Positions 1-64,000 of a stretch of 64,000 bases of DNA are shown piece after piece. Every line of letters starts with the position of its first letter. Position 1 is the stretch's first letter. The notes beneath the pieces were generated by a model, which had not been told where the DNA came from, searched no databases, and was given only the letters and a program-made list of their open reading frames with translations. Source of the DNA: a candidate division KSB1 bacterium (GTDB lineage Bacteria; Zhuqueibacterota; Zhuqueibacteria; Residuimicrobiales; Krinioviventaceae); contig JAXHMJ010000003.1 of NCBI GenBank assembly GCA_034521575.1, forward strand, positions 682,001 to 746,000, in the 5' to 3' direction. Both the position numbers and the translations under genes were made by a program.

Positions 1-958
1 TCAACGGTGAGATGCGGGCATGCGAAAGAGGCGGCGTGCGCACGGTAAAGTAAGAGGTGGTATCCGCCTGACCATCCGGATTGATCAACACCAGCTGAAA
101 ACTTTTGCTCTGCTCCATGACAGGCAGGTGAAGCGAGAGATTCACTGACTGCGGGGTGCTGGTTTCAACCTGAACCATTCCCTGCCTGGGCAGCAATCGG
201 GCCTGAATGCCCGGCCGAAAACGGGTTCCGTGCAGCGTGATGTTGCGCACGGTTCCATCTGCTGTAAACCCCTCGATTTTGGAGATGATATGAGGGCGGC
301 GAGCCGCTTTGATGAACAGGCTGCCGAATCCTTCCATCGCGTATTCGTTTTTGACGCGGAATCGTTTCTTGCCGATTTGAACATCCTGATTATCGATTTC
401 CAGTCCGATCTGCATCAAATCAGGCGCCTGGACCCGGCGCCAGCCGGCATCCTGCTTGACGCGCACAGCCGGATCATCGAATGCAATCTGTGTGTGTTTA
501 AATAATCCGGTGCCATACAGGTGCATGACAGCAAGCGTGGTTCGTCCGCCTGACAGGGTGAGGGTATCACCGGCTGTGGGCCCGGAACTCCGTACCTGTA
601 GCGAGTCAATGACCGGCGGCCGGTCATAAAACACATTCAGCGTTGCGATGCTTTGTTCTTGTCCACTGCTGTCGATTAATGCAATTTGATGGGCATCGAA
701 ATCTGTAAATCCGGAATCAATGCGGAATATTATGAGCAGTTCGTGATCCGATACCGGTTTTAGGGCTTTGATATCGAGTCCGCGCACTTTACGGACAAAC
801 AATGCTGTATCCAGAGCCGGAGTATTCAGCCGGATCGAGTATAAACTGCGTTTGATTGTTTTGGACCTGTAATCGCTGATTCTAACCGGTTCAAGTTCGA
901 CAGCAAAAAGTGAATTACAAATCAGGAGCAAAATGATACAAAAACAGGTTCTTTTCAT
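1..958 (-). CDS. Secreted protein with IPT/TIG-like repeats, 3' end outside window
   Basis: The minus strand is open from an ATG at 958 to the window edge, about 319 codons without a stop. It begins with a signal peptide (MKRTCFCIILLLICNSLFA, cleavage expected after the Ala). The rest is beta-rich, with repeated segments ending in patterns such as NPDGQADTTSYFTVR, which resemble IPT/TIG or other Ig-like folds of cell-surface proteins. No catalytic motif is visible in the part present. It is likely periplasmic or surface-exposed. The C-terminus is missing, so a sorting domain cannot be checked. The 284-bp gap to the divergent outer-membrane gene would hold promoters for both. The fold assignment is an inference from pattern only. 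Confidence 0.7.
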   Translation of the reverse strand, partial: MKRTCFCIILLLICNSLFAVELEPVRISDYRSKTIKRSLYSIRLNTPALDTALFVRKVRGLDIKALKPVSDHELLIIFRIDSGFTDFDAHQIALIDSSGQEQSIATLNVFYDRPPVIDSLQVRSSGPTAGDTLTLSGGRTTLAVMHLYGTGLFKHTQIAFDDPAVRVKQDAGWRRVQAPDLMQIGLEIDNQDVQIGKKRFRVKNEYAMEGFGSLFIKAARRPHIISKIEGFTADGTVRNITLHGTRFRPGIQARLLPRQGMVQVETSTPQSVNLSLHLPVMEQSKSFQLVLINPDGQADTTSYFTVRTPPLSHARISPL

Positions 959-1242
959 ATTTCTTGTCGTATCCGTGTTTTAAGAGTATTTGGAAATCGT
1001 TAAACCAATGAAGTTACAAGCTATAGTTTAACAAATTTTTGTTAAAAATAAAAACCATTTTTCACTCATAGGGTGATTGTCCGGTACAGGTCAAAAAGAA
1101 AGCGGTTGCGAATGGCGGGATTTTTCTGTAATATTCAAGTAAAAGCCGGTGTATGATGTTTACCATTATTTTACGGCAATTGAGGTGTGATTGTATGAAT
1201 GATGTGATCCTTTGGTTATTGAGGTGCATCGAGAGATGCAGG

Positions 1243-2418
1243 ATGAGCCGGCTGCGGTTCTTTTTAATCGGCCTGGGATTCGCGGTGATGCTGCCGCTTT
1301 CAGGCGCGGCTGAAGAAACGTTGACCGGATTGAATTTTATAGGATATCCCTCGGTTACTTATAAGGACGGTGAAGGATTTTCAGGCGGACTTTCCGTTAT
1401 GTTGTTTCAATACGGCGACGGACAAATATCTCCCTACAACTGGAATGCAATCATCGAAGCTGAGGCCTCGACTGTGGGGCGCAAAAAATTGAGTCTGTTC
1501 TGGGATCAAATGCATGCGCTGGGCAACCGAACGCGTCTGACCGCGTATGCATCATTTAATCGTTATCTTGCTGATGATTATGTGGGGCTGGGTAATCAGA
1601 ATCAGTACAATCAAAATCTGATCGATCCGGATGCGCCCGCTTTTGTTGATGAACAGTTTTATACCTACAAACGCGACTGGACTTATTTGACAGCCGATAT
1701 TCAATGGCCGGCTCCGGTGCGGAATACGCGTGTATTGGCAGGCGCCGGATTGCAGTATATCAGAGTGCCGCAACCGGATAGAGCGTCTAAACTATACCGG
1801 GATGCACCCCGAGGAATCGACGGCGGCTTTGGCAATTATTTGCGCCTCGGCCTGGTCTATGATACACGCGATGCTGAAGCCACACCGTCCGCCGGGGTGT
1901 GGACGGAATGTCTGCTCGCGGCGTCGCATCCGTTGTGGGGGAGTGATTATAATTACGGACGTTTCACACTCACAGACCGACGTTATTGGCAGTTGTTTCC
2001 CGGACTGGTGTATGCACAGCGGGTTTTGCTTGAAACGATGCCTGGAAATCCACCGTTTTACGCGATGAATGTACTGGCAGGATCTTACGAACTGCATCAG
2101 GGGCTGGGTGGGGCCACCAGTTTGCGAGGGGTTCCCCGATTTTTATTTGTAGGCCCTCATAAATTTTTGATGAATGTTGAGCTGCGCGCCGAATTGTTCA
2201 GCCTGATGTTGCTGCGTCAGCCTTTTACTTTTTACGTCCAGCCGTTCCTGGACAGCGGCCGGGTGTGGATGAAATATAACGGGGATTTTGAATTGCATAC
2301 AGCTTATGGATGTTCCTTTAACGTTCGCTGGAAAAAGGATGCCGTTTATTCACTCAGCCTGGGACGCTCGGCTTATGAAGAACTGGCAATATACATGTCC
2401 GTTGGAAACCTGTTCTAA
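1243..2418 (+). CDS. Outer-membrane beta-barrel protein (Omp85/BamA-type surface-antigen C-terminal barrel)
   Basis: About 391 residues from the chosen start. A signal peptide (MSRLRFFLIGLGFAVMLPLSGA) is followed by alternating aromatic/polar beta-strands. GLVYDTRDAEATPSAGVW near residue 205 and the glycine-rich GLGGATSLRG stretch near 290 match the bacterial surface-antigen barrel seen in BamA/TamA/ShlB-like proteins. The protein ends in a short strand finishing with Phe, as barrels often do. No POTRA repeats precede the barrel, so this is a barrel-only member of unknown substrate. The open frame continues upstream to ATGs at 1195 (GAGGTG upstream) and 1153; 1243 is preferred because it puts the signal peptide at the N-terminus. 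Confidence 0.72.
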   Translation: MSRLRFFLIGLGFAVMLPLSGAAEETLTGLNFIGYPSVTYKDGEGFSGGLSVMLFQYGDGQISPYNWNAIIEAEASTVGRKKLSLFWDQMHALGNRTRLTAYASFNRYLADDYVGLGNQNQYNQNLIDPDAPAFVDEQFYTYKRDWTYLTADIQWPAPVRNTRVLAGAGLQYIRVPQPDRASKLYRDAPRGIDGGFGNYLRLGLVYDTRDAEATPSAGVWTECLLAASHPLWGSDYNYGRFTLTDRRYWQLFPGLVYAQRVLLETMPGNPPFYAMNVLAGSYELHQGLGGATSLRGVPRFLFVGPHKFLMNVELRAELFSLMLLRQPFTFYVQPFLDSGRVWMKYNGDFELHTAYGCSFNVRWKKDAVYSLSLGRSAYEELAIYMSVGNLF

Positions 2419-3671
2419 ACCGTCATGACTTCCAGGCGCGAGTCATTGTGTTTGGCGTCCGAGCGTTTCAACAGCCAGGCGAACAGCATACCCGCGAAAC
2501 CGAGCACAGAGAAAATCCACATACCGGCCGTATACCCGCCTGAAATGTCATTGGCGAATCCGATCATGAGATTGAATCCGAACAATCCGATATTCTGAAT
2601 CATGGTCATTAATCCGTAGGCCGTTCCCAGTTTGCCTTCGCGTACCACCAGGGCCACGGAAGGCCACATCGCGGCGGGAATCAGACAGAATGAAATGCCC
2701 ATGATCACCATCGGCACAAGCGGATGGATGGGTGTATACACCAGCATCAGATAAACCGGAACCAGCAAGACCGAACCCCACATCATCAGAGATGCGCGCT
2801 TGCCAATTCGATCGATCATATAACCGAAAATGGGAGTTCCGATCATGGACGCAAAGGTGATAATACTGGAGGTAAAGCCCGCCATTTCCCGGGTCAGGCC
2901 GTGATAATCCTGGAAAAATTTGACAGCAAATGTCTGAAACGGGAATATGGCTGAATAAAAGGTGACGCAGAGCAGGCTGATATACCAGAATGCCGGATTT
3001 AATTCCAGGATATCCTTAAACGTATTTTATCTACTTCTTCAGGGTCTCCGAGCCATACTGTTTTTCCGCCTTGATTTCCAGAGAATAATAGACAATCACC
3101 GCGATTACCGAAATGACAGCCGCACCGGTTGACAGAAACAGCGGATGCTGCCAGTGGTCGTACAAGGATCGGGCAAAGTAAAGGGGAATTCAGCGCAGAG
3201 AATGTACCCAGCCGGGACAGGGTTAAGATTAAGCCCAAAGGCCAAAGACGACTCTTTGCCTTTGAACCATTTGGCAATGACTGTGGTAATGCCGACGATC
3301 AAAGATTCGGCGCCCAGGCCGAATACAAGGCGTCCGGCAGCCATGAGAGGCAGGCTGCCTTTCAGTGTGGTAATGGCCGCGCCAACGAGACAGAGAACAG
3401 AAAAAATAAGCGAGGCTTTGCGCGCGCCGATTCGGTCGATGATATATCCGCCCACCAACACCATGATGATGTTGGGGAAACTGTATATTGCGTTCAGTAA
3501 ACCGATGTTGGCATCGGAAAAGTTTAATTGGGTTTTCAGTACATCGGCCAGCGGGCTGATGCTGTCGAACACATAATAATTGCCAAACATGGCCATACTG
3601 ATGAAAAAGAGAACAGACCATCGGTATAGAGGAGCCGGCTGTTTGCCTGGATATTCTGTAGTGTTTGTCAC
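2415..3671 (-). pseudogene. MFS transporter, reading frame broken by about four single-base indels
   Basis: Three consecutive frames together spell one Major Facilitator Superfamily permease of about 415 residues. The N-terminal half starts MTNTTEYPGKQPAPLYRW and carries the loop motif GGYIIDRIGARKAS. The C-terminal half carries GYMIDRIGKRASLMMWG and ends at 2415. Frame changes fall at short homopolymers: about 3223 (tt for t), 3183-3186 (gggg for ggg), 3034 (c for cc) and 3016 (tt for ttt). Reversing each one base restores a continuous 12-TM-type protein. The substrate is unknown; the sequence resembles nitrate/oxalate or sugar-phosphate type MFS. The stop overlaps the end of the convergent barrel gene by 4 bp. 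Either a decayed gene or an intact one with consensus errors. Confidence 0.75.
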
Positions 3672-3710
3672 AAGTCTCCTAAATCGTGGCGAATGATGAG
3701 ATAATGGTTT

Positions 3711-4259
3711 CTAATAAAAGAATAGCAGCCATGCACAGCTGATCAGCAGGATGACACGCTGTACAACCCCGCTGAACCGGGTGAAAATACCATGAGAAAG
3801 AAACGCGATGCTGAGTACAACTAAAAAAGAGAAATGAACAAGCTTTTGAGTAATATCCGGAACAGATACAAAGTGAACAAGGATACCAATGAGAAACGAA
3901 ATACCGGCCAGCAGAATGAACAGATTGTGCAGCGTATCGCGCCGGTCGGGAAAATAATGCCCGCTGGATACCGGATTCGGGCGAAAGAATGAACTCATAA
4001 AAATCGAAAATGCGAAAAAGGCGATCGGCAATTGTTCCATCCAGTCGATTGTTCCGTTTAAAAATTTCCATGTCATGCCTGTCAGAAATATCACTGAAAA
4101 CAGCGTGTTGCCCAGCATCAGTATCCAGTAATTTTTATAGGTTCGCGCAGAAAGACGACCGACCGGATAGCGTTTCCAGTCATAGGAATCTGGAGTTTGG
4201 ATATGTGCTAATCCAATGAATATCAAATAGATGACAACAGCGATGATTGAATAGGACAT
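3711..4259 (-). CDS. Polytopic membrane protein of unknown function
   Basis: 182 residues with about five hydrophobic helices: MSYSIIAVVIYLIFIGLAHI at the N-terminus, then segments around residues 47-65, 76-90, 112-132 and 140-180. Short loops carry charged residues (YDWKRYPVGRLSARTYKN). The layout resembles DUF998-like small membrane proteins, but no diagnostic motif is visible, so the family is open. It lies 39 bp upstream of the broken MFS gene on the same strand and may be cotranscribed with it. Confidence 0.55.
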   Translation of the reverse strand: MSYSIIAVVIYLIFIGLAHIQTPDSYDWKRYPVGRLSARTYKNYWILMLGNTLFSVIFLTGMTWKFLNGTIDWMEQLPIAFFAFSIFMSSFFRPNPVSSGHYFPDRRDTLHNLFILLAGISFLIGILVHFVSVPDITQKLVHFSFLVVLSIAFLSHGIFTRFSGVVQRVILLISCAWLLFFY

Positions 4260-4448
4260 GTTTAATCCAAGTCAGAAATAGACCGGTTCAATCGGCCTTT
4301 ACAATTGAATTTAAGACTTTTTTGCTTTACCTTAAGAATGCGTTTCGCATTTGTGACCGCTTGTTTCTATTTAATAATAACGTTTTTTTTTAGAAAAGCA
4401 AGACTAAATATCATATTTTTTAAAAATATGATTATCGGAGGCATATTG

Positions 4449-6592
4449 ATGAATAAAACTGTCTGTCTTTTGTTTTTTCCGCTTGTGTTATTTGCCCAGA
4501 GTGTAGATCCGGATTTTTCAACCTATGCAGACTCGGAGCGTGACCTGCTTCCGGGGTCACCGGAACTGTTGTATGATGGTTCTGATCTGGCCGACTATTC
4601 AATCCATGCAGGACCTGCGGATTCAATCACGAATTACTGACCAACTGACGGGATGTGGTTTTTTCCCTGGCTCATGCCGCTTTTATTCACACGGCAACTG
4701 AAAATCCGGACTCGGTGAGCCTTGTGTCTCCGTCGAATGAGGTTCCGGTTCAGGAAAACGATATTTTGTTTTATATTATATATCTGCGTCGGGTTGATGG
4801 ACACGGTGGACGCGGCAAAGCCTTGCTGCAAACCATAAAATCCGCGGATTCGAGCGTACAGCATGAAATGCAGCTAACTGCAACGGATGACTGGCAGCGT
4901 TGTCATTTTTATATCCGCGCCCAGGAACATTTTCCAGCCGGAGCGCTTTATCAGCATCTGTCGCTGGCTTTTTCGCCGCAGCAGCTGCGGATCGGCGGCT
5001 GGATCGGATTTAATCTAGGAGCATCCATACAGGAAGAAGAGCTGCCGCCCCCGACTGTTTTCACTTACGAGACGGAAATGGACTGGAAACAGGATGCTCT
5101 GGCCAGAATTAATCAGCAGCGCAAAGAGGTCACCGTTATTGTACACAACAAGAACGGATTGCCGATTTCCAAAGCCGGTGTCAATATGAAAATGGCGCGG
5201 CATCTGTTTGATTTTGGCGTTTTTATTGACGATGTGGTTCTGGATGATAATGAGGATGCCACTTTGTATGCTGCAGCGCTGGATTCACTGTTCAACTGCG
5301 CAACAACACCGTTTCACTGGGGCGGAAATACGGATGATTGGGGATGGACCAGTTCCGAGGAAGCGCGGCAGACCTATCGAGCCATGGCCCGATGGCTCGA
5401 TACAAATAACATTCCGTCCAAAGGCCATGCTTTGCTCACCCCCGGTTGGGAGCAGATGCCGTCGTTTATTGAAACCCTCAAATACAGCCCGTTTGACCTG
5501 CGGGATGAATTGATGTCACATCTTTACGAGGTGGTTCATCAGGGCAGTGGGTTTGCAGTGCGTCAATGGGATGTTGTTAACGAACCCTATCGGTATCATG
5601 ATGTAATGGATGTGCTTGGTGATGATGTCATTGCCGAATGGTTTGCTTATGTGCACCGTCAGGCACCGGATGCAAAATTATGTCTCAATGAGAGCGGCGT
5701 TCTGACCTTTGACGGCAATGAATATATAAAGGATAATCTTCTGCGCCTGGTGGATGTTTTGGAAGAACAGCAAGCGCCTGTCGATGCAATCGCTTTGCAG
5801 TGTCAATTCGGTCAGGTCCTTACGCCTATCCCCCGTGTTCTGTCCATTTTAGATGCATTGCAAACCACCGGTCTGCCGATACAAATTGTCAATGTTTCCA
5901 TTGATATCGATGATCAAAAAATGCAACAAAACTATTTGCGGGATTTTATGATTGCTGTATTCAGTCATCCGGCCGTGCAGCGTTTTGAATTGTCCGGATT
6001 CTGGCAACCGGAAATGCAATCGCCAAACTCGGCGCTTTTTAAAGAGGATTGGACAAACACCGGTCTTTTTAATCAATATACAACGCTTGTCAAACAGGAC
6101 TGGTCCACACGCGCCGCCGGAGTCACGGATGATCAGGGAGCATTCATTACAGCGGCGTTTCAAGGCATTTATGATATTACAGTCGATGTGAGTGAGGTGG
6201 TCTATACACTGAGTAATGTATATGTCACTGAAAACCAGGACAGTATCATCATTCAGCTGCCTGTGGAGCGCACCGGAATCGCGCAAGAATGCAAAACTCC
6301 CAAAGAGTTCAGACTGTATCCGGCTTTTCCCAATCCTTTTAATGCATCGACCGAGATACACTATAAGCTGCCTCAGCCATCCGATGTTCATATTGTGATC
6401 TATAATACCCGGGGGCAGGCAGTCAAAACTCTGCTTCAGGAAGAGCAGGCCGCAGGTGAACACCGGATTGTATGGAACGGATTGAACGAACAGGGCAGGG
6501 TGCCTGCCAGTGGTGTCTATCTTGTGAGGATGAACACCTCGACGCAAAACAGGACTGTTTCACGGACTTTGAAGCTCATGTATATACAATAA
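4449..6592 (+). pseudogene. Secreted GH10-like protein with C-terminal FlgD/Por-type secretion domain, frame broken near 4620-4652
   Basis: The gene starts at ATG 4449 behind GGAGG with a signal peptide (MNKTVCLLFFPLVLFAQS). The frame fails about 60 codons in, then resumes from 4655 to 6592 (645 codons). Removing one g from the ggg at 4650-4652 plus one indel near 4615-4625 joins the halves through the segment RITDQLTDVVFSLAH. Order: a CBM-like beta domain (to about residue 150 of the long frame), a GH10 barrel (WDVVNEPY holds the acid/base Glu), a small carboxypeptidase-regulatory-like domain, and a C-terminal YPAFPNPFN secretion domain. At the usual nucleophile block TE(F/L)DI the sequence reads IQIVNVSIDID, so the second catalytic Glu is absent. 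It may bind xylan rather than cleave it. Not adjacent to the xylan operon at 57-64 kb. Confidence 0.78.
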
Positions 6593-6811
6593 TAATTTCA
6601 GGCAGAGGATGAAACCATCGAGCCGGGCCATACGCCGTGAAACGCCTCTGATCATGGTGAAATCTCCTCAGAGGAGGGTCTCTTTGCTCAAGCGCATGAT
6701 CGAATGAGATAAATTGCCGCGACTCTATTTTCCAGGATGTTCTGCGGGAAAAATGGTGTTACTCTATAGAAATGAGATGCGTAAGAATCTGTGTTTTCAA
6801 GAGGAGGATAT

Positions 6812-7156
6812 ATGTTTATTGCCAAAGTACATGTCCATATCAAACAGGGTCAGATAGAGGCTTTTAAAACCGCCACAGTACACAATGCACATCATAGCTT
6901 ACACGAACCCGGCATTGCCCGTTTTGATGTGCTGCAGCAGCAGGACGATCCCACACATTTTGTTTTGCTGGAAGTCTATTACACGGAAAATGACAGCGCC
7001 AAACACAAAGAGACCGAGCATTATCAAACCTGGCGCGAAACGGTGAAGGATATGATGCAGGAACCCCGCTATGCGGTAAAGTACAACAATGTGTTTCCGG
7101 CTGATGAGGGATGGGAAAGCAGCGGCGGGGATCAGACCAAAAATATTCATGTTTGA
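6812..7156 (+). CDS. ABM-domain (antibiotic biosynthesis monooxygenase-like) protein
   Basis: 114 residues from ATG 6812, which sits just behind GAGGAGGATAT, so this start beats the upstream GTG at 6791. The sequence has the dimeric alpha-beta barrel pattern of the ABM family (MFIAKVHVHIKQGQIEAFKTAT, ARFDVLQQQDDPTHFVLLEVY, HKETEHYQTWRETV). Relatives include LsrG- and YgiN-type enzymes acting on quinones or small aldehydes and ketones. It ends 9 bp before an Fe-type alcohol dehydrogenase, so the two form an operon, suggesting handling of a reactive carbonyl or quinone. The actual substrate is unknown. Confidence 0.8.
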   Translation: MFIAKVHVHIKQGQIEAFKTATVHNAHHSLHEPGIARFDVLQQQDDPTHFVLLEVYYTENDSAKHKETEHYQTWRETVKDMMQEPRYAVKYNNVFPADEGWESSGGDQTKNIHV

Positions 7157-7165
7157 TGAAAGAGG

Positions 7166-8332
7166 ATGGCTATGGATTTTGGATTCGCAACGGCAGGACG
7201 AATTATATTCGGACTGTATTCATATACTAAAATAGCGGATTATGTATCGGAATTCGGGGATTCGGTGTTTATGGTCAGTGGCGGCAGCTATTCCAGGGTT
7301 GAACCGCTTGTGACCGAATTGCAGAAACGCAGCATAAAGGTCACGCGCACCGGCGTGCAGGGAGAACCCACTGTTGAGCTGATTGAAGATATTTTAACTC
7401 AGTTGCGAGATTTAAAACCTGATGTGGTACTCGGGGCCGGCGGGGGGAGTGTCATCGACACCGGTAAAGCGCTGGCTGCTCTGGCCACGCATCCGGGACG
7501 TGTTTTAGATTATCTCGAAGTCATAGGCGGCGGAAAGAAACTGCAACACGCTCCTTTGCCTTATATCGCAATACCAACCACGGCCGGTACAGGTTCGGAA
7601 GTGACAAAAAATGCCGTTCTCAAAAGTCAGAAACATAAAGTCAAGGTGAGTCTGCGTCACAATTGGATGATCCCCGATATCGCTCTGGTGGACCCGGTTC
7701 TCACCCTCACTGTGCCTAAAAACGTGACCGCCAGCACAGGTATGGATGCTTTGACTCAGCTGATCGAACCGTATGTTTCTCACAAAGCCAATCCGCTGAC
7801 GGATGGAATTTGCAAAGAAGGATTGCTCCGTGCTGCCGGATCGTTGCGCAACGTTTACCTGAATGGAGATGACCTGCAGGCGCGCGAGGACATGTGCGTC
7901 GCCAGTTTATTCGGCGGACTTGCGCTTGCCAATTCCAAGCTGGGCGCAGTGCACGGATTTGCCGGGCCCGTGGGCGGGTATCTGGATGCGCCGCATGGAA
8001 TGATTTGTGCGCGACTTTTGCCCCTGGTGACGCGCATGAATATTGAAGCGGTTAAAAATGATCCCTCCCTCAAAGAGGTTATGCTTCGATATGATGACAT
8101 TGCCGAAATTCTCACCGGTGATTCGCATGCGCGGGCAGCGGATGTCCCCGATTGGCTCCACGACCTTACCAATGACCTGCAGATTGGCGGGCTTGCTGAA
8201 TTCGGTCTGCAAAAAAACGATATTCCCAAACTGGTCAAGCAATCGCAAAAATCCAGCAGCATGCAGGGAAATCCCGTCAAATTAAATGAAACACAGCTCA
8301 CTGAAATTTTGACGCAGGCGATAGAGTCATGA
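7166..8332 (+). CDS. Iron-containing alcohol dehydrogenase
   Basis: 388 residues, the normal length for the Fe-ADH superfamily. The NAD(P)-binding part has GAGGGSVIDTGKALAAL (about residues 92-108) and TTAGTGSEVTKNAVL (about 138-152). The metal-binding half contains the Asp of STGMDALTQLIEPYVS and the His residues of VHGFAGPVGGYLDAPHG (about 254-270). It would reduce aldehydes or oxidise alcohols in the cytoplasm. The start ATG has GAAAGAGG upstream and follows the ABM gene by 9 bp. The set of metal ligands looks complete. Substrate specificity cannot be read from the sequence. Confidence 0.9.
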   Translation: MAMDFGFATAGRIIFGLYSYTKIADYVSEFGDSVFMVSGGSYSRVEPLVTELQKRSIKVTRTGVQGEPTVELIEDILTQLRDLKPDVVLGAGGGSVIDTGKALAALATHPGRVLDYLEVIGGGKKLQHAPLPYIAIPTTAGTGSEVTKNAVLKSQKHKVKVSLRHNWMIPDIALVDPVLTLTVPKNVTASTGMDALTQLIEPYVSHKANPLTDGICKEGLLRAAGSLRNVYLNGDDLQAREDMCVASLFGGLALANSKLGAVHGFAGPVGGYLDAPHGMICARLLPLVTRMNIEAVKNDPSLKEVMLRYDDIAEILTGDSHARAADVPDWLHDLTNDLQIGGLAEFGLQKNDIPKLVKQSQKSSSMQGNPVKLNETQLTEILTQAIES

Positions 8333-8442
8333 CTGCGTTTGTAATATTTCCCTTAGGTCCTGAACCGGAAGCCCAATGATCGGAAAGCGGCGGGAGATGC
8401 GTTCGAATAGTCATTTAACCAAAACCTAAACACGAGAGGTGG

Positions 8443-8625
8443 ATGATGAAAATTCTAACCTGGCTGCTCATCGGTTTGTCTGCGCTGGCATTTGTGCTGG
8501 CTGTGGTATCAGTGCTGTTGTCGGGGCGCATTCTGGGCGTTTCACCCGAGGCGTATTCGCGTGCTTGCAGCAATCTGGCGCTTATAGCAATCGCGTTGCT
8601 CCTGACCCTGAAAAAGGGCGAATAG
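8443..8625 (+). CDS. Small two-helix membrane protein
   Basis: 60 residues with a clear ribosome site (GAGAGGTGG). Two hydrophobic segments (about residues 5-27 and 42-55) flank a short loop, SGRILGVSPEAYSRACSN, and the protein ends in KKGE. The pattern is common for uncharacterised small inner-membrane proteins in anaerobes. It stands 110 bp downstream of the alcohol dehydrogenase. No function is assigned. Confidence 0.6.
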   Translation: MMKILTWLLIGLSALAFVLAVVSVLLSGRILGVSPEAYSRACSNLALIAIALLLTLKKGE

Positions 8626-9576
8626 TTACTGCATGCCGGCTCAAAGTGCAAACTCTTTAGATGTTCCGAGTGGGGCATTTCAAGCCGGCTGCACATTATC
8701 CCGAGCTGGGCACTAAAGACCCCAAGTTTGGTTGTGCGTTTTCTGAAAGTGTTTAATTCCCATGCTTTTGGATTGCTTGATTGTATAACAGGTTCTGTTG
8801 GTTTAATAGTGTCAGCTTTTGCCTGGCAACATGGTTTCCGGTTTTCAAAATTAACAGATAAATCAAGTTATTGCCGGTTTGATCAAATATATCGTAACCG
8901 CTTCCCGTGTCAAAATTCCAATACCCTTTTAAATGGTAATATCAACAGTAAAAAAATCAAAACTTTCATAAAGCGCCTCCTTCTGTTGGTCAGTACAGGC
9001 AACAACCATACTATTTTGCTATAAATTGTATTAGTGGGGAGTTTTATGTTGTTTCATTATAAACCCGTTCAGGAGGGGGAGGTCTCCCCCTCGCTGCAGC
9101 CAGGCTGCCCGCCTCTTGACAATACTGCCTGGAGTTGATAGTCTGAGCGGGGCGGGCACCGCCTCGCTAAACCGGCCTCACCATCGCGGTACGATCGAAT
9201 TACGCAGCGGATGCTACAAGTTTCAATCCCCGCACCCCCGCGGGCCGGTTTACCGTCCGTCTGAGAAACGCCGGCCGGCCGCTCGGCTGCCTGTCTTCCG
9301 CTCCCCCCTCTGTTTTCACAACGTGCCGGATGGGATTGTAGTGCGTCAGAATCATACCCTTGTCGTACAATTTTCAATGGTGCGACAAATGAAAGGAGCA
9401 GAGTACAGTTTTTTTCCAATCGTTGCCGCTCTCAATCATCGTTTTACTCTACCCTGTTTCAGTGTGTCCACAATAGGGGTTATAAGGTTACTTGACCACT
9501 TTATACTTTTTTTCTTGCATGTATACAAAAAAATCAATATAATTAATAAATCAAACTCAAAAAAGCGGGGCAGTCT
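8626..9576. other. Gene-poor stretch upstream of the integron integrase
   Basis: No convincing gene is seen here. The left part (8630-9060) is ordinary to AT-rich. The middle (about 9065-9330) is sharply GC-rich and opens with a 9-bp perfect hairpin at 9073-9092 (GAGGGGGAG/CTCCCCCTC). A single CRISPR-repeat-like string starts at 9220 (GTTTCAATCCCCGCACC) but has no second copy. The right part (9440-9570) is AT-rich and should hold the integrase promoter. Open frames here have no family features or ribosome sites and were left out. Confidence 0.5.
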
Positions 9577-10560
9577 TTGGGGTTGAACACATCCACAGGG
9601 CAAAACCAACCGAAACTCCTGGATCAGGTGAGGGGTGTGTTGCGTGCGCGCCATTATAGTTTGCGGACGGAACGAACGTATGTAAACTGGATCGTAAAGT
9701 ATATCAAATATCATAACCTTCAACATCCAGGAAAATTGGGCGAATCAGAGATTAATCAGTATTTAACGCATCTTGCAGTACGGGAAAACGTGTCGTCATC
9801 AACTCAAAACCAGGCCCTGTGCGCAATAATATTTTTATATAAATATATTCTAAAACAGGATGTTGGAGAACTCGACATCACATGGGCCAAAAAGCCGAAA
9901 AGGCTGCCTGTGGTGTTTACTGGTGAAGAAGCAAAATCTGTCTTGAACCATCTGGAAGGCATGAACCGGATCATGGCCATGCTGCTCTATGGTAGCGGAC
10001 TGCGGCTTTCCGAATGCCTGCAAGTGCGGGTCAAGGATATCGATTTTGGGTTTAAACAAATCATTGTGAGAAGCGGCAAAGGTGACAAGGACCGGAAAAC
10101 GCTCTTGCCGGAAAAACTTGTCGATCCTTTGAAAAAGCAAATTGAATATGTGAAAATTCTACATCTCCGGGATTTAAAAAACGGTTATGATTCTGTCTAT
10201 TTGCCCTATGCCTTGGAACGAAAATATCCGCATGCCGGACGAGAACTGGGCTGGAAATTTGTCTTTCCGGCGCATAAGATATCAACTGATCCCGTCAGTG
10301 GTGTGCAGAGGCGTCATCATATTCACGAAAGTGTGCTGCAAAAAGCGGTGAAACGTGCCATAAGAAAAACCGGAATCCATAAAAAAGCCGGTTGTCATAC
10401 CTTTCGGCACTCGTTCGCCACACGGCTCCTTGAAAACGGATATGATATCCGAACCATACAGGAACTCATGGGGCACAAGAACCTGGAAACCACGATGATT
10501 TATACGCATGTGATCAACAAAGGCGGGTTGGGTGTCAAAAGTCCGGCGGATGATATATAA
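9577..10560 (+). CDS. intI: Integron integrase (IntI-type tyrosine recombinase)
   Basis: 327 residues with the full tyrosine recombinase set: R143 (GSGLRLSE), H274 and R277 ([13 protein letters not shown]), H300 (LMGHKN) and Y309 (MIYTHV). Between about residues 195 and 232 it carries the extra helical insert that sets IntI apart from XerC/D ([20 protein letters not shown], then [13 protein letters not shown]). IntI recombines attI with attC and inserts or excises gene cassettes. The start is uncertain: TTG 9577 or TTG 9583 fit the frame, with no ATG nearby. Cassettes and attC-like sites follow its 3' end on the same strand, the opposite of the usual divergent arrangement. Confidence 0.93.
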
Positions 10561-10565
10561 TCTGT

Positions 10566-10937
10566 ATGATGAACACAAAACGGAAAATCTATCCGGGACA
10601 ACCGGGCACACAAAAATGGATAAAGAAATACGGCGACGATCTGGTCTGTATCCGCTACAAGTATGATCCGGATACCCATCGTAAAATGATAACCGTTGAG
10701 TTGGTCGTTGAAGAAAAGGAATGGCACAAAAATTATGATCACATTCCGGAAAATAAAATGATGGCGATCCGGATTGAATACGGAGAACGCGAACTGGGTT
10801 TAAAAGTCAGATCTGTCGGCGGCACCTGGAATCGTAAAGAAAAACTCTGGTATTTACCCTGGAATGCGATTAAAGCGTTGTCCTTACAGGACCGGGTTGT
10901 CACTTTTTCTAATAATAGAAAATCTCGACCTCCCTGA
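10566..10937 (+). CDS. Uncharacterised basic protein immediately downstream of the integrase
   Basis: 123 residues starting 6 bp after the intI stop (ATG 10566 or 10569), so very likely cotranscribed. It is rich in Lys, Arg and Trp, with a compact pattern: KKYGDDLVCIRYKYDP, ITVELVVEEKEW, IRIEYGERELGLKVRSVG, then GTWNRKEKLWYLPWNAIKAL. I know of similar unnamed proteins beside recombinase genes but cannot name a family. The C-terminal codons SNNRKSRPP already lie inside the palindrome array that follows, so the original stop may have been replaced by array growth. It could be a nucleic-acid-binding partner of the integrase; that is inference. Confidence 0.7.
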   Translation: MMNTKRKIYPGQPGTQKWIKKYGDDLVCIRYKYDPDTHRKMITVELVVEEKEWHKNYDHIPENKMMAIRIEYGERELGLKVRSVGGTWNRKEKLWYLPWNAIKALSLQDRVVTFSNNRKSRPP

Positions 10938-11021
10938 TATTTTCTAATAATAGAAAACCAGTTTTTTCTAATAATAGAAAATGTTTTCTAATAGTAGAAA
11001 CATTTTTCTAATAATAGAAAT
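10905..11021. repeat. Array of five 18-bp palindromes between intI operon and first cassette
   Basis: The perfect palindrome TTTTCTAATAATAGAAAA occurs at 10905, 10940, 10964 and 11004 (flanking bases vary slightly), with a fifth, variant copy (TAGTAG centre) at 10984. Start-to-start spacings are about 35, 24, 20 and 20 bp. Each copy could bind a dimeric protein or fold into a hairpin. The array sits between the intI operon and the candidate attI, where cassette expression and insertion would be controlled. Confidence 0.85.
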
Positions 11022-11031
11022 AAATTAGGAG

Positions 11032-11062
11032 GTTTAACGGTCGGATAAACTATATGTTATGC
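11032..11062 (+). other. Candidate integron attI site
   Basis: GTTTAAC at 11032-11038 fits RYYYAAC, and GTTATGC at 11056-11062 is a core site like that of Vibrio repeats. They lie at the boundary between the integrase-proximal DNA and the first cassette, whose gene starts 15 bp later. No long palindrome joins them, as expected for attI rather than attC. Position and core match support the call; function is not shown. Confidence 0.45.
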
Positions 11063-11077
11063 CGCAAGGAGGAAATT

Positions 11078-11986
11078 ATGAAAAAGTATATTATTTCTCT
11101 TGTGTTGCTATTACCTATATACTGTTTTTCTCAATGGCTAGATCAAGGATCTTTACAAGCCACAGTATTACTGGAAAAATTAAAAGATTCTGAGCTTATT
11201 CCACATGGCACTGGATTCTTGCTCTACAATTATGATAATCCAAGAGACTATATCGTTGTAACTTGTGCACATTTAATAAAAAATCGTAATGAAATATTTG
11301 TTAGAATGAATATAGATAGTTCGATTACGCAAGCTTTTAAAGAAAAGGGAAAAATAGATGGGATATATACTGCTGAAAGAAATTGGGAGATTATTGAAAA
11401 TAACATTGTATTTAAAATTAATCTAAGTTCTAATCCTAAATCATATGTAATTAATGATTCACTTGATATAGGGGCTTTTTTTATCAATATACCAATATTA
11501 ATTGTAGAGGATGACACTTCAAAAAAGGCTTTGAAATTCTCACAAAAATTAGGTGTTCCCAAAAGTGGATTTAAATATAGAAAAGAATTATCCTTAGGTG
11601 ATGAAGTATATTTTATTGGCTTTCCTTTTGGTATAGGAGCTTCGAAAACAATTACACCTATTGTTCGTTCCGGTTCTATAGCATGGCTTCCTTCTGGATA
11701 TCCAGGATTTTTACTTGATTCATTTTCTTTTGGGGGCAATAGCGGTAGTCCTATTTTCTGCAAGGTATTGTTAGGTACAAAAATAGGAAAGTTAAATTGG
11801 GATGCACCAAAATTAATTGGCATGATTATAGGTCATCATGGTATAAAACTAGATAATGTACTCACTCAGCCGAATCCGGATGAATTGAAATTTGAAAAGG
11901 GAAGCTTAGAAATGAATTTTGGATTAGCAAGATGTGTCTTTATAGATGATATTTTAAAAGTAACTGAGCAATTGGTCACTAATTAG
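11078..11986 (+). CDS. Cassette 1: secreted trypsin-like serine protease
   Basis: 302 residues from ATG 11078, preceded by AAGGAGG. The signal peptide MKKYIISLVLLLPIYCFSQ directs export. The chymotrypsin-type fold shows HGTGFLLYN and VVTCAHL with catalytic His65, then FGGNSGSPIF with the expected nucleophile Ser222. The catalytic Asp is not certain, perhaps in the stretch around residues 125-155. Other marks are GDEVYFIGFPFG and IGMIIGHHG. It is AT-rich compared with the chromosomal core, typical of integron cassettes, and ends 4 bp before attC1. The substrate is unknown; a secreted protease may act on host envelope or competitor proteins. Confidence 0.8.
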   Translation: MKKYIISLVLLLPIYCFSQWLDQGSLQATVLLEKLKDSELIPHGTGFLLYNYDNPRDYIVVTCAHLIKNRNEIFVRMNIDSSITQAFKEKGKIDGIYTAERNWEIIENNIVFKINLSSNPKSYVINDSLDIGAFFINIPILIVEDDTSKKALKFSQKLGVPKSGFKYRKELSLGDEVYFIGFPFGIGASKTITPIVRSGSIAWLPSGYPGFLLDSFSFGGNSGSPIFCKVLLGTKIGKLNWDAPKLIGMIIGHHGIKLDNVLTQPNPDELKFEKGSLEMNFGLARCVFIDDILKVTEQLVTN

Positions 11987-11990
11987 GTGG

Positions 11991-12057
11991 GCATAACGAA
12001 TAAGCGTTGCATTCGACCTGAACGCAGTGAAGGTCGATATGGAACGCGGGGTTGGAC
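11991..12057 (+). other. attC1 (cassette recombination site)
   Basis: A 67-bp imperfect palindrome with R'' GCATAAC and R' GTTGGAC (fits GTTRRRY). The inner arms GCGTTGCATTCGACCT and AGGTCGATATGGAACGC pair around a short loop. Nearly identical to attC6 at 22841. Confidence 0.7.
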
Positions 12058-12295
12058 TTGGCCCTAACGACTAGTAGCGAGGTTTAGTAGTGGAGTTGTA
12101 AGTTAATGGAATTTACATTTTTGGGAAGGCGCTTACACAACAGTTTAAAACTGTTCAGAAAATATATCTCGGAAAAAATACTAAAATGAATAGTATCAAA
12201 TCCTGAGCAAGGTTCAAAATAAGCTGTAAACAAGGCAAAACTACTGTTTTCTAATATAAAAGACATACGTCACCCATGTCATTGAAAATGATTTT

Positions 12296-13365
12296 TTAAA
12301 GTTTTGAGATTGTAAGCCCAATATTTGGAGGTCCTCTTGTTTTCGGGATTTCCGCGACAAAAATCAGTGCATGTCCGCAGTCAGGGCATTTCATGATTTT
12401 ATCGTCTGTGATTAAATCATCAATATTTGTTTGTAAACGTTCACCGATCAGGTTCTTTGACATATGCCAATTCACCTCGTTTTTTGGTGGCCAATATTCC
12501 AAAATAGCGCACTTTTACAAAGCTTTTTGGAAGAATATGTTGTAAGAACAGATATATGAATTCATTGGCATCCAGTGACCGGGTTTTCACGGTATCTGTT
12601 TGAGCATCTTTATAGCGGAATGTTACCTTGCCATGTTGTAAGTTTATTATGTTTTTGTCAGAAATGGCTACACGCATGATGTATGGTGCCAAGTATTTAA
12701 GAGCTGATTGTCCGTTTCCAACTGGTTTGATATGACAAACCCATTTCTTTTTCCATGTATTGACTGGCAGATGAAGATTCAAATTTTTCTGAATGAGAGC
12801 ATCTTTGAATAATCTGCGAATCAATATTGACAAGGGTTTGACATGCACCAGAAAATCGGGTTTGGCCCATTTCCAGCGTTTGCCATCTTTGGTCAGTCCG
12901 CCAGCCGGTATAAGGAAATGAATATGCGGGTGATATCTCAGATCGCGCGTCCATGTATGCAAAACACCCATCATGCCGATATCGGCGCCGAGGTATTTTT
13001 TCTCTTTTGCCAGAATTAGCAGCGCCTGAGCGGCGGCTCGAAAGAGTAACGAGTAAAGCATTCTTTGATGTTGTTGAAAGGCGGTATGCAGTTCATTTGG
13101 TATTGTAATGGTCGCCAAAAAATAGGATGTCGGCAACAGAGTCTGATATTGTTTGGCAAGCCATTGATTTGCGCGGTCATTTTGACATTTTGGACAATGT
13201 CGATTTCTACATGAATGATAACTGTAATGTATTTTGCGGCATTCTTCACATTTTCCAAGTCTGTCCACCCAGTGCAGAAGTTCTACAGTCAACAATATTC
13301 TGCATGGTTTTATAATGACTTGGAAGAATACTTTGGTCTATATTTTGCAATTGTTTCATTTCCAT
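12296..13365 (-). pseudogene. IS91-family transposase, frame-broken
   Basis: Reconstructed from ATG 13365 (MEMKQLQNIDQSILPSHYKT) through the main frame 13295-12441 to the tail ending at 12296. Hallmarks are the zinc-finger segment CEECRKIHYSYHSCRNRHCPKC, the HPHIHFLIPAGGLT block of HUH/Y2 rolling-circle transposases, and a C-terminal CPDCGH. Two single-base breaks split it: an extra base in the tttt run at 13251-13254 and another at the gg at 12451-12452. Removing one base at each restores about 350 residues. It would replicate and move the element by rolling-circle transposition. The second copy keeps only short pieces of this gene. Confidence 0.85.
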
Positions 13366-13392
13366 ATTGGCGGATAATGTCCGCCATTGTGA

Positions 13393-14258
13393 TCACAGGC
13401 TGTTCATAACCTTATTGATCACATGAACTGGGTCAGGCAGATTCTGATTGATTAGTTGAGTATAGATCATGGTTGTTTTGGGATCTTCGTCGCCGAGTAT
13501 TTTTGCACAAACCTCAGATCAACGCCGGCTTCGAGTAAATGTGTGGCATACGAATGCCGGAGATGGTGAACAGAAACCTTTTTTGCAATTTTAACAGCAT
13601 CCTTGGCTTCTTTGAAAGCAATTTGTATACTTGTCAAAGGAATAGGTTTGTCAGTGGTTGGCATAGCGTTTCCACCACGGCCAGGTGCCGGGAATATCCA
13701 TTTTGGATTTCGATGTGTTTTGTAGAAAGTTCTCAACAATTCAAGAGTGCGTTGAGGTAATGGTATATATCTGTCCTTGTTTCCTTTGCCGCGATGAATA
13801 TGGACAAACATACGTTCAGAATCAATGTCGGATATTTGGAGATGGGTACCTTCTTGAAGCCGAAGACCGAGAGAATAGATCGTGAATAAACAGGCCTGAT
13901 GATGAGGAAACCGTACGTTCTTTAAAATTTTGTGAACTTGAGCCTGGCTTAATACAACAGGTAATGATTTTTGTTTTTCAGGACGCACAAACCTGATTGT
14001 TGTCCAATCGCGTTGCAGGGTATGGGTAAAAAAGAACTTGATACCGCATAATGCAATGGTACATGCGGTTCGCGACCATTTGCGTTTGTTTTTGTTGTAG
14101 AGGAAGTATTGGCGCAGTTCCTCTTCGGTGATTTGACCAGGTGGTTTTTGGTAATATGTTGAAAGTTGAGCAATAGAACGAATGTACATTTCAATTGTTC
14201 GTTCCGACATGCCTTTGAGTTGCATGTCTTCAGTCATACGTGTACGCCAGTCAGTCAT
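13393..14258 (-). pseudogene. IS91-associated tyrosine recombinase, frame-broken before the catalytic Tyr
   Basis: The start ATG 14258 (MTDWRTRMTEDMQLKG) has a strong AAGGAGG site. It shows an N-terminal SAM-like domain, then SLGLRLQEGTHL with the first catalytic Arg and HHLRHSYATHLLEAGVDL with the His-x-x-Arg pair. One missing base at about 13497 ends the frame early. Restoring it gives YLGDEDPKTTMIYTQLINQ, which contains the catalytic Tyr, and extends the gene to a stop at 13393. A XerD-like recombinase is a known companion of some IS91-family elements and may resolve intermediates. It lies about 30 bp upstream of the transposase start, in the same direction. Confidence 0.85.
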
Positions 14259-14355
14259 CGTGAACCTCCTTTTAAAATGAATAATTGATTTGTGAGGTTC
14301 ACGATGGCTGCAATTATCAGGCAAAAGTGCCCGCCCGCTTTTTTGGGCGGGCTTA

Positions 14356-14484
14356 GTTCAACATTTCCATGCACCGGATTGGAACCGCCGATTCTTTTGA
14401 GCAAATTTCGATGTAGATTCAAAGTCTGGTGCATTTGCGCTGGTTAGCCTGATGCGGTTCCAACCGGTGATGAACTTGTTAGCA
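14356..14484 (+). other. attC2
   Basis: A 129-bp site. R'' GTTCAAC fits RYYYAAC and R' GTTAGCA ends it. The outer arms pair well: GCACCGGATTGGAACCG on the left against CGGTTCCAACCGGTG on the right. It directly abuts the IS91-like element, whose end touches the GTTC of R''. Confidence 0.7.
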
Positions 14485-14595
14485 GCTTAGAAAGTTTTAT
14501 AATTTCAAGAATAAAGATTTTGAGTAATTGAAAACGTCTGATATTTTAACTATATTACTTGTGATTAGTATTTTTACAAAAGATAGAGTGAATTA

Positions 14596-15165
14596 TTGGA
14601 AAAAGAACTTATTATTATTGCTGGTCCAAATGGTTCGGGTAAAACTACATTTGCAATTGATTTTCTCGCAACTTTTAAGGCTGAATTTTTGAATGCAGAT
14701 GAAATAGCTAAAAATTTATCACCTAAGAATTTTGAAAAAGTTAGAATAACAGCAGGAAAGATATTTTTAAAGAAGTTAAAGTCTCTGGTAAATCAAAATA
14801 AAAGTTTCGTTATTGAGTCAACTTTGGCAGGAAATTATCTAATTCCTGTAATAAGAAATATAAAACAAAAAGGGTATAAAATAATTGTTATTTACATTTT
14901 TTTAGAAAATGAAAAAATAGCAATAAAACGAATTGAGGAAAGAGTCCTAAAAGGTGGTCACTCGGTTCCAAACGAAGATGTAATTCGTAGGTTTAAACGG
15001 AGTAAGATAAATTTTTGGAATATCTATAAGGATATTGTCGATAGTTGGTATTTGTTTTATAATTCTGAAGATAGTTTTCAGGAAGTTGCATTTGGAAAAG
15101 AAACAGATTACATAATAATAAATGACAATAATTTTAAAGTATTCTTGGGCGATATTGAGGGATAA
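14596..15165 (+). CDS. Cassette 3: zeta-toxin-like P-loop kinase
   Basis: 189 residues, TTG start at 14596. Walker A is IIIAGPNGSGKTTFA (residues 6-20). NADEIAKNLSP then matches the substrate-binding Asp-Glu of zeta toxins, followed by FVIESTLAG and an Arg-rich RVLKGGHSVPNEDVIRRF lid segment, all as in zeta/PezT-type kinases that phosphorylate UDP-sugars or related nucleotides. It lies alone with a 64-residue partner in one cassette, so a toxin-antitoxin role that stabilises the array is likely. Very AT-rich. Confidence 0.82.
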   Translation: MEKELIIIAGPNGSGKTTFAIDFLATFKAEFLNADEIAKNLSPKNFEKVRITAGKIFLKKLKSLVNQNKSFVIESTLAGNYLIPVIRNIKQKGYKIIVIYIFLENEKIAIKRIEERVLKGGHSVPNEDVIRRFKRSKINFWNIYKDIVDSWYLFYNSEDSFQEVAFGKETDYIIINDNNFKVFLGDIEG

Positions 15166-15170
15166 TTCAA

Positions 15171-15365
15171 ATGGTAGTAAATAAATTGAATAATCTTGAA
15201 ATTTATCAAAGAGCAATTGAGCTAAAAAGAATCGGTAACCAGGCAGTAAGAAAGGCGCAAGATGAGAATAAGAGACTTGGAATTCCTAGCGTTTATTCTC
15301 GACGAGGCAAGTTATATTATGAATTACCGAATGGTGAAATAACTTATAAAAATCCCTTTGTTTAA
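15171..15365 (+). CDS. Small partner of the zeta-like toxin (possible antitoxin)
   Basis: 64 residues, starting 5 bp after the zeta-like gene. N-terminal helix LNNLEIYQRAIELKRIGNQAVRKAQDENKR is followed by GIPSVYSRRGKLYYELPNGEI, a beta-hairpin-like tail. Small downstream proteins of this kind often accompany zeta-type kinases. The antitoxin role rests on position only. It shares the cassette bounded by attC2 and attC3. Confidence 0.6.
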   Translation: MVVNKLNNLEIYQRAIELKRIGNQAVRKAQDENKRLGIPSVYSRRGKLYYELPNGEITYKNPFV

Positions 15366-15459
15366 ATTTCAATTTAATCATTCAAAACAATCAAAAACAT
15401 AATTGTAGATGTAGATTCTGTAACTATAAATTATTATAAAAGTTATGTAGTGCGTCAAC

Positions 15460-15589
15460 TGCTAACCCGTTCGTCAACCTGACCGGCTTGCGCCGGGTCG
15501 TTTTTGAGTTATTCAAGTTGTCGATCATCTCTGCCGTTTGCCGGGCGATGTGCGGATGAATCGCCGGCAGGTTACGATGGACGTTAGCC
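15460..15589 (+). other. attC3
   Basis: A 130-bp site with R'' TGCTAAC and R' GTTAGCC. The left arm GTTCGTCAACCTGACCGGC pairs imperfectly with the right arm GCCGGCAGGTTACGATGGAC. It separates the zeta cassette from the MBL cassette. Confidence 0.7.
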
Positions 15590-15626
15590 AAAGTAAATGT
15601 GATTGAAACTACATGTTTGGGAGAGG

Positions 15627-15825
15627 ATGATGAAAGCAGATTTGCATGTGTTTAATATAGGACATGGTGCAGCATCGTTATTACAAGTCCAACAAGACAA
15701 CAATAAAACATATAATATCTTGATCGATGGAGGGCCAAATTCTGATCTCAAAACTTATCTTAAAGCTCGTATTGGAGAGAATACGCCCTTAGATCTTGTC
15801 ATATTAACACACATCCATACTGATC
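15627..15825 (+). pseudogene. Cassette 4: MBL-fold protein, 5' part (split by the IS21-family element)
   Basis: The start ATG 15627 follows GGGAGAGG. The reading MKADLHVFNIGHGAASLLQV, then ILIDGGPNSDLKTYL and LVILTHIHTD, is the beginning of a ComEC/Rec2-like metallo-beta-lactamase fold. It is cut inside the metal motif at 15825. The rest of the gene continues at 19454 after removal of the 3,622-bp element and one copy of the CTGATC duplication. The two parts then make 1,602 nt, a continuous 533-residue frame reading THIHTDHCKGLIPLF. Confidence 0.88.
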
Positions 15826-16018
15826 TATTACCAACGGTTAACAAGTTTACCAAAGCCAACGGAATAATACTTTACCACCTAAAGTGGAGCACATAGATTC
15901 TCTTACAAGACTCTGTAAAAAAAACAGTTCTTTGGCATAAAATATCAATTATATTTTTATATTTTTAAAATGAAACCAGATTACTATTTATTTTTCTGTC
16001 GATAAGATGGTCCTTCCA

Positions 16019-16723
16019 TCAGTATAATCTCCGAGTTTTAACGAGCCGGTCTGCGATGGCTTGAGCGATTACAGCACTTTGAAAGATCTCTCCCCAGCGG
16101 CCAAAGGGCAGATTGGTGGTCACGATTGTACTCACACGTTCATGCCTGGCACTGAGCACCTGGAAAAAAAGATTTGATGACTGTTCGTCAAGCGAAAGAA
16201 AACCCAACTCGTCACAAACAAGCAGACTTGGAGTTTGATAAAATTTTAGTTTTTTTAACAACGACTGATCAGCTTGAGCGGCAATGAGGTGATTAATCAT
16301 ATCAATAGCTGTTGTGAAGAGTACACGTTCATTTTTCAAACAGGCTTGATAAGCTATGGTTTTTGCTAATCGGGTTTTTCCGGTTCCGGGGGCGCCAATA
16401 AAGATCACGTCTTGTTTTTTATGAATAAAATCACATTCGGACAAACGCAAAACAAGGGATCGGTTCTGTTGTCGGGAGACATGGAATTTAAAATCAAAGT
16501 CACTTGGCAAGCATTTATCAATCAAATGCGACGCTTTGATTCTGTTTTCAACAGAGCGTTTCCAGCGTGATTCGTTTTCCAGGTCAAGCAAATAATCGAG
16601 CAGCCACAGAAAGCCGTTGTTCTGCTCTTTTTCTTTTTCAAAGGCATCTTCGAGATATTCGGCCATGGTATTGAGTCGCAACTGCTGCAATTTGTGGATT
16701 GTATTTTCAATTTTTGTCATCAT
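16019..16723 (-). CDS. istB: IS21-family helper ATPase IstB
   Basis: 234 residues, normal for IstB. Walker A is FIGAPGTGKTRLAKTIA (about residues 106-122) and Walker B is SLLVCDELGFLS (about 168-179). The N-terminal helical part LQQLRLNTMAEYLEDAF is the IstB signature start. This AAA+ DnaC-like protein selects and primes target DNA for IstA. Its start overlaps the istA 3' end by 17 bp, the usual coupled arrangement. Intact. Confidence 0.93.
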   Translation of the reverse strand: MMTKIENTIHKLQQLRLNTMAEYLEDAFEKEKEQNNGFLWLLDYLLDLENESRWKRSVENRIKASHLIDKCLPSDFDFKFHVSRQQNRSLVLRLSECDFIHKKQDVIFIGAPGTGKTRLAKTIAYQACLKNERVLFTTAIDMINHLIAAQADQSLLKKLKFYQTPSLLVCDELGFLSLDEQSSNLFFQVLSARHERVSTIVTTNLPFGRWGEIFQSAVIAQAIADRLVKTRRLY

Positions 16724-18199
16724 TGTTCCTGCTTTTTTTCAAAGTAATGGCATCATAGATTAACAGATCGGGTTCCTGTAATTGTAACTGATTGAGCGTT
16801 TCATCTTTGAGGGTAACTTTGGGGTAATATGTTTTAATATGCATTTTTTGATGCAGGATATTCTCAACATAATCGACGCCATAGGCTTTGTATTTGAGGG
16901 TTATTTCAACGGCCTCCACAACTGCTTTGGCTCCATATTGTTCTCTTAATTCCAGGAGATGACTGGATGCCCGGGAAAGGCTTTTCCCGGCCTTGGCCAA
17001 ATTTTCGATGAATAGTTTGATGGGTTCACCCATTGAAAACAAGAGTTGTTCTTGTCTGGTTAACCTTGCCTTTTTACGTGTTTTCAAAAGTTCTGAAATA
17101 TGGTTCGGATTTTCAATAACAGCCCGGCGTTTCCAGCTTCGCGTGTGTACAGCAACAATTTTGTTTTTATGGCCTGCCCAAATTGTATGGTTATCCGCTT
17201 TGACACTGACTGTTTTACCGGCCATCCACCAAGGCGCTGAATAATAATTTGCATCAAATTTAAACCGGCAATCGGAATGGACTTTAGCTTCTGAATGATC
17301 TCTGGTATCCGGCAATACATCCGGCAATGGACGCAGGGCTTTCGGCTGAAAACGTTCAACCGGTTTTTCATTCGTTGTTGCGTGAATACGTGTATTTGCA
17401 ATGTGATCGCGCCATTTGCAGGCTTGCACATTTACATCATCCAGATCGGCAAAGGTGCGGCACGGCCAAAAGTTATAGCGAACGTAATGAACACCGCCTT
17501 TTTCTATCTTGCCTTTTGCGGATGCGTCCCTTATGCCGCACGCGTAAGGTCTGATATGAAAAGGGCGCAAGAAATGCAAATAATCTTCGTTGAACCGGAT
17601 AATATCGCCGATTCGTTCAATGACCGCTGTTTTCAAATTATCGTGCACCAGTTCTTTGGGAGCGCCACCAAAGAATAAAAAGAATTCAACAGGGTGCGCA
17701 TCACAGCTTCTTTGTTTTGACTATGTGTGAACTCGATGTAGAGCATTCTGGAATGGCATTCTATCACCGTCATGCAGTACAGTTTTCTGGAGGTGTTGCC
17801 ATAAATGAGACTGCCGAAATGCCCCCAATCAAACTGACATTGTTCACCAGGGCTGCTTTCAAACCGAATGTAGGCTTTGGATCGTTTCTTACCTCCTCGT
17901 TTAGCAAGGAGGTAATCGCGCAAAATCGTAATCCCTCCGGTATAGCCTTTTTCGTCGATACGTTGTTTAATAACAACAGCGCTGGCGTTCGGCCAACCTT
18001 CCAGCAGTTCATCAATATAATTATAGAACGGTTCCAATTTACCTGGCTTTGGACGTCTGGGAGGTGTGGCAATATCCGGGGAGTTGAGATATTTTTGCAC
18101 AGTTGGTCTTGAAATACATAACTTTCTGGCAATTTGGCGTTGTTTCATGCCCATATCAGCCAATTTGTGAATTTCAAAGATGATTCGTTTATTCATCAT
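16707..18199 (-). pseudogene. istA: IS21-family transposase IstA, one-base frameshift
   Basis: The N-terminal part MMNKRIIFEIHKLADMGM, with HTH QRQIARKLCISRPTVQKYL, runs into the DDE domain (CQFDWGHFG, MTVIECHSRMLY), then the frame breaks at the a-run 17677-17681. Adding one base there gives FFGGAPKELVHDNLK and continues into the lower frame, which holds the C-terminal DDE Glu region (SAKGKIEKGGVHYVRYNFWP) and ends at 16707. The restored length is about 497 residues, normal for IstA. A consensus error is plausible because istB and the element ends are intact. Confidence 0.88.
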
Positions 18200-18234
18200 G
18201 ACTTTTGGCCCTTTCAAGAGATTCAGTTACAAGT

Positions 18235-18621
18235 TTACGGATCGTCACTGGGGTCCCAGTTTTCAAAATCGGAGCGGGTAGTCAAGGGTTTTGAAGGCAG
18301 TGCAACCGGCTTTTTCGGCAAAGAAAGCACCTGAAACATAAACCCGTCAAAGGCAATCAGGGATTTTTTGATCAAAGCGTTTCTGGCAGTGATAAAATCA
18401 TCAAGACTTATCCTCAGCATCGTGCAGAGCCGGTCCTGACTGTAATAAGACAGCCCGTGCCGATCTCCGACAAGCACGAGCAAAAAGTAAATCAAAAGCT
18501 CGTGTTGATTCAAACTGGTAAAAAAATGGTCTGTGATAAACCGGTGTGGAATAAAACTAAATCCCCCATCAATGTTACGCACCCGGTCGGGAATAAGGGG
18601 TTTTTTGGTGATTTTCATCAT
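18235..18621 (-). CDS. IS21 passenger 1: HTH protein (replication-initiator-like winged helix)
   Basis: 128 residues from ATG 18621 behind GGGAGG. The core FIPHRFITDHFFTSLNQHELLIYFLLVLVGDRHGLSYYSQDRLCTMLRISLDDFITARNALIKKSLIAF reads as a winged-helix domain like the N-terminal part of plasmid or phage replication regulators. It ends 36 bp before the istA start on the same strand. Genes like this are known next to some environmental IS21 elements; a regulatory role for istAB is inferred. Confidence 0.7.
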   Translation of the reverse strand: MMKITKKPLIPDRVRNIDGGFSFIPHRFITDHFFTSLNQHELLIYFLLVLVGDRHGLSYYSQDRLCTMLRISLDDFITARNALIKKSLIAFDGFMFQVLSLPKKPVALPSKPLTTRSDFENWDPSDDP

Positions 18622-18692
18622 TCTGCCTCCCGAATAATAGATCACGTACAAATTCAACTGAAATCTACTATACCACAAGGCAAATAGCAATA

Positions 18693-18877
18693 GCGTCCAT
18701 TTTTACAATTAAATTCTTAAAGACAAAAAAAGGTCAATATTTTTATGTAAATCAGCCAGTTGCACGATTAACGCGTCCATTTTTACAATTTTCCCGGATG
18801 AATCAATTTTATAAGGATTCATTACACAAGTGTATAATTTTTCTGACTGCTTTTTTAACGCGTCCATTTTTACAATT
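18693..18877. repeat. Three direct copies of an 18-bp repeat inside the IS21-family element
   Basis: GCGTCCATTTTTACAATT occurs at 18693-18710, 18773-18790 and 18860-18877, spaced 80 and 87 bp. Two copies lie inside the coding region of the zinc-finger passenger gene and give the repeated peptide KIVKMDAL. The third covers its stop. All are the same orientation, suggesting a protein-binding array, perhaps for IstA or the HTH passenger. Confidence 0.85.
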
Positions 18878-19191
18878 TTAATCAGCTCCGCTTTTTTTGA
18901 CTGGTTCGCATTGCGTTTTTTCTGAAGGTCTCGGTTTCTTTTCACATAGTCTGGATGCTTTTTACGATACTCTTTTTGATATTTATCTAATGGATAGGTC
19001 TTGCGCCATTTCTTTAAACATGCGACTTGCTGTTCGTGATACTGAGAATCCTGAATCATTTTTTGTTTTTGCCAGGCACGTTTGCGGGCTCTTTGGCAGT
19101 TGGGGGCACTGCAGTATAACTGATTGCCTTTGAGCCGGGGATTAGCAGGTTTTTGCTTACAGCAATTCTTGCAAATAATGGTTTTCTTCAT
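18709..19191 (-). CDS. IS21 passenger 2: Cys-rich, highly basic DNA-binding-like protein
   Basis: 160 residues from ATG 19191 (MKKTIICKNCCKQKP). An N-terminal zinc-binding knuckle (CKNCC, then LYCSAPNCQRARKRAWQKQK) is followed by a long Lys/Arg-rich helical middle (KEYRKKHPDYVKRNRDLQKKR). The C-terminal part contains two copies of KIVKMDAL, encoded by the 18-bp repeats. Similar Cys-start, basic proteins accompany some environmental IS21 elements. It may bind the element's own repeats; no function is established. Confidence 0.65.
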   Translation of the reverse strand: MKKTIICKNCCKQKPANPRLKGNQLYCSAPNCQRARKRAWQKQKMIQDSQYHEQQVACLKKWRKTYPLDKYQKEYRKKHPDYVKRNRDLQKKRNANQSKKAELIKIVKMDALKKQSEKLYTCVMNPYKIDSSGKIVKMDALIVQLADLHKNIDLFLSLRI

Positions 19192-19453
19192 CACAGACAC
19201 TCGTATTGGTGGAAGGATAGTTAGGGCTGAGAACCAACATACAGCCAAAAACAAGCCCAATAATCTAAAGTGCCATAAAAATTAATTTGTGAAAAGGGGG
19301 AAAAAGAGAATAAAACGAATGATATGAAAATAAGAGAAAATTAGATGGAATTTTTATGAATATTTATGAAAATGAATTAAATGAAAGAAAATGTATGGTA
19401 AAGTTTTAGACCGGTGAAAATGGTAAAGAATTAAAGTGGTGGTAATACTGATC

Positions 19454-20856
19454 ATTGTAAAGGGTTAATCCCACTGTTTCAAGAGTGGAAAGGAGAAATT
19501 CGTCAGTTATGGATTCCCTACCCAATTCGTGTGCTCCAAGAGATTGCAAGCGCACTTGCAGGTACGGGGGAAGATATTAGTGAATTTGATAATAATCAAA
19601 ATGATGAGGGAGAAAATGATCATAAAGAGTGGTCAAAGGGGGTAAGGGAAGCATTTGATGAGGCAAAAAATCGTCTGAGCGATTGTATCCAACAAGAAGG
19701 AGATGAAGAAATTCAAAGTCCCAATCAAAATACAGAAAACTTAGATCACTTCATTAAAGAGTTTGAAAGGTGGATTGAAAACTCAAACGATTTCAATTTA
19801 AAAGAAGTTTTCCCAGATTTAGAAAATTTTATTCCATATTTGGAAGAAATTTGGGACTATGAATTCCCCAAGTTGATTTACTATCTTGAAAAGCATGAAC
19901 ATCCTAAATTTGAGAGAAGAATTTTTGAAAGATTACATTATTATTATCATAAGTATCCTAGAAGGTTCTTCTTACCTTTATTACTTCTACTCATGAAATC
20001 AAAATCACACTTTCCTTATGGAAATATTAACGCTCAGAAGCTCAAAAACACTTACTATCAATATGGCAAAAACAAAAATGATGCTAATACTCGAAAATTT
20101 GTTTTCGGAAAAAGTATGGCAAGTTATAATACTCTAAACAACATTTTGCGAATTGCTAGAACAAGATCCACCCCAGTTCCAATAGTACAGGCTACTTCCG
20201 ATCTATTATTAAACACTCCTTTATCATCCGTCCCTCAATTAAAAATATTGTCACCCTCATATCCCTTGATTTGTGAAATAGAATCACATTTAAAACAACA
20301 AAAAGGGAAAGATTTCTATGAAAGTTTGTATATGGTCTGTGCATTAGAAGCTGCAAATGTAGTAGGCGTTGCAACAAATATTTATGTCGATGATACTACA
20401 ATTCTTTTTCCGGGTGATAGTGATTTGCAGGGCGTAGATTTAGAGGATTTTAAATCTGATTTATTGTTTTGCCCACATCATGGAGGTCATGCAGGTTCTT
20501 TTGTTCAAAAGTATGCAGAGACAATACAACCTAACAAAGCTAGCAACCGAAAAATTGTTGTCATTTCAAAAGGGACAAAGGAACAAGGCAAACGCCCAAG
20601 TGATGAGTGGATTGATGTTTTTCAAAGACATCATGAAAATCTTGAAGTCTATTGTACAAATGCATCAGAAAATGTGCCAACTTGTAAAGATTGCCAGCCC
20701 CAAAAATGGCAAAATAATAGTGCTCTTCATTTTTCTTGCGAAAACAAACAATGGACGTTAGTAAATGAAAATACTGACAATAAAAATCAGCGTTGTAAAT
20801 TCTTAGAGATCATGAATCGCAACAAGAAAGAAAGCAAGAACGATGAAATTGGCTAA
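19454..20856 (+). pseudogene. Cassette 4: MBL-fold protein, 3' part
   Basis: Continues the frame from 15825, reading (THIHTD)HCKGLIPLFQEWKGEIRQLWIPYPIRVLQEIASAL. It then has a long acidic, helical insert of about 250 residues, and the second half of the MBL fold (ILFPGDSDLQGVDLEDF, LLFCPHHGGHAGSF), ending in a Cys-containing tail. The complete protein would be 533 residues with all main metal ligands of the HxHxDH type. Relatives are ComEC-like hydrolases without membrane segments; the substrate is unknown. The stop overlaps R'' of attC4. Confidence 0.85.
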
Positions 20857-20984
20857 CAATTGCATTCAGACCGAGCACTTGCCCGCCGTTTTTTTGAATC
20901 GAAGCATAGAGGTGGATTGAAAGTTAATCTTTTTTCCGACACTTATCGTAGCGGGCAAGTGCCGGCTGATGCAGAGCATTGGGC
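20851..20984 (+). other. attC4
   Basis: A 134-bp site beginning inside the MBL stop codon. R'' is GGCTAAC, R' is ATTGGGC (one off GTTRRRY). The strong arms GAGCACTTGCCCGC and GCGGGCAAGTGC pair perfectly over 11 bp. Confidence 0.7.
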
Positions 20985-21004
20985 GGCCAAACCGAGAAAT
21001 AGAC

Positions 21005-21544
21005 ATGCAACAGTTAATTGATAAGATATCTAGTTACAACTTGTTCAATTACCTTTTCCCGGGTGTTATCTTCGCCGCAATCGGGCTTCAAATAACCGAC
21101 GTAGATCTCACCGGAGGGCACCTCGCCTTTGGTGTTTTCATGTGCTATTTCTATGGTCTAATAATTAGCAGGTTAGGTTCCTTGCTGGTAGAGCCAATAC
21201 TAAAGAAAGTTTCCATCATAAGGCCGGCAGATTATCGGAGATACATTGCCGCATCCAAGGAAGATCCCTTCATCGAAACATTATCGGAGCAGAATAATTC
21301 ATATCGAACGCTAATCTCATTGTGTCTCGTGCTTCTATGTTTACATGGACTCGAACTTATGCGCCAGGCCATGGATAAGGATTGGAACACTTTTTTTCCA
21401 TTTACTTTACCGCTCTTATTTGTATTGTTTGTGGCCGCCTATCGCAAGCAAACAGACTACATTAAGAAGAGAATTGATAAGTGCCTAGAAAGTGATTCAG
21501 GAATACACTCTAAGGAGAATAAAGATGAAACTCACAATACATGA
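21005..21544 (+). CDS. Cassette 5a: four-helix membrane protein
   Basis: 179 residues from ATG 21005 (MQQLIDKISSYNLFNYLFPG). Hydrophobic helices lie at about residues 14-35, 40-58, 100-118 and 132-148, with a basic cytoplasmic tail. The NLFNYLFPG opening recurs in small membrane proteins I associate with accessory and defence loci, but no named family fits. It overlaps the following MBL gene by 20 bp, so both come from one mRNA and likely act together. An earlier ATG at 20969 lies inside attC4 and is unlikely. Confidence 0.7.
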   Translation: MQQLIDKISSYNLFNYLFPGVIFAAIGLQITDVDLTGGHLAFGVFMCYFYGLIISRLGSLLVEPILKKVSIIRPADYRRYIAASKEDPFIETLSEQNNSYRTLISLCLVLLCLHGLELMRQAMDKDWNTFFPFTLPLLFVLFVAAYRKQTDYIKKRIDKCLESDSGIHSKENKDETHNT

Positions 21545-22298
21545 TGTTGGGGCTGGTGGATGCATCACATTGCTGCATGAAAATGGCAATTGTATGATGT
21601 GGGACTGCGGTAAAAACGAAGGCAATCAGCCATCACGTATCTTGAGATCAAGAGGCGTCACAGAGATACAGCACTTTTTTGTTACAAACTATGACGAAGA
21701 CCACATATCAGATCTGCCGGAACTGAGAACTGCGATCACAGTTAAGTCGCTTTACAGGAACAAGTCTATATCAGGCGAGCAATTGAGGGCACTCAAGAAG
21801 GAGAGTGGGCCAATAACGAATACTATGGTATCGCTTCTAGACATGATTAGTTCCTACACTGGCGGTCCGCTATCGCCAGCCCCTGATTTCCCCAATGTAT
21901 CTTGGAAGGTGTTTTACCTGCCCTACGGAGAAGAGTATTGCGACACAAACAACATCAGCCTTGTGACATTTCTGCAGTTTGGAGAAACAAAGTTCATATT
22001 TCCTGGCGATCTAGAAAATAAGGGTTGGGAGGGGCTGCTTAATAACCCTGATTTTGTTGGTGAATTGAATGGCGTAAATGTCTTTGTGGCGTCTCACCAC
22101 GGCAGGGAAAACGGTTACTGTTCAGAGGTTTTTGATCATTGCAGTCCGCAGGTTGTTGTGATTTCTGACGGGGAGATCAAATATGCTACTCAAGAAATGG
22201 TGAACACCTATGCTGCGCATGCAGCTGGTATTCAGTTCAATGGTGACACCAGATATGTCTTAACCACGAGAAGGGATGGTACAATTACGTGGGGTTGA
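21525..22298 (+). CDS. Cassette 5b: MBL-fold protein with altered metal motif
   Basis: 257 residues from ATG 21525 (MKLTIHDVGAGGCITLLHEN). The fold elements are MMWDCGKNEGNQ, FFVTNYDEDHISDLPEL, KFIFPGDLENKGW, VFVASHHGRENGY and VVVISDGE. The usual HxHxDH is NxDxDH here: the first two His are replaced by Asn and Asp, while the DH and the later HH remain. This suggests a single-metal or altered active site. Coupled with the preceding membrane protein. It is the second ComEC-like MBL gene in adjacent cassettes; the sequences differ widely, so they are not recent duplicates. Confidence 0.8.
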   Translation: MKLTIHDVGAGGCITLLHENGNCMMWDCGKNEGNQPSRILRSRGVTEIQHFFVTNYDEDHISDLPELRTAITVKSLYRNKSISGEQLRALKKESGPITNTMVSLLDMISSYTGGPLSPAPDFPNVSWKVFYLPYGEEYCDTNNISLVTFLQFGETKFIFPGDLENKGWEGLLNNPDFVGELNGVNVFVASHHGRENGYCSEVFDHCSPQVVVISDGEIKYATQEMVNTYAAHAAGIQFNGDTRYVLTTRRDGTITWG

Positions 22299-22305
22299 CG
22301 GAAGC

Positions 22306-22361
22306 GCCCAACAAGGCGCTCAACCGGACGCCTTCGGCGCCGGTTAGCTTGAACGTTATAT
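22306..22361 (+). other. attC5
   Basis: A compact 56-bp site in near-textbook form: R'' GCCCAAC (exact RYYYAAC), arms GCTCAACCGGACGCC and GGCGCCGGTTAGCTTGA around a TTCG loop, and R' GTTATAT. This is the clearest attC in the window. Confidence 0.88.
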
Positions 22362-22464
22362 CATAATAAATAGCAATAAATACTAAAAATTGATTTGTAA
22401 AGCAAACAATGAAAATACACTGATAAAATATATAAGATAATAATCAAAAAATAAGGAGGAAATT

Positions 22465-22707
22465 ATGGATTACCGTATTTTATTAGTTTATGCAATAGTA
22501 TTTTCAATATTATCAGGTGGTATAGCACATAAAAAAGGTGGTTCAGTAATTGGTTATTTTTTGCTTGGAATTATTTTGGGACCTATAGCTATGCTTATAG
22601 CCTTCCTAGCAAATAATGATAATAATAAATGTCCAAACTGTGGTGAAAAAATATCTCAAGAAGTTGAAATTTGTCCAAATTGTAGTGAATCATTAGCAAT
22701 AAATTAA
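22465..22707 (+). CDS. Cassette 6: small membrane protein with zinc ribbon
   Basis: 80 residues with a strong AAGGAGG site. Two transmembrane helices (about residues 4-20 and 28-48) are followed by a cytoplasmic zinc ribbon CPNCGEKISQEVEICPNC (about 56-73). It is alone in its cassette and very AT-rich. No function is known; zinc-ribbon membrane miniproteins of this kind are widespread. Confidence 0.75.
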   Translation: MDYRILLVYAIVFSILSGGIAHKKGGSVIGYFLLGIILGPIAMLIAFLANNDNNKCPNCGEKISQEVEICPNCSESLAIN

Positions 22708-22840
22708 TGAGATATTACTCAGTAGGTAAAATTATTGTTTTTTAAGAAATAGGATATTATATAAGTAGTAAAATACTATCTAATATTTCTTTTTCTAGTA
22801 ATATAAATAAAATATTGGATTTAATATTTAATCCATAATG

Positions 22841-22908
22841 ATATAACGAATAAGCGTTGCATTCGACCTGAACGCAGTGAAGGTCGATATGCGAACGCGG
22901 GGTTGAAC
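22841..22908 (+). other. attC6
   Basis: A 68-bp site, R'' ATATAAC and R' GTTGAAC (exact GTTRRRY). It is almost identical to attC1 and like it is followed directly by CTTG and an IS91-like element. Arms GCGTTGCATTCGACCT and AGGTCGATATGCGAACGC. Confidence 0.72.
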
Positions 22909-23349
22909 TTGGCCCTAACGACTCGTAGCGAGTTTTAGTAGTAGAGTTGTAAGTTAATGGAATTTACATTTTTGGGAAGGCACTGTACACAACAGTTAAA
23001 AACTGTTCAGAAAATATATCTCGGAAAAAATACTAGAAAAATGAATCGTATCAAATCCTGAGCAAGGTTCAAAACAAGCTGTAAACAAGGCAAAACTACT
23101 GTTTTCTAATATAAAAGACATACGTCACCCATGTCATTGAAAATGATTTTTTAAAGTTTTGATTTAACAAAGCTTTTTGGAAGAATATGCTGTAAGAACA
23201 GATATATGAATTCATTGGCATCCAGTGACCGGGTTTTCACGGTATCTGTTTGAGCATTTTTATAGCGGAATGTTACCTTGCCATGTTGTAAGTTTATTAT
23301 GTTTTTGTCAGAAATGGCTACACGCATGATGTATGGCGCCAAGTATTTA

Positions 23350-23411
23350 GGCGGTGGGATAGATTATTTTGAAAAGAAAAAGGAAATTAAAAGATATAAT
23401 CCCACCCCCCT
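23350..23411. mobile_element. 62-bp MITE-like insertion inside IS91-like copy 2
   Basis: Compared with copy 1 (12690-12700), 62 bp are inserted at TTA with an apparent TA duplication. The ends are inverted: GGCGGTGGGATAGATTATTTT on the left against the complement of AAAAGATATAATCCCACCC on the right. No coding capacity. Confidence 0.7.
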
Positions 23412-23719
23412 TAAGAGCTGATTGTCCGTTTCCAACTGGTTTGATATGACAAACCCATTTCTTTTTTTGCAATTTTAGCAGCATCCTTGGCTTCTTTGAA
23501 AGCAATTTGTATACTTGTCAAAGGAATAGGTTTATCAGTGGTTGGCATAGCGTTTCCACCACGGCCAGGCGCCGGGAATATCCATTTTGGATTTCGATGT
23601 GTTTTGTTGTAGAGAAAGTATTGGCGCAGTTCCTCTTCGGTGATTTGACCAGGTGGTTTTTGGTAATGTGTTGAAAGTTGAGCAATAGAACGAATGTACA
23701 TTTCAATTGTTCGTTCCGA

Positions 23720-23820
23720 TTTACCCTGTGAGATATAATATTTTCAAAAATTGAATATCTAAAGCGTTCAACTGATTCTGAATAAAATCTATGACGCTAG
23801 TCTATCTCACGGGGCAGGTA
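23720..23820. mobile_element. About 100-bp MITE-like insertion inside IS91-like copy 2
   Basis: Relative to 14205-14212 in copy 1, about 100 bp replace CATG. The ends are inverted repeats: TACCCTGTGAGATA on the left and TATCTCACGGGGCAGGTA on the right. No coding capacity; the interior is AT-rich. Confidence 0.65.
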
Positions 23821-23964
23821 CCTTTGAGTTGCATGTCTTCAGTCATACGTGTACGCCAGTCAGTCATCGTGAACCTCCTTTTAAAATGAATAATTGATTT
23901 GTGAGGTTCACGATGGCTGCAATTATCAGGCAAAAGTGCCCGCCCGCTTTTTTGGGCGGGCTTG

Positions 23965-24093
23965 GTTCAACCATCAGCTCCACCTGACGTCCGGGGACTG
24001 TGCTCTTTGAACAGGTTGTGCGCCGGGTGTTTTTCGGTGCGGGGTTGGTCGGACGATTTTCGGCGTCCCGGCCGCAGGTGAGTTCGGTTATGT
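23965..24093 (+). other. attC7
   Basis: A 129-bp site: R'' GTTCAAC (exact RYYYAAC), R' GTTATGT. Outer arms CTCCACCTG and CAGGTGAG pair; inner GC-rich segments GACGTCCGGGGAC and GGCGTCCCGGCC add further stems. It abuts the end of IS91-like copy 2. Confidence 0.68.
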
Positions 24094-24177
24094 TTAAAAT
24101 AATTGTCTTGCATTTTTATTGAATTTTTATAGATTTCAATATGGTATTAATATGATGTAATAATAGAGGTGTTTAAA

Positions 24178-24420
24178 ATGGCAAATATCATTGTTAAAAA
24201 CATTCCAGATGATCTCTACAAAAATTTAAAATATTTTGCTGCAATGAATCATCGGAGCTTAAATAACGAAATTATTGTCTGTATTGAAAAAGCAATAAAA
24301 AGTCGCCGATTCCAAACGGCTCAATTCTTGGATAGAGCTCAAAGAATTAGAGAAGAAACTAAACTACCATTTCTTACCGATGATATGTTAAACAATATTA
24401 AGCAAGAGGGCAGACTGTGA
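24178..24420 (+). CDS. Cassette 8: ribbon-helix-helix antitoxin (FitA/VapB-like)
   Basis: 80 residues from ATG 24178 behind GAGGTG. The N-terminal RHH pattern MANIIVKNIPDDLYKNLKYF, then MNHRSLNNEIIVCIEKAI, matches Arc/FitA-type antitoxins that bind operator DNA as dimers. The C-terminal tail (REETKLPFLTDDMLNNIKQEGRL) would wrap the toxin. It overlaps the PIN gene by 4 bp. It probably represses its own operon. Confidence 0.85.
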   Translation: MANIIVKNIPDDLYKNLKYFAAMNHRSLNNEIIVCIEKAIKSRRFQTAQFLDRAQRIREETKLPFLTDDMLNNIKQEGRL

Positions 24421-24818
24421 TAATAGTTGACACAAACATAATCACATACCTGTTCATAGAAGGTGATAACACTGTCAAAGCCGAAAATGCGCTTAAAAAA
24501 GACTCGGAATGGGCTGCTCCAATTTTATGGCGGAGTGAGTTTGGAAATGTCCTGGCTTTCTATATTCGGCATCAAAATTTGGAACTTGATAAAGCCATCA
24601 AAATCATGAATGAAGCAACTCATTTAATGACTGAGAATGAGTATGATGTAATATCATTAGACGTCTTACAATTAGCGGAATCCTCCGGATGTTCTGCATA
24701 TGATTGTGAATTTGTTGCATTAGCAAAAGATCTCGGGGTTTCACTAATTACTTCTGATAAGAAAGTATTGAAAGCATTTCCACAATATACAATTTCATTA
24801 GATAAGTATATTCAGTAG
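24417..24818 (+). CDS. Cassette 8: PIN-domain toxin (VapC-like ribonuclease)
   Basis: 133 residues with a GTG start overlapping the antitoxin stop. PIN acidic residues are present: D in IIVDTNIITYLF, E in WRSEFGNVLAFY, D in AYDCEFVALAKDLG and D in LITSDKKVL. PIN toxins cut tRNA or rRNA when freed from antitoxin. Together with the RHH gene this is a complete TA pair, a common array-stabilising cassette. Confidence 0.9.
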   Translation: MIIVDTNIITYLFIEGDNTVKAENALKKDSEWAAPILWRSEFGNVLAFYIRHQNLELDKAIKIMNEATHLMTENEYDVISLDVLQLAESSGCSAYDCEFVALAKDLGVSLITSDKKVLKAFPQYTISLDKYIQ

Positions 24819-24834
24819 TCGTTTCAAAGTAAAC

Positions 24835-24963
24835 ACATAACAATCTGCTGCACGCGACGGCTGGCGCCGTCGCTTTTGACAGCTTCGCTGTCAATTTCAT
24901 TGGTAGATTTCGTCGCGCATTCTGATTCGTTGCTCGACGCCGTGCGTGAGCAAAGTGTTATAC
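24835..24963 (+). other. attC8
   Basis: A 129-bp site, R'' ACATAAC and R' GTTATAC. The left arm TGCTGCACGCGACGGCTGGC and right arm GCTCGACGCCGTGCGTGAGCA pair imperfectly; a smaller internal hairpin GACAGCTTCGCTGTC is also present. Confidence 0.72.
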
Positions 24964-24976
24964 CTGAAAGGAAGTG

Positions 24977-25723
24977 ATGAGATACTATTACGTAAATTTA
25001 CAGGTGGATTTTAAAAAGTCGCGTAAAATGCCATCCAGGCCAGATTCTCAAAAAGAATGGAATTCCGTTGGATATTTCCAAACATTTTATTGCACTGAGG
25101 AATCGAAAGAGAAAGCAAAGAAATTAGTATATCAATATTTTCTTAAAAATGAGAGTGATCCATCAAATTGCCAAATCAAATATGATCATGTTGCATGGAT
25201 GCGAAGTGTTACCAAAATAGAAGATCTTGCACACGGAATGAAATCAGAACTCACACAACAAATGTTCGACAACAGGAATAAAATTGGAATCTGGTATGTG
25301 GGAGAAAAAGGCTATTATGTTAGCGAAGAAGATTACTATGCGGAAATGGCAGAGGAACCAATAGAAGAATTTGATATAAAAGATGATATCAAAGCGGAAC
25401 TGTCTGAAATTGATGATGAATTTTGGGATGGTTATGAAGGGATATGTCAAGCATGTGACGCTTATGGTTCAGTCGATGATATGATGCTTTGCAACGAATG
25501 TGCGAGTAAATTAGAAAGAGATTTGATACGACAAGGGGAATGGGATTATAGCGCATCAGCATTTGGCATGTCAAAGGATGGTCGAGAAAAACTAAGAAAC
25601 GAAGTAATTAAAAAATACGGAAAAAAACTCGAATTGATAGCCCCAAAAACTGAAAAGAAAATTAGTAAGAACAGAAATAAATCAAAGCGTCGAAAGAATA
25701 GGAAAAAAATTAGCAAAAATTAA
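24977..25723 (+). CDS. Cassette 9: unknown protein with zinc ribbon and basic tail
   Basis: 248 residues from ATG 24977 (GTG 24974 possible), 13 bp after attC8. The N-terminal half starts RYYYVNLQVDFKKSRKMPSRP. The middle is acidic (AEEPIEEFDIKDDIKAELSEIDDEFWDGYE). A zinc ribbon CQACDAYGSVDDMMLCNEC is at about residues 155-173. The last 45 residues are very Lys-rich (KKISKNRNKSKRRKNRKK), suggesting nucleic-acid contact. I do not recognise the family. No clear attC follows before the IS4 remnant. Confidence 0.65.
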   Translation: MRYYYVNLQVDFKKSRKMPSRPDSQKEWNSVGYFQTFYCTEESKEKAKKLVYQYFLKNESDPSNCQIKYDHVAWMRSVTKIEDLAHGMKSELTQQMFDNRNKIGIWYVGEKGYYVSEEDYYAEMAEEPIEEFDIKDDIKAELSEIDDEFWDGYEGICQACDAYGSVDDMMLCNECASKLERDLIRQGEWDYSASAFGMSKDGREKLRNEVIKKYGKKLELIAPKTEKKISKNRNKSKRRKNRKKISKN

Positions 25724-25765
25724 ATATTTAAATTCAAATTCTGGCAAAAATTCAGTAACGTCCGG

Positions 25766-26260
25766 TTAGGTTTTTGCACGTGAATAATTTCGATACTTTT
25801 TTCTGCGAATTTTTCTGTATTTTTTCTTATTTGATTCTCGGATTTCATTTTGAATCTGAATGCGTAGCTCGCGGACGCGTTCAATATTTACTTTTTCGTT
25901 GTAATTTTCATGACAGTAAATAGCCAGCAATAAATATGTGATAAGACCGCCAGGAATTTGAACCATGAGTCCATACTGGCTTCGAGCCATAAGATGATAA
26001 ACGTTGAGATGGCGTTTCCACCAGGCAAAGGAATCGTCTCGCAAGACTTGAACAAGATGAGTACCGGACTCGTGCTCTTCGAGATGATAGAACACAAGAG
26101 CATTGAGTTGATCTTCAAACGTCATTTGTAAAGGTCGATCTCCTCGTGAAACTAATGGAGGAACCTTGGACAAAACAGTTTTGATCGGCTCCATTAGATT
26201 TTTGAAGGTTTTTGATTTTTGTCGAGCACCAAATTTTTTGAATCGTCGTCGCATTTTCAT
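25766..26260 (-). pseudogene. IS4-family transposase remnant with catalytic core deleted
   Basis: 164 residues. The N-terminal part (LSKVPPLVSRGDRPLQMTFEDQLNALVFYHLEEHESGTHLVQVLRDDSFA) is joined directly to the C-terminal part (WWKRHLNVYHLMARSQYGLMVQIPGGLITYLLLAIYCHENY). The whole DDE core that should lie between is missing in frame, so the product cannot transpose. It ends with a basic tail. It marks the far end of the cassette array and may have removed the last attC. The element ends could not be defined. Confidence 0.75.
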
Positions 26261-26453
26261 AACACCTAATATTTATTAATGTTATGAAAGTCGGCTTTAA
26301 AAATTTTGGCGTAATGTCAAGTCTTTTTTGAATTATGTCAAAACGGCAAGTGTAATAGAATCAAAGACTAAAAAAATGTCTAAAATACGACACCCAGGTT
26401 CGGGTTTGTGTAATGATTCGCATGTGCATGAACGGGCAAGATGTTTTTTTTGC

Positions 26454-26867
26454 TCAGGCGTAGGCTTTTTGCTCTTGGGTGTCCAGATTTTTCAGTCGTT
26501 TCAACGCTTCCTGGACCACTCCGCGTTTCAACATCACGTTTCTGTGGCCTTCGACATAACGTTCACCTTTGAGACAGTAGGTCAAAATACCCTTGATCTG
26601 TTTGAGGGTTGCGAATTGAATTTTATCCGGGTATTTAATAAACTCGCGGATTTCCGGAGATAAATAATCCAGATAATCCCATTCACTTTCCTGTAGCAAC
26701 GCGAAAAATTCTCTGACGTCTTTGCGGTACTGGTAGGCGTTTTTTAATGTCAGTCCCCGGTTGTCTTTTTTGTTCTCCATAAAAGGCTGCTGCGTGTCTT
26801 TAAAATTTTCCAGATACGCAGTGACTTTATCAATCTGCGACTGCTTTGGCACTACAAAATCAATCAT
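26454..26867 (-). CDS. DUF6508-like protein
   Basis: 137 residues. The pattern LENFKDTQQPF near the start and TLKQIKGILTYCLKGERYVEGHRNVMLKRGVVQEALKRLKNL at the end resembles DUF6508 proteins, which are small, helical and of unknown function. The start ATG has GAGGGG upstream. It lies between the IS4 remnant and the housekeeping operon, on the opposite strand to the latter, and may itself be accessory. Confidence 0.6.
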   Translation of the reverse strand: MIDFVVPKQSQIDKVTAYLENFKDTQQPFMENKKDNRGLTLKNAYQYRKDVREFFALLQESEWDYLDYLSPEIREFIKYPDKIQFATLKQIKGILTYCLKGERYVEGHRNVMLKRGVVQEALKRLKNLDTQEQKAYA

Positions 26868-27245
26868 AACAACACCCCTCTCTTTGAATGGTTACTTTAA
26901 CTCCGTGGTCTTGCAGGAACCACGTATATCACTCATGATGAGCGAACTATTCTGTTCCAAACGGTAAATAGCGGATGAATTTTAAGAGTCATCGGATTTC
27001 GGTGCCGGAGTCATATCTGCTGCCCCACTCTGGTAGCTCGTAAAAAGATACGGTTTCAATTCATAAATGTCAACATTTTTTTCCTGCTTGCTGTATGAGG
27101 GGGGGGAGGATGCAAGGATACGAATGAGTTTCGGAATTGCCCGGATTCATCAATTCTTTGAGTTTTCCTCTTGCTTTTCAATTCAATCCTTTATATATTT
27201 AATATTCAATGGATATTCAAGGAAAAACTACAGGAAACGTTTGAT
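26868..27245. other. Intergenic region between DUF6508 gene and housekeeping operon
   Basis: 378 bp without a supported gene. It includes the divergent upstream regions of the DUF6508 gene and of the TPR gene. An AT-rich stretch at 27175-27230 is a likely promoter area for the rimP-infB operon. No clear operator or RNA structure was seen. Confidence 0.4.
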
Positions 27246-27914
27246 ATGCTGACTCCGAGAAAACACTTAAAAAAAAGAGAGCTAAAAGAAGATAAACTTG
27301 TCACAATATATTCAAATGCCCGCCGGTGGGCGGAGCAAAATTTCCGGATTCTTGCCGGAGCAAGTGTGGGGATCGTTGTGGTGATTATTGCCCTGGTGTT
27401 CGTTTCTGATCGGCGCGAAGAAAAGCAGGCCGAGGCCAGTGTGTTGTTTGTACAGGCGAAACAACAGTATAATCAGAGAAATTATACCCGGGCGCTGCAA
27501 CAGTTCAGCGCCCTGGTCGAAAGCTATGGCGGCACCATGAGCGGCAAGATCTCTAGATTGTACCAGGGAAAATGCTTTTATGAAAAAGAAGATTATGAAA
27601 ATGCGTACAAACAGTTCAAGGCGTTTTCCGGTTCTATAAAAGGCAGTGATCATTTTCAAATGTCAGGTTTGATTAATGCCGCCGCCTGTCTGGAGCAGCA
27701 GGAAAAATATGAACAAGCCGCCCGCGAACTTGAAAATGCGGCAAAAAAATATCCAAAATCCGCGCATGCTCCGTTTGCGCTGCTTAAAGCCGGACAGAAT
27801 TATGATGAGCTTGAAAATTATGAACAGGCCGGGCAATTATACGAAAAGATCGTGCAAAAGTATCCTGAATCTGCAGAGAAAAATGATGCGATATTGTTAA
27901 ATTCCATGAATTAA
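27246..27914 (+). CDS. Membrane-anchored tetratricopeptide protein (YfgM/CpoB-like)
   Basis: 222 residues from ATG 27246 (AGGAAA upstream). A short basic cytoplasmic start (MLTPRKHLKKRELKED) precedes one transmembrane anchor (FRILAGASVGIVVVIIALVFV, about residues 33-53). Periplasmic TPR units follow: RNYTRALQQFSALVES, EDYENAYKQFKAFSGS, EKYEQAARELENAAKKYP, ENYEQAGQLYEKIVQKYP. Such proteins support envelope assembly or Sec-translocon chaperoning. A strong terminator follows, so it is probably transcribed apart from rimP. Confidence 0.82.
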   Translation: MLTPRKHLKKRELKEDKLVTIYSNARRWAEQNFRILAGASVGIVVVIIALVFVSDRREEKQAEASVLFVQAKQQYNQRNYTRALQQFSALVESYGGTMSGKISRLYQGKCFYEKEDYENAYKQFKAFSGSIKGSDHFQMSGLINAAACLEQQEKYEQAARELENAAKKYPKSAHAPFALLKAGQNYDELENYEQAGQLYEKIVQKYPESAEKNDAILLNSMN

Positions 27915-27975
27915 ATCTCTGATTTTCGATAAAATACTTGCTTTTTTGCGTAAAATTGCTTATAATCGTAACTGA

Positions 27976-28004
27976 AAAAGTGGGCCTAAAAGCCCACTTT
28001 TTTG
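27976..28004 (+). terminator. Rho-independent terminator after the TPR gene
   Basis: AAGTGGGC pairs with GCCCACTT around the loop CTAAAA and is followed by TTTTT. It lies 62 bp after the TPR stop and 23 bp before the rimP start. Confidence 0.88.
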
Positions 28005-28026
28005 TTATATAGAATGAGGTGTTGGA

Positions 28027-28476
28027 GTGTCGGTTCAAGCTGAAATTGAAAAATATTTGCAGCCGATTCTAAAAGAGCATGAGCTCGAATTGGTAGAGTT
28101 GAACTTGACCCGCGGAAAAAAATCCAGGGTTCAGGTATACGTCTGGAAGCAGGATGGAGTGCTCATCGATCTCTGCACAAAAGTAAGCCGGCAATTGGCG
28201 GATGTGCTGGATCGAAAAGACCTGATCCCCGGCGCTTACCGGCTCGAGGTATCGTCGCCCGGTTTGGATCGACCGTTAAAAACAAAACGGGATTTTGAAC
28301 AAAGGATGGGCGAAAAGATTAAAATTGAGCGCAAGGTGAACGATAAAACACAGCGGATTCGCGGACTGATTCATCAAATCGGTGACACGAGTGTAACACT
28401 GCAAGCCGATGATGAAGATTATGAGGTGGTTCCGTTTTCCGAGATCATTTTAGCAAAAATTATTATAGAGATTTAA
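28027..28476 (+). CDS. rimP: Ribosome maturation factor RimP
   Basis: 149 residues, GTG start with GAGGTG upstream. The N-terminal domain ends in the signature YRLEVSSPGLDRPL, preceded by LCTKVSRQLADVLD. The C-terminal SH3-like part ends VVPFSEIILAKIII. RimP binds the 30S subunit during maturation. First gene of the rimP-nusA-infB cluster, 22 bp before nusA. Intact and normal length. Confidence 0.95.
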   Translation: MSVQAEIEKYLQPILKEHELELVELNLTRGKKSRVQVYVWKQDGVLIDLCTKVSRQLADVLDRKDLIPGAYRLEVSSPGLDRPLKTKRDFEQRMGEKIKIERKVNDKTQRIRGLIHQIGDTSVTLQADDEDYEVVPFSEIILAKIIIEI

Positions 28477-28498
28477 CAAAGCCGTCTGGGATTGTCCT

Positions 28499-29743
28499 AT
28501 GAAAAGTGAAATTGTACAAGCTTTCTCAAGCCTTGTAAAAGAAAAAGAGATGGATAAAGAGGTACTCACCTCAATCGTTGAAGATATCTTTTTGTCCATG
28601 ATCAATAAAAAGTACGGAACTTGCAGCAATTTTGATGTCTTTGTGAATATGGAAGCGGGCGAAATTGAGATTTACCAATACAAAACGATTGTAAAGAATG
28701 TGGAAGACGAGGTTGCCGAGATCGATCTGGAGACCGCACAAAAGTTTGAACCTGATCTGGAGGTGGGGGATGAATATATGGAAATGATCGATCCCTCCAG
28801 TTTTGGCCGCCGTCTGATTGTTTCGGCAAAGCAGAATTTGAATCAACGCATTAAAGAAGTTGAAAAAGAACACATTTATGAAGAATTTAAAAACCGTGTC
28901 GGTGAGATTGTCAGCGGTGATGTCCGCCAGATGAATCGCGGTGAGATTTTTTTGAATGCCGAGGGTACGGAAGTATTGCTGCCCCGACGGGAACAAATTC
29001 CGAACGAACGTTACCGTCGCGGTGAAACCCTGCGCGCTGTGATCAAGGATGTGGTTTGGTCATCCCGCGGCCCGGAGATTATTGTGTCCCGGGCGGATGA
29101 GATGTTTCTGGCGCGTCTGTTCGAACTTGAGGTCCCGGAGATCAGTGATGGCACCATTGAAATTAAAGGTATTGTTCGTGATCCGGGTGAACGCACAAAA
29201 ATCGCAGTGTATTCAAATGATAAACGTATTGATGCGGTTGGCGCCTGTGTCGGGATGAAAGGGATGCGAATTCAGGCGATTGTGCGGGAACTGAATAATG
29301 AAAAGATTGATATTATTAACTGGAGTTCAGAACCGGAGATTTTTGTCAACCGCGCGTTGAGTCCGGCCAAACCCAGCCGCATTGTCATTGAAGAAGAAGA
29401 ACGCAAGATTTACGCTGTTTTGGATGACAGTCAGATCTCCCTTGCCATCGGCAAAGGCGGACAAAATCGCCGTCTGGCATCCCGGTTGACCGGTTATGAT
29501 ATTCAAACCATCAAAGAAGATGAGTACAGTCAACTGGTTGCTGAAGAAACCGGGGATATTCCGCTGAATGAAATAGAAGGAATATCCGAAAAGATCCTGC
29601 AAACCTTGTATATGAATGGATATGAAACCGCACAGCATGTGATGGAAGCAGAGTTGAGTGAGCTGATGGAAATGCAGGGTGTCGGAGAGAAAACGGCTGA
29701 AAAACTAAAAACTTTAGTTGAAGAGCAATTTGAAGAAGAATAA
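28499..29743 (+). CDS. nusA: Transcription elongation/termination factor NusA
   Basis: 414 residues. The N-terminal RNA-polymerase-binding domain is followed by an S1 domain (about 130-200), KH1 with GACVGMKGMRIQAI, KH2 with LAIGKGGQNRRLASRLTG, and a helix-hairpin-helix tail EIEGISEKILQTLYMNGYE and MQGVGEKTAEKLKTLVEEQF. It modulates pausing, termination and antitermination. It sits 33 bp before infB. The usual YlxR and L7Ae-like genes between nusA and infB are absent here. Confidence 0.97.
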   Translation: MKSEIVQAFSSLVKEKEMDKEVLTSIVEDIFLSMINKKYGTCSNFDVFVNMEAGEIEIYQYKTIVKNVEDEVAEIDLETAQKFEPDLEVGDEYMEMIDPSSFGRRLIVSAKQNLNQRIKEVEKEHIYEEFKNRVGEIVSGDVRQMNRGEIFLNAEGTEVLLPRREQIPNERYRRGETLRAVIKDVVWSSRGPEIIVSRADEMFLARLFELEVPEISDGTIEIKGIVRDPGERTKIAVYSNDKRIDAVGACVGMKGMRIQAIVRELNNEKIDIINWSSEPEIFVNRALSPAKPSRIVIEEEERKIYAVLDDSQISLAIGKGGQNRRLASRLTGYDIQTIKEDEYSQLVAEETGDIPLNEIEGISEKILQTLYMNGYETAQHVMEAELSELMEMQGVGEKTAEKLKTLVEEQFEEE

Positions 29744-29776
29744 ACAGACTCATTAAACCCTCAGGAGTTTCTACAT

Positions 29777-32383
29777 TTGGCTGTTAAAAAAAGAGTATTT
29801 CAGGTAGCTAGAGAATTCAGTATATCCAATGAGGCTCTGATCGAGTTTCTGACAGGACATGGTTACGATATTCGCAACCATATGAGTCCTATAGCAGATG
29901 ATGCGTATGCCGAGGTTCAGAAAAAGTTCGGTGAAGAACCGGTGCATCATGAGGATTCTTCGGCAGAGTTTCGGAAACGTCTCCGCGACAAGCAATCCAA
30001 GCAAAAGGAAGCTTCGCAGCGGGCCAAAGAAGATCTGGAACAGCGTTTGCGGGTTGCTCGCGAACTGGCTGAAGAAAAACCCAGGAAAAAGCATGCAGAG
30101 TCCAAGCAGAAAGATGCTGAACACGCTCTGGAAACGCCAAAGCCTGAAGATGAGAAAAAAGACGAGAAAAAACAAGCTGCTCCCGCTCAGCTCGAAACCG
30201 AAAAACCGGCCGAGGAAGGAACTCCGTCAAAGCCCAGAAAGCGCCGTCCCAAACGCAAGTTAAAGATCGTAGAAATTCCACCCGAGGGCGGGAAAAAGTC
30301 CGAGAGAGGGAAAAAGGAAGCAGAACCTGAAAAGAAAAAACAGGAAGCTGCTCCCGCCGCAGAGGGAGAGAAGAAACAAGCGGGAAAAGGCAAGCAGAAA
30401 AAAAAGCCCAAGCAAGCTGGCGCTGAAAAACCGACTCTTGAAGATGAAAAGAGCAAGTCCAAAGGTAAAAAGAAAAAACGGCGTAAAAAACGTAAAAAAC
30501 CTTCGTTTGATGAACAAGAGATTCAGGACAACATCAAACAGACTTTGGCATCCATTGAAGACGAATCCAAAAAAAGTGGAAAGCGCAAAAAACGCAAATC
30601 CGAAACTGAAGGCGTTGAATTTGACGAGGACAGAATCATCAAGGTCAGTGAGTTTATGCCGCTGGCGGATCTGGCCAGACGAATGGAAGTCACTGCAAAT
30701 GAACTGATTGTGAAATGCATGGAACTGGGCATGATGGTGACCATCAACCAGCGCCTGGATATGGAAACCATTGAACTGGTTGCCGACGAGTTTGGATATA
30801 CAGTGGAAGCGCTGTCTGAGTTTGGTGAGGATATTCTTGAGGATATTGATGAAGAAGAGGAAGAGGCCAACACCGTGCCGCGAGCGCCCGTGGTTACCAT
30901 CATGGGGCACGTAGACCACGGAAAAACATCTTTGCTCGACTATATCCGTGAAAGTAATATTATCGGCGGCGAATCCGGCGGTATTACCCAGCATATGGGC
31001 GCTTATGAAGTCAAAATAAACGATCGCGCCATTACGTTTCTTGATACACCGGGACATGAGGCTTTTACCGCTATGCGTGCCCGCGGCGCTCAGGTCACCG
31101 ATATTGTGATCCTGGTTGTAGCCGCTGACGACAGTGTGATGCCTCAGACCATCGAAGCCATCAGTCACTCCAAGGCTGCCGGTGTGCCTATTATCGTTGC
31201 CATCAACAAAGTGGACAAGCCCAATGCCAACCCGGATATGATTCGCAAGCAATTGGCCGATCACGATGTGCTGGTTGAAGAATGGGGCGGCAAGACGCAG
31301 ACCGTTGAAATTTCAGCCAAACACGGTCAGAATATTGAACAACTGCTCGAGCTGGTGCTTTTGGAGGCCGAGATTCTGGAACTTAAATCCAATCCTGGTC
31401 GCAAGGCAAAGGGAGCGGTCATCGATGCGCGTTTGGACCGCGGCAAGGGTGTGGTGTCCACGGTGCTGGTGCAGAACGGTACCCTGCATATTGGCGATCC
31501 GTTTATCGCCGGCAAAGTCAGTGGCAAGGTCCGGTCGATGTTTGATGAACGCGGCGACCGCGTTGATGATGCCGGTCCTTCGCGTCCGGTGCAGGTGCTC
31601 GGTCTGGATGGCATACCCCAGGCCGGTGATACCCTCATGGTATTGGACAGCGAACGCGATACGCGCGGCATCAGCCAAAAACGCCAGCAGCTGCAGCGTG
31701 AACACGACCACTGGCAGACACGGCCGCGCACACTGGACGAGATTTCCCAGGAAATCCAGAAAGGGCAGGTACAGCAGCTGTCTGTGGTGATCAAGGCGGA
31801 TGTGGACGGGTCTATCGAAGCCATTGCGGACGCGCTTGTTAAACTTGCAACTGATGAAGTTGCAGTCAATGTGATCCATAAAGGCGTCGGCGCGATCACG
31901 GAATCAGATGTTCTGCTGGCGAGCGCCTCCGGCGGTGTCATCCTCGGCTTTCATGTGCGTCCGTCGGTCAAGGCACGTGAACTGGCAAAACGCGAACATG
32001 TGGATATTCGCTCCTATAATGTGATTTACGATCTGGTCGAGGATGTGAAATCCGCTCTCGAAGGATTTCTCGCGCCGACCATCAAGGAAAATAATATCGG
32101 TACCATCGAGGTCCGGCAGACTTTCAAGGTGCCCAAAGTCGGTGTGGTGGCAGGCTGCTATGTGATGTCCGGACGCATCCACCGTAATCATAATATCAAA
32201 TTATACCGCGACGACCGTTTGATCCATGAAGGAACAATTTCTTCGCTGAAACGTTTTACGGACGATGTCCGTGAAGTGGCTTCGGGATATGAGTGCGGTT
32301 TGAGTATAGATAATTTCAATGATATCAAGGTCAATGATGTCATTGAATCCTATGAAATTGTTGAAGAAAAAAGAACACTTTAA
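29777..32383 (+). CDS. infB: Translation initiation factor IF-2
   Basis: 868 residues; TTG start with CAGGAG nine bases upstream. The first 300 residues hold an IF2N-like start (FQVAREFSISNEALIEFLTG) and a very Lys/Glu/Ala-rich linker. Then a second IF2N segment (LADLARRMEVTANELIVKCM) and the GTPase: G1 GHVDHGKTSL, G3 DTPGHEAF, G4 NKVDK, G5 SAKHGQ. Domains II-IV end in the fMet-tRNA-binding C-terminus. It recruits initiator tRNA to the 30S subunit. The stop overlaps the next start by one base. Confidence 0.98.
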   Translation: MAVKKRVFQVAREFSISNEALIEFLTGHGYDIRNHMSPIADDAYAEVQKKFGEEPVHHEDSSAEFRKRLRDKQSKQKEASQRAKEDLEQRLRVARELAEEKPRKKHAESKQKDAEHALETPKPEDEKKDEKKQAAPAQLETEKPAEEGTPSKPRKRRPKRKLKIVEIPPEGGKKSERGKKEAEPEKKKQEAAPAAEGEKKQAGKGKQKKKPKQAGAEKPTLEDEKSKSKGKKKKRRKKRKKPSFDEQEIQDNIKQTLASIEDESKKSGKRKKRKSETEGVEFDEDRIIKVSEFMPLADLARRMEVTANELIVKCMELGMMVTINQRLDMETIELVADEFGYTVEALSEFGEDILEDIDEEEEEANTVPRAPVVTIMGHVDHGKTSLLDYIRESNIIGGESGGITQHMGAYEVKINDRAITFLDTPGHEAFTAMRARGAQVTDIVILVVAADDSVMPQTIEAISHSKAAGVPIIVAINKVDKPNANPDMIRKQLADHDVLVEEWGGKTQTVEISAKHGQNIEQLLELVLLEAEILELKSNPGRKAKGAVIDARLDRGKGVVSTVLVQNGTLHIGDPFIAGKVSGKVRSMFDERGDRVDDAGPSRPVQVLGLDGIPQAGDTLMVLDSERDTRGISQKRQQLQREHDHWQTRPRTLDEISQEIQKGQVQQLSVVIKADVDGSIEAIADALVKLATDEVAVNVIHKGVGAITESDVLLASASGGVILGFHVRPSVKARELAKREHVDIRSYNVIYDLVEDVKSALEGFLAPTIKENNIGTIEVRQTFKVPKVGVVAGCYVMSGRIHRNHNIKLYRDDRLIHEGTISSLKRFTDDVREVASGYECGLSIDNFNDIKVNDVIESYEIVEEKRTL

Positions 32384-32664
32384 TGTTTGTCAGTTTATGT
32401 CAGGTTGATTTGATGCTGCCGAACAGCAGCTCGCTCAAAGAAAAACGCATGTCCCTGAGCAAGATCAAACAGCGACTGAGAAATAAATTTAACGTGTCCG
32501 TTGCTGAAGTTGACCAGAATGAGCTGTGGCAGCGCAGTACAATAGGCATTGCTCTGGTGGCAAACAAACGCGGTTTTGCGGAACAGCAGATACAAAAAGT
32601 TGTGGATTTTATTGAAACACAGGACTATGTGACCGTCCTGGACATACAAAACGAGTTGTTATAA
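32383..32664 (+). CDS. DUF503 (YlxP-like) protein
   Basis: 93 residues starting at the last base of the infB stop. The pattern SLCQVDLMLPNSSSLKEKRMSLSKIKQRLRNKFNVSVAEVDQ is diagnostic of DUF503/YlxP. These small proteins are nearly always between infB and rbfA and are thought to help 30S maturation. It ends 2 bp before rbfA. Confidence 0.93.
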   Translation: MFVSLCQVDLMLPNSSSLKEKRMSLSKIKQRLRNKFNVSVAEVDQNELWQRSTIGIALVANKRGFAEQQIQKVVDFIETQDYVTVLDIQNELL

Positions 32665-32666
32665 AG

Positions 32667-33035
32667 ATGAATTATAAAAGATCAGATCGCGTGTCCATGT
32701 TGATCAAGCAGGAAGTCAGCAATATGCTCATCACTGAACTCAAGGATCCTGGACTCGGCTTTGTCACGGTAACCGGCGTCAAGTTGAGTGATGATCTGAA
32801 ACATTGCAAGGTTTATTACAGCGCTTTGGGCGGACAGGAGCAAAAGCAAAAAGTACAGCAGGCTCTGACCCGTGCCAAGGGCCGCATTCGCAAAGAGATA
32901 GGACGCCGAATCAAACTTCGTTTGGTTCCGGAGATTACGTTTTCTTATGACGAGTCAACCGAACACGCCGATCATATTGAAAAGTTGATCAAAAAGATAC
33001 ACAAGAATGACAAAAAAGGTCCTTCAGACGAATAG
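32667..33035 (+). CDS. rbfA: 30S ribosome-binding factor RbfA
   Basis: 122 residues. The KH-type fold shows KRSDRVSMLIKQEVSNMLI, LKDPGLGFVTVTGVKLSDDLKHCKVYYS and RLVPEITFSYDESTEHADHIEKLI, all conserved in RbfA. It assists 16S rRNA 5' maturation. The last 29 bp overlap truB, so translation is probably coupled. Confidence 0.96.
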   Translation: MNYKRSDRVSMLIKQEVSNMLITELKDPGLGFVTVTGVKLSDDLKHCKVYYSALGGQEQKQKVQQALTRAKGRIRKEIGRRIKLRLVPEITFSYDESTEHADHIEKLIKKIHKNDKKGPSDE

Positions 33036-33720
33036 CGGGCAAACGGCAGGTCCGGAATTTATACAGGATGGTCTGATCATGCCGGTGAGAAAACCCATCG
33101 GCTGGACATCAAACGATATTATCCGTCTGTTGAAAAAGAGACGGCGGTCTTTGAAAATAGGACACAGTGGCACTCTGGATCCGTTTGCTGACGGACTTTT
33201 ATTGATTTGCGCCGGGAAAGCCACAAAGCAGGTGCCCCGGCTTTTGCAGCTTGAAAAGGAATATACAGCCCGGTTCGAACTGGGAATAGAGACCGATACG
33301 CTTGATATTACCGGTCGTATTGTCAAAACATGTTCTCTGAAAAAGCTTGATCCTGAGGTGTTAAGGAACGTGATCGCCCGATTTCAAGGCGCTATCGAAC
33401 AAGTTCCGCCTCGCTTTTCCGCGCTTCTGGTGAACGGAAAACGTTCCTATGAATTGGCGCGGGAGGGAAAAGAACTCGAACTCAAACCGCGACCGGTGAC
33501 GATTTACCGGATAGAGGTTTTGAGCGTTTATGACCAGAGTTTTGATGTGCGGATCGTCTGTTCCAAGGGAACGTACATACGTTCCCTGGCCCGTGATATC
33601 GCCGTCGCCCTGGATCAGGTGGGTTTTGTAAGATTATTGACCCGAACCCGGATCGGCTCCTACACACTGGATGATGCGGTAACATTGGAACAAGCACTTG
33701 AATTGATTAGAGATATCTGA
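33007..33720 (+). CDS. truB: tRNA pseudouridine(55) synthase TruB
   Basis: 237 residues. The catalytic block GHSGTLDPFADGLLLICAGKATK carries the essential Asp. KPIGWTSNDIIRLLKK precedes it, and FSALLVNGKRSYELAREGKELELKPRPVTI follows. It makes pseudouridine 55 in tRNA. It lacks a long C-terminal PUA domain, giving a short form. An alternative internal start is ATG 33079 (MPVRKPIGW); 33007 is kept because the frame overlap with rbfA is typical. Confidence 0.94.
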   Translation: MTKKVLQTNSGQTAGPEFIQDGLIMPVRKPIGWTSNDIIRLLKKRRRSLKIGHSGTLDPFADGLLLICAGKATKQVPRLLQLEKEYTARFELGIETDTLDITGRIVKTCSLKKLDPEVLRNVIARFQGAIEQVPPRFSALLVNGKRSYELAREGKELELKPRPVTIYRIEVLSVYDQSFDVRIVCSKGTYIRSLARDIAVALDQVGFVRLLTRTRIGSYTLDDAVTLEQALELIRDI

Positions 33721-33722
33721 TT

Positions 33723-34667
33723 TTGAGAGTTATCTGGAGCATAAAAGACGCAGAGTTTTGCACCCCTTCAGTGATGACAATGGGTATTTTTGATGGCGTA
33801 CATGCCGGCCATCAGCAAATATTGAAAACAACATGTGAACGTGCTGAAATTGAAGGGGCCTATTCAGTCCTGCTGACGTTTGAACCGCATCCCGGTTTTG
33901 TGCTGAAAAACTCCGGAACTCCTGACATACGTCTGCTGTCAACGATCGATGAAAAGATCGAAATTCTTGAAGAACTGGGACTGGATTGTCTGATTATCGC
34001 AAATTTCACGCAGTCTTTTGCGTCTACATCCGCAGAAGATTATGTTAAAAATCTCATTGTGGACAGCATGCGGGCAAAGCAGGTCATCATTGGTCATGAT
34101 CATGCATTCGGACGCGGTCGCTCCGGGAATATCGACTTGCTCAGACAAATGGGACAAGAATACGGCTTTGGTGTCGATGCTGTGAATCCCGTAGCTGCCG
34201 GTCAGAAAACGGTGAGCAGCACCCGGGTTCGGGAGTTGATCACCGGCAATGAGGTGGAAAAAGCCGCAGACCTGCTGAAACGTCCCTACGCGATACACGG
34301 TCAGGTGGTGAACGGGAGCGGCCGGGGAAAAAAGATCGGCTTTCCGACCGCCAACATTCGGCTGTTTTCCCAATACAAACTGGTTCCCGGTAACGGTATT
34401 TACGCCACACGCACCCGGAGTGATGATGTGATGTATCCTTCTGTTACCTATGTCGGAACCCGTCCGACATTCGGACTGGAAGAGCGTGTGATCGAGTCTC
34501 ATATAATGGATTTTGATGGTGAGATCTATGGAACTGAATTAAAACTTTATTTTTATAAATGTCTCCGACAGGAGGAGCAGTTTGCGGACGAACAGGCTCT
34601 TGTGGAGGCCATTAAACAGGATAAGAAAAAAGCAGAAAAATTCTTGCAGAATGGAGGAACAGATTAA
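33723..34667 (+). CDS. ribF: Bifunctional riboflavin kinase / FAD synthetase RibF
   Basis: 314 residues, TTG start 2 bp after truB. The N-terminal FAD synthetase has [14 protein letters not shown] (nucleotidyltransferase HxGH) and [14 protein letters not shown], then SSTRVRELI. The C-terminal riboflavin kinase has [13 protein letters not shown] and GIYATRT. It converts riboflavin to FMN and FAD. Standard neighbour of truB and rpsO. No FMN riboswitch is seen. Confidence 0.95.
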
Positions 34668-34936
34668 TGTCTGTGTCAAAAGATCAAATCAGTGAAATTG
34701 TTGGAAAATTTGGAGGTAACGCGAACAATCCAGGGCAAACCGAAGCCCAGATCGCTATCCTCACAGCCCGGATCAATGACCTGCGGGATCATTTTAAAGA
34801 CAATCCGAAAGATCATCACAGCCGTCGCGGTTTGCTGCAGATGGTGGGTAAACGCCGCAGACTGCTGGATTATCTGCGCAAAAAAAATATTGACCGTTAC
34901 AGATCATTGATTCAGGAACTATCTATCCGTCGTTAA
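34667..34936 (+). CDS. rpsO: Ribosomal protein S15
   Basis: 89 residues, exactly the usual size. Signature segments [19 protein letters not shown] and [22 protein letters not shown] are present. It binds the central domain of 16S rRNA. Its start overlaps the ribF stop by one base. In most bacteria pnp follows directly; here a four-gene ABC module lies between them. Confidence 0.97.
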
Positions 34937-34987
34937 TGGTTGGGGCCTACTCTGTGTGATGGCCTGACTCGTAGGAAAGGAGGAAAT

Positions 34988-35938
34988 ATGATCGACGTAC
35001 AACACATGTCTCGTTATTACGGGGATGTGGCCGCTGTGAACGACGTGAGTTTCAAGGTCGAAAAAGGTGAAATCGTTGGTTTTTTGGGACCGAACGCTGC
35101 AGGTAAAACAACAACCATGCGTGTGTTGACTTCGTATTTGCCGGCGACCAGCGGTTCGGTTTCTGTTGCCGGATTCGATGTCCTTGACGACTCGATGCAA
35201 GTGCGCAAGCGGATCGGCTATATGCCGGAAAATCCCCCTCTTTACCAGGAAATGCGGGTACATGATTACCTGGATTTCGTGGCCAAAATCAAAGGAGTTG
35301 AGCCGGCTGACCGGAAAAATGCCGTGCAGTCCGCGCTCGAACGAACCGGTTGTTCCCAGGTGAGCGACCGGGTCATCAAAGTCTTGTCCAAGGGGTTCAA
35401 ACAACGCGTGGGACTGGCCCAGGCGCTGGTACACAACCCCGATCTTTTGATCCTCGACGAACCCACCGTGGGACTGGATCCCAACCAGATCGTGGAGGTA
35501 CGCGAGCTGATCAAAAGTCTCGCGGGGGAGCACACTATTTTGCTCAGCACTCATATTCTGCCCGAAGTCAGTATGACGTGTGAACGGGTGATTATCATCA
35601 ACCGGGGACGGGTCGTCGCCGAGGATACACCTCAGAATTTGGCCAAAAAACATGCCGGTACAACCCGGCTTTTGCTGTCTCTGGATGCTCCGGCCGATGA
35701 AGTAAAGGAAACGCTGGGAAACCTGTCCGGTGTGGAACGAATTATGCAGGCGGGGGATTCCGAAACCGGCAAGCCGTCGTTTTACGTGCACAGCAGTGCA
35801 CAGGTGGAAATCGGCCCGCAAGTGGCCAAAACTGTGGTCGAAAAAGGTTGGCCCTTGTATGAACTGAAAGCTGAAGATGTCAGCCTCGAAGATGTCTTTA
35901 AGCGCTTAACGACAACAGAGGAGGGCGGTGAATCATGA
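34988..35938 (+). CDS. ABC transporter ATP-binding protein (GldA-like)
   Basis: 316 residues from ATG 34988 with AAAGGAGG upstream. Walker A is GPNAAGKTTTMRV, the Q-loop/PENPPLY region follows, the signature is LSKGFKQRVGLAQAL, Walker B is LLILDEPTVGLDPNQ, and the switch His is in LLSTHILPE. The C-terminal domain (about 90 residues) is typical of the GldA/NosF-type exporters. It forms an operon with the permease and the GldG-like and DUF4340 genes. The cargo is unknown; gliding or secretion roles are known only for the Bacteroidota relatives. Confidence 0.9.
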   Translation: MIDVQHMSRYYGDVAAVNDVSFKVEKGEIVGFLGPNAAGKTTTMRVLTSYLPATSGSVSVAGFDVLDDSMQVRKRIGYMPENPPLYQEMRVHDYLDFVAKIKGVEPADRKNAVQSALERTGCSQVSDRVIKVLSKGFKQRVGLAQALVHNPDLLILDEPTVGLDPNQIVEVRELIKSLAGEHTILLSTHILPEVSMTCERVIIINRGRVVAEDTPQNLAKKHAGTTRLLLSLDAPADEVKETLGNLSGVERIMQAGDSETGKPSFYVHSSAQVEIGPQVAKTVVEKGWPLYELKAEDVSLEDVFKRLTTTEEGGES

Positions 35939-36726
35939 GAAATATTAGTGCAATCTTTAATCGGGAACTCAAATCTTATTTCTCTTCTCCTGTTGCTTAT
36001 ATTGTCATCGGCTTGTTTCTGCTGCTGGCCGGATTGTTTTTCTATCTGATCCTGACCAACTTTGTCCAGATGTGCATGCGCGCGGACATGATGCAGCAGC
36101 AGTACGGCGGACGTATGGCGCCGCCCAAGCTGAATGTCAATGTCATGGCCATTCGTCCTGTGTTTCATAATCTGAGCCTGTTTGCACTGTTCTTTCTGCC
36201 GCTGATTACCATGCGGCTGTTTTCGGATGAAAAGAAAACAGGTACGATTGAATTGTTAATGACCTCACCTGTTAAAAACGGTGAAACTATTGTTGGTAAA
36301 TTCAGTGCCGCCGCGCTTTTGTACCTGATTATGCTGGCCGGCACGTTTGTCTATATTCTATTCACGATAGCCTATGGCAACCCGGAGATCGGACCGATTC
36401 TGGTCGGATATCTGGGCCTGTTTTTGCTCGGGTCCTGCTATATTTCATTCGGACTGTTTTTTTCAACATTGACGGACAATCAGATTATCTCTGCCATGAG
36501 CACTATCGTTTTTATTCTGGTGTTCTGGGCAATCGGCTGGGTATCCGGTATGATGAGTCCGCAGCTGGGACAGACTCTGTCCAATTTTTCGCTGATCGAG
36601 CACTTTACAGATTTTGCCAAAGGCGTTCTGGATACCAAGCACGTTGTCTTCTACCTGAGTTTCATTTTTATGGGACTTTTTCTTTCGTATGTATCAATTG
36701 AATCTTCAAGATGGAGAGGTAGATGA
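35935..36726 (+). CDS. ABC transporter permease (GldF-like)
   Basis: 263 residues with six hydrophobic helices: about residues 20-45, 78-95, 118-140, 145-170, 178-200 and 235-258. The loop MRLFSDEKKTGTIELLMTSPV is the conserved coupling segment of ABC-2 permeases of the GldF/NosY type. A Met/Gln-rich external loop follows the first helix. It overlaps the ATPase stop by 4 bp and the GldG-like start by 4 bp. Confidence 0.88.
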   Translation: MRNISAIFNRELKSYFSSPVAYIVIGLFLLLAGLFFYLILTNFVQMCMRADMMQQQYGGRMAPPKLNVNVMAIRPVFHNLSLFALFFLPLITMRLFSDEKKTGTIELLMTSPVKNGETIVGKFSAAALLYLIMLAGTFVYILFTIAYGNPEIGPILVGYLGLFLLGSCYISFGLFFSTLTDNQIISAMSTIVFILVFWAIGWVSGMMSPQLGQTLSNFSLIEHFTDFAKGVLDTKHVVFYLSFIFMGLFLSYVSIESSRWRGR

Positions 36727-38282
36727 TGAAAAAATATTTTAAATATACAGGATGGGCCGGACTGGTCCTTGCTATTATCGGATTGATTTCCTATTCGGTC
36801 AATTCAATCCTCACGACATTCACGACAATCTGTCTGATCGCAGGCGGTGTTCTGCTGATCGCTTATTTTATACTGAATTTTAAAGAGATCAAAACGGGTC
36901 TCACCAGCCGTTCTGCCAAATTTGGCTCCAATGCGCTGCTGGTGGTTTTATTTACGCTGGGGATTCTCATTGTTATTAATATCCTGGCATCACGTTTTTC
37001 TGCGCGTGTAGATACCACGGCATCCCGGCTGTACAGTCTGGCTGAACAGACGGAAAAAGTGATGAAAAACCTAAAACGGGATGTAAACGTTTTGGGATTT
37101 TACAAAGCCGGTGAAAGCCAGCAGGCTCAAGAATTGCTGACGGAATATACTCATTTTTCACAGCGGCTGAAAACTGAATTCCTGGATCCGGATAAAAATC
37201 CGGGACTGGCCAAACAGTACAACATCAACCGCTATAATACCGTTATTGTGGAAAGTATGGGAAAACGCGAGCGCCTTGATGAGCTGACCGAGGAAAATCT
37301 CACCAATGCCATTATCAAGGTGACTCGTGATAAAGTGAAAACTATCTATTTTACCACGGGACACGGCGAACGCTCGCTGCAGGATAGCGAGCAAGGCGGT
37401 TTTAGCAAGGCCAAACAACTGATTCAGGATGAAAATTATCAAATCGATGAAATCATGCTGGCGGCTGCTGACGGAGAAGTTCCCTCGGACTGCAGTGTAC
37501 TGGCTGTTGCTTCACCCCGGACCGGAATCTGTTGCCGATCGAGGTGGAGGCTATAGAGAACTTTTTGAAACAGGGCGGCAAAGTATTGTTCCTGCTGGAT
37601 ACTGATTCTCCGGTTTCTTATTCAGAGTTTCTGGACACGTACGGATTTGAGATCGGCAATAATATCATTGTGGATTACTCCGGAATGGGACAGCTGTTCG
37701 GCGCCGGTCCTACCATTCCGATTGTGTCTCAGTATGCGGATCATGTTATTACCGAAGGATTTCGGGTCATGACTTTTTTCCCGGAGGCGCGTTCGATCTC
37801 TCAGAAAGAATCCGGGCCCGCTGGCGCCACTCTAACGGAACTGGCCAAGACCAGCAAACAGAGCTGGGCGGAAACCGGTTCGCTGGCTTCCGGTGAGGTG
37901 GCTTTTGATCCCGGGCAGGATGTGGAAGGCCCGGTTTCGGTGTTTACTATTTTTGAAAAAACGGCAGAAGAACAGCCGGAAAATACGGAACTCGAGATCG
38001 ATGCGGACGCCGCAAAAACGCGAATTGCCGTGTTGGGTGACGCTGATTTTGCCTCGAATGGGTATATCGATGTCCAGGGAAACAAGGATTTGTTTCTCAA
38101 TACCGTCAGCTGGCTGGCGGCGGAAGAAGACCTGATCTCTGTGCGTCCCCGCAGTCCCGAAGACCGTCGTCTGAATATGACGCAAAAGCAGTCCAGGCTG
38201 CTGTTATGGGGAAGAGTGATATCTGCTTCCTTTAATTATATTCGGAATGGGTGTTTATGTTTATCGGAAACGGAAAAATTAA
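36723..38282 (+). pseudogene. GldG-like ABC auxiliary protein, two single-base frame breaks
   Basis: Three N-terminal helices (about residues 8-90) precede a large periplasmic domain with TASRLYSLAEQTEKVMKNL and YFTTGHGERSLQD, typical of GldG/ABC_transp_aux proteins. The frame shifts near 37526-37527 (aa where aaa fits) into LLPIEVEAIENFLKQGGKVLFLLD. It shifts again near 38219-38223 into the C-terminal membrane helix LLPLIIFGMGVYVYRKRKN, stop at 38282. The restored protein is about 519 residues. The neighbours and operon spacing argue that the gene is functional and the breaks are errors. Confidence 0.82.
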
Positions 38283-38286
38283 GTGT

Positions 38287-38311
38287 CAGGCGGGCGTTGT
38301 CCCGCCTTTTT
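38287..38311 (+). terminator. Terminator-like hairpin inside the ABC operon
   Basis: AGGCGGG and CCCGCCT pair around CGTTGT, followed by TTTT. It lies between the GldG-like stop and the DUF4340 gene and could reduce expression of the latter. Confidence 0.65.
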
Positions 38312-38336
38312 CAGGATATAAAAACAGGAGAAACAG

Positions 38337-39683
38337 ATGAAATTCAAGACAACGCTCATATTAGCCCTCGTCCTGGCGGTTGGTATTGTTGCCGTTGTTC
38401 TTTTAAATAAACAGGAAGAGAAGAAACAAAAAGCAAAAGAACGGGCCAGCCGTATATTGAATATTCAACAGGATGATGTGACTGAACTGCTGTTGCAGCC
38501 TAAAGGTATTCATTGTGTGCGGGACAGCGTGGAATGGCGAATTATCAATCCCGTACGCACGAGGGGCGATAAAAACGCTATCGAATCCGTGATCGGTTTG
38601 TTTGAACGCGCGAATCAGGAGCGGGTGGTGTCTTCAAATCCGGATGATTACCAAAAGTTTGGCTTGGCTCCGCCTAGCGCATCTTTCATTCTTGTCCATG
38701 CCAGCGGCACAGACACCATTTATGTCGGGGACGAAAGCCCAACAGGTTCATTTGTGTTTGCCCGTCAGAGCGGCAGTCCGGATGTGTTTCTGACCACAAC
38801 CACGCTCAAAAACAATGCAGAAAAAGAACTGTTTGATCTGCGTGATAAAAAAGCGCTCGGATTTGACAAGAACACCATTCACAGCCTGACGTTGAATAAC
38901 AGGCATGGCCGGTTTGTTCTAAAACGCAACGCCGGCGCCTGGCAGCTTGTACAGCCGGGCGAGTATGAAACGGCGCAGTCGGATGTTCGCACCCTGGTCA
39001 ACCGGTTGAGCAGTGAAAACGTCAACGAATATGTGAATGAATCGCCGGAATCTTTGCGGGCCTACGGGCTGGCGGATCCCTCCATGCGGGTGACTGTCAC
39101 ATTCCGAAACGGCGCGTCAAAGAGTTTAATGATTGGAAACCAAAAGGGCAAAGAGTATTATGCCAAAGATGATACCCGGAATCCGGTCTTTGTGGTGGAT
39201 ACTTCTTTTGTGTCTTTGTTTGACAAAAGCTTGTATGATTTACGTAATAAACAATTGACAGATTTTATGTCAAATGATGTTCAAAAGTTCTCTCTCATGT
39301 TCGACGATATGACCATTGAATGTGTAAAAGATACGGCCGGCAACTGGTTTCTGACAAAACCGGAGGAGCGTAAAGCCAAGAACTGGAAAATATCGAGCAT
39401 TACACGCAAAGCGGCCCAGCTTGAGGTTGCCCGTTTTGTCGATGACGATCCCTCGTCATTATCTCCTTATGGATTGGATGATCCCGAGGCCCGTGCGGTG
39501 TTCTATAATGAAAACGATCAGATTCTTGTTGAACTGCTGCTCGGACATATCCGTGGTGATCAGGTGTATGCAAAAACCGCGGCATCCGATGCAGTATACA
39601 TGCTGGAAGAATCAGTGCTAAATGTATTTACTCCGGAACTAAATGTGATCAGCGAGACCGAACCGGTAGAGGAAAACAATTAG
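38337..39683 (+). CDS. DUF4340-containing protein (GldG-operon partner)
   Basis: 448 residues. It starts with a membrane anchor (TTLILALVLAVGIVAVVLL), followed by periplasmic beta-repeats of the DUF4340 type: EWRIINPVRTRGDKNAIESVIGLFERAN, LAPPSASFILVHASG, and two more copies of the PYGLDDPEARAVF-like segment (LRAYGLADPSMRVTV, LSPYGLDDPEARAVF). Such proteins almost always accompany GldG-like ABC modules and probably act with the substrate-handling subunit outside the membrane. SD is ACAGGAG. Intact. Confidence 0.85.
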   Translation: MKFKTTLILALVLAVGIVAVVLLNKQEEKKQKAKERASRILNIQQDDVTELLLQPKGIHCVRDSVEWRIINPVRTRGDKNAIESVIGLFERANQERVVSSNPDDYQKFGLAPPSASFILVHASGTDTIYVGDESPTGSFVFARQSGSPDVFLTTTTLKNNAEKELFDLRDKKALGFDKNTIHSLTLNNRHGRFVLKRNAGAWQLVQPGEYETAQSDVRTLVNRLSSENVNEYVNESPESLRAYGLADPSMRVTVTFRNGASKSLMIGNQKGKEYYAKDDTRNPVFVVDTSFVSLFDKSLYDLRNKQLTDFMSNDVQKFSLMFDDMTIECVKDTAGNWFLTKPEERKAKNWKISSITRKAAQLEVARFVDDDPSSLSPYGLDDPEARAVFYNENDQILVELLLGHIRGDQVYAKTAASDAVYMLEESVLNVFTPELNVISETEPVEENN

Positions 39684-39687
39684 GCTG

Positions 39688-39711
39688 TCCGGGCAGCCGC
39701 GGCTGCCCGGA
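39688..39711. promoter_or_regulatory. Perfect 24-bp palindrome in the pnp leader
   Basis: The palindrome reads TCCGGGCAGCCG and its exact complement, without a T-run. It lies 4 bp after the DUF4340 stop and about 49 bp before pnp. It could be an RNase III site or stabilising hairpin, as in the pnp leader of enterobacteria; that comparison is inference. Confidence 0.5.
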
Positions 39712-39759
39712 GAATCGATGAGAAGGGAGAGAACGGTTATTTAATGATTTGGAGGATGA

Positions 39760-41838
39760 ATGGTAATTAAAAAAGAAATTGATTTTGCCGGAAAGACACT
39801 GTCTGTCGAAACAGGCAAAATGGCAAAACAGGCCAGTGCAGCAGTGTGGATACGGTATGGTGATACCGTGCTGCTGGCCACGGTTGTCGGCAGCGACAGT
39901 CCCCGGGAAGGGATTGACTTTTTTCCGCTTCAGGTCGAATATCGGGAGCGTACGTATGCGGCAGGCAAGATTCCCGGAGGTTATATCAAACGTGAGGGAA
40001 GGCCGTCAGAAACTGAAATACTATCAGCCCGTCTTATTGATCGCCCGATTCGCCCCTTGTTTCCCAAAGGTTACAATAATGAAGTCCAGGTGATGGTGCA
40101 TGTGCTCTCGTCTGACAAGGAAAACGATGCTGATGTGCTTGCCATCACAGCAGTCGGAATTGCCGTTAACCTGTCCGAGATTCCGTTTGAAGGACCGATT
40201 GCCGGCGCCCGGGTTGGACGTGTGGACGGCGAGTGGGTGGTGAATCCCACGTATTCACAACGTGAAGAAAGTGATGTCGACCTGGTTATGGCTGCTTCGG
40301 AAGAATCTATTCTCATGGTGGAAGGTGAAGCCATGGTTCTCTCCGAAGAGGATATGATTAAAGGCATGGAGTTCGGGCATGAAAAGATCAAAGAATTGAT
40401 CGAACTGGAAAAAGAGCTGGTCCAGGAAGCCGGAAAAGTCAAATTGGACGTGCCTGAAGAAGAAGACAATACTGAATTTCTGGAAAAAGTACAGTCATTT
40501 TGCAATGACAATGACCGGCTGAAAAATGCTCTGAATCTGACTGACAAGCAATCGCGACAGCAGGCCATCAAAGCGTTGCGAGACGAGATTGCAGAAGAAC
40601 TGGAAGAGGAATTCCCGGAAAGCGAAAAAGAAATCCGTAATATTATTCATGACATGGAAAAAGAAATTGTCCGTGCCATGATCCTGAATGAGAGCCGCAG
40701 GCTGGACGGCCGATCTCTGGATGATATCCGTGATATTTCCATTGAAGTCGGATTACTGCCGCGCGCGCACGGTTCCGCGTTGTTCACACGTGGACAAACC
40801 CAGTCCTTGACGGCTGCCACGCTGGGCACCAAGATTGATGAACAGCGCATTGAGGGCCTGGAAGGTGACTTTTCCAAAAATTACATGCTGCATTATAATT
40901 TCCCGCCCTTTTGTACCGGTGAAGTTAAAATGATTCGCGGCACCAGCCGACGGGAAGTCGGACATGGCAATCTCGCTGAACGTGCGCTGAAACCGTCGAT
41001 TCCCGCGGATTCTCTGTTTCCGTATACGATTCGAATCGTATCCGATATTCTCGAATCCAACGGCTCTTCATCCATGGCTACGGTATGCGCCGGTTCTCTG
41101 TCCCTGATGGACGCGGGCGTGCCGGTCAAGTCGCATATCGCCGGTATTGCCATGGGATTGATCAAAGAGGATGACAAGGTGGCGGTTCTCACGGATATTC
41201 TGGGCGATGAAGATCATATGGGCGATATGGATTTCAAGGTGGCCGGAAACCGGGAAGGCATAACCGCATTCCAGATGGATATCAAAATCAAGGGAATTTC
41301 ATCAGAGATCATGGCTGAGGCTCTGGACAAAGCCCGCAATGCACGACTGTTCATCCTGGAAAAAATGCAAGCCGCGATTAGCGGTCCAAGAACCGAAATT
41401 TCCGAATATGCACCGCGGATTCTGTCTTTCAAGATTGAACAGGATGATATCGGCACGGTCATCGGACCCGGCGGTAAAATGATTCGCGAGATTCAGGAAA
41501 CAACCGGCGCAACCATCAATATCGAAGAAGACGGCACCGTCACAATTGCCTGTCTGGATTCTGAGGGCGGCGAACAGGCGCTTGAACGGATCAAAGGGTT
41601 GGTTGCCAAACCTGAACCTGGCAAAATTTACGAAGGTACCATCAAAAAAATCACGAATTTCGGCGCGTTTGTCGAAATTTTACCGGGTAAAGAAGGCCTT
41701 TTGCATATCAGCAATGTCAGCAAAGAGCGGATCGCCCGGGTTGAAGATGTACTCAAAGTAGGTGATAAGGTTAAAGTAAAACTCATGTCGCTGGAACCCA
41801 ACGGCAAGATGGATTTAAATCGCAAAGTTTTACTTTAA
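39760..41838 (+). CDS. pnp: Polynucleotide phosphorylase
   Basis: 692 residues, normal length. The first RNase PH domain has EYRERTYAAGKIPGGYIKREG; the helical linker is around residues 215-300. The second RNase PH domain has GRSLDDIRDISIEVGLLPRAHGSALFTRG, REVGHGNLAERAL and DEDHMGDMDFKVAG. KH (IGTVIGPGGKMIREIQ) and S1 (FGAFVEILPGKEGLLHIS) domains close the protein. It degrades RNA from the 3' end using phosphate. SD is GGAGG. Confidence 0.98.
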   Translation: MVIKKEIDFAGKTLSVETGKMAKQASAAVWIRYGDTVLLATVVGSDSPREGIDFFPLQVEYRERTYAAGKIPGGYIKREGRPSETEILSARLIDRPIRPLFPKGYNNEVQVMVHVLSSDKENDADVLAITAVGIAVNLSEIPFEGPIAGARVGRVDGEWVVNPTYSQREESDVDLVMAASEESILMVEGEAMVLSEEDMIKGMEFGHEKIKELIELEKELVQEAGKVKLDVPEEEDNTEFLEKVQSFCNDNDRLKNALNLTDKQSRQQAIKALRDEIAEELEEEFPESEKEIRNIIHDMEKEIVRAMILNESRRLDGRSLDDIRDISIEVGLLPRAHGSALFTRGQTQSLTAATLGTKIDEQRIEGLEGDFSKNYMLHYNFPPFCTGEVKMIRGTSRREVGHGNLAERALKPSIPADSLFPYTIRIVSDILESNGSSSMATVCAGSLSLMDAGVPVKSHIAGIAMGLIKEDDKVAVLTDILGDEDHMGDMDFKVAGNREGITAFQMDIKIKGISSEIMAEALDKARNARLFILEKMQAAISGPRTEISEYAPRILSFKIEQDDIGTVIGPGGKMIREIQETTGATINIEEDGTVTIACLDSEGGEQALERIKGLVAKPEPGKIYEGTIKKITNFGAFVEILPGKEGLLHISNVSKERIARVEDVLKVGDKVKVKLMSLEPNGKMDLNRKVLL

Positions 41839-41846
41839 AAAATAGA

Positions 41847-43094
41847 ATGGCGGAAACCCAGCTTTTCGAAACACCCACAAAGCGAACCGTACTGGATAAT
41901 GGCATCCGCGTCGTAACCGAACGGGTGCCATATGTCCGGTCGGTTGCTGCAGGGGTATGGGTGCAGAGTGGTTCCAGCAATGAAACCGAAGAGACGAACG
42001 GAATCGCTCATTTTCTCGAGCATATGCTCTTCAAGGGGACTCGAACCCGCAGTGCGATGGACCTTGCGAACAGTCTCGAATCGCTGGGCGGCCATCTGAA
42101 CGGCTCCACCGGGCGAGAAGTGTCCATGTACTCGGCTTATATTCTAAACGAACATGTCGATACGGCGCTGGAAGTGCTTGCCGACTTGACACAGAATCCC
42201 CGGTTTAAAGCGTCTGATATTGATGTGGAAAAACAGGTTGTTTTATCCGAATTGATGCGTTCTCTGGAAGACCCGGAAGAGCTCGCATTTGATTATTTTT
42301 ATCAATATGTGTATCATAATCATCCTCTGGGTTATCTCATTCTGGGAACCCCTGATAATATCCGCTCTTTTCAGCAACAGGATCTGACGAATTTTCATTC
42401 ATTACATTATAGTCCCAATCGAATGGTGGTGGCAGCTGCCGGAAATATTGAGCATGATACAATCGTTAAACATGTAGAACGATTGTTTAGAACCGATCCG
42501 CGTGTAGAGCCCGGCAAAACCGGCCCCATACAGGCGCCTGTGGATCAAAAAATCATCAATATGAAGAATCTGCAGCAGGCACATATTCTCCTGGGCTATC
42601 AGACCTTTGGGCTGGCCGATGAACGGAGGTATGCACTTGCCCTTTTGGATGTTATGCTGGGAAGCGGGATGAGTAGCCGCCTGTTTCAGAATATACGCGA
42701 AGCCTATGGGTTTACTTATAATGTGTTTTCATTTTTGGATTTGATGAGAGATACCGGCGTGTTCGGTGCGTATGCAGCCAGCGAGCCGGATAAAGTCGAC
42801 AGGACGGTGGGTCTTTTGCAGCGTGAAATTGACCGGATCAAAAAGGGTGATATCGGACAAAAAGAACTGGACAAGGTTAAATCGCAGGTGAGAGGCAGTC
42901 TTGTTTTGAGTTTTGAAAGCACCGGGCGAAGAATGAAAAAAATCGGAGAATCCGAAATTTATCAACGCCCTCATCAGACCATACAACAGGTCCTGGACCG
43001 GGTGAAAAAAGTGAAAATTGAGGATATGGTCAATGCCGCAAACCATGTGTTTCAAGATCAAAATAAATGTCTAACTGTATTAACGCCTGAATAG
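41847..43094 (+). CDS. M16-family zinc peptidase (processing-peptidase type)
   Basis: 415 residues. The inverted zinc motif HFLEH is at residues 55-59 (GIAHFLEHMLFKGT), with the distal Glu in EVLADLTQNP or the following helix. The C-terminal half has the R/Y substrate-binding region (REAYGFTYNVFSF). Members cut small peptides in the cytoplasm or periplasm. The pnp-M16 order is common across bacteria. It starts 8 bp after pnp without a strong ribosome site. No signal peptide. Confidence 0.93.
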   Translation: MAETQLFETPTKRTVLDNGIRVVTERVPYVRSVAAGVWVQSGSSNETEETNGIAHFLEHMLFKGTRTRSAMDLANSLESLGGHLNGSTGREVSMYSAYILNEHVDTALEVLADLTQNPRFKASDIDVEKQVVLSELMRSLEDPEELAFDYFYQYVYHNHPLGYLILGTPDNIRSFQQQDLTNFHSLHYSPNRMVVAAAGNIEHDTIVKHVERLFRTDPRVEPGKTGPIQAPVDQKIINMKNLQQAHILLGYQTFGLADERRYALALLDVMLGSGMSSRLFQNIREAYGFTYNVFSFLDLMRDTGVFGAYAASEPDKVDRTVGLLQREIDRIKKGDIGQKELDKVKSQVRGSLVLSFESTGRRMKKIGESEIYQRPHQTIQQVLDRVKKVKIEDMVNAANHVFQDQNKCLTVLTPE

Positions 43095-43105
43095 TGGAGG
43101 TCGTT

Positions 43106-44245
43106 ATGATCATCGGAGTGCCCAAAGAAATTAAAACCAACGAAAACCGAATCGCTTTGATTCCGTCCGGCGCTGAAGTGCTGAGCCAGCGCGGTTACAC
43201 AGTGTTGATTGAAAAGGATGCAGGCGTCGGAAGCGGATTCGAAGATGAAACGTATATAGCATCCGGGGCAGAGATTGTGGATACCGCGGAAGACATCTTT
43301 GAGCGGTCGGATATGATTATAAAGGTTAAAGAGCCGCTGCCACAAGAATATGATTTGATCCGCGAAAAACAGGTGGTGTTTACTTATTTTCATTTTGCAG
43401 CTTCACAGGAACTGACCGATGCCATGATCAGACGCAAAGGCATCTGTATTGCATACGAGACCGTGGAAACTGAATCCGGAGAATTGCCGCTTCTTATTCC
43501 GATGAGTGAAGTGGCCGGACGCATGGCGGTTCAGGAAGGCGCTAAATATCTGGAAAAATTTTTTGGCGGACGCGGTTTGCTGCTGGCAGGAATTCCGGGC
43601 GTAAAGCCGGCGAATGTGGCCATCCTCGGCGGCGGTATTGTCGGCACCAATGCGGCCAAAATGGCCGCCGGTCTGGGCGCCAATGTTTCGATACTGGACG
43701 TCAATCTGGAACGGCTGCGTTATCTTGATGATGTCATGCCTAAAAATGTCACGACGGTTAAATCCGATCCGCATACCATTCGGGAAGAGATTTCCAAAGC
43801 TGATCTGGTCATTGGCGCGGTCTTGATTGCCGGCGGTAAAGCGCCCAAGCTGATTACCCGCGATATGCTGTCGTTGATGCGCGAAGGCGCGGTCATTGTT
43901 GATGTGGCCGTGGACCAGGGCGGATCCGTGGAAACCATTCATCCGACCACGCACGAAGACCCGACCTATGTGGTTGACGGTATTATTCATTACGCGGTTG
44001 CCAACATGCCGGGTGCGGTGCCGCGCACATCCACTATCGGTTTGACCAATGCGACCCTGCCGTTTGCCGCGGATATCGCTGCTATGCTGGATAAGGATAC
44101 GGTGTTGGACGCCAAGGCATTGCTGAAGGATCAAGAAGTCGCCCGCGGCGTCAATATTCTCAACGGTAAGGTGACCCATGAACGGGTGGCTGAAGCCTTT
44201 GATTTGCCGTACACTGAACTCAAAGAGGCGTTAAAAACCTTGTGA
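43106..44245 (+). CDS. ald: Alanine dehydrogenase
   Basis: 379 residues from ATG 43106 (GGAGG upstream). The N-terminal MIIGVPKEIKTNENRIALIPSG and IIKVKEPLPQEY contain the substrate-binding Arg and Lys. YFHFAASQELTDAM follows. The NAD fold has VAILGGGIVGTNAAKMAAGLGA. The tail NMPGAVPRTSTIGLTNATLPF is diagnostic of Ald. It oxidatively deaminates L-alanine to pyruvate or the reverse. Intact. Confidence 0.96.
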   Translation: MIIGVPKEIKTNENRIALIPSGAEVLSQRGYTVLIEKDAGVGSGFEDETYIASGAEIVDTAEDIFERSDMIIKVKEPLPQEYDLIREKQVVFTYFHFAASQELTDAMIRRKGICIAYETVETESGELPLLIPMSEVAGRMAVQEGAKYLEKFFGGRGLLLAGIPGVKPANVAILGGGIVGTNAAKMAAGLGANVSILDVNLERLRYLDDVMPKNVTTVKSDPHTIREEISKADLVIGAVLIAGGKAPKLITRDMLSLMREGAVIVDVAVDQGGSVETIHPTTHEDPTYVVDGIIHYAVANMPGAVPRTSTIGLTNATLPFAADIAAMLDKDTVLDAKALLKDQEVARGVNILNGKVTHERVAEAFDLPYTELKEALKTL

Positions 44246-45000
44246 GTATTTTAGCTTATCATATGGTGGACCCGCGCTTTTATTTTGGCGCGACACGGGT
44301 CACACCTTCTTCGTTTGAAACACAGGTGCGCATGATCCGTGATATGCGCATTCCGGTCAGAACCTTGACTGATTATTTGAGCACATCCGATCCTGAACGC
44401 GGGCTGGCTATTACCTTTGATGATGGATTTCAATCGGTGTTTCAGTACGCATTTCCCATTCTTGAACGCTATCATATTAAAGCAACCGTTTTTGTGATTC
44501 CAGCCTTTACAGGACAGTTCAATACCTGGGATGTAACGTTCGGCACCCGGGCGCGTTTGATGAACTGGGATGAACTCGGGATGCTGTGCCGTGCAGGCTG
44601 GGAAATCGGATCGCACACGCTGACCCATAAGGATCTGAGACGTATTTCCCGCAGCCAGCGCACTCGGGAATTGCAGCGTTCCCGGAATCTCCTGCAACAG
44701 CATCTGAACACATGCAGTTCAGTGATTTCGTTTCCATTCGGGAATACTGATGCCGCGGCTGTTAAGGACTATCTATCCGCCGGATACCGAAACGGTGTGG
44801 TCCTCTCGGAACTGTCTGGAGGGCTTGATCCGGAATTTAATATCGGACGTCAGGGCGTTTATTTGTTTGATTCGCTGAAGCGTGTGCGTCAAAAAATAAC
44901 GGGACAGAATAAAATGATGAATCGAGCCCTGCAACGCGGTATCGGCTGGTGCAGTAACGCCACCGTGGCTGTCAAAGAAAAAGAATGGCAAATTCATTAA
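44242..45000 (+). CDS. Polysaccharide deacetylase (NodB-like)
   Basis: 252 residues, GTG start overlapping the ald stop. The NodB domain has LAYHMVDPRF, motif 1 AITFDDGFQSV (catalytic Asp and metal Asp), KATVFVIPAFTG, and motif 2 GSHTLTHKDLRRIS with the two metal His. ISFPFGNTDAAAV is motif 3. It would remove acetyl groups from cell-wall or capsular polysaccharides. No signal peptide is visible, so it is probably cytoplasmic or poorly exported. Confidence 0.9.
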   Translation: MSILAYHMVDPRFYFGATRVTPSSFETQVRMIRDMRIPVRTLTDYLSTSDPERGLAITFDDGFQSVFQYAFPILERYHIKATVFVIPAFTGQFNTWDVTFGTRARLMNWDELGMLCRAGWEIGSHTLTHKDLRRISRSQRTRELQRSRNLLQQHLNTCSSVISFPFGNTDAAAVKDYLSAGYRNGVVLSELSGGLDPEFNIGRQGVYLFDSLKRVRQKITGQNKMMNRALQRGIGWCSNATVAVKEKEWQIH

Positions 45001-45078
45001 AATATCTCTTGATTATTGGAACAATTATTCTTATTTTCTAAGACTGAACATGACGGTGACCCAAAAAAAGGGAAAGCC

Positions 45079-45438
45079 ATGCAGAAAAGGCCGATCAAGC
45101 GTTTGTATTACTCGATCACGGAGGTGAGCGAGATCACCGGCTTGAAGGCTTATGTTCTGCGCTATTGGGAAACCGAATTTTCGGAGCTGAAACCGGGCAA
45201 GAACAGGGCCGGTAACCGAATTTACAAGAAAAAAGATATCCAGTTGATACAGTTGATCAAGCGTCTGCTGTATCAGGAAAAATACACCATTGAAGGCGCC
45301 AGACAAAAACTGAGTCAGCTGAATGATCAGAAGGATAAAGCGTCGCAGTTGTCGCTCCTGGAACCTGACAAGAATAAAAAACTGTTGCAGGAACTCCGTA
45401 AAGGCCTGCAGGAGTGTCTTGAATTACTTGATTCGTAA
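45079..45438 (+). CDS. MerR-family transcriptional regulator
   Basis: 119 residues from ATG 45079 (GGGAAAG upstream). The winged helix KRLYYSITEVSEITGLKAYVLRYWETEFSELKP, then GNRIYKKKDIQLIQLIKRLLYQEKYTIEGARQKL, is the MerR pattern, and this short form (no effector domain, with a helical tail) is typical of the regulator that sits near tRNA-Pro and ihfA-type genes in many bacteria. The target is unknown. The tRNA gene starts one base after its stop. Confidence 0.9.
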   Translation: MQKRPIKRLYYSITEVSEITGLKAYVLRYWETEFSELKPGKNRAGNRIYKKKDIQLIQLIKRLLYQEKYTIEGARQKLSQLNDQKDKASQLSLLEPDKNKKLLQELRKGLQECLELLDS

Positions 45439-45439
45439 T

Positions 45440-45514
45440 CGGGGCGTAGCGCAGCCCGGTTAGCGCGCCACACTGGGGGTGTGGAAGTCGGGAGTTCAAA
45501 TCTCCCCGCCCCGA
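45440..45514 (+). tRNA. tRNA-Pro (anticodon GGG)
   Basis: The acceptor stem CGGGGCG pairs with CGCCCCG (discriminator A). The D stem is GCGC/GCGC, the anticodon stem CCACA/TGTGG encloses CTGGGGG with anticodon GGG, and the T arm is GGGAG-TTCAAAT-CTCCC. The 3' CCA is not encoded. Confidence 0.97.
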
Positions 45515-45519
45515 CTGGT

Positions 45520-45554
45520 AAAAAGGTTTGGCAGAATTGTCAGACCTTTTTTTG
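45520..45554 (+). terminator. Terminator after tRNA-Pro
   Basis: AAAAAGGTTTGGCA pairs with TGTCAGACCTTTTTTT around GAAT. It lies 6 bp after the tRNA. The remaining gap to 45770 is AT-rich with nothing else recognised beyond a likely promoter region at 45715-45760. Confidence 0.8.
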
Positions 45555-45770
45555 TTTTTGAGCGAGAAAAGGTTCGCAATCAAGATGTGTTCAGGTTGTT
45601 GGGTGGAATGTCTGATTGTTGCAAAAAGTCTGTGGTTCGAGCCATAACCGCATTTACATGGTTTAAAAATGAATGAAAACTCGAAATAAAATTTGAGTTT
45701 TCAACAATAATTTATATATTAAAGCTCGGTTAATCATATAGTAATAGTCAGATAAACGATCAAGGGGAAC

Positions 45771-46562
45771 CATGCGGTTAGAGCTTGATTTGTGCGCCGT
45801 TGACAAGAAACAGCACCTGCCCATCAATTACAATTATCCGCTGGGACAGGCCGTGTACAATATGATGTCGAATATTACCGATCATGTCTGGAAATATTAC
45901 GAGAAAAAGGATTTTTAACAAAAGACGGCCAACTGAGGCGGCTTTACACCGTTTCCGGACTGTTTCTCAATCCCAAACCCAGGCCGGACGGTAATATGCT
46001 GCCGCTGGTGCCGCGTACGTGTGCAAAATTGTTTATTTCCAGTCCAATGATTGATGAATATAATATGGACAAGGTTATCAATTGCTTTCAGGGTCAAATG
46101 CTGCACGTGGACGGGGGAGGGCATCATTCAGAATTTATCGTAAACGACGTAAAGATTATCCCGGTGCCGATGTTTCAATCACCCTGCCGCTTTTTATGTT
46201 TATCACCCCTGGTGTTCTCACAGGAACGCGGAAACAAGAATCGGCCGTTTACCTATTACTATCGGCCGGATGACAAAGAGCTGCCCTCTGTTGTTCGCCA
46301 CTCCCTGATCACGAAACATGAACAGGCTTACGGCGTCCCCCCTCAGGATAAGACCCTGGATTTCAGACTCTGCATTAATCCTCAACAGCGTCGGATCACC
46401 CGTCTGGTGCATGTTCATGAAAATGAACCCAACGAGTTTTTTGTTCGTGCCATTTTTACCCGCTTTGTTATGAGTGGTTCTACTCAGCTCATGCGGACAG
46501 CCTGGGAATGCGGCCTGGGAGAACACTGCAGCCTCGGTTTCGGCTGTGTGGGCATTGACTGA
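45771..46562 (+). pseudogene. Cas6-like CRISPR endoribonuclease, one-base frameshift, no array nearby
   Basis: It starts at ATG 45771 behind AGGGGAA. LPINYNYPLGQAVYNMM is the Cas6 N-terminal signature. The frame breaks at the run of five T at 45912-45916. Adding one T gives KKDFLTKDGQLRRLYTVSGLF and joins the frame ending at 46562. The C-terminal part has SPLVFSQERGNKNRPFTYYY and ends with the glycine-rich GLGEHCSLGFGCVGID, as in Cas6. The restored length is about 264 residues. No CRISPR array or other cas gene is in the window. It may process crRNA from arrays elsewhere. Confidence 0.82.
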
Positions 46563-46725
46563 GTTCTATTCGAGCGCAGAGCCCTCTCTTTGCTTTATCT
46601 CTGATCAAATCCCGGTGTTTCGGCATGGCAGGTTCCGCGGCCTAGGCCGAACTATCAGTAAAACCGGAATGATAAAAGGTGAAATATTTGTTCAATGAAT
46701 GGTATGCAAACAGGAGAAAGCTATA

Positions 46726-47484
46726 ATGAAGAAAATAATGCTGGTACTGACTTTTTTCATTTTCTTGACTACGGAGTTATTGGGACAGATGCAATTTAAT
46801 GTACTTGTTTTTACAAAAACAGACGGTTACCGTCATGAATCCATTCTGCAGGGGGTTCCAGCCATTAAAAAACTTGCAGAAAAACATCAGTTCGGTGTGT
46901 TCTGGACGGAGGATGCCGGTGTTTTTTCAGATTCCACGCTGAAAGAATACGATGTTATTTTGTTTTTGAACAACGATGGAAATGTGTTGAACCCATCTCA
47001 GCAGCAGGCGTTTAAAAATCACATCGAACGCGGCAACGGGTTTGTCGGCATACACGGTGCAAGCGCCACAGAACTGGAATGGGACTGGTATGGTCAGCTG
47101 GTGGGCCGATGGTTTATCAAACATCCCAAGGTTCAGACCGCTCGTTTGAACCGGCTGAACTCTACCTTCCCGGGAATGTCCGGATTTCCGGAGCACATGC
47201 TCTGGACAGATGAATGGTATGTGTTTACTGAAGAAAAAAGTCCGAATCTCAACTATCTGCTGAGTGTTGATGAGAGCACTTTTGACACCAAACGCGGATG
47301 GAAAACGGGAGAAGACCACAGCATGGGTGACTTTCATCCCATTGCCTGGTATCATAAAGTGCATGGCGGCCGTTCATTTTATACCGGTCTGGGACATATC
47401 GGTGTCGCATTTCAGAGTGAAATATTTTTGCAACATATCTATGGCGGAATTTTTTGGGCGGCAACCGGGATCGGTTTGCAATAA
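46726..47484 (+). CDS. Secreted ThuA-domain protein
   Basis: 252 residues from ATG 46726 (CAGGAG upstream). The signal peptide MKKIMLVLTFFIFLTTELLG is followed by a class-I glutamine-amidotransferase-like ThuA fold: VLVFTKTDGYRHESI, LKEYDVILFLNNDGNVL, GNGFVGIHGASATELEWDWYGQLVG, FHPIAWYHKVHGGRSFYTGLGH. ThuA proteins are linked to sugar use, some acting on trehalose-related compounds. It shares a strand and close spacing (40 bp) with the redoxin gene. Confidence 0.88.
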   Translation: MKKIMLVLTFFIFLTTELLGQMQFNVLVFTKTDGYRHESILQGVPAIKKLAEKHQFGVFWTEDAGVFSDSTLKEYDVILFLNNDGNVLNPSQQQAFKNHIERGNGFVGIHGASATELEWDWYGQLVGRWFIKHPKVQTARLNRLNSTFPGMSGFPEHMLWTDEWYVFTEEKSPNLNYLLSVDESTFDTKRGWKTGEDHSMGDFHPIAWYHKVHGGRSFYTGLGHIGVAFQSEIFLQHIYGGIFWAATGIGLQ

Positions 47485-47524
47485 TCCATAGTGTGAAAAA
47501 CATGAATCAAACAGGAGAGTTATT

Positions 47525-48643
47525 ATGATACGCTGGTGTATGACAATTTTGATGATCTGGACAACCGCAACATTGGCGGTTGATGTGCAACCTCTGGAGA
47601 TCGGTGAACAGGCGCCTGATTTTTCCTTGATGGGAGTGGATTCCAGTATGTACTCGCTGCAAGATTTTAAAAAATCGGACGTGTTGGTGATTATTTTTAC
47701 AGCCAATCATTGTCCGACGGCCCAGGCTTATGAAGATCGAATGATTCAATTAACAGACGATTACAGTCGCGATAAGGTTGCCGTGGTTGCGATTTCATCG
47801 AATTATCCGTCGGCCCTTCGGCTGGATGAACTGGCATACAGCGATCTGGGCGACAATTTTAAAGAGATGCAGATACGCGCAGAGGACAAGGGATATAATT
47901 TTCCCTATTTGTACGATGGAGATACCCAGGAGACCGCTCTGGCGTACGGTCCTCAGGCCACACCGCACGTGTTTATTTTTGATAGCGACCGCAAATTGCG
48001 CTATCAGGGACGGTTTGATGATACGGAAAATCCCTATGTTGAGCCGAAACAAAAAGACACACGCAATGCGATCCAGGCCCTGCTTGCCGGAGAACCGGTT
48101 CCGGTGAAATCCACCAAGGTGTTCGGTTGTTCCATGAAGTGGAAGGATAAAGTCGATTGGGTGAAACAAAGCAATGCGGAATGGAAAGCCAAACCGGTCG
48201 GTGTTGAACTGATTGACAGCTCTAAAGTTGCTGAACTGGCACGCAATGATTCGGAAAATCTTTTGCTTGTCAATGTCTGGGCCACCTGGTGCGGACCCTG
48301 CGTGGTGGAATTTCCTGAACTGGTTAAAATGTACCGTATTTACAGTGGCCGTGATTTTGACATGGTCACCATCAGCGCCGATAAACCCGAATCGACATGA
48401 AAAAGTCTTGAAATTCCTTGAAAAACAGAATGCAGCATTTCGAAATTTTCGATTCACAGCTCGACGGATGTATATTCTTTGATTGATGCTCTGGATCCGG
48501 AATGGGCGGGACCCCTGCCGCATACGCTGCTCATCAAACCCGGAGGCGAGGTGCTGTACCGTCACACCGGCCTGATTGATCCACTGACTGTGAAACAGAA
48601 AATTGTCGGGTATTTGGGGCGCTATTATGCGGATAACGAGTAA
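47525..48643 (+). pseudogene. Exported tandem redoxin (peroxiredoxin-like plus TlpA-like), two frame breaks near its end
   Basis: The signal peptide (IRWCMTILMIWTTATLAVD) precedes an AhpC/TSA-like domain with IGEQAPDFSLMGVD and FTANHCPTAQAY, and then a thioredoxin domain with WATWCGPCVVEF (active CxxC). The frame shifts at about 48395 (ADKPES then HEKVLKFLEKQNAAF) and again at the ttt run 48438-48440 (KFSIHSSTDVYSLIDALD). It ends at a stop at 48643 after LLIKPGGEVLYRHTGLIDP. The complete protein would be about 372 residues and act in periplasmic thiol chemistry. Both breaks are reparable by one base each. Confidence 0.8.
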
Positions 48644-48651
48644 GTGACTCT

Positions 48652-48698
48652 ACGTCCCCGGTAAATAACCGGGGACGGATATGTCCGTGTTTTTAGGG
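48652..48698 (+). terminator. Terminator after the redoxin gene
   Basis: GTCCCCGGT pairs with ACCGGGGAC around AAATA at 48653-48675; a short second stem ends in GTGTTTTT near 48694. Confidence 0.75.
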
Positions 48699-48817
48699 TG
48701 GAGTCAAGCCGGAATGTTTTGTTTATGCGCCAACGTGACAAGCCGTTTAAATTATTTTTTCTTGGATGACAGATCAGGGAAGCTTTTTTTGTTAAAAACC
48801 GGGTGTACTGTAAAGAT

Positions 48818-49529
48818 ATGATGCATCTTGAAAAACTCACGATCCGCAAAGATTCTGTTCCCGGACCGGGAGCAGTTTCCGTTTAACCTCAGCATCTTTG
48901 ATGACACACGGGATATTGAATTTAACCGACCCGTGACTTGTTTTGTCGGCGAAAACGGCAGCGGCAAATCCACGGTTTTGGAAGCCCTGGCGCGGCGCTG
49001 CGGCATTCACATCTGGGAAAACCGCACCTGGGCGCGGGCTGATTTTGAACCCTATGAAGACAAGTTTCATCATTTTATACATGTAGAATGGGTTGATGAA
49101 AAAGTTCAGGGTTCGTTTTTCGGTTCCGATACCTTTCGCGATTATGCCCGTATTGTGGAAGAGTGGGCCGCTGCGGATCCCGGACAACTGAATTACGTCG
49201 GCGGTAAATCTCTCCTCAGCCAGTCGCATGGTCAATCGATTATGTCGTTTTTTCGCGCGCGTTACGAGGTCAAGGGACTCTATCTGCTGGATGAACCGGA
49301 AACGGCCTTGTCGCCGCGCACTCTATTAAAACTGCGTCAATTGATGACTGAAATGAGCCGGGCGGGACACGCCCAGTTTGTCCTGGCAACCCATTCCCCG
49401 ATCCTCATGTCGATTCCGGATTCAGAATTGTACTCGTTTGATCAAAATCCGGTACGGCAAATCGGTTTTAAAGATACAGATCATTATCAGATTTATAAAA
49501 AGTTCTTAAACGAATGTGAGCAGGATTGA
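48818..49529 (+). pseudogene. AAA/ABC-type ATPase (AAA_21-like), one-base frameshift near the start
   Basis: The true start appears to be ATG 48818/48821 (MMHLEKLTIRKDSVP). One extra base in the ccc run at 48860-48862 moves the frame. From there the sequence is continuous: DREQFPFNLSIFDDT, Walker A FVGENGSGKSTVLEALA, the signature-like LSQSHGQSIMSFF, Walker B LYLLDEPETALSP and the switch FVLATHSPILMS. About 235 residues. Such single ATPases of the AAA_21 type are cytoplasmic and of unknown role. Followed 13 bp inside its own end by the PAP2 gene. Confidence 0.85.
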
Positions 49530-49533
49530 TCGG

Positions 49534-50304
49534 ATGGGGAAGCGTATTTTTCTGAACCGTCTGTTCATTTCTTGCCTGTGTTTGGCATTGATCTTTACCG
49601 GAAAAGGTTATGCTTCTGATTGGGACATCAAATCCGATTATTCACAGTATTACTCGGTTAATACTCTGCGCCGGGCTGCTCCCTTGTTCGGTCTGGCCGC
49701 TGCCGGTGCGCACAGCGGCTTGGATATGCAGATTCGTCATGGCTATCAGTCCCTGCGGGGTCCGTCCGGTGACCAAGTTTCCTCATGGTGCAAGCAGCCG
49801 GGGGAGGGCAAATTATTGATACCCGCCGCTTTGCTGACCGCATCTCTGCAGCTGTTCTCTGACGATGAATCCATCCTGTCTCCGGTTACACAATGGGGAC
49901 AAAGAGTAACGCGCTCCTATCTGGTAGGCGCGCCGCCCCTGCTGCTTATGCAGCGTTTCACCGGTGGATCGCGGCCCGGGGAAACAGACGATGGCGCTCA
50001 ATGGCGTCCCATGCAGGATGCCAACGGAGTAAGCGGACATGCGTTTATGGGCGCGGTGCCGTTTCTGGTGCTGGGGAACCTGCAGGAATCATCCTGGGTG
50101 AAGGCCGTTGCGTTATTCGCGTCCGCCCTACCGGCATGGTCCCGGGTTCATGATGATAAACATTTTCTGTCCCAGGCCGTTCTGGGCTGGTCAATGGCAA
50201 AATGGGCGGTTGATGCTGTGACCGGCAGCTACAAGCCTAACCCGGATGTCTATATAACACCGGCAGGCCGCCGATGGGTACTCGGAGTGAACTGGTGCTG
50301 GTGA
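49534..50304 (+). CDS. PAP2-family phosphatase, secreted or periplasmic
   Basis: 256 residues from ATG 49534 (GTG 49516 also in frame). The signal peptide ends at GKGYASDWD. The phosphatase motifs are RFTGGSRPGE (motif 1 Lys/Arg region), SGHAFMGAVPF (motif 2) and SRVHDDKHFLSQAVLG (motif 3 with catalytic His), but the first motif is degenerate relative to KxxxxxxRP. It would dephosphorylate lipid phosphates or similar substrates. Hydrophobic helices are few, so it is a soluble-type PAP2. Confidence 0.82.
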   Translation: MGKRIFLNRLFISCLCLALIFTGKGYASDWDIKSDYSQYYSVNTLRRAAPLFGLAAAGAHSGLDMQIRHGYQSLRGPSGDQVSSWCKQPGEGKLLIPAALLTASLQLFSDDESILSPVTQWGQRVTRSYLVGAPPLLLMQRFTGGSRPGETDDGAQWRPMQDANGVSGHAFMGAVPFLVLGNLQESSWVKAVALFASALPAWSRVHDDKHFLSQAVLGWSMAKWAVDAVTGSYKPNPDVYITPAGRRWVLGVNWCW

Positions 50305-50439
50305 ATGAAAAAGAATTGTCTTTTAGACCGGTTCTGTTTATAGTTGTCTTGTGAAATGTCAGAACTCTCATCGGTATAGCGGTTATTGGATACACGATAC
50401 ATGCTCATGACATTCTGACGGAAAAGTATAAACAGCGAT

Positions 50440-51035
50440 TTAACGGCTGCGGGGACGCGATATAAAAACAGGGGGCAAGGGTTGGTTTAGAATATGTATG
50501 GATAAATCGTTTCTGATATAGAATGTATTTAATTTTCTTATGCATAGAACAAAGCGTAGGACCGAAATGATAAAACCATTGATCGTTTTTTCATGTGCTG
50601 CATTGCTGTTCAGTTGCTCGAAAACCACATGCGTTTCCGCATTATATCCGAGAGATTCATAAAACGCGACGGCCTGCGGTCTGGTGGTTTCGGTAATAAA
50701 CAGGATCTGGGTGCAGTGTTTGTTCCGGGCAAACAATTCCAGGCGTCGCATCAGAGCGCTGCCAATGCCCCGCCTGTGAGCATGTTGATCAACAATCATA
50801 TCCTCCATGAGCAAAAAAGGGCGGCAGTCGCCGTACAGGCTGTGACAGACAATTCCCATGACGGCGCCGACAATTTTTTGATCTGCAACAGCGCAGAGAA
50901 ATAAATAATCAGGATGTTCAACGAGTTCATTGTATTTTTCCAGCATGCATTCAATATCCGAAGCTTCATCAGAGACCGGCTGCAGCCCAGAAACAGAGTG
51001 ACCACGAATCCGGCAAGAGCCATTGCATGTTGCAT
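50440..51035 (-). pseudogene. GNAT-family N-acetyltransferase, one or two frame breaks
   Basis: ATG 51035 (AAGGAA upstream) starts MQHAMALAGFVVTLFLG. A missing base at the ccc 50986-50988 joins this to LQPVSDEASDIECMLEKYNELVEHPDYLF. The acetyl-CoA site is DMIVDQHAHRRGIGSALMRRLELFA, followed by ILFITETTRPQAVAFYESLGY. Past about 50610 the frame runs into a non-GNAT tail to 50440; a second one-base change there would stop the gene at about 50592. The substrate is unknown. It faces away from the Fur gene. Confidence 0.75.
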
Positions 51036-51182
51036 CGTATTTCCTTATTATGACTTTGGCTTTCTGTTTAATATACTCAGAGCACTGTTGGGAATCAAGC
51101 ATCAAATATAAAGTATTTGCTCTAAATGTACGATAAACAAAAAATCTCTTGACAACGCGGATCAATTTTTGTATATTTTAAA

Positions 51183-51197
51183 TGAAAATAATTATCA
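51183..51197 (+). promoter_or_regulatory. Fur-box-like operator before fur
   Basis: TGAAAATAATTATCA matches the 7-1-7 Fur motif TGATAATNATTATCA with one mismatch. It lies 18 bp upstream of the fur start, which suggests autoregulation. Confidence 0.7.
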
Positions 51198-51215
51198 ATT
51201 AGCGACAGAGACGGA

Positions 51216-51701
51216 ATGGCGTTTCAAAGCGAAATAAATAAAACAGATACAGACAAGTGGTGGCAGGCGCGTTTGAGCGATGCCGGATATAAACTGACCG
51301 AACCGCGCAAACTGGTGCTAAGTGTGATGCAGGCAACAGAGGATCACCTCAGTGCTGAGGATATTTATGTGCAGGCGCTTAAAATCAAGCCATCGGTCGG
51401 TCTGACTACCGTGTACCGGACGCTGGAATTGTTAACCAAAGTCGGTCTGGCGCAGCGTTTTGATTTTGGTGACGGCAAAGCCCGATTCGAACTGACCAAC
51501 AGCGCACACAAACCCGGACATCACCATCATCTGGTCTGCACGCGCTGCAAGACCATCATAGATTATGATGACTTTGTCCAGGAAGAGATCGAGCTGATGA
51601 ACAGGACTGAAAAAGAACTGTCGAAAAACCATGCGTTTAAAATCACACATCATATTATTCATTTTTACGGTGTGTGCCGGGACTGCCGGCAGGCTCGATA
51701 A
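51216..51701 (+). CDS. Fur-family metal-responsive regulator
   Basis: 161 residues. Winged-helix RLSDAGYKLTEPRKLVLSVMQATEDHLSAEDIYVQAL and SVGLTTVYRTLELLTKVGLAQRFD recognise DNA. The metal-binding half has HKPGHHHHLVCTRCKTIIDYDDF and the second Cys pair VCRDC, a structural zinc site. The Fur-box-like operators on both sides favour Fur rather than Zur or PerR, but this is not proven. It probably represses the adjacent DUF5320 genes when metal is ample. Confidence 0.92.
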   Translation: MAFQSEINKTDTDKWWQARLSDAGYKLTEPRKLVLSVMQATEDHLSAEDIYVQALKIKPSVGLTTVYRTLELLTKVGLAQRFDFGDGKARFELTNSAHKPGHHHHLVCTRCKTIIDYDDFVQEEIELMNRTEKELSKNHAFKITHHIIHFYGVCRDCRQAR

Positions 51702-51718
51702 AAAATTTTACCCTATAA

Positions 51719-51733
51719 TGAAAATGATTATCA
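51719..51733 (+). promoter_or_regulatory. Fur-box-like operator before the DUF5320 gene
   Basis: TGAAAATGATTATCA, overlapped by a second half-shifted copy continuing to TATCAT, matches the Fur 7-1-7 motif with one mismatch. It is 22 bp upstream of the start at 51755. Confidence 0.75.
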
Positions 51734-51754
51734 TTATCATAAAAGGACAACGAT

Positions 51755-52258
51755 ATGGCGAAATTTGACGGAAAGGGGCCATTGGGTAACGGACCCCTGA
51801 CCGGATGCGGCGGTGGATATTGTATTCTGAAGCTCGATGCTGAAACGCCGCCCGAGAATCATCATGTAATTCAAAATAAAACAAAGGAGGTTCATATGCC
51901 AGCTGGAGACAGAACAGGACCCCGGGGAATGGGGCCCATGACCGGTCGTGGCGCCGGATTTTGCGCCGGTTTTTCACGACCGGGGTACGCCAGTCCGGGC
52001 GCCGGACGCGGAATTGGAATGCGCGGCGGCGGCCGGGGATGGCGCAATCGCTATGTTGCCACCGGAATGACCGGATGGCAGCGAGCAGGCTGGGGCGGAG
52101 GTGCTGTACCACCGTCTGCACCTTATCAGCCTGAGCCGGAAGATGAACTCGAGTCGCTGCAGGCTCAGGCCCGGAGCATGCAGCAAAACCTGGAGCAGAT
52201 TAATCAGCGCATTCAGGAACTGGAAAACTCGAATTCATCCGATGAAAAGTCCAATTGA
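51755..52258 (+). CDS. DUF5320-type Gly/Arg-rich protein, with a possible internal second start
   Basis: 167 residues. The first 47 (MAKFDGKGPLGNGPLTGCGGGYCILKL) look like a short protein of their own. Then ATG 51896 follows a perfect AAAGGAGG and begins the typical DUF5320 sequence MPAGDRTGPRGMGPMTGRGAGFCAGF. Both may be made, or the first may have lost its stop. The middle is Gly/Arg-rich; the end is a coiled coil (SLQAQARSMQQNLEQINQRIQELE). DUF5320 proteins are small, Cys-containing and found near NifB/MinD-like and Fe-S genes in anaerobes. Controlled by the adjacent Fur box. Confidence 0.78.
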   Translation: MAKFDGKGPLGNGPLTGCGGGYCILKLDAETPPENHHVIQNKTKEVHMPAGDRTGPRGMGPMTGRGAGFCAGFSRPGYASPGAGRGIGMRGGGRGWRNRYVATGMTGWQRAGWGGGAVPPSAPYQPEPEDELESLQAQARSMQQNLEQINQRIQELENSNSSDEKSN

Positions 52259-52296
52259 ATCGATCGTATCGTCATAACAGGAATCCCCGAGGCATC

Positions 52297-52340
52297 GGGC
52301 GCGGCTGCCGGGGGCGGGGAGGCCGCGCCCGCTTTTCAAA
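52297..52340 (+). terminator. GC-rich hairpin with T-run after DUF5320 gene
   Basis: GGGCGCGGC pairs with GCCGCGCCC, followed by GCTTTT, 39 bp after the stop. Likely a terminator or attenuator before the zinc-ribbon gene. Confidence 0.65.
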
Positions 52341-52359
52341 ATGAACGGGAAAGGATTTT

Positions 52360-52584
52360 ATGCCACGAGGAAATGGAACAGGACCTGCCGGACGGGGCAG
52401 GGGCGCCGGACGCGGACGCCCTCAGGATAGCGGCCGCGGAAGAATGGGCGGCAATCGCCCCGGTTCCGGCCCGTCCGGACAGTGTCTCTGTCCGCAATGC
52501 GGAAACAAAGTACAGCATCAGGCCGGTGTTCCCTGTTATGATCTCACCTGTCCCGCCTGCGGCGCCAAAATGGCACGCGAGTAA
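52360..52584 (+). CDS. Small Gly-rich protein with C-terminal zinc ribbon
   Basis: 74 residues. The Gly/Arg-rich start MPRGNGTGPAGRGRGAGRGRP resembles DUF5320, and the tail CPQCGNKVQHQAGVPCYDLTCPACG is a four-Cys zinc or iron site. This pair of proteins is often found next to radical SAM or MinD-like genes in anaerobes. No function is established. The SD is AAAGGA. Confidence 0.8.
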   Translation: MPRGNGTGPAGRGRGAGRGRPQDSGRGRMGGNRPGSGPSGQCLCPQCGNKVQHQAGVPCYDLTCPACGAKMARE

Positions 52585-52605
52585 TCTGCTGTCCCTGACA
52601 TGCAG

Positions 52606-52655
52606 GATCGCGCCGGTGCATTTTTCGTGAACATTTGGCGCCGGCGCGTTTTTTC
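52606..52655 (+). terminator. Hairpin with T-run after the zinc-ribbon gene
   Basis: CGCGCCGG pairs with GCCGGCGCG, then TTTTTT, 22-70 bp after the stop. Confidence 0.75.
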
Positions 52656-52669
52656 AAGAGGATTGGAAT

Positions 52670-53140
52670 ATGAAAAACCGGTTGACATTCGGTCCCGTGC
52701 CTTCCAGGCGCCTGGGAATCAGTCTGGGTATTAACAATATCCCGCCCAAAACCTGCACCTATTCCTGTATTTATTGTCAGATAGGGCGCGGCAAGTCTGT
52801 GCCTGCCCTACCCTGTGAACTGTACAACCCTGATGCCGTGATTGCAGATGCGCAAGAACAGCTGAATTGTTTACGGTCGTGCGATGAATGGCCGGATTAT
52901 TTGACTTTTGTACCTGACGGTGAACCGACTCTGGATATGCATCTGGGAGGCGAGATTCAGGCACTGTTGTCAAACGAGATCAAAATCGCCGTGATCACCA
53001 ATAGTTCGCTGCTGACACTACCGGCTGTGCGCGATGCGTTGATGCATGCGCACCGGGTTTCGGTCAAGATTGATCCTTGGGCAAAATCTTTTCAACAGGC
53101 CGGATCAATAAACGGCAAACGTTTAACAACCGGCCCATAG
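52670..53140 (+). pseudogene. Radical SAM protein, C-terminally truncated
   Basis: 156 residues; relatives have about 250-300. The start MKNRLTFGPVPSRRLGISLGINN, then CTYSCIYCQIGR (4Fe-4S cluster motif CxxxCxxC), is typical of the radical SAM family found beside DUF5320 genes. YLTFVPDGEPTLDMHLG is the next conserved block. After SVKIDPWAKSFQQ the sequence loses similarity and stops. The following 130 bp contain degraded fragments. The missing half would hold the rest of the barrel, so the product is probably inactive. Confidence 0.78.
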
Positions 53141-53274
53141 ACGTGTTGACTGTATGACGGGCTTTTTTGATCATCGGGGGCATTGGGGGCGCACCGGGTT
53201 GCGAGTCAGGCCTGTGTTCTTTTTCTTGCAATTCTGATAAAAATGCCTAAATTCATTCAACAGATGAGGACAGT

Positions 53275-54576
53275 TATGAATATACTGAAATCAGTGTTGC
53301 GGCGGGAAGTGTTTCCGGCGCTGGGCTGTACGGAACCCATTGCGCTGGCGTATGCAGCCGGACTCGCCGCGCGCGATGTAACGGGTGATTTGGATACTCT
53401 GGACATTTGTGTGGATCCGGGGGTCTATAAAAACGGATTTGCGGTGACGGTGCCCAATACCGATGGACAGAAAGGCAATCGGATCGCGGCGACGCTCGGA
53501 GCGCTGATCAAACGACCGGATTTGCAGATGCAGGTACTGAAACTTGTGACGCCCGCCCTTATTGAACAGGCGCTTTTTTTGATCCGCAAGGACCGCATTC
53601 ATCTGACCTTTGATGCTCAATTGACAGAGTTGACCATCAATGTTCATCTGCAGACCACAGCAGGCGACACGGCGCATGTGATGATTCGCGGAGCGCATAC
53701 GCATGTGGTCTACCATGAGGTAAACGGCAATGTGAAACTGGATTTACGAGCACAGCAGCAACCTCACGATCCGGATGATGGCGGAAGCGATTACAAGACG
53801 TTGCTGAAACGAGCCCGATTCCCGGATTTTCTGCGCTGGGTCAAAGAAATGGATGAACAGGACCGCGCGTTCATTCAGCAAGGCATTGATATGAATCTCG
53901 AGATCGCCGAGGCGGGCAAGGCGCTTGATAAAGTGGGACACTATGTGTCCAATTTGCTGGAAAAAGGCTATCTGGTTGACGACGTGTTTACCGCCAGCAA
54001 GATACTCACCGCCTCTGCAACCGATGCGCGCATGGCAGGTTTAAACTATCCGGTGATGGCCAGCGGCGGCAGCGGTAATCAGGGGATCGTCGCGATTCTG
54101 GTGCCGTATACCGTGGGACATTATTACAAAATCCCGCAGCCGGTCATTCTGGAAAGCATTGCCTTGTCACATCTGATCAATAGCTATATCAAATGCTATA
54201 CCGGTGATTTGTCCGTGCTCTGCGGCTGCGCCGTGGCAGCCGGGCCGGCGCTGCGGTGGCGATTGTCTTTCAGCAGTATCCCGATGATGTGGAAATGACC
54301 CTGGCCCTGAACACCGTGCTCAGCGATCTGGGCGGTATGCTCTGTGACGGCGCCAAAGCCGGGTGCGCCCTCAAGGTTGCCAGTTCCACGGATTCCGCGA
54401 TCCGCGCCGCCTATATGGCGCTGAACGGTCACGGCATCACCCATACGGAAGGATTCGTCGGACGCAGCCTGGAAGAAACCGTCATGCATCTGGGACAAAT
54501 ATGCCACGACGGCATGTCGCACGTGGACGAAACCATGCTCGATATTATGCTGGAGAAAACTCTGCCGGAATCCTGA
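53275..54576 (+). pseudogene. UPF0597 / L-cysteine desulfidase-like protein, one-base frameshift
   Basis: From ATG 53275, the frame reads MNILKSVLRREVFPALGCTEPIALAYAAG, the signature of the CyuA/YhaM serine-dehydratase-like family (GCTEPIA). MASGGSGNQGIVAILVPY follows at about 260. The Cys-rich segment DLSVLCGCAVAAG contains Fe-S ligands. A base is missing at the ggg 54242-54244 and the frame resumes as AAVAIVFQQYPDDVEM, then GGMLCDGAKAGCALKVASST, to 54576. The restored length is about 434 residues. It likely breaks down cysteine or serine, releasing sulfide or ammonia. Confidence 0.88.
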
Positions 54577-54665
54577 ACAAGAGCAGGGAACCAGCACGCA
54601 ATGATGGCGTTTTCAAAATCTATATTGTCTTTTTGACTTTAGACTTTTCACTCAGCGGAGGGATC

Positions 54666-55478
54666 ATGCGCAAATCATCGCAGGTTGTTTTCATCACCGG
54701 CGCTACCTCCGGGATCGGTCGCTGCTGTGCCGTGTATCTGCACCAGCGCGGTCACCGGGTTTACGGCGCCGGGCGTGGTGTGCAACAGGAACACGAGTTT
54801 GACTTTCAGGCGCTGCGTATGGACGTCAATGAGGAAACATCCGTGCAGCAGGCGGTCAATCATGTGCTCGAACGCGAGGGACGACTCGATGTGCTGATCA
54901 ACAGCGCCGGTATTGCCGCATCCGGGGCTGCGGAGGAGGTTCCGGACGAGGCGGCCCGTCAGGTGATGCAAACCAATTTTTGGGGCGCGCACCGCATGTG
55001 CCGTATGGTGCTGCCCGGCATGCGTCAACGTAAACAGGGCCTGATTGTCAATATCAGCTCCATCGGCGGACTCGTCGCGATTCCGTTTCAGGCGTTTTAC
55101 AGCGCCGCCAAATTTGCCCTGGAGGGCTATACCGAATCCCTGCGCATGGAAGTGGCGCCCTGGAATATCCATGTGGTGCTTGTTGAACCGGGAAATTTCA
55201 AGACCGCGATCACGCAAAACCGTAAATGTTACAGTGACCGTTCATCGCCGTATCGACACAGGCTCGAGCGCGCTGAAGATGTCATGGCATCCGACGAACA
55301 ATCCGCACCCGAACCTGAGGCTGTGGCGCGGCTCGTTGAACGCCTGATGCATAGCCGCAAACCGCGTCTGCGCTACCGTTGCGGACGCTTTCTCGATACG
55401 CTTGCACCGACCGTCAAAACATGGCTGCCGCAGTCATGGTTTCAGAAAATCATTCAAAGCTACTACGACCGGGAATAG
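54666..55478 (+). CDS. Short-chain dehydrogenase/reductase
   Basis: 270 residues from ATG 54666 (GGAGG upstream). The NAD(P) site is FITGATSGIGRCCAVYL, then NSAG, Ser in IVNISSIGG and catalytic YSAAK (Tyr and Lys). The C-terminal tail is basic and helical. An earlier in-frame start would overlap the previous gene and has no ribosome site. The substrate is unknown. It resembles oxidoreductases such as short-chain retinol/steroid-type SDRs. Confidence 0.92.
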   Translation: MRKSSQVVFITGATSGIGRCCAVYLHQRGHRVYGAGRGVQQEHEFDFQALRMDVNEETSVQQAVNHVLEREGRLDVLINSAGIAASGAAEEVPDEAARQVMQTNFWGAHRMCRMVLPGMRQRKQGLIVNISSIGGLVAIPFQAFYSAAKFALEGYTESLRMEVAPWNIHVVLVEPGNFKTAITQNRKCYSDRSSPYRHRLERAEDVMASDEQSAPEPEAVARLVERLMHSRKPRLRYRCGRFLDTLAPTVKTWLPQSWFQKIIQSYYDRE

Positions 55479-55636
55479 ACGCCTGCAGAATTGAACCGCA
55501 GGATGATGTCATGACTCTTTGTTGTTTGAGGATATAGAACAGGTATGATGAGCGACGTTGCAGATTTTCTGCAGCCCGCTGTTCGTGTTTTGCAAGATAT
55601 AACAGCAATAAAAATGTCTCAATGGAGGTATATGAT

Positions 55637-55942
55637 ATGGCTATTATGGAAATCAGTGTGGTGCCGCTGGGCACGGGCAGCGCGTCTGTGAGCAAATACG
55701 TCGCCGCTGCCGTCAGGGCGCTGGAGGGCAATGAGGATGTCACTTATACCTTGACACCTATGGGGACCGTGGTCGAAGCCGGCTCTGTAGAGATGCTGTT
55801 CGAAGCGGCCGCGCGTATGCACCGTGCCGTTTCAGAAACGCCGAATGTGCCCCGGGTCCTGACCTCGATGAAAATCGATGACCGCAGGGACAAACAGCAG
55901 GCGGGATCCGACAAGGTGAATGCTGTGCAGACCAAGCTTTAA
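55637..55942 (+). CDS. MTH1187-family thiamine-binding protein
   Basis: 101 residues from ATG 55637 (GGAGG upstream). AIMEISVVPLGTGSASVSKYVAAAVRAL and TYTLTPMGTVVEAGSVEMLFEAA match the MTH1187/YkoF ferredoxin-like family that binds thiamine pyrimidine moieties. A hairpin at 55959-55990 (GGCCGGTGTTT/AAACACCGGCC) follows. Confidence 0.9.
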   Translation: MAIMEISVVPLGTGSASVSKYVAAAVRALEGNEDVTYTLTPMGTVVEAGSVEMLFEAAARMHRAVSETPNVPRVLTSMKIDDRRDKQQAGSDKVNAVQTKL

Positions 55943-55958
55943 CCCCTTTTTTTCATTC

Positions 55959-55991
55959 GGCCGGTGTTTGCTCCAGCAAAACACCGGCCAG
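55959..55991 (+). terminator. Strong hairpin after the thiamine-binding gene
   Basis: GGCCGGTGTTT pairs with AAAACACCGGCC around a short loop. No clear T-run follows, though a T-run (CCTTTTTTTC) precedes it, so it could end transcription from the opposite side. Confidence 0.55.
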
Positions 55992-56019
55992 TTCGGAAAC
56001 AATCTATTCTTTAACCATC

Positions 56020-56670
56020 CTGTGGTCCGGATTCAACCAGTTTCCCGTTGATCATGAACACAAATATATCCTATTCGGCTGGGTGGGACAAGCCGCAGCG
56101 CCCGGATTTGCCTACCTGATGCCGCAGGATGTGCTGCCGTATGACAGTCCGGCCCTGCAGCGCGCCGTGCGCTTTCTGGATTTTTTATCGGACACTGAAT
56201 TTTAGGAGCGCGGCTATTATACCTGGTTCAACACCCACATGCAGGCCTGGCGACAGGGTGCCTGGAACCAACGCCCGGAATGGCTGTCCCCGGGACAGGC
56301 CATGCTGAATATGGCCGATGCGATTGGGGCGGGAGAGCGGCAAAATATGGACACGTCGAAATGGAAAGCGTTTTTGCGCAAATCTGCTGATTTTCATGCC
56401 CGGCGCATGTTGTCGCCCGACTGGCAGCCGGAATCCTCCACTAAAGCCTTTTTTTTATTGCGCCCCTGATTGCGGCGAATAATCTATTGAATTGAGATAT
56501 CTGCGAACAGGCCGCGCTAAAAGCCGGTGAACATTATACCGAACGTCACGTGGACATGGACGAACCCTACCGCCACGGTTATTCCGAGCACTGGTCTGTG
56601 TTCTGAATCATCGCGCATTTTCTCACCGGCGCCGCGATGCTTGATGCCTTTGGAGTACCGCTGACGCAAC
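56020..56670 (+). pseudogene. Decayed gene, probably (alpha/alpha)6 glycosidase-like
   Basis: Scattered frames together read KYILFGWVGQAAAPGFAYLMPQ, RAVRFLDFLSDTEF, then YYTWFNTHMQAWRQGAWNQRPEWLSPGQAMLNM and WKAFLRKSADFHARRMLSPDWQPE, then IAPLIAANNLLN and AALKAGEHYTERHV. The LSPGQ, helical-pair pattern and AALKAGE resemble six-hairpin glycosidases or related carbohydrate enzymes. At least three internal stops or shifts break it. No promoter or start was identified. It has lost function unless several errors are corrected. Confidence 0.5.
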
Positions 56671-57254
56671 AAGTCCGTGCGTTCCGGTTGGCGGTTGCAT
56701 CGGTTGTGAGCGTTATTGATTGGGGTGTGCGGTCCGGCGAGTTGATTCGCCCTTTCAGGGCTTTTACTGCGATTTGGCGAGGTCCCACCCGGGGCTGCTC
56801 TACGCCGCCCTTTCAGGGCTGGGACTGTGCCGCGGTATATGACTGCAATAACCTGAAACCATCATCAGAATCTTGGCCCCGGCCTCGGGCCGGGGATGGC
56901 TGTCATTCTTGCCATACGGCACGATTCAGTCTGCGATGCTCTGCATCGCTCCCAAATAAGATGCATTCTGGTATGCGTCTGATGATGTAGGCCGTCGAGT
57001 TCGTCGGCCCTGTGCCGGAGCGCACATTTTTGAATGCGATCATTGTTTACCATGCGGCCTCGAAATCTGTTGTATTCAACTCGCTTGTGTTCTCTTTTAA
57101 CCAACTAACCTGGTCGAAAAATAACGATTGTCCGGAGCGGTTTAAATGAATGAAATTCGACGCATCAAACGTTTTCTGTTTAGCAAACAAACTGCGAGGA
57201 AGGTTGTAAAAAAGATGTTACAAGTATATAAATAATAATATATAAAAAGGAGGT
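56671..57254. other. Intergenic region with hairpins before the hemicellulose operon
   Basis: No supported gene. It contains a short hairpin at 56877-56895 (CCCCGGCCTCGGGCCGGGG), scattered GC-rich segments, and an AT-rich stretch at 57200-57250. Both flanking genes point toward it. Confidence 0.45.
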
Positions 57255-57286
57255 AAAACAGAACGTACTATAGTACGTTCTGTTTT
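57255..57286. terminator. Perfect 32-bp palindrome downstream of the GH31 gene
   Basis: AAAACAGAACGTACTA is followed by its exact complement with no loop, ending TGTTTT. Read on the minus strand, it follows the GH31 stop (57337) by about 50 bp and ends in T's, fitting a bidirectional terminator. It could also be an operator. Confidence 0.7.
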
Positions 57287-57336
57287 AGTGTCGAGATACA
57301 GGTCGGGGGTGGGATAATCACGAGAGGGGTGTTGTT

Positions 57337-59754
57337 TTATTGTATAGCAGAAACGAGTTCCCATTGCACTTGACCGTTTGTGGGATCCGAGGCGAGCTCG
57401 AACTGATCTCCGGATTTTTTGGCAAACAGGTCTTTCAATTCGTTGTCATCCGGCAAACAGATCAGGCCACTGGCTTTGTCGCTGGATTCCGCGTAAATTT
57501 TCAGGGTCAGCTGCGACCAGTCCAGGTCCGCGGTGGACAGGGCGGGTTTAATGTGTGGAATGGCCGCGCCCTCGCGCGCCAGCACAACGATCGGGATGTC
57601 ACCGGCTTTGATGTGGTGCCAGCCTTTGGAATAGGATACGCCGGTCTGGTAATCGATCCAGTTGCCGCCCGGCAGATACACGTCGCGGCTGTCCACGTCT
57701 TCCATGAGCGGCGCCACCAGCAGGTCGGATCCGAACAGGTACTGATCGTCCACGCGCCAGGCGCCCGGGTCTTTCGGGAATTCGATAAACAGGGCGCGCA
57801 TCATGGGCAGACCGGTTTCGCTGCAGTGTTTGGCCTGGGCGTATACGTAGGGCATGAGCTGATATTTCATGTTTGCCGCTTTGTTAAAAGCGCGCAGAAA
57901 AACTTCGCCGTATTCCCAGGGTTCGGTGGGCGGCGCGCCGTGACTGCGGGTATGCGACGTCAGCATACCGAACGGTGTCCATCGGCGGTAAAGGTTTTCC
58001 GGAGTTTTGTGCACAAATCCGCCGATATCATGCGCCCAGAAGGAGAATCCGCAGGCGCCGATCGAGAGTCCGGCGCGCAGGGTGGCGGCCATGGCGGAAT
58101 TGGTGTTGGCTGGATCGCCGCCCCAGTGCACGGGATAGCGCTGACTGCCGGCCCAGGTGCTGCGCGCCCACATGATCTGTTCACCGGTCACTTTTTTCGT
58201 AATATCCGCAACAGCCTTGTTGTAACGCAGCGGATAGAGATTGTGTTCGTAAAATCCGGTTTTACCGGAGGCATACAGACCGTTCGCCGGCGCTGCTTCA
58301 CCGAAATCCACTTTGATAGCGCTCACGCCCTGTTTTAAGAGTCCGGCGATTTTATCCTGATACCAGTCCACGGTTTGCGGATTGGAGAAATCCAGCACCG
58401 CATCTTCGGCCGGAATATTGCCTTTGCGGTCGCGCACAAACAGGCCTTTTTCAATGATTTCCGGGAACAGGGTGTTTTTCGGCACAAAATAGGGCAGCTG
58501 CCACAGGCAGGTGTGCAGACCCATGTCTTTCAGGTCCTGAATCATTTGTTCCGGATCATCAAAGCGGGAGGAAGAAAACTGATAATCACAGCGCCAGTCG
58601 GTTTCGAACCAGCCGGTGTCCAGGTGAATGACATCGGAGGGGACTTTGTGTTTGCGCAGTTTGTTGGCCACGTCGCGCACTTCTTTTTCGGAAAAATAGG
58701 TGATGCGGCTCATCCAGAACCCGAACGACCACAGCGGCGGCATGGCGGCCTTGCCGGTGAGGCTGGTATATTCATTTAGGATGTCTTTGGGATCGCCTAA
58801 AAAGATAAACAGATCGGCGGTGTCGTCACCGATAAACATCTGATTGGCGCTGCTGAAATATTTACCGAAATTGCAGGTAATGGGTGACGAGGTATGCATA
58901 AACACGCCGTAACCGCGGCTGCTCATGTAAAACGGCACCGGTTTGTACATGGTTTCGTTCTGGGTGCCGTTGGCGTCATCGGTGAACAGCACCACCTTTT
59001 GTCCGCGTTTGTTCAATTCGGTAAACGATTCGCCGCAGCCGAAAATTTTCTCGCCGGGCGACAGCTTGAGCACGGCGGCCATGCTGGTCGAATAATCTGC
59101 GGCGCGTCGCACATAGCAGAACGGCACCACCGGCGTATACGTCGCGGCATTGTCCGAGATATGGCGTGTCTGGGTCAGAAGCTTACCGTCAGCGTCATGA
59201 ATTAGCACGCGCCACGGATGCGTGTGCACGGTCACAGATCCGAATTCGCTGCTGAACCGGTAGCCGCCGTCGATCTGTTCGCCGGACCAGGCGTCGCGGT
59301 TCTGCTGCACGCGGCCGTTCACCAGCATCAGGGATTCTTCCTCCGGTTTCACCTGCGGCCGTGACACGGCGCGCAGCCGGATGGTGCGCGGTGAGATCAG
59401 CTCGACCGAAAACGGCATGGACGGCGATGCTTCGTATTCTTGTCCGGGAAACTCGTTGGGTCCCACCGGGTCCAGAGTTCCCAGCATGTTGTTAAAGGCC
59501 TGTCGGGTTTTGTACTCGTAGCGGCGATAGACCAGCTTGCCGGAGCCGGTGGCCGGGTCAAATTCCGCCAGACTGTCCGCCACATAGTAGGTATTGGCGA
59601 AATTACGAAAATCATTGCTAATATCCACCGGTTCATTCAGCAGGTCCTGCCGTTGATCCGGTGAGTGCGGCGGGATTTGCGCGAACAAGAGCGACATCCC
59701 GAGCGCCAGATTGAACAACAAGAGTGCGGTTAACGTAAATCGTTCAAAACACAT
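57337..59754 (-). CDS. Secreted GH31 alpha-xylosidase/alpha-glucosidase
   Basis: 805 residues, GAGGAG ribosome site. The signal peptide (FTLTALLLFNLALGMSLLFAQ) precedes a galactose-mutarotase-like N-domain, then the GH31 barrel: FGFWMSRITYFSEKEV, HLDTGWFETDWRCDY, IKVDFGEAAP with the nucleophile Asp, HWGGDPANTNSAM with the acid/base Asp, and FSFWAHDIGGF. The KVDFGE form is typical of YicI-type alpha-xylosidases, which remove xylose from xyloglucan. Last gene of the minus-strand hemicellulose operon, 27 bp after GH9. Intact. Confidence 0.93.
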   Translation of the reverse strand: MCFERFTLTALLLFNLALGMSLLFAQIPPHSPDQRQDLLNEPVDISNDFRNFANTYYVADSLAEFDPATGSGKLVYRRYEYKTRQAFNNMLGTLDPVGPNEFPGQEYEASPSMPFSVELISPRTIRLRAVSRPQVKPEEESLMLVNGRVQQNRDAWSGEQIDGGYRFSSEFGSVTVHTHPWRVLIHDADGKLLTQTRHISDNAATYTPVVPFCYVRRAADYSTSMAAVLKLSPGEKIFGCGESFTELNKRGQKVVLFTDDANGTQNETMYKPVPFYMSSRGYGVFMHTSSPITCNFGKYFSSANQMFIGDDTADLFIFLGDPKDILNEYTSLTGKAAMPPLWSFGFWMSRITYFSEKEVRDVANKLRKHKVPSDVIHLDTGWFETDWRCDYQFSSSRFDDPEQMIQDLKDMGLHTCLWQLPYFVPKNTLFPEIIEKGLFVRDRKGNIPAEDAVLDFSNPQTVDWYQDKIAGLLKQGVSAIKVDFGEAAPANGLYASGKTGFYEHNLYPLRYNKAVADITKKVTGEQIMWARSTWAGSQRYPVHWGGDPANTNSAMAATLRAGLSIGACGFSFWAHDIGGFVHKTPENLYRRWTPFGMLTSHTRSHGAPPTEPWEYGEVFLRAFNKAANMKYQLMPYVYAQAKHCSETGLPMMRALFIEFPKDPGAWRVDDQYLFGSDLLVAPLMEDVDSRDVYLPGGNWIDYQTGVSYSKGWHHIKAGDIPIVVLAREGAAIPHIKPALSTADLDWSQLTLKIYAESSDKASGLICLPDDNELKDLFAKKSGDQFELASDPTNGQVQWELVSAIQ

Positions 59755-59781
59755 ATTTCTCTCCTCGATTACAGTTCAAAA

Positions 59782-61443
59782 TTAAAGAAAAATGGCCAAT
59801 GCATAGACCAGCGCCGCCTGCCAGTTGACGGCGATTTCGTTGGTTTGATAGCTTTCGTGCACGTCGACCCAGTCCGTGGCCGAGTGGCCGCCGCCGACAA
59901 TATATCCCGGCCAGGGGGCTTGCACATCGTCCGCAACCGATCGCCGGGAATGCGGATTCATGGGCGGATTGTGGCCAAGACCGGTCACATAGGATCGATT
60001 ATAGACATTGCGGCCGAACAGATGCGCTACGGCATCGGAAGCGGCGCGTACATAATCCTTATTATGGAATAACAGATAGGCGGTGTACAGCGTGATGGTC
60101 TGGCGCGCCACACTGCCGTTGCAGCCCCATTGATAGCGTTCGCCAAGGGTGCGGCCGTACACATCGCGGTCTGCGGTCTCTACAATATCATCAGCCGTCA
60201 GCTGCAGGTGCTTGTGCAGGGTTTGCAAAAGCTCGGGGTCGCGTCCCGTTTGTTCGGACAATACATAGGTGAAAACACCCAAATTGCGCAGATTACCCCA
60301 GTCCCAGTCAAAATCGACATGGCGTTTTTCCGAGGCCTGGGCCATTCCCGGCCGCATCCGCGGCTGAGAGTTTCTGACCTGTTGTTCAAAATCGTGCAGA
60401 TAACTGCTGTCGCCGGTGGTTTCCCACAACTCGGCTGCCGCCCACAGCCGGTCATCGCGGTCGTCGCTGGCATAAGCGCCGGTGTGAAAATCGCCCTGTT
60501 GGAAGCGTTTGTGTTGCGGATGATCACGCAGCGCCTGATAACTGCTGAGCGCGGCCTGCAGACAAGTATCTGCGTAGGCGCTGTCCAGGGGAGCGAAATA
60601 GCGCGCTGCCATGGCCATGACCGCGGCGAAATCCGCCACCGCAGTCGTGCTCCAGTCGGTGAAATAACGCTCGGCGTCATCGTTTTCAGGCATGATCATG
60701 CCTGAAAAATTCAATCGGGTGAGTTTGTGAGACACGCGTCCCGACCCGTCCGGATACGGCATTTTCAGCAGCCAGTCGGTTTCCCATTTCAGTTCCTTGA
60801 GAAAATCGGGATAACCGGGCGCCGTTTCCGGCAGATCCAGTTCGACAGATTCCAGCTTATTCTGGAAATGGTCCCAGGCCAGGAACAGGCAGCCCAGGGT
60901 AAATGCGCCGTTGGTGACATATTTACCGTAATCGCCGGCATCGTGCCAGCCTCCGGTGCCGTCGCGGCGTTGCCCCGGACGTCCGAGAGCATCTTTTAGC
61001 GCATCGTTCAGGTGACAGGCGTCATGTTCAAAGTGATCGCCCTTGTGATCGCCGGATACAGCCGTGCCGCAGCGCCAGAGATAAAAGGCGCGCATGGCGG
61101 TCGTATACGGAAAGGCGCAGACATCAGCGCCGATTTCAAAGGGCACGGATTGGCCCACATTCTCAATGTTCAGAATATACCAGCCGGGATCGACAAACAG
61201 GGTAAAGTCCGCGATCCGGACGCTTTGATCCACGTCTTTTTGATAGACCGGATCAGACAGCGTGCCGGTGTATGCCGTTTCTCCCGTGTTGGCATCGACA
61301 AGTGTAAACTGTTCGCATTCTGCGGTGACACTCACTTTTTTCGACATTTCCGGGGTAAAGCCGATGCTCGACAACCGGATATCCGCGTCAGCGGCGAACA
61401 GAATGGAACAGGACAGCAGGAATAGGGTATAAAGCTTCTTCAT
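59782..61443 (-). CDS. Secreted GH9 endoglucanase
   Basis: 553 residues from ATG 61443 (GGAGAG upstream). The signal peptide (KKLYTLFLLSCSILFA) precedes an Ig-like CelD_N domain (about 20-100) and the (alpha/alpha)6 GH9 domain: GGWHDAGDYGKYVTNGAFTLG with the two catalytic-base Asp; VTGLGHNPPMNPHSR; and DWVDVHESYQTNEIAVNWQAALVYALA with the acid Glu. GH9 enzymes cut beta-1,4-glucans, including xyloglucan backbones, which fits the GH31 partner. Lies 20 bp after GH10. Intact. Confidence 0.94.
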   Translation of the reverse strand: MKKLYTLFLLSCSILFAADADIRLSSIGFTPEMSKKVSVTAECEQFTLVDANTGETAYTGTLSDPVYQKDVDQSVRIADFTLFVDPGWYILNIENVGQSVPFEIGADVCAFPYTTAMRAFYLWRCGTAVSGDHKGDHFEHDACHLNDALKDALGRPGQRRDGTGGWHDAGDYGKYVTNGAFTLGCLFLAWDHFQNKLESVELDLPETAPGYPDFLKELKWETDWLLKMPYPDGSGRVSHKLTRLNFSGMIMPENDDAERYFTDWSTTAVADFAAVMAMAARYFAPLDSAYADTCLQAALSSYQALRDHPQHKRFQQGDFHTGAYASDDRDDRLWAAAELWETTGDSSYLHDFEQQVRNSQPRMRPGMAQASEKRHVDFDWDWGNLRNLGVFTYVLSEQTGRDPELLQTLHKHLQLTADDIVETADRDVYGRTLGERYQWGCNGSVARQTITLYTAYLLFHNKDYVRAASDAVAHLFGRNVYNRSYVTGLGHNPPMNPHSRRSVADDVQAPWPGYIVGGGHSATDWVDVHESYQTNEIAVNWQAALVYALAIFL

Positions 61444-61463
61444 CAATCTCTCCGTTTTACAGG

Positions 61464-62570
61464 TTAATGTTGTTGTGCGACTTGAATCACCGCGTCATAG
61501 GCGGGTTTCTTTTGCAGTTCGCGGTTAAAGAGCAGCGGATAATCGGTTCGGCCGCGAACCGGATAATGGTTCAGCCAGCTGGTGCCGTCGTATATGCCCC
61601 AGAACGTGACCCGGTCGATGCTCTGATGATGGTCCAGAAACAGTCGGAACAAGGCTTGATAACGTTCTGTGAGCTGCGTTTGCACCGAATCCGGGATGCC
61701 GCCCGGAAAAGGGTTCAGATCGTCGCGCTTTTCAATGCTGTTCCGCACATCCGCGCTCATTGCCCAGACATTGGGCAGCACACTGATGTCCAGTTCCGTG
61801 ATCATGACCTTGAGGTCGAGTTTGGCAAAATCCTCGATCATCGCCTGGATTTGCTCCAGCGTCGGATCGCCCAGCCGCCAGTGGCCCTGCAGTCCCACGG
61901 CATCGATGCGCACACCGGCATCCATCAGTTTCTTGATTTCGCGGATAGCGCCCCGGCGTTTTTCCGGTTTCCACAAATTATAATCGTTATAGTACAACTC
62001 GGCGTACGGGGCCGCCTGTTTGGCAAATTCAAACGCTTTTTGAATATAATCCTCACCGATAATGCGCAGCCAGGGGGTCTGGCGCAGAGAACCGTCCTCT
62101 TCGATGGCCTCATTCAGCACGTCCCAGGCCTGGATGCGTTCGGCATAACGTCCTGTTACCGCGTTGATGTGTTCCTGCATTCGTTTCAGCAGCAAGTCGC
62201 GTGTGGCCGCACCTTCATTGTCATCCTGGAACACCCATTCCGGAGTCTGACTGTGCCAGATTAGAGTGTGCCCTACGATGAACATGTTGTGTTCCTCGCC
62301 GAATTTGACAAAGCGGTCGGCGCGTTCGAATGTAAATTCCCCGGGATTCGGCTGCACATGTTCCCATTTCATGCAGTTTTCCGGGGTGATGCTGTTCATC
62401 TCGCGAATCGCGATGAGATGCGCGTCGGGGTCTTTACCTGACGCGACGCTGTAATTGACGGCGGCTCCGATTTTAAAATAGTCCTGATAGACCTGCTTTA
62501 ACGTCGGTTTATCCGAATCCGCGCAGCCGAGTACGGCCAGCGCAGCAACAAACAGAATACATTTTTTCAT
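61464..62570 (-). CDS. GH10 endo-1,4-beta-xylanase lipoprotein
   Basis: 368 residues. A lipoprotein signal with LAVLGC lipobox at residues 11-16 anchors it to a membrane. GH10 blocks: TPENCMKWEHVQP, HTLIWHSQTPEWVF, AWDVLNEAIEEDG with the acid/base Glu, YYNDYNLWKPEKR, and KVMITELDISVLP with the nucleophile Glu, ending VTFWGIYDGTSWLN. Both catalytic Glu are present, unlike in the protein at 4.4-6.6 kb. It cleaves xylan into oligosaccharides. It overlaps the GH51 stop by 1 bp. Confidence 0.95.
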   Translation of the reverse strand: MKKCILFVAALAVLGCADSDKPTLKQVYQDYFKIGAAVNYSVASGKDPDAHLIAIREMNSITPENCMKWEHVQPNPGEFTFERADRFVKFGEEHNMFIVGHTLIWHSQTPEWVFQDDNEGAATRDLLLKRMQEHINAVTGRYAERIQAWDVLNEAIEEDGSLRQTPWLRIIGEDYIQKAFEFAKQAAPYAELYYNDYNLWKPEKRRGAIREIKKLMDAGVRIDAVGLQGHWRLGDPTLEQIQAMIEDFAKLDLKVMITELDISVLPNVWAMSADVRNSIEKRDDLNPFPGGIPDSVQTQLTERYQALFRLFLDHHQSIDRVTFWGIYDGTSWLNHYPVRGRTDYPLLFNRELQKKPAYDAVIQVAQQH

Positions 62571-64000
62571 TATTTTCTCTCCATTTTGACCAGCATAATG
62601 CCATATCCCGGGACCGGCAGATGATCGGTGATCTTGACCGATTTTTCAAGGATGTCGAGACGCGGTTCGGCGTCCGGTTCATTGTAGAGCTGCGGATCGT
62701 CGCCGGAAATGACCCAGGCTTGCGCCTGTTCTGACGGTTCAAATCCCAGCAGAGTAAAGGGGATGGATTGCTTTTCAGCGCCGGCGTTCACCAGGGCAAT
62801 GGTGAGTTGTTGTCCGTCGCCGGTCAGGGCGGCGGCAATGTCCACATTCTGCGGCGCGTCTGTAACCTCTACGGGAATGCTGCCGAACTGCTGCCGATAA
62901 AGTTTGAGCGGCAGTCCGGTCGCGGCGAATACAGCGTCGGTGGGACTGGTTTTGATACAGCCGATCACATTCACGGTTTGTGCGTAATTGGCCATGTAAA
63001 ACATGTCGCTGTTGCGGAAATACTCGTGCAGTCCGCCTGCGATGCCCAATGCGTCCTTGAGGTGATAACGCACTCCCAGTTCGCCGTAAATATAATCGCC
63101 ATACCAATAATTCCATTCATCCAGGGCGATGCGGATATCTTTGTCATCCAGCCCCGGGATTTCGCGCCGATACTGGCGGTGCGCGTTGGCGCGTTCGCGG
63201 ATAGCGGCGCGCATCTGCCAGATGTGGTCCTGAACCGGCTCTGCTTCGCGGCAGTAAATATGCTCGCTGATCAAGTCCATATGATCGGCGCACATGCGCA
63301 GCATGGTGCGGCTCCATTCGCCCATATTACCGACGGCGATGAGCTCAATGGTAGAGTCAACCGCCCACATGGCCTCGACCACGCGTTTGTGTTTTTCCAC
63401 GTATTTTTCCAGCGGCATATGTCCCAGCTGCCAGTCGCCGTACATTTCATTGCCGACCGCCCAGAATTGGCAGTCAAAAGGCTCCGGGTGGCCGTTTTCA
63501 GCGCGTTTGCTGCCCAGAGGCGTGTCCGCGGGAAGATTGACGTATTCAACTTCTTCCGCCACTTCTTCCACGGTGCCCAGTCCGGTATTGACAGCGATAA
63601 ACGGTTCGGAATCAAGAATATCCATGAGCTGCATATATTCGTGCAGGCCGACGTCATTGGATTCGACGCCTTTCCAGGCGGGATTTTTGCGCGGCGGCCG
63701 TTGATCGCGCGGTCCGATACCGTCGCGCCAGTTGTAGCCGGAGACAAAATTGCCGCCCGGCCAGCGGTACACCGGTGAATCCAGTTCCTGCATCAGCGCC
63801 AGCACATCGGGACGCCAGCCGTCGATGTGGTCTGCCGGCATCAGGGATACGGCGCCGACGGAGAACCTGCCTTGATCGCGGGCCAGGATTTTTAGGGTGG
63901 TCTCGGTGTGCCCGGGAACAGCCGGAAAGGTGAATGTTGCCGTTGTAAAGTCCGGGGTGATATCGAGCCGCTTTTCGGCCAGAGTACCTTCTGATGAGAC
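62570..64000 (-). CDS. GH51 alpha-L-arabinofuranosidase, 5' end outside window
   Basis: About 477 residues in the window, and the frame stays open past 63841 to the right edge, so the N-terminal domain is cut off. Conserved parts: VSLMPADHIDGWRPDVLALM, PVYRWPGGNFVSGYNWRDG, FWAVGNEMYGDWQLGH with the acid/base Glu, HIYCREAE, and IRIALDEWNYWYG with the nucleophile Glu. The C-terminal beta-domain closes with VPGYGIMLVKMERK. It removes arabinose side chains from arabinoxylan. First visible gene of the operon. Confidence 0.94.
   Translation of the reverse strand, partial: VSSEGTLAEKRLDITPDFTTATFTFPAVPGHTETTLKILARDQGRFSVGAVSLMPADHIDGWRPDVLALMQELDSPVYRWPGGNFVSGYNWRDGIGPRDQRPPRKNPAWKGVESNDVGLHEYMQLMDILDSEPFIAVNTGLGTVEEVAEEVEYVNLPADTPLGSKRAENGHPEPFDCQFWAVGNEMYGDWQLGHMPLEKYVEKHKRVVEAMWAVDSTIELIAVGNMGEWSRTMLRMCADHMDLISEHIYCREAEPVQDHIWQMRAAIRERANAHRQYRREIPGLDDKDIRIALDEWNYWYGDYIYGELGVRYHLKDALGIAGGLHEYFRNSDMFYMANYAQTVNVIGCIKTSPTDAVFAATGLPLKLYRQQFGSIPVEVTDAPQNVDIAAALTGDGQQLTIALVNAGAEKQSIPFTLLGFEPSEQAQAWVISGDDPQLYNEPDAEPRLDILEKSVKITDHLPVPGYGIMLVKMERK

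Follow-up and report, generated by a model that had tools for sequence, protein, structure and literature searches.

We describe an integron head in which a small gene, here called the companion, accompanies the integrase gene intI, and an array of short palindromes leads up to the insertion site attI. Our computational comparisons establish that the intI/companion/array module is conserved, that the array keeps a characteristic geometry, that it is linked to the companion and that one companion residue (residue 6) co-varies with one palindrome base (base 3). In many environmental bacteria the companion and array sequences co-vary, which suggests that a complex not described before assists gene capture or its control. 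There is perhaps an even chance that the broadest reading is correct, namely that a large class of integrons, not described before, supplies a recombination accessory factor of its own in the form of a DNA-binding protein of ~115 aa that would control cassette capture through a phased array fused to attI and a one-residue/one-base switch, and that orphan arrays may be platforms for insertion in trans.

In the window, which is the whole 64,000-nucleotide stretch of DNA that was analysed, intI occupies positions 9577-10560 of the + strand and encodes an integron integrase, a tyrosine recombinase that matches TIGR02249 (E=1e-133, 445.6 bits vs a cut-off of 265) and PF00589 (2.5e-37). A leader lies before intI and runs into its start (9490-9589, + strand). 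The companion ORF (10566-10937, + strand) encodes 123 aa of a conserved family with no Pfam or NCBIfam family over cut-off, and the co-variation described below leads us to propose it as the array-binding protein. The attI simple site, GATAAACTATATGTTATGC, was read from the sequence at 11044-11062 (+ strand), with the crossover G^TT at 11056; around the crossover it reads GATAAACTATATG^TTATGC, and the core, GTTATGC, is off GTTRRRY at one position. The first cassette (11057-12051, + strand) has the same orientation as intI, and its ORF (11078-11986) encodes a trypsin-like peptidase (PF13365, 4.7e-08). The cassette begins with TTATGC, complementary to the R'' box of the attC that follows; this attC was also read from the sequence (11991-12057, + strand; R'' GCATAAC ... 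R' GTTGGAC, inner stem GCGTTGCATTCGACC/GGTCGATATGGAACGC). The stem is present on the attC bottom strand at -12.8 kcal/mol (z -1.98), and 9 of 200 shuffles fold as well. By its intI subfamily match, its attI and its first cassette, the window system is a chromosomal integron.

Two regions downstream were annotated by eye. Directly behind the first cassette, at 12296-14324, the translations indicate two neighboring minus-strand ORFs, one transposase-like (12441-13295) and the other tyrosine-recombinase-like (13467-14324). At 15603-20856 a metallo-beta-lactamase-like ORF (15603-15896) is apparently split by an IS21-like istB/istA pair (16019-18217), and the ORF at 19531-20856 may be its remainder.

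The array consists of five copies of TTTTCTAATAATAGAAAA, three exact, one with 1 mismatch and one with 2 mismatches, at 10905-10922, 10940-10957, 10964-10981, 10984-11001 and 11004-11021 (sites 1 to 5, no strand assigned). With up to 3 mismatches allowed, the window has 12 matches to TTTTCTAATAATAGAAAA vs 0.12 expected, a number reached by no shuffle, and TRF scores the array region as a repeat. An earlier note on this DNA had placed five palindromes at the integron head, between the intI operon and attI and entering the last codons of the companion gene. The counts and coordinates bear this out, including the overlap of site 1 with the companion 3' codons. The same note called the array evenly spaced, which is wrong, as the start-to-start distances are 35, 24, 20 and 20 bp, with 17, 6, 2 and 2 bp separating consecutive palindromes; from the start of site 5 to the crossover G of attI is 52 bp. 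It was right that the palindromes resemble neither a CRISPR repeat nor attC. A CRISPR array requires spacers that are unique and regular in length as well as cas genes, whereas here the gaps are only 2, 2, 6 and 17 bp and the adjoining ORFs are intI, the companion and the cassette. The R''/L''...L'/R' boxes with GTTRRRY ends, by which an attC is known, are absent from the palindromes.

As a refutation the earlier note named the same palindrome scattered genome-wide with no link to integrons. This is not the case; all matches to TTTTCTAATAATAGAAAA with 0-1 mismatches fall into four clusters, the window array and three arrays on contig C5. The contig C5 arrays have no intI or companion nearby, and the window companion is the sole companion-family match in the genome. 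Two of the three (L008 and L009) are followed by an attI-like GATAAAnTATATGTT, which repeats the window site, and their coordinates put the crossover 51-52 bp from the start of the last site, as in the window. The intI leader sequence recurs upstream of the three, and so it precedes all four arrays of the genome. The intI-less arrays look like integron heads minus intI and companion, or like platforms served in trans, and they may be relics. Further full or partial copies of the leader occur without palindrome arrays in this genome (G000) at C5:16889, 26275 and 36702 and at C1:271425 and 281924. A second full-length integron integrase (L014, C1:497519-498430; 43% identical) has no array within the 3.9 kb examined.

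The earlier note had proposed a search for the palindromes beside intI in related genomes. The module does recur, in Calditrichota, KSB1, Geobacterales, Acidobacteriota, Chloroflexota and some Proteobacteria, and each locus has its own palindrome built around a common TMTAnnnnTAKA core, for example, GCATCTAATATTAGATGC at Geobacter loci, GTTTCTAAATATGGAAAC at L076, CCATCTACTTATAGATGG at L091 and ATTTATAATACTATAAAT at Geotalea L061. The companion family was compiled from 169 candidate loci, of which the best 80 were kept, and 56 members were aligned. Among the genomes searched, the gene is present in 97 of 277 from the class around Geomonas, in 12 of 396 in the phylum around L084 and in 15 of 400 in the phylum around L110; a search of plasmid and phage collections gave no companion match. 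A simple palindrome count gave 56 sites vs 4.3 in shuffles, which is low because many sites are imperfect, and so a motif model was used instead. It found 236 sites with the TMTAnnnnTAKA core in 77 companion loci vs 8 in reversed controls, a count made on the same loci on which the model was trained. Later loci therefore served as an independent check.

The number of palindromes per array is four to seven, and their start-to-start spacing falls into a few classes: 20 bp (66 times), 24-26 bp (36 times), 33-36 bp (17 times) and 43-46 bp (30 times) in the first loci, and 20 bp (67 times), 24-26 bp (30 times), 34-35 bp (6 times) and 43-45 bp (15 times) in the later ones. The order is kept as well, (35 or 45)-25-20-20 bp, with 35-24-20-20 in the Calditrichota window, 34-24-21-20 in Acidobacteria L084, 34-26-20-20 in L091 and 44-25-20-20 in Geomonas L106. 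The attI crossover lies 41-42 bp beyond the start of the last site in 20 loci and 49-53 bp beyond it in six, and 26 of 33 later loci have 41-42 bp. The variable gaps (35 vs 45 bp, 41-42 vs ~51 bp) thus differ by one helical turn, and steps of ~10 bp indicate a protein complex on double-stranded DNA.

The array follows the companion. Among intI loci of the window's class, the array chain score is 19.7-80.6 where a companion is present and the sequence is long enough, vs 6.0-20.3 where it is absent (Mann-Whitney p=2e-5); motif-free palindrome counts separate the two groups more weakly (p=0.0006). Arrays occur with the companion gene and not with companion-less intI genes, and some loci have companion and array with no intI found nearby. 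The array is nevertheless not part of the companion gene, as the order at KSB1 loci is companion-intI-array-attI. Since the companion is upstream of intI there and the array is behind intI, the array stays with attI.

The same conclusion comes from sequence variation. In 28 loci with both proteins, a partial Mantel test that controls for IntI relates the site to the companion (r=0.373, p=0.0002), whereas one that controls for the companion shows no relation of the site to IntI (r=-0.021, p=0.63). When alignment columns were compared over one set of loci for both proteins, the best companion column (z 9.3) exceeded the best IntI column (z 6.3). Companion residue 6 lies in the first predicted strand and is Arg in the window. 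Leu at this residue goes with A at palindrome position 3 in 31 of 31 loci, and another residue goes with T or G in 34 of 36, so that 65 of 67 loci agree; residue 6 is predicted to be the specificity position. It is Leu in Geomonas silvestris Red330 (L106) and Val in Geotalea sp. SG265 (L061/L161). A Pagel test supports dependent evolution of residue 6 and base 3 (LR 39.9, p=4.5e-8), with the switches on poorly supported branches of a tree from a short protein and only one of eight independent pairs on supported branches. Out of sample, among loci less than 95% identical to the earlier ones and with sites detected by a score that ignores position 3, the rule holds in 22 of 23. Three Chloroflexota loci break it, L045 and L046 (Ala) and L217 (Val), all with A. 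In a divergent group of paralogues, represented by Geomonas L105 and Geotalea L171, residue 6 is followed by His and the core is a different one, ACCTnnnnAGGT; by eye, L105 has a 26-20-20 layout and then 42 bp to attI.

Companions are ~115 aa long. In relatives the protein ends right after a conserved ...RIV, just before site 1, and so the reading frame in the window appears to be extended through site 1. Apart from a weak DUF5710 match in 26 of the 56 members (best 3.4e-6), searches of Pfam, NCBIfam and PDB sequences gave no match. The protein has a predicted b-a-b-b N-terminal part and a DUF5710-like C-terminal part, and AlphaFold2 (pLDDT 86.5, pTM 0.50) predicts two small domains whose mutual placement is uncertain. 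A Foldseek search of the PDB gave no significant fold match. Neither the companion nor the array is described in the open papers searched.

We propose that the palindromes are double-stranded DNA binding sites for the small companion encoded with intI. That the companion binds the array is very probable, given the co-variation. Several companions, presumably dimers, would occupy the array, with its spacing of 35/45-25-20-20 bp, and assemble there into a phased nucleoprotein complex whose last site would be separated from the crossover of attI by four or five turns of the helix. This complex probably works as an accessory factor that the integron itself encodes and that would shape or license recombination by IntI at attI, i.e., cassette insertion, comparable to the accessory sequences and proteins of Xer at cer or to Xis/IHF at phage att sites. 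We lean towards this recombination role as the preferred reading for three reasons: the spacing is fixed relative to the crossover, a change of gene order leaves the array beside attI, and the corresponding flank of attI1 holds accessory sites for IntI. The suggestion in the earlier note that the palindromes may bind a regulator or an IntI accessory protein thus gains support from the co-variation and from the fixed helical geometry to attI. Against the proposal count the three arrays of this genome that have no intI or companion nearby, the Chloroflexota exceptions to the residue-6 rule, the poor branch support for the residue-6 switches and the absence of a significant fold match.

In the main alternative, the companion would regulate transcription with the array as its operator, so that cassette expression, and perhaps readthrough from intI, rather than recombination is controlled. 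Repressors typically have palindromic operators in arrays, the array precedes the first cassette in the direction of transcription and its co-variation with the companion would be expected of an operator, too; the fixed distance to attI could also be a fixed distance to an unseen cassette promoter. However, the helically stepped distance runs to the crossover while cassette starts vary, the array keeps its place beside attI even where the companion gene is found upstream of intI, and the window array has no sigma-70-like promoter, although the phylum may use other promoters. On balance we regard the operator as unlikely, but worth taking seriously. The palindromes might instead be extra IntI sites in the position of attI1 DR1/DR2, left of the simple site (PMC8946536), and the companion would then have another role. 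This is very improbable; the TMTAnnnnTAKA core is unlike GTTRRRY/RYYYAAC, no IntI correlation is left once the companion is controlled for, intI loci without a companion have no array and companion plus array also occur where no intI was found nearby.

The earlier note further offered hairpins that insulate cassette transcription, and RNA or single-strand hairpins could in principle serve as transcript insulators or terminators, or as attC-like structures. The + strand RNA of the window array does fold better than shuffles (z -3.45), but palindromes fold anyway, and so this proves nothing. Mismatches within the palindromes are G-T in 68 cases and A-C in 72, with no strand or G·U bias; selection on an RNA or + strand hairpin would favor G-T and would not tolerate A-C, which argues against RNA hairpins. 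Moreover, a terminator scan found no terminator-like site, there is no Rfam match and the spacing shifts by whole turns of the DNA helix, so that the hairpin proposal is not supported and appears highly unlikely. It is hardly more credible that the palindromes are transposon ends or a small mobile repeat that landed beside attI by chance. L040 and L042 do have an inverted TGTC...GACA arrangement (L040-like copies read TGTC..GGAAAA / TTTTCC..GACA, inverted around the middle), and there are four copies in the window's genome. Yet position and geometry beside attI are constant in several phyla while the sequences differ, and two of the three other arrays in the genome also have attI at 51-52 bp. 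A neutral tandem-repeat expansion would account for the TRF call, but not for a sequence that varies between phyla while spacing and order are kept, nor for co-variation with a single protein residue, and we give it next to no credence.

The companion and its array, read as an accessory system, resemble several known systems in part. The Xer sites cer and psi have accessory sequences bound by ArgR and PepA. These share with the present system a tyrosine recombinase core, a one-sided accessory array and, as proposed here, a sequence-specific accessory protein; they differ in that here the gene of this protein accompanies that of the recombinase, and Pfam gives no match to it. Excisionase/Cox systems likewise have a small protein gene beside a tyrosine recombinase and multiple phased sites by the crossover of phage att, although the companion has no Pfam, NCBIfam or PDB match to an excisionase family or any other known accessory factor. 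Helical phasing and co-variation with the companion are present beside the crossover, where an accessory factor would bind sequence-specifically. NrdR, which combines a zinc ribbon with an ATP-cone, recognizes NrdR boxes that the core CTAnnnnTAG resembles, and Foldseek listed an NrdR chain as one of its weak matches (prob 0.84, E 1.6, not significant). However, position 4 is T and not A, the spacing differs and the companion, with a single invariant Cys in the 56 aligned members, lacks zinc-ribbon cysteines and has no Pfam match to either NrdR domain, and so it does not fit an NrdR regulator.

A further parallel is attI1, whose DR sites are bound by IntI1 in the flank left of the simple site (PMC8946536) and whose accessory sequences favor attI x attC (PMC8946536, PMC8191803). 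Here, too, repeats that would be bound by a protein, the companion, stand directly left of the simple site. The attI1 repeats are two direct repeats that resemble core sites and bind IntI, whereas these arrays have four to seven helically stepped palindromes of other sequence, which varies together with a separate protein rather than with IntI, so they do not appear to be of the DR1/DR2 type. Integron recombination has been described as dependent on IntI and host factors. For attI x attC, V. cholerae IntIA is believed to require a further, unidentified factor, and the factor by which chromosomal integrons such as that of V. cholerae insert cassettes at attI is said to be missing (PMC8946536, PMC8191803). 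The companion and array offer a candidate, encoded by the integron, along with its DNA target. The specificity code can be tested by a one-residue swap in cultured strains. The results also suggest that the attI of such integrons extends over ~150-190 bp instead of being confined to a core of ~20 bp, and therefore a cloned core alone might not work.

Some occurrences of the companion family have a pattern of their own. Proteins in Chloroflexota genomes (L220-L228) match only the N-terminal ~60 residues (LKLKPGQRGT...), with several copies in one genome, and this part may be an independent DNA-binding domain that is used elsewhere. Geotalea sp. SG265 has five companion-family copies in one genome (L161, L167, L170, L171 and L172); L161 and L171 each adjoin an array, and their palindrome cores differ.
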